A stretch of DNA of 10,000 nt. Origin: Rheinheimera sp. GTDB lineage: Bacteria; Pseudomonadota; Gammaproteobacteria; Enterobacterales; Alteromonadaceae. Every line of letters begins with the position of its first letter. The stretch's first letter is position 1. The stretch is taken from the NCBI RefSeq assembly GCF_020217005.1, contig NZ_JAIWOI010000186.1, forward strand, positions 1 to 10,000, given 5' to 3'. Positions 1-10,000 of this stretch are shown here, in pieces. The translations under genes were made by a program, and so were the position numbers. The notes below the pieces were generated by a model. It did no database searches. It saw only the letters and a program-made list of their open reading frames with translations, and was not told where the DNA came from.

Positions 1-889
1 AATTGACGCCCTGACCCGCCAGCGGATTGATACTATGAGCCGCATCCCCGACCAGCACCAGCCGTCCTTTGACATAGTCCTTTGCATGTACCCTGGCTAA
101 CGGAAAACTGGCCACTTGTTCCACGGTAATTTTGCCCAGTTTTGCCGGAAAAGCCTGCTGTATTTGTTCCGCCAAAGCGGTTTTAGCTAAGGCCGCCAGT
201 TGTTTCACTTTATGGTGATGGTCATACCAAACCAAAGAGCCCTGCTTGCCCGGCAAAGGCAAAAAAGCCCGTGGGCCTGATTCGTTAAACTGCTGCCAGG
301 TGATGTCCTGTTGTTCGTACTCTGTATTGACTGTGACCACTAAACAGCTTTGCTGATACTGCCAGCCCGACACGCCAATTTGTGCTAACTGACGCAGCTG
401 CGACTGACCTCCATCTGCCGCTATCACCAGTTTAGCGCTCAGCTCACCAAACTCTGCTGTGCTGACACTGGCATAGTCAGCCTGCTGCGCAAATCCAGTT
501 ACAGTGGCTGGGCAAAACAGTTGCAAGTTGGCAGGAAAATTAGCCCAAAGCGCCTGCTGAATAAGGTTGTTTTCGATGATATGGCCCAGATGAGTCAGCG
601 CCACTTCATCGGCATGAAAAGTCAGTCCGGCCTGATCAGCTTCAAACGCCTGTAATCTTTTATAAGGGCATAAACGCCATTGCTGCAATAAAGACCAGGC
701 GCCTAAGTCAGTCAGCCACTGTTCGCTGCGTCTGTTAATAGCGGATACACGAAGGTCAACGGTACTTTCTGGGTTATAAGCTGAGACAGACTGCTTTTCA
801 ATTAAGCCCACTTCTAAACCAGCACGGCTTAACTTCAGCGCCACTGAAGCGCCCACCATACCACCACCTACAATTAATATATCCAGCAC
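1..889 (-). CDS. ubiF: 2-octaprenyl-3-methyl-6-methoxy-1,4-benzoquinol hydroxylase (UbiF-type FAD monooxygenase), 3' end off window
   Basis: FAD-dependent aromatic hydroxylase of the UbiH/UbiF/UbiI (VisC) family, which adds a ring hydroxyl late in ubiquinone synthesis, on the cytoplasmic side of the inner membrane. Seen: 296 residues of a family usually near 390, so about 95 C-terminal residues lie left of the window. The N-terminus has the FAD Rossmann motif (GGGMVG, residues 8-13). The DLRVSAI stretch (45-51) and the second FAD motif GDAAHSINPLAGQG (281-294) are present. UbiF is preferred over UbiH and UbiI because IENNLIQQALW (105-115) and the AADG...RQLAQIGV...WQYQQSC region (158-182) resemble E. 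coli UbiF closely from memory. The start is GTG at 889, five bases after GGGAGG (900-895). An in-frame GTG at 895 overlaps that site and is less likely. It is divergent from the next gene. UbiI or UbiH remains possible. Confidence 0.8.
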   Translation of the reverse strand, partial: MLDILIVGGGMVGASVALKLSRAGLEVGLIEKQSVSAYNPESTVDLRVSAINRRSEQWLTDLGAWSLLQQWRLCPYKRLQAFEADQAGLTFHADEVALTHLGHIIENNLIQQALWANFPANLQLFCPATVTGFAQQADYASVSTAEFGELSAKLVIAADGGQSQLRQLAQIGVSGWQYQQSCLVVTVNTEYEQQDITWQQFNESGPRAFLPLPGKQGSLVWYDHHHKVKQLAALAKTALAEQIQQAFPAKLGKITVEQVASFPLARVHAKDYVKGRLVLVGDAAHSINPLAGQGVN

Positions 890-894
890 AAGCA

Positions 895-900
895 CCTCCC
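895..900 (-). promoter_or_regulatory. Ribosome binding site that decides the ubiF GTG start
   Basis: GGGAGG read on the minus strand, five bases before GTG 889. It matters because no ATG is available: the frame opens after a TAG at 904-902 and only GTG codons at 895 and 889 precede the FAD motif. The GTG at 895 overlaps this site, so 889 is the better start. I found no convincing -35/-10 pair for either gene in the 142-base divergent spacer. A TAGAAT at 920-915 (minus strand) is only a -10-like word without a partner. Confidence 0.55.
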
Positions 901-1031
901 ACTAACATCAAGGCATTCTACCCTGATTTTTGGCTTTTTCTTTGCGCTAAATCAGCAATTATTCTCAGTAGACTGAAAGATTAGCTGCACTGATCCGGTA
1001 TCTAATTCAAACCACTTAAGGAAAAACCAAC

Positions 1032-1676
1032 ATGAATATCAAGCCATTACTGTTACTCACTCTAGCACTGTTCAGCGCATCTTTGTTTGCTGAACCTCGA
1101 ATTGCCCAAAGCCCTGAAGATATTAAGCCGCTGTTAAATGGCATGTCGGCCCCTCTGGTCAGCGTACAGGATTCCGAAGGCAAAGCTGTTGAGCTTGGCG
1201 CGGTACTGAAACAACAAGACACTGTGCTGGTGTTTTACCGCGGCGGCTGGTGCCCTTATTGCAACCTGCAACTGGCAGCTTTGCGTGAAATAGAACCCAA
1301 GCTTAAAGCTTTAGGTTATCAGTTGATTGCAGTGACACCGGACAGCCCTGCTGCTATTCAGGCCAGTTTAAAAGACACTAAAGGCGCAGCTATTACTTAT
1401 ACCTTGTTATCCGACAGTCAGTTCAAATTAAGTTCAGCTTTTGGGGTCGCTTATTATCTGGATGAAAAAACCAGCGCGACTTATTTAAATACCTACAAAC
1501 TGAATCTGAATAAAGAACAAAGCACTGGTAAGGTGGTTCTGCCCGTGCCAGCTGTCTATATCCTGAATAAAGAGGGTTTAGTGCAATACAGCTACCAGCA
1601 TATTAATTACAAAGTCCGCTTACAGCCTGAGCTGTTGTTGCTGGCGGCTCGTTTAGCAAAAGAGCCAAACGAATAA
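1032..1676 (+). CDS. Secreted peroxiredoxin-like (AhpC/TSA-type) thioredoxin-fold protein
   Basis: A 214-residue protein with a clear Sec signal peptide: Met-Asn-Ile-Lys, a Leu-rich core, and likely cleavage after SLFA at residue 20. It therefore probably acts in the periplasm. The rest is one thioredoxin-fold domain. VLVFYRGGWCPYCNLQL (65-81) carries a CXXC pair, Cys74 and Cys77, and the likely cis-proline region is PVPAVYIL (171-178). This is the pattern of the peroxiredoxin-like family often annotated AhpC/TSA or PRX-like2. It differs from classical peroxiredoxins, which have PxxxTxxC. Members are inferred to be thiol peroxidases or disulfide reductases, but the substrate is unknown, so I give no symbol. 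The start is ATG 1032, with AAGGA at 1018-1022. It is probably monocistronic: ubiF is divergent and the next gene is 243 bases away. Confidence 0.8.
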   Translation: MNIKPLLLLTLALFSASLFAEPRIAQSPEDIKPLLNGMSAPLVSVQDSEGKAVELGAVLKQQDTVLVFYRGGWCPYCNLQLAALREIEPKLKALGYQLIAVTPDSPAAIQASLKDTKGAAITYTLLSDSQFKLSSAFGVAYYLDEKTSATYLNTYKLNLNKEQSTGKVVLPVPAVYILNKEGLVQYSYQHINYKVRLQPELLLLAARLAKEPNE

Positions 1677-1721
1677 AATTCACTAAAAACCCAATATTTT
1701 TGCATATCCACCCATAGTTAA

Positions 1722-1747
1722 TTCAGGGCAGTCACAACTGCCCTGAA
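1722..1747. repeat. Perfect 11-bp hairpin in the spacer before aguB
   Basis: TTCAGGGCAGT at 1722-1732 is the exact reverse complement of ACTGCCCTGAA at 1737-1747, around a four-base loop (CACA). It sits 45 bases after the stop codon of the peroxiredoxin-like gene. Its position suggests a transcription end signal, but neither strand has a T-run after the stem, so it does not meet the usual intrinsic terminator pattern. An mRNA 3'-end stabiliser or an operator are alternatives. Confidence 0.6.
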
Positions 1748-1829
1748 ACACCACCCCAATAGGGTAAAACTCATTGACGACAGCGCAAAAATACGGCATT
1801 TTGCGCGCCCTTGCAGACTTGGCTTTTGA

Positions 1830-1858
1830 TTGCCCTTGCGCATAAAACTGACTAGAGT
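1830..1858 (+). promoter_or_regulatory. Possible sigma-70 promoter for aguBA
   Basis: TTGCCC at 1830-1835 and TAGAGT at 1853-1858, separated by 17 bases, each match the -35 and -10 consensus at four of six positions. Transcription would begin about 50 bases before the aguB start. The word GCCCTTGC overlaps the -35 box and also occurs at 1807-1814, 25 bases upstream, which could be a regulator site or chance. The call rests on pattern alone. Confidence 0.3.
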
Positions 1859-1906
1859 AGCTGCATCTTTAAATCCAAATTCTGTTTTGAATTGTAACCC
1901 TGGCTT

Positions 1907-1913
1907 GAGGAGA
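1907..1913 (+). promoter_or_regulatory. Ribosome binding site that decides the aguB start
   Basis: GAGGAGA lies six bases before ATG 1920. The same frame is open to an upstream ATG at 1830, but the extra 30 residues (rich in Arg, Leu and Ser) do not resemble nitrilase sequence and the site has no comparable Shine-Dalgarno. The start at 1920 gives [11 protein letters not shown], the normal beginning of this family. Confidence 0.75.
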
Positions 1914-1919
1914 CTTTGC

Positions 1920-2810
1920 ATGCGTAAGGTAACTGTGGCCGCCACCCAAATGATTGGTGGCTGGAATGTAGAAGAAAATATTGCCCGTGGCGAACGCTTA
2001 GTCCGTGATGCTGCAGCTCAAGGCGCCCAGATCATCCTGCTACAGGAACTGTTTGAGCGTAACTACTTCTGCCAGAAACAAAAGTATGAATATTTAGAGT
2101 TCGCGACTACTGTCGAAGACAACGCGGCTATTAAACATTTCAGCAAAATTGCCAAAGAGCTGAAGGTGGTTCTGCCGATCAGCTTTTATGAAAAAGCCGG
2201 TAACTGCTTCTACAACACTGTGGCTGTGATTGACGCTGACGGCAGCAACTTAGGTTTATACCGCAAGAGCCATATTCCTGATGGCCCGGGTTACAGCGAA
2301 AAGTTCTACTTCACTCCTGGTGATACCGGCTTTAAAGTCTGGGATACAGCTTATGCCAAAATAGGTATAGGTATTTGTTGGGATCAGTGGTTCCCTGAAT
2401 GTGCCCGCAGCATGGCATTAATGGGCGCAGAACTGCTGTTCTACCCAACAGCTATTGGCACTGAACCTCATGATGAAACAGTGAATTCACGTGAACACTG
2501 GCAACGCACGCAGCAGGGTCATGCCGCTGCGAACCTGGTGCCGCTGATCGCTTCCAACCGTATTGGTCGTGAAACCGAAGACGATTACGCTATCACCTTC
2601 TACGGCAGCTCTTTTATTGCCAACGAGTTTGGTGCCAAAGTTGAAGAAGCCGACGAAGTCAGTGAAGCCGTATTAGTTCACACCTTCGATTTAGACGAAA
2701 CCGCGAAAAACCGTCGTAACTGGGGCGTCTATCGTGACCGTCGTATCGACTTATATGGCGCACTGTTAACCAAAGACGGCAAAACCATTCCAACCGAAGG
2801 TAACAACTAA
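1920..2810 (+). CDS. aguB: N-carbamoylputrescine amidase
   Basis: Hydrolyses N-carbamoylputrescine to putrescine, CO2 and ammonia in the cytosol, as the second step of the agmatine route to putrescine. The 296-residue product spans the whole carbon-nitrogen hydrolase (nitrilase) domain and is the usual size for AguB. The nitrilase catalytic triad is visible: Glu43 in LLQELFE, Lys116 in [12 protein letters not shown], and Cys153 in [12 protein letters not shown]. The sequence around Lys116 ([20 protein letters not shown]) and the segment [10 protein letters not shown] (177-186) are typical of the carbamoylputrescine branch rather than of beta-ureidopropionases. The next gene, agmatine deiminase, begins one base after the stop codon, which strongly supports the assignment. 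No frameshift or missing key residue is seen. Confidence 0.95.
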
Positions 2811-2811
2811 G

Positions 2812-3918
2812 ATGGCTGTTACTCTTACTAGCACGCCTCGTGCCGATGGCTTTTTTATGCCAGCCGAATGGGCCACGCATAAACAAACCTGGATGGTATG
2901 GCCAGAGCGCACTGACAACTGGCGCTTAGGTGCCAAACCAGCACAGCAGGCCTTTTGTGCTGTGATTCGTGCCATAGCCCGGTTTGAGCCTGTGACTGTA
3001 TTGGCTTCTGCCGCTCAGTTTGCCAATGCTCAGGCGCAGTTGAGTTTAGAACCAACCACTCACCCAATACGGGTGGTTGAAACTTCAACTGACGACGCCT
3101 GGTGCCGTGACACTGGCCCTACTTTTGTCACCAATGGCAAAGAAGTACGCGCAGTCGACTGGACCTTTAATGCCTGGGGTGGTTTAAACGGCGGTTTGTA
3201 TTTCCCGTGGCAAAGGGATGATCAGGTCGCGCAAAAGATAGCCAATATCGAAGGCACGCCACGTTACCGCACTGAAGGTTTTGTGCTCGAAGGCGGCGCT
3301 ATTCATGTCGATGGCGAAGGCACTTTGCTGACCACTGAAGAGTGTTTGCTGAATAAAAACCGTAACCCGGATTTATCCCGTGAACAAATCGAGCAGATGC
3401 TGTCAGATTACCTGAGTATCGATAAAGTCATTTGGCTGAAAGAAGGCATTTTTAACGACGAAACCGATGGTCACGTCGATAATATGTGCTGTTTTGTTGG
3501 CCCGGCCGAAGTGCTGCTGGCCTGGACAGACGATAAAAATGATCCACAGTACGAACGTTCACGCGCTGCTTTAGAGGTGCTGGAAAACAGTACGGACGCC
3601 AAAGGCCGTAAGTTCACAGTGCACAAGCTGCCTGTGCCCGCGCCTATGCTGGCCAAAGCAGACGAATACGCTACTGTAGATTTAACAGGCGCTGCGGTGC
3701 CCCGTGAATCAGAAGCCCGTTTAGCCGGATCTTACATCAACTTCTATTTATGCAATGGTGGTTTGGTGTTACCGGTATTTGACGATGCCAATGATCAGGT
3801 GGCAATCGATATCTTATCGAAAGTCTTTCCAAAGCATCAGGTCGTGACAGTACCTGGTCGGGAGATTTTATTAGGTGGCGGTAACGTGCACTGTATTACT
3901 CAGCAACAGCCTGCCTAA
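2812..3918 (+). CDS. aguA: Agmatine deiminase (agmatine iminohydrolase)
   Basis: Converts agmatine to N-carbamoylputrescine plus ammonia in the cytosol, supplying the substrate of AguB. The product has 368 residues, the normal length of the PPAD (Porphyromonas-type peptidylarginine deiminase) family. Visible family motifs include [16 protein letters not shown] (16-31), the substrate-site [10 protein letters not shown] (94-103), EGG (160-162), DGHVDN (219-224) with His221, and the C-terminal [11 protein letters not shown] with the nucleophile Cys361. The start at ATG 2812 follows the aguB stop after one base, with GAAGG at 2796-2800 inside the aguB end, so the two are probably translationally coupled. 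The arginine decarboxylase that would supply agmatine and any aguR-type repressor are not in this window. Confidence 0.96.
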
Positions 3919-3937
3919 AAAGTTAACATTTGATCAT

Positions 3938-3968
3938 AAAAACGGAGCCCTGTGCTCCGTTTTTTTTT
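3938..3968 (+). terminator. Intrinsic terminator of the aguBA operon
   Basis: ACGGAGC (3942-3948) pairs with GCTCCGT (3954-3960) around a five-base loop, followed by an unbroken run of nine T (3960-3968) and preceded by A residues that extend the stem. It lies 20 bases after the aguA stop codon. Confidence 0.93.
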
Positions 3969-4079
3969 GCTTTAGACACTGAAAATGATCAATATCAAGC
4001 AAAACATTCAATTAAATCCAAAAATATTGCAACAATAAAAAACATAAATGATTCTCTGGAGTTTCATTTTATTAACATG

Positions 4080-4124
4080 TTAGGATGAAATGGAGGCTAG
4101 TTATAAAAACGCGCATTTTATAAC
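4080..4124 (+). promoter_or_regulatory. Possible promoter and inverted-repeat operator before the kexin-like protease gene
   Basis: The AT-rich stretch 3969-4173 holds a perfect inverted repeat, GTTATAAAA (4100-4108) and TTTTATAAC (4116-4124), around seven bases (ACGCGCA). Its left arm contains TATAAA (4102-4107), a good -10 match. Sixteen bases upstream is only a weak -35 (TTAGGA, 4080-4085). If the -10 is used, a protein bound to the repeat would block the promoter. If transcription starts further upstream, the repeat would form a leader hairpin. Both readings are inference from pattern. Confidence 0.35.
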
Positions 4125-4173
4125 CAAAAAGCTCATAACAAAAACTGAATCATATGGAACAGAGAACAACACA

Positions 4174-6462
4174 ATGTCAAAGCTAAAACAGTCTGCTTTA
4201 TCCGTTGCTGTGCTGGTTGCTCTTGCAGCCTGCGGTGGTGACGGAGCTAAAAATATTGCTCCGCAAGCAACCAATGTATCCTTAACAAATATCGAGGCAA
4301 AAGAATGGGTGCCTGTATCAGGTTCCTTCGCTGCAACAGATGCCAATAAAGACCCCTTAACTCTGACAGCTATCTCAGAAAATGGCGCTACAGTGACAGC
4401 CTCAGGTGGCGTATACAAACTAAGTAAAGGCAACCTGGTCGTTACAGGACTGAACTTTGTATTTATCCCAACAGCCCCTGGTCAGCAGTTGTTTTCTTAC
4501 ACTGTATCTGATGGCAACGAATCAGCAACAGCTACAGTGACACTCGCCAGTGCAGGCACTGATCCTTTGGCTTACCAGCAATGGCATTTAAAAAATACAG
4601 GTCAAAAAGCTTACTCAATGAGTGACTCTTTGTATCAGACTTATATCACTTTGCTCATTGAGCTTGCAGGCATCTCTGAAGCCCAGGCGACAGCTATAGT
4701 TGAGTCACTGAAAAACCCTGAAATACTAGTAGCTGGTGAGGATATGAACGTTCCTGCTGCTTATGCCGCAGGCTCTACTGGTGCCAATACCATAGCTGTT
4801 GTGGTTGATTCAGGTCTGGAAATTAATCACGAAGATTTGCAGGCCAATGTACTGGCCAACCGCTCTATCAACTTTGTAGCAGATGCTTCTGATCCGACTA
4901 ATCCAACCAGCAACTCAGCCTTTGGCGATCACGGCACCAGCGTGGCGGGACTCATTGCTGCGGTGGGCTGGAACGGTCTTGGTGGTCGTGGTGTTGCGCC
5001 TGACGCCAAGTTAATTGGCATGAACTACCTGAAAGAACAAAGTAACCTGGCTTTTACCTTAAGTCATGGTGCTCCAGGCAGTGGTATCACCTCAACTGAA
5101 CCTGTAGCCGTTTTTAACCGCAGTTATGGCATTACTATTCCTGCTGCTATTGCTTACTCTGAATTTGATGAAGCAGTACAACAGTTTAGCGCCACCGAAC
5201 TGCGTTCAGGTTTAGGTGCGGTCAATATGAAATCCAGCGGCAATAGTTTCCGGGATGGTCGTGCCGACTATGATTCAGATTTATGTGAGGTCAACGGCGC
5301 TAATGATTTGGGCCTGACCTGTTACAACGGTAACTTTGAACCTTCACAGGCAACGCCCTACTATTTCAGTGTTGGTGCTGTGAATAGCGATGGTAAACAC
5401 ACCAGCTACTCGACGGCAGGTTCGAACCTGCTGGTGTCGGCTCCTGCTGGCGAATATGGTGATCTGGCTCCGGCTATGGTCACTACAGACCAGATGACCT
5501 GCTTACGCGGTTACAGCAGCTTTGCTTCTGTAGAAGACTACGATAGCGTCTATTTCCCGGGCTTTTTTGCTGGTTTTTTCCCATTTAATAACCCGGGTCA
5601 TCCGGAAAACGCCAGCTGTAACTATACCTCGACCTTTAATGGTACTTCATCGGCAGCACCAAATGCTTCAGGCGTAGTGGCGCTGATAGCTTCAGCCAAT
5701 CCTGCCTTAAGTTACCGTGACATCCGCCATATTCTGGTTTCAACCAGTACTATGGTCGATAAAACGAATGCTCCTGTCGCACTGGAATTAGCAGATGGCG
5801 AATTTCAGGCTCATCAGGGCTGGGTAAAAAATGCCGCTGGTTTTAATTTCAATAACTACTATGGTTTTGGTCGTGTCGATGCAGGTGCTGCAGTGACTAT
5901 GGCGAAAAATTACAAAACCAACTTAGGTGACGCGGTGGTCGCAGATTGGACTGGTGTAGGCACTTATGCCGAAACTCCGGCTTCTTTGGCTTTACCTGTG
6001 CCAGACAACAGTGTCGCTGGTGCAACTGTGTCTATAGAAGTAGATGATGCTCTGGTTCTGGAAGGTGCTCAGTTGAAGTTCTCTATCGCTAACCCGGAAA
6101 TGGCTTATGGTTTTGACACTGTCGATGGCCGCTTCCAGACCACAGCTGGTATCGATTTAGCTATTGAAGTAACCTCTCCGTCCGGTACTAAAAGCGTATT
6201 ATTATCCTCAAAACAAGCCCTGATCTACCCGGCTTTGGCCGAGGACTTTTCTGAAAATCCAGGTTATATACTGCACAACTCAGTATTCTTAACCAACGCT
6301 TTTTATGGCGAAAACGCAAAGGGTACCTGGACTATTAAGGTGTTGGATGCAGGTGCTTCAAACTATGCTTCGACTGGTGGTTTGTTAGGTGTTGACGGTT
6401 ATGTCAACAATACTGCACCTTCTGTTGTCGAAGGTGTAGCTATCCGCGTATTTGGCCGTTAA
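4174..6462 (+). CDS. Lipoprotein kexin-like (S8B) serine protease with P domain
   Basis: A 762-residue cell-surface or periplasmic protease of the subtilisin clan. It begins with a lipoprotein signal peptide whose lipobox is LAAC, lipidated Cys20. Gly follows, with no Asp at +2, which favours the outer membrane. Residues about 27-124 form an Ig/cadherin-like domain. Residues about 129-585 are the S8 domain, opening with the DPL..QWHL motif common in kexin-like enzymes. The catalytic residues are visible: Asp212 (VVDSGLEINHEDL), His253 (DHGTSVAG), oxyanion Asn357 (SSGN) and Ser492 (NGTSSAAP). Residues about 590-745 form a P (homo-B) domain (FYGENAKGTWTIKVLDAG, 738-755 in the long-frame count, or 710-727 here). 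No I9 propeptide precedes the catalytic domain. Start 4174 was chosen because the in-frame ATG at 4090 would bury the signal peptide behind 28 polar residues. The Shine-Dalgarno is weak (AGAGA, 4161-4165). The stop is a double TAA. The 18-base gap to the next gene suggests one operon. Confidence 0.9.
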   Translation: MSKLKQSALSVAVLVALAACGGDGAKNIAPQATNVSLTNIEAKEWVPVSGSFAATDANKDPLTLTAISENGATVTASGGVYKLSKGNLVVTGLNFVFIPTAPGQQLFSYTVSDGNESATATVTLASAGTDPLAYQQWHLKNTGQKAYSMSDSLYQTYITLLIELAGISEAQATAIVESLKNPEILVAGEDMNVPAAYAAGSTGANTIAVVVDSGLEINHEDLQANVLANRSINFVADASDPTNPTSNSAFGDHGTSVAGLIAAVGWNGLGGRGVAPDAKLIGMNYLKEQSNLAFTLSHGAPGSGITSTEPVAVFNRSYGITIPAAIAYSEFDEAVQQFSATELRSGLGAVNMKSSGNSFRDGRADYDSDLCEVNGANDLGLTCYNGNFEPSQATPYYFSVGAVNSDGKHTSYSTAGSNLLVSAPAGEYGDLAPAMVTTDQMTCLRGYSSFASVEDYDSVYFPGFFAGFFPFNNPGHPENASCNYTSTFNGTSSAAPNASGVVALIASANPALSYRDIRHILVSTSTMVDKTNAPVALELADGEFQAHQGWVKNAAGFNFNNYYGFGRVDAGAAVTMAKNYKTNLGDAVVADWTGVGTYAETPASLALPVPDNSVAGATVSIEVDDALVLEGAQLKFSIANPEMAYGFDTVDGRFQTTAGIDLAIEVTSPSGTKSVLLSSKQALIYPALAEDFSENPGYILHNSVFLTNAFYGENAKGTWTIKVLDAGASNYASTGGLLGVDGYVNNTAPSVVEGVAIRVFGR

Positions 6463-6480
6463 TAAAGGAAGTGCAGAGTT

Positions 6481-7023
6481 ATGAAAATTAAATTAGCCAT
6501 AGCCGCCCTGGCCGCTATCGGAACTATGACGTCAGTTCAGGCAACAGAATTAAACCCTGAGTTGAAAAAATTAGCCCCAGTCAAAACTGAAACGAAAAAA
6601 CACCAACTGGACGAAAAAGCAGACTTTGGTGTTTATAAATTACAACCCGATCTTGTATTAGTGCCGTCCAGCCTGGCAGGTAATAACAACCAGGGTTTAG
6701 TGAATGGCCGTGCCATAGTACAACAGGCTAAAGTCAGCACAGACGGCGCAGTTAAAACAGATTCTGTGGTTAAAAACCTGCTGACTGGCGAAATGGGTAT
6801 AGTGACAGGTCGCATTTCTATACTGGCCAAGGATCAGGCGTCGCTGCAACAACTGCAGCAACAGTTTGGCCTGGGTTTGGTGAAAGCCGTCAGCAAACAG
6901 ATAGCCATAGTTCAGGCACCTGCAGGCGCCAATTTATCTGAGCTGATTCAATCTATACGCGCATCAGGCCTGGTCAGAGAAGCCAGACTGGACGTAGTCG
7001 AAACACTAAACCAACCTCATTAA
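6481..7023 (+). CDS. Secreted propeptide-like protein, probable external chaperone/inhibitor of the upstream protease
   Basis: A 180-residue protein with a Sec signal peptide (residues 1-21, cleavage after SVQA), hence exported. Residues 22-105 are polar and match no family I recognise. Residues about 106-175 have the alternating strand-helix-strand-helix-strand layout of S8 propeptides (inhibitor I9 fold): GIVTGRISI, then ASLQQLQQQFGLGLVKAV, KQIAIVQAPAG, LSELIQSIRASGLV and REARLDVVE. The pattern 'AIVQAPAGA...ELIQSIRASGLVREARLD' is what usually sits just before a subtilase catalytic domain, but here it stands alone. It lies 18 bases after a protease gene that lacks a propeptide, with a good ribosome site (AAGGAAG, 6465-6471), so co-expression is likely. 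In Aeromonas sobria the ASP protease has such a downstream partner, ORF2, acting as a chaperone. A pure inhibitor is the alternative. The function is inferred. Confidence 0.72.
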   Translation: MKIKLAIAALAAIGTMTSVQATELNPELKKLAPVKTETKKHQLDEKADFGVYKLQPDLVLVPSSLAGNNNQGLVNGRAIVQQAKVSTDGAVKTDSVVKNLLTGEMGIVTGRISILAKDQASLQQLQQQFGLGLVKAVSKQIAIVQAPAGANLSELIQSIRASGLVREARLDVVETLNQPH

Positions 7024-7040
7024 GCAGTTTAGTTGATACA

Positions 7041-7065
7041 AAGCCCGCCTAAAGCGGGCTTTTTT
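7041..7065 (+). terminator. Intrinsic terminator of the protease-chaperone operon
   Basis: AAGCCCGC (7041-7048) pairs with GCGGGCTT (7054-7061) around a five-base loop (CTAAA), followed by T residues to 7065. It lies 17 bases after the chaperone stop codon. Confidence 0.92.
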
Positions 7066-7097
7066 GTTCTATATCTTTGCGCCTTTCTATTCAAGCT

Positions 7098-7128
7098 AAA
7101 AAAAACCGCCTGTTAAGGCGGTTTTTTT
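7098..7128 (-). terminator. Bidirectional terminator between convergent protease loci
   Basis: CCGCC (7106-7110) pairs with GGCGG (7117-7121) around a six-base loop. A run of eight A precedes the stem (7098-7105) and seven T follow (7122-7128), so the structure works on both strands. On the minus strand it lies 14 bases after the stop codon of the large subtilase gene. On the plus strand it backs up the terminator at 7041-7065. Confidence 0.9.
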
Positions 7129-7142
7129 AGGCTGAACTGTTA

Positions 7143-7217
7143 TTAGCTACGACGACGGCGTAACCAAGCCATTGGTAATAACAACAAGGATAACCAGCCT
7201 AAGCTACCGCTTGACCC
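7143..7217 (-). other. GlyGly-CTERM (rhombosortase) sorting tail
   Basis: The last 24-25 residues of the large subtilase have the three-part layout of this sorting signal: a Gly/Ser motif (KGSSGSLG), a short hydrophobic segment (WLSLLLLPMAWL) and a terminal Arg cluster (RRRRS). In known families the rhomboid protease rhombosortase cleaves here, and the proteins are type II secretion cargo that can end up surface-attached. The first motif is Gly-Ser-Ser-Gly rather than the usual Gly-Gly, a mild departure. Confidence 0.8.
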
Positions 7218-10000
7218 CTTAGCATTAGTGACATTCAATGTGACATTAACAGGAGCCGAAGTTGCCTGACCGTCAGAGGCTGTAACTCTGAACACTACTG
7301 CCTGATCTGATTCAACTGCAGGAGCCTTCAGAGTCACTGAGGCTGTGGTTGCATTTATAGCTACTGCAGGGCCTGAGACGTGGCTCCAGCTATAAGTTAA
7401 TGCATCACCATCTATATCTGAACCCGTGACAGATAAAGTTGCACTTTGACCTTCTTCTACTGTAACAGCAGCACCAGCGGCTAAAGTTGGCGCATCATTG
7501 ACCGCTGTCACCGTGACCGCTACTTTAGCTGGCAAAGTTTTAGCTCCAGATTGGTCTTCCGCCTGATAGGTGAAACTGTCAGTGCCGTTGAAGTTTGCTT
7601 TTGGTGTGTAAACAAATTTGCCATCAGCCACAGTTACAGAACCATTAACAGGAGCCACTACCACAGCAGGTTTAGTCAAAGCACCATCAGCTTTTACAGT
7701 CAGCTTATTGAAAGAGTCCAGTGTCTTACCTGCATTGGTCACTTTGGCCTGAACCACTTTCTCAAAGGAGGTCGCATCATTTGCCAGCACATCCACAGCT
7801 GCACTGACCGTATCTTCAGCCACAGTCACAGTATCATCTTCACCTAAAGCCAGCTCGCCCGTATTTTCCACAGCATAGCTCATGGTTAACTTACCACCGG
7901 CCACCACATTCAGATTCAAGGATTGAGCAGACACTGGGGCTGTACCTGTACCATTAAAATACTGGCTGGCACCTAAAGTCCCTGCAGCATCTTCAGCACC
8001 TACTGTGACGTTCGAAGGCATGGCTCCCATATCGAGGTAATTGAAGAAGATATTTTCAGGCGCATTTAAAGCCATCCACACCTGGAAGCTGTATTCGTTA
8101 CCTGACGCATCATCATAAATACGCACTTTATTCCATTCAACTACCAGATAGTCAACGCCACTCAGGGTCAGGACGGCGTAATACATATTACCACCGCCTG
8201 TGCTACCGCCAGCTAAATCCATGTCTGCCCAGAACGGAGCAACCAGATTGTTTGGCGTGATAGTACTGGGCAATTGTTGGTTCGCAAACGAAGGAGCAGG
8301 TGTGGTAGCGGTATTAGAGAAAGTAATAATACCGTTATCCGACAGATAAACCCTGTTGTAGGTCTGGCCATTAAAAGTCACAGGTAAACCTGCGCCCCCT
8401 AAATTCAGACCGGAGTAAAACTCATCACAGTCACCAGTACAGGCAACCCGGGTTCCGCCATTAGTTGCAAGTTCAAAATCTATCGCCGCATCTGTGCTAA
8501 AACGCATAGAAGGTGTATTTAATGTACCTGACCATGACACTACCCCAGAGTCTGAATTTGCATCAAACAAGAACTGATTTCCTCCAGACACTTCCGCATC
8601 ACCACTGGATTCAACCAGTTTGGTACCAGCGGGTAACTTGGAGACAACAGAAATTTGACCGGAGAATGCCTTATTGTTCAGAGTGGTGGATACCAAAGCT
8701 GGTTCTGCTGGCGATAGCTCTCCTACAGCGACAGTAGACAACAACGAACTGTCAGAGGATGTAGCCACACGCACCGCAACAGGCATAGTAGCAGTTGGAA
8801 TGGACGCATCACTTGGAGTCCACAGCACCTGACCGAAGCTCCAGTTGTCCAGTGTCGCAAAGGCACCATTTAACTTCAGACTGAACTCAGCCGAATCACC
8901 TGCTGTTCCGTAAGGTTTTAAGGTCACTGAGCTATGGCTAAACTCCCCCGTCATTGCCGCATCTGTTAAAGACAGAGAAGGTGTCCAGGTCACCTCCTTA
9001 TTAGTCATGTTCCTGATAGTTCTGGTAAAAGTACACTCAGCGACACAAGGATCCTGGGCAAAAGAAGGTTTATCAAAAGTCACACCTGCTTTAGTAGCCC
9101 GCTCTAAATCCAAACGACCCGCGCCTAAATCAAAAGGCGTCGTCGCTGTCACTGAGTCTTCTTTTTTCAGGCCATTCACAGCAGTTGATGTCAAAGCAGT
9201 TTTAATTTCAACCGGAGTCCAGCTTGGATAAAGCTGTTTCATTAACGCAGCAGCACCGGCAACATGTGGTGACGCCATAGAAGTGCCGCTATTTAACTGG
9301 AAAGTACGTGAATCAGCAAAAGCGTCAGGTGAAGTTGCAGATAAAATATTGCTACCCGGAGCGCCAATGTCTGGTTTCAGGAAATTACTATTACCGTTAG
9401 GACCGCGGGAGGAGAAATCACTCATGATGTCTGCGAACTGAGCAGAAAACACTTTATCCGCTTTGATGCCGATAGTGACTGCTGTATTACCTGCAGTTGC
9501 CAACTTAGCACCGTCAGCCTTACTGATCATGACAGCCGGAATAGTCACACCCGGATTCGACATAACACTAGGTTCGCCATCATTATTCTGAATCACTATC
9601 ACAGCCACTGCACCAGCCGCGGCCGCATTGTTTATTTTGTCGCTGAAATTACAGCTACCGCGTGAAATAACTGCAATTTTGTCTTTAAACGTATCAGCAG
9701 GATAAGCCAGACAACCTAAGGCATTATCAGGAGCTACCACCGAAGCCAGCACTACAGGTGCTGATACATCAGAGTCCAGATCTTGTACAGTACTGGCAAA
9801 TGCTGAACCGGCAACCGCAAGGAAATCAGCACCTGCTAAACTGACTTTGTTCGCAAAATAACGACCATGTGTTGTACTGGCCACAGTGATACCTGTTTCA
9901 ATACAAGCTGGACAACCAATAGTTTTGGCTGTTGGGCCATCATTACCCGCTGCTGTTACTATAACTACTCCAGCAGCTTCGGCCGCTGCAAAAGATGCCT
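7143..10000 (-). CDS. Large multidomain S8 subtilase with PA, NIDO-like and GlyGly-CTERM domains, N-terminus off window
   Basis: A secreted serine protease, 951 residues visible, numbered here from the codon at 9998. The frame stays open to the window edge. The GTG at 9884 is an internal Val of the catalytic domain, not a start. The signal peptide, propeptide, catalytic Asp and catalytic His must lie to the right. Seen in order: oxyanion Asn19 (TAAGNDGP); a PA domain insert at about 85-180 (GSCNFSDKINNAAAAGAVAV); SDFSSRGPNG; catalytic Ser240 (NSGTSMASPHVAG); an Fn3-like region at about 308-428; a NIDO-like domain at about 525-700 (DNGIITF, APFWADMD, VVEWNKV, FFNYLDMG); a cadherin-like module at about 718-833 (ANFNGTDSFTY); a PKD/Ig-like module at about 835-924 (GSDIDGDALTYSWS); and the GlyGly-CTERM tail at 928-951. 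PA-domain subtilases of this build are exported degradative enzymes. Type II secretion and rhombosortase processing are inferred from the tail. It converges on the other protease operon. Confidence 0.93.
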   Translation of the reverse strand, partial: ASFAAAEAAGVVIVTAAGNDGPTAKTIGCPACIETGITVASTTHGRYFANKVSLAGADFLAVAGSAFASTVQDLDSDVSAPVVLASVVAPDNALGCLAYPADTFKDKIAVISRGSCNFSDKINNAAAAGAVAVIVIQNNDGEPSVMSNPGVTIPAVMISKADGAKLATAGNTAVTIGIKADKVFSAQFADIMSDFSSRGPNGNSNFLKPDIGAPGSNILSATSPDAFADSRTFQLNSGTSMASPHVAGAAALMKQLYPSWTPVEIKTALTSTAVNGLKKEDSVTATTPFDLGAGRLDLERATKAGVTFDKPSFAQDPCVAECTFTRTIRNMTNKEVTWTPSLSLTDAAMTGEFSHSSVTLKPYGTAGDSAEFSLKLNGAFATLDNWSFGQVLWTPSDASIPTATMPVAVRVATSSDSSLLSTVAVGELSPAEPALVSTTLNNKAFSGQISVVSKLPAGTKLVESSGDAEVSGGNQFLFDANSDSGVVSWSGTLNTPSMRFSTDAAIDFELATNGGTRVACTGDCDEFYSGLNLGGAGLPVTFNGQTYNRVYLSDNGIITFSNTATTPAPSFANQQLPSTITPNNLVAPFWADMDLAGGSTGGGNMYYAVLTLSGVDYLVVEWNKVRIYDDASGNEYSFQVWMALNAPENIFFNYLDMGAMPSNVTVGAEDAAGTLGASQYFNGTGTAPVSAQSLNLNVVAGGKLTMSYAVENTGELALGEDDTVTVAEDTVSAAVDVLANDATSFEKVVQAKVTNAGKTLDSFNKLTVKADGALTKPAVVVAPVNGSVTVADGKFVYTPKANFNGTDSFTYQAEDQSGAKTLPAKVAVTVTAVNDAPTLAAGAAVTVEEGQSATLSVTGSDIDGDALTYSWSHVSGPAVAINATTASVTLKAPAVESDQAVVFRVTASDGQATSAPVNVTLNVTNAKGSSGSLGWLSLLLLPMAWLRRRRS

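Follow-up and report, generated by a model that had tools for sequence, protein, structure and literature searches.

The window, i.e., the whole 10,000-nucleotide stretch of DNA that was analysed, carries on its forward strand a protease gene (4174..6462) and, after a gap of 18 bases, the gene for a small exported protein (6481..7023). The frame, coordinates and 18-base gap given for this gene pair in an earlier note on the same DNA proved right on re-reading. By Pfam and PDB matches, the first gene encodes an S8 subtilase lipoprotein of 762 aa with a P domain, in which no I9 propeptide was found. The second, recognised from the list of open reading frames and by Pfam, encodes an ORF2-like partner of 180 aa with, by eye, a Sec-type signal peptide without a lipobox. 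All four Pfam domains of the protease and its partner scored above their own cut-offs. A ribosome-binding-site-like sequence, AAAGGAAG, was read from the sequence ahead of the partner gene (6464..6471, +), and a terminator-like hairpin (7040..7062, +) would close a two-gene operon; as statistics the hairpin is weak, since five such sites were found against 3.8 expected by shuffling. A fused or broken gene was ruled out, both genes being intact and separate.

The protease begins with a putative lipoprotein signal (4174..4233, +), seen by eye and by pattern, in which the lipobox LAAC at residues 17-20 ends in Cys20 and is followed by Gly. An alternative in-frame ATG at 4090 would give a protein of 790 aa instead of 762; with the lipobox at these residues, the ATG at 4174 agrees with the script-chosen starts of close relatives. 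The signal is followed by an Ig-like Big_9 domain (residues 28-124; 4255..4545, +), which scored 29.3 bits in Pfam against a cut-off of 23.6, so that both the lipid anchor and the Ig-like domain described in the earlier note were borne out. The note had this domain leading directly into the catalytic domain. The order is correct but the directness is not, since about 60 residues (126-186) lie between the two, with an N-terminal arm, DPLAYQQWHLKNTGQ, and a further insert ahead of the catalytic core (residues 130-186 by alignment; 4561..4731, +). The Peptidase_S8 domain spans residues 209-566 (4798..5871, +; Pfam E 2.3e-33), and the P domain (P_proprotein) residues 654-730 (6133..6363, +; Pfam E 2.3e-9). 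The best PDB matches of the protease were 3hjr_A (E 5.2e-65) and 3wqb_A (E 1.5e-64), which we take to be ASP of Aeromonas sobria. This assignment fits what is said in excerpts of PMC5638518.

For comparison, 62 loci were read, of which 58 were distinct once L026 (the other half of the L027 gene) and L072-L074 (copies of L016, L018 and L019) had been dropped. These 58 are the best matches to the window among those listed and favour its kin; a further 14 matches at the order level lie outside the set, at least 11 of them from the genus to which the Aeromonas-type loci belong. The Pfam set of proteases comprised 57 of the 58, the start-truncated L027 being left out. The P domain was matched in 57/57 listed proteases and Big_9 was recognised in 23/57. 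No I9 match was obtained by Pfam in the window protease, nor was the family among the Pfam matches of the 57 listed proteases, in agreement with the earlier description of a protease without an I9 propeptide. That a cryptic prodomain lies instead within residues 126-186, with the downstream protein as an accessory, appears very improbable. Although the window clade carries an insert in this segment by alignment, and Peptidase_S8_N was weakly matched in one of the 57 listed proteases (Pfam E 0.0092), residues 126-186 of the window protease matched no prodomain family in Pfam. Moreover, the segment starts with an arm that alignment shows to be common to the window protease and the ASP type, and six of its residues (P131, L132, Q136, W137, L139 and N141) are invariant among the 57 listed proteases.

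The catalytic residues named in the earlier note, i.e., Asp212 (codon 4807-4809), His253 (4930-4932) and Ser492 (5647-5649, all +), were recovered by Pfam and by alignment with the relatives. His253, the oxyanion residue Asn357 and Ser492 were aligned in 58/58 listed rows and Asp212 in 57/58, the exception being the start-truncated row of L027. In furin and kexin, DDG at the catalytic Asp carries the S2 acid. Ser213 of the window protease aligns with the second Asp of the furin DDG. Of the S8B kexin traits, the window protease thus has the P domain and lacks DDG at the catalytic Asp, so that the earlier term "kexin-like" suits its P domain and not its pocket. The residue after the catalytic Asp was Ser in 25 rows of the window clade, Gln in three and Thr in one, with one row unreadable. 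Among the listed loci, the second Asp of DDG was present in 0/29 readable window-clade rows, in 5/11 other lipid-anchored rows and in 4/17 Sec-only rows, the last being the four Aeromonas-type rows. Since the Asp is kept in 5/11 of the other lipid-anchored proteases, its loss is not in itself a feature of lipid anchoring. ASP prefers cleavage after paired basic residues, according to excerpts of PMC2613230, and in the alignment it has Asp next to the catalytic Asp; with Ser213 in the window protease, such specificity should not be assumed for it. The sequences round Arg566 of ASP are described in excerpts of PMC5638518 as well conserved among the proteases compared there. In our alignment, in which this region aligns poorly, the Arg566 column (residue 590 of L068, i.e., 566 plus a 24-residue signal) falls in a gap of the window row and holds Arg in 7/58 listed rows and in three of the four Aeromonas-type rows.

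In the partner, PF18492 (ORF_2_N) was matched by Pfam at residues 91-179 with 47 bits against a cut-off of 29.2. Searched singly against the PDB, the partner sequence gave no significant match; a profile built from 40 relatives, with no Aeromonas-type rows, retrieved the ORF2 structures 2mk4 (E 3.3e-6) and 3wqb_B (E 4.4e-6). The kinship with ORF2 that had been proposed from the sequence was thus upheld by both Pfam and the profile. A profile of all 58 partners reached E 3.5e-29 against the PDB, a value that is partly circular because the profile contains Aeromonas-type rows. Fervidolysin_NPro-like, a subtilase prodomain family, was also matched in 9/58 listed partners (best E 9.8e-5).

The AlphaFold2 model of the partner, made with the 40-row alignment, had a mean pLDDT of 77.1 and a pTM of 0.66. 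Ten-residue blocks of residues 101-170 had mean pLDDT values of 91-96 and the tail block 171-180 a mean of 71; residues 1-42 were mostly below 50. In I9 domains, the order strand-helix-strand-strand-helix-strand is expected. The model has this order at residues 105-174 (6793..7002, +), and by the order of its strands and helices this part is predicted to have an I9-like fold, close to the I9-like second half that the earlier note had guessed at residues 106-180.

The C-terminal tail, TLNQPH (7003..7020, +), would be expected to enter the protease cleft. Exactly 12 residues follow the partner's anchor (not a lipid anchor) in 52/58 listed partners, the other six having longer tails; in a joint alignment with the relatives linked to M36 metallopeptidases that are described below, the 12-residue tail was found in 48/58. 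The part before Gly110 ranges from 63 to 113 residues among the 58, with starts chosen by script. A C-terminal Lys is present in four of the 58 listed partners, all Aeromonas-type; the window partner ends in Gln-Pro-His, and the last residue of the other listed partners is Q, N, E, R, H, Y, M, L, D or W. The tail is therefore conserved in length and variable in sequence. A fixed length is, indirectly, what would be expected of a tail whose length is set by the reach to the cleft, and its combination with a variable sequence makes a cleft-plug model testable across natural pairs.

A same-strand partner of 133-185 aa was found directly downstream of the protease gene in 58/58 distinct listed loci, with -14 to 95 bases between the two genes, and all 58 matched PF18492 at E up to 0.01. 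This arrangement rules out a chance pairing of the two genes. The earlier note had pointed to homologues commonly found without the downstream gene as evidence against the pairing; among the listed loci, 0/58 lack the partner. The near-complete co-occurrence that it predicted was also seen across genomes. In the genus, 13/22 genomes have ORF_2_N, and these are also the ones with the protease (13/13); the joint absence of both genes elsewhere in the genus may go back to one event in which the entire operon was lost. In the family, the protease (E up to 1e-40) was found in 26/196 genomes and an over-cut-off ORF_2_N in the same 26 (26/26), with a weak ORF_2_N only in three further genomes. In the order (394 genomes), the protease was found in 40 and an over-cut-off ORF_2_N in 38, all within the 40; in the remaining two (G506 and G640) a weaker partner lies directly downstream (loci L061 and L060), and two genomes (G406 and G497) have a weak ORF_2_N without the protease. 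The class-wide sample yielded the own genome only (1/274) and is too thin to use.

At the order level, scoring covered the two best protease candidates of each genome, which makes the paralogue counts lower bounds; a third protease missed by this scoring was found beside its own partner (L119). In the five genomes in which more than one protease was seen, i.e., G436, G538, G640 (by coordinates), G502 with three and G820 with two, every protease has its own partner, one of the two pairs of G820 being split over two contigs. Distances between proteases and between partners at the listed loci were correlated (r 0.84, permutation maximum 0.12), with the many close relatives counted apart and shared species history still included, and nearest neighbours agreed in 37/58. 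The pair is adjoined by a convergent gene (7143-9998) for a PA-domain subtilase, also an S8 protease, which the partner might conceivably serve instead. We give this almost no credence: in 58/58 listed loci the partner gene comes after that of the P-domain protease, on its strand, and the partner family was matched once in the own genome. Furthermore, the convergent gene of L073 resembles that of the window over the C-terminal 179 residues only (35% identity) and gave no S8 match in its visible part, although it runs off the locus and may still encode a protease.

Signals of the lipoprotein type were assigned to 41/58 listed loci and Sec-only signals to 17/58, a ratio that is no natural proportion because the listed loci are best matches first and 14 further order-level matches lie outside them. 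Two labels were set by hand: L027 was taken as a lipoprotein, its start having been cut by the script and L026 showing LSGC, and L043 as secreted, its AASC being a chance motif in a 598-aa protein without N-terminal extension. In a quick tree of the listed loci, unrooted and with some long branches, the signal label changes once (SH-aLRT 98), or once more if L043 is taken as a lipoprotein. With the start-truncated L027 aside, 120-397 residues precede the conserved DPL arm in the listed lipid-anchored proteases and 24-52 in the Sec-only ones, so that anchor and spacer go together. The residue at +2 after the lipobox Cys was Gly in 34 rows and Asn, Val and Ser in two each, with Asp in 0/40 rows counted. 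By the E. coli rule, the missing Asp points to the outer membrane.

A lipobox-like motif near the start was found, by a loose pattern, in all of the best 120 of 1591 database relatives, which include named Rheinheimera, Arsukibacterium, Pseudoalteromonas and Colwellia proteins; simple triad patterns fit 117 of these 120. A lipobox is also present in the uncultured Shewanella locus L075. Judged by their signals, the listed loci indicate that the lipid-anchored form is common among the relatives and no rarity. The earlier note had presented it as a variant not known to be described. In support of this, no paper about the form was found by titles and abstract starts, in a search mostly outside subscription papers; against it, the form is common in the listed loci and occurs in genera already in print. 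Operons like asp/orf2 occur in Vibrio, Shewanella, Chromobacterium and Pseudoalteromonas, as stated in excerpts of PMC5638518, and since the lipid-anchored form occurs in Pseudoalteromonas and in uncultured Shewanella, it may already have been part of earlier collections without being remarked on. L073 comes from Rheinheimera sp. A13L, a strain covered together with Arsukibacterium by a survey of subtilases, PMC4767292; neither "lipoprotein" nor "propeptide" occurs in the main text of that paper. A widespread lipid-anchored form would mean that the client of the trans-acting chaperone is often tethered to the membrane.

By analogy with ASP and ORF2, we consider it likely that the two genes form an operon of that kind, in which the partner is a detached prodomain acting in trans. 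For this pair we infer co-transcription, binding, foldase action, inhibition, a tail in the cleft, lipidation and a membrane destination. The protease would pass Sec without a prodomain and be lipidated on Cys20, with the Ig-like domain as a spacer that separates the catalytic and P domains from the lipid. The 180-aa partner would be exported as a soluble periplasmic protein and work in trans, its I9-like half templating the folding of the catalytic domain. Its free C-terminus, at a fixed distance from the last strand, would sit product-like in the active-site cleft and hold the enzyme inactive as long as the partner is neither displaced nor digested. Once finished, the protease would remain tethered, probably at the outer membrane. 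Parts of this scheme would also suit a partner that is a dedicated inhibitor guarding the envelope only, with a protease that folds unaided: ORF2 inhibits mature ASP with an IC50 of 84.3 nM (excerpts of PMC5638518), and a fixed tail length suits an inhibitor as well as a foldase. Such a role is nevertheless unlikely, given the lack of any I9 match in the 57 listed proteases and the presence of the partner at all 58 listed loci, which a mere safeguard would not require; in Aeromonas, ASP maturation is reported to need ORF2 (excerpts of PMC5638518).

Separately, weak ORF_2_N matches were noted away from ASP-like proteases. Five of the six fetched were lipoproteins beside M36 fungalysins with PA domains; the sixth (L076) was an unrelated 605-aa protein and was rejected. 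A profile of the M36-linked proteins aligned with the window partner family (hhalign probability 95.6, E 1.2e-8) and was matched in 40/196 family genomes at E up to 0.001; for the counts, 29 genomes with E up to 4.2e-7 were kept, none at an ASP-like locus. An M36 domain lay within 2 kb of the ORF2-like protein in 26/29 genomes, always on its 5' side (14 on the same strand, 12 divergent); in the exceptions, M36 was elsewhere (G339), was not found (G305), or was on another contig, the ORF2-like gene being near a contig end (G392). An ORF2-like partner was present at 26/44 M36 places (E 1.4e-33 or better, four second fragments left out), and M36 is thus often without one. The lipobox pattern was found in 24/28 M36-linked ORF2-like proteins, the other four having a near-miss Cys and the 29th (G420), which lies in two frames, being outside this set. 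In the joint alignment, the tail length of these 28 spreads from 12 to 19, with 12 rows at 15. A database search with the family returned eight proteins, the names seen being "hypothetical protein" only, two of them with precomputed PF18492, and no paper on the pairing was found by title. It is possible, albeit somewhat doubtful, that ORF2-like proteins are a general class of stand-alone prodomain-like partners for more than one protease clan, with one member of the pair often tethered, i.e., the S8 protease in the window branch and the ORF2-like protein beside M36. If so, the tether would confine folding, inhibition and release to the envelope. With the M36 link, the ORF2 family would no longer be limited to serine proteases.

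Among known systems, the neisserial NalP is likewise a subtilase named as a lipoprotein of a Gram-negative bacterium (excerpts of PMC9549277) but, unlike the window protease, it is an autotransporter. The intramolecular I9 propeptides of subtilisins share with the partner the predicted strand-helix order and a C-terminal tail; in contrast, the partner is encoded by a separate gene, and no autoprocessing would be needed. The closest counterpart, as the earlier note had recognised and as the Pfam, PDB and profile matches confirm, is ASP/ORF2 of Aeromonas sobria (PDB 3hjr, 3wqb and 2mk4), which has the same propeptide-less S8 protease with a P domain and a small exported ORF_2_N protein encoded next to it in the same operon and on the same strand. 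The ORF2 structures found are those of the secreted ASP pair. Compared with ASP, the window protease adds a lipid anchor and about 100 N-terminal residues with the Ig-like domain, has Ser at the second Asp of DDG and shows a gap at the Arg566 column. The window partner ends in His and ORF2 in Lys, the C-terminus of ORF2 being Gln-Pro-Lys (excerpts of PMC5638518), and it has 109 residues before the conserved Gly as against 82-86 in the four Aeromonas-type partners. Taken together, these sequence comparisons suggest that the window pair most likely belongs with ASP/ORF2, as a form with a lipid anchor and an Ig-like spacer.

The genes surrounding the subtilase and its ORF2-like partner were compared with those at the corresponding locus of Rheinheimera sp. 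A13L. Upstream of the pair, at 1920-3918, lie a carbon-nitrogen hydrolase gene and a peptidyl-arginine/agmatine-deiminase-like gene, both of which are common to the window and the A13L locus. Downstream, a gene convergent to the pair (7143-9998, minus strand) continues past the window end. It encodes a protease of the S8 family that contains PA and Ig-like domains and carries a GlyGly-CTERM tail (TIGR03501, 23.6 bits against a cut-off of 15.5). The A13L gene in the corresponding place resembles this protease at the C-terminus only.

Among relatives of the 762-aa protease, an open frame of approximately 958 aa in genome G282 (L026/L027) matched two stretches of the query, residues 3-540 and 520-761, which suggests an insert between the S8 and P domains. 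The lipid-anchored relatives at L059 and L061 are 956-968 aa long, and two entries of this group possess much longer spacers, with 391-397 residues ahead of the catalytic arm.

In the family-level set (loci L077-L110), 26 of 29 genomes have a lipidated ORF2-like protein next to a fungalysin metallopeptidase of family M36.
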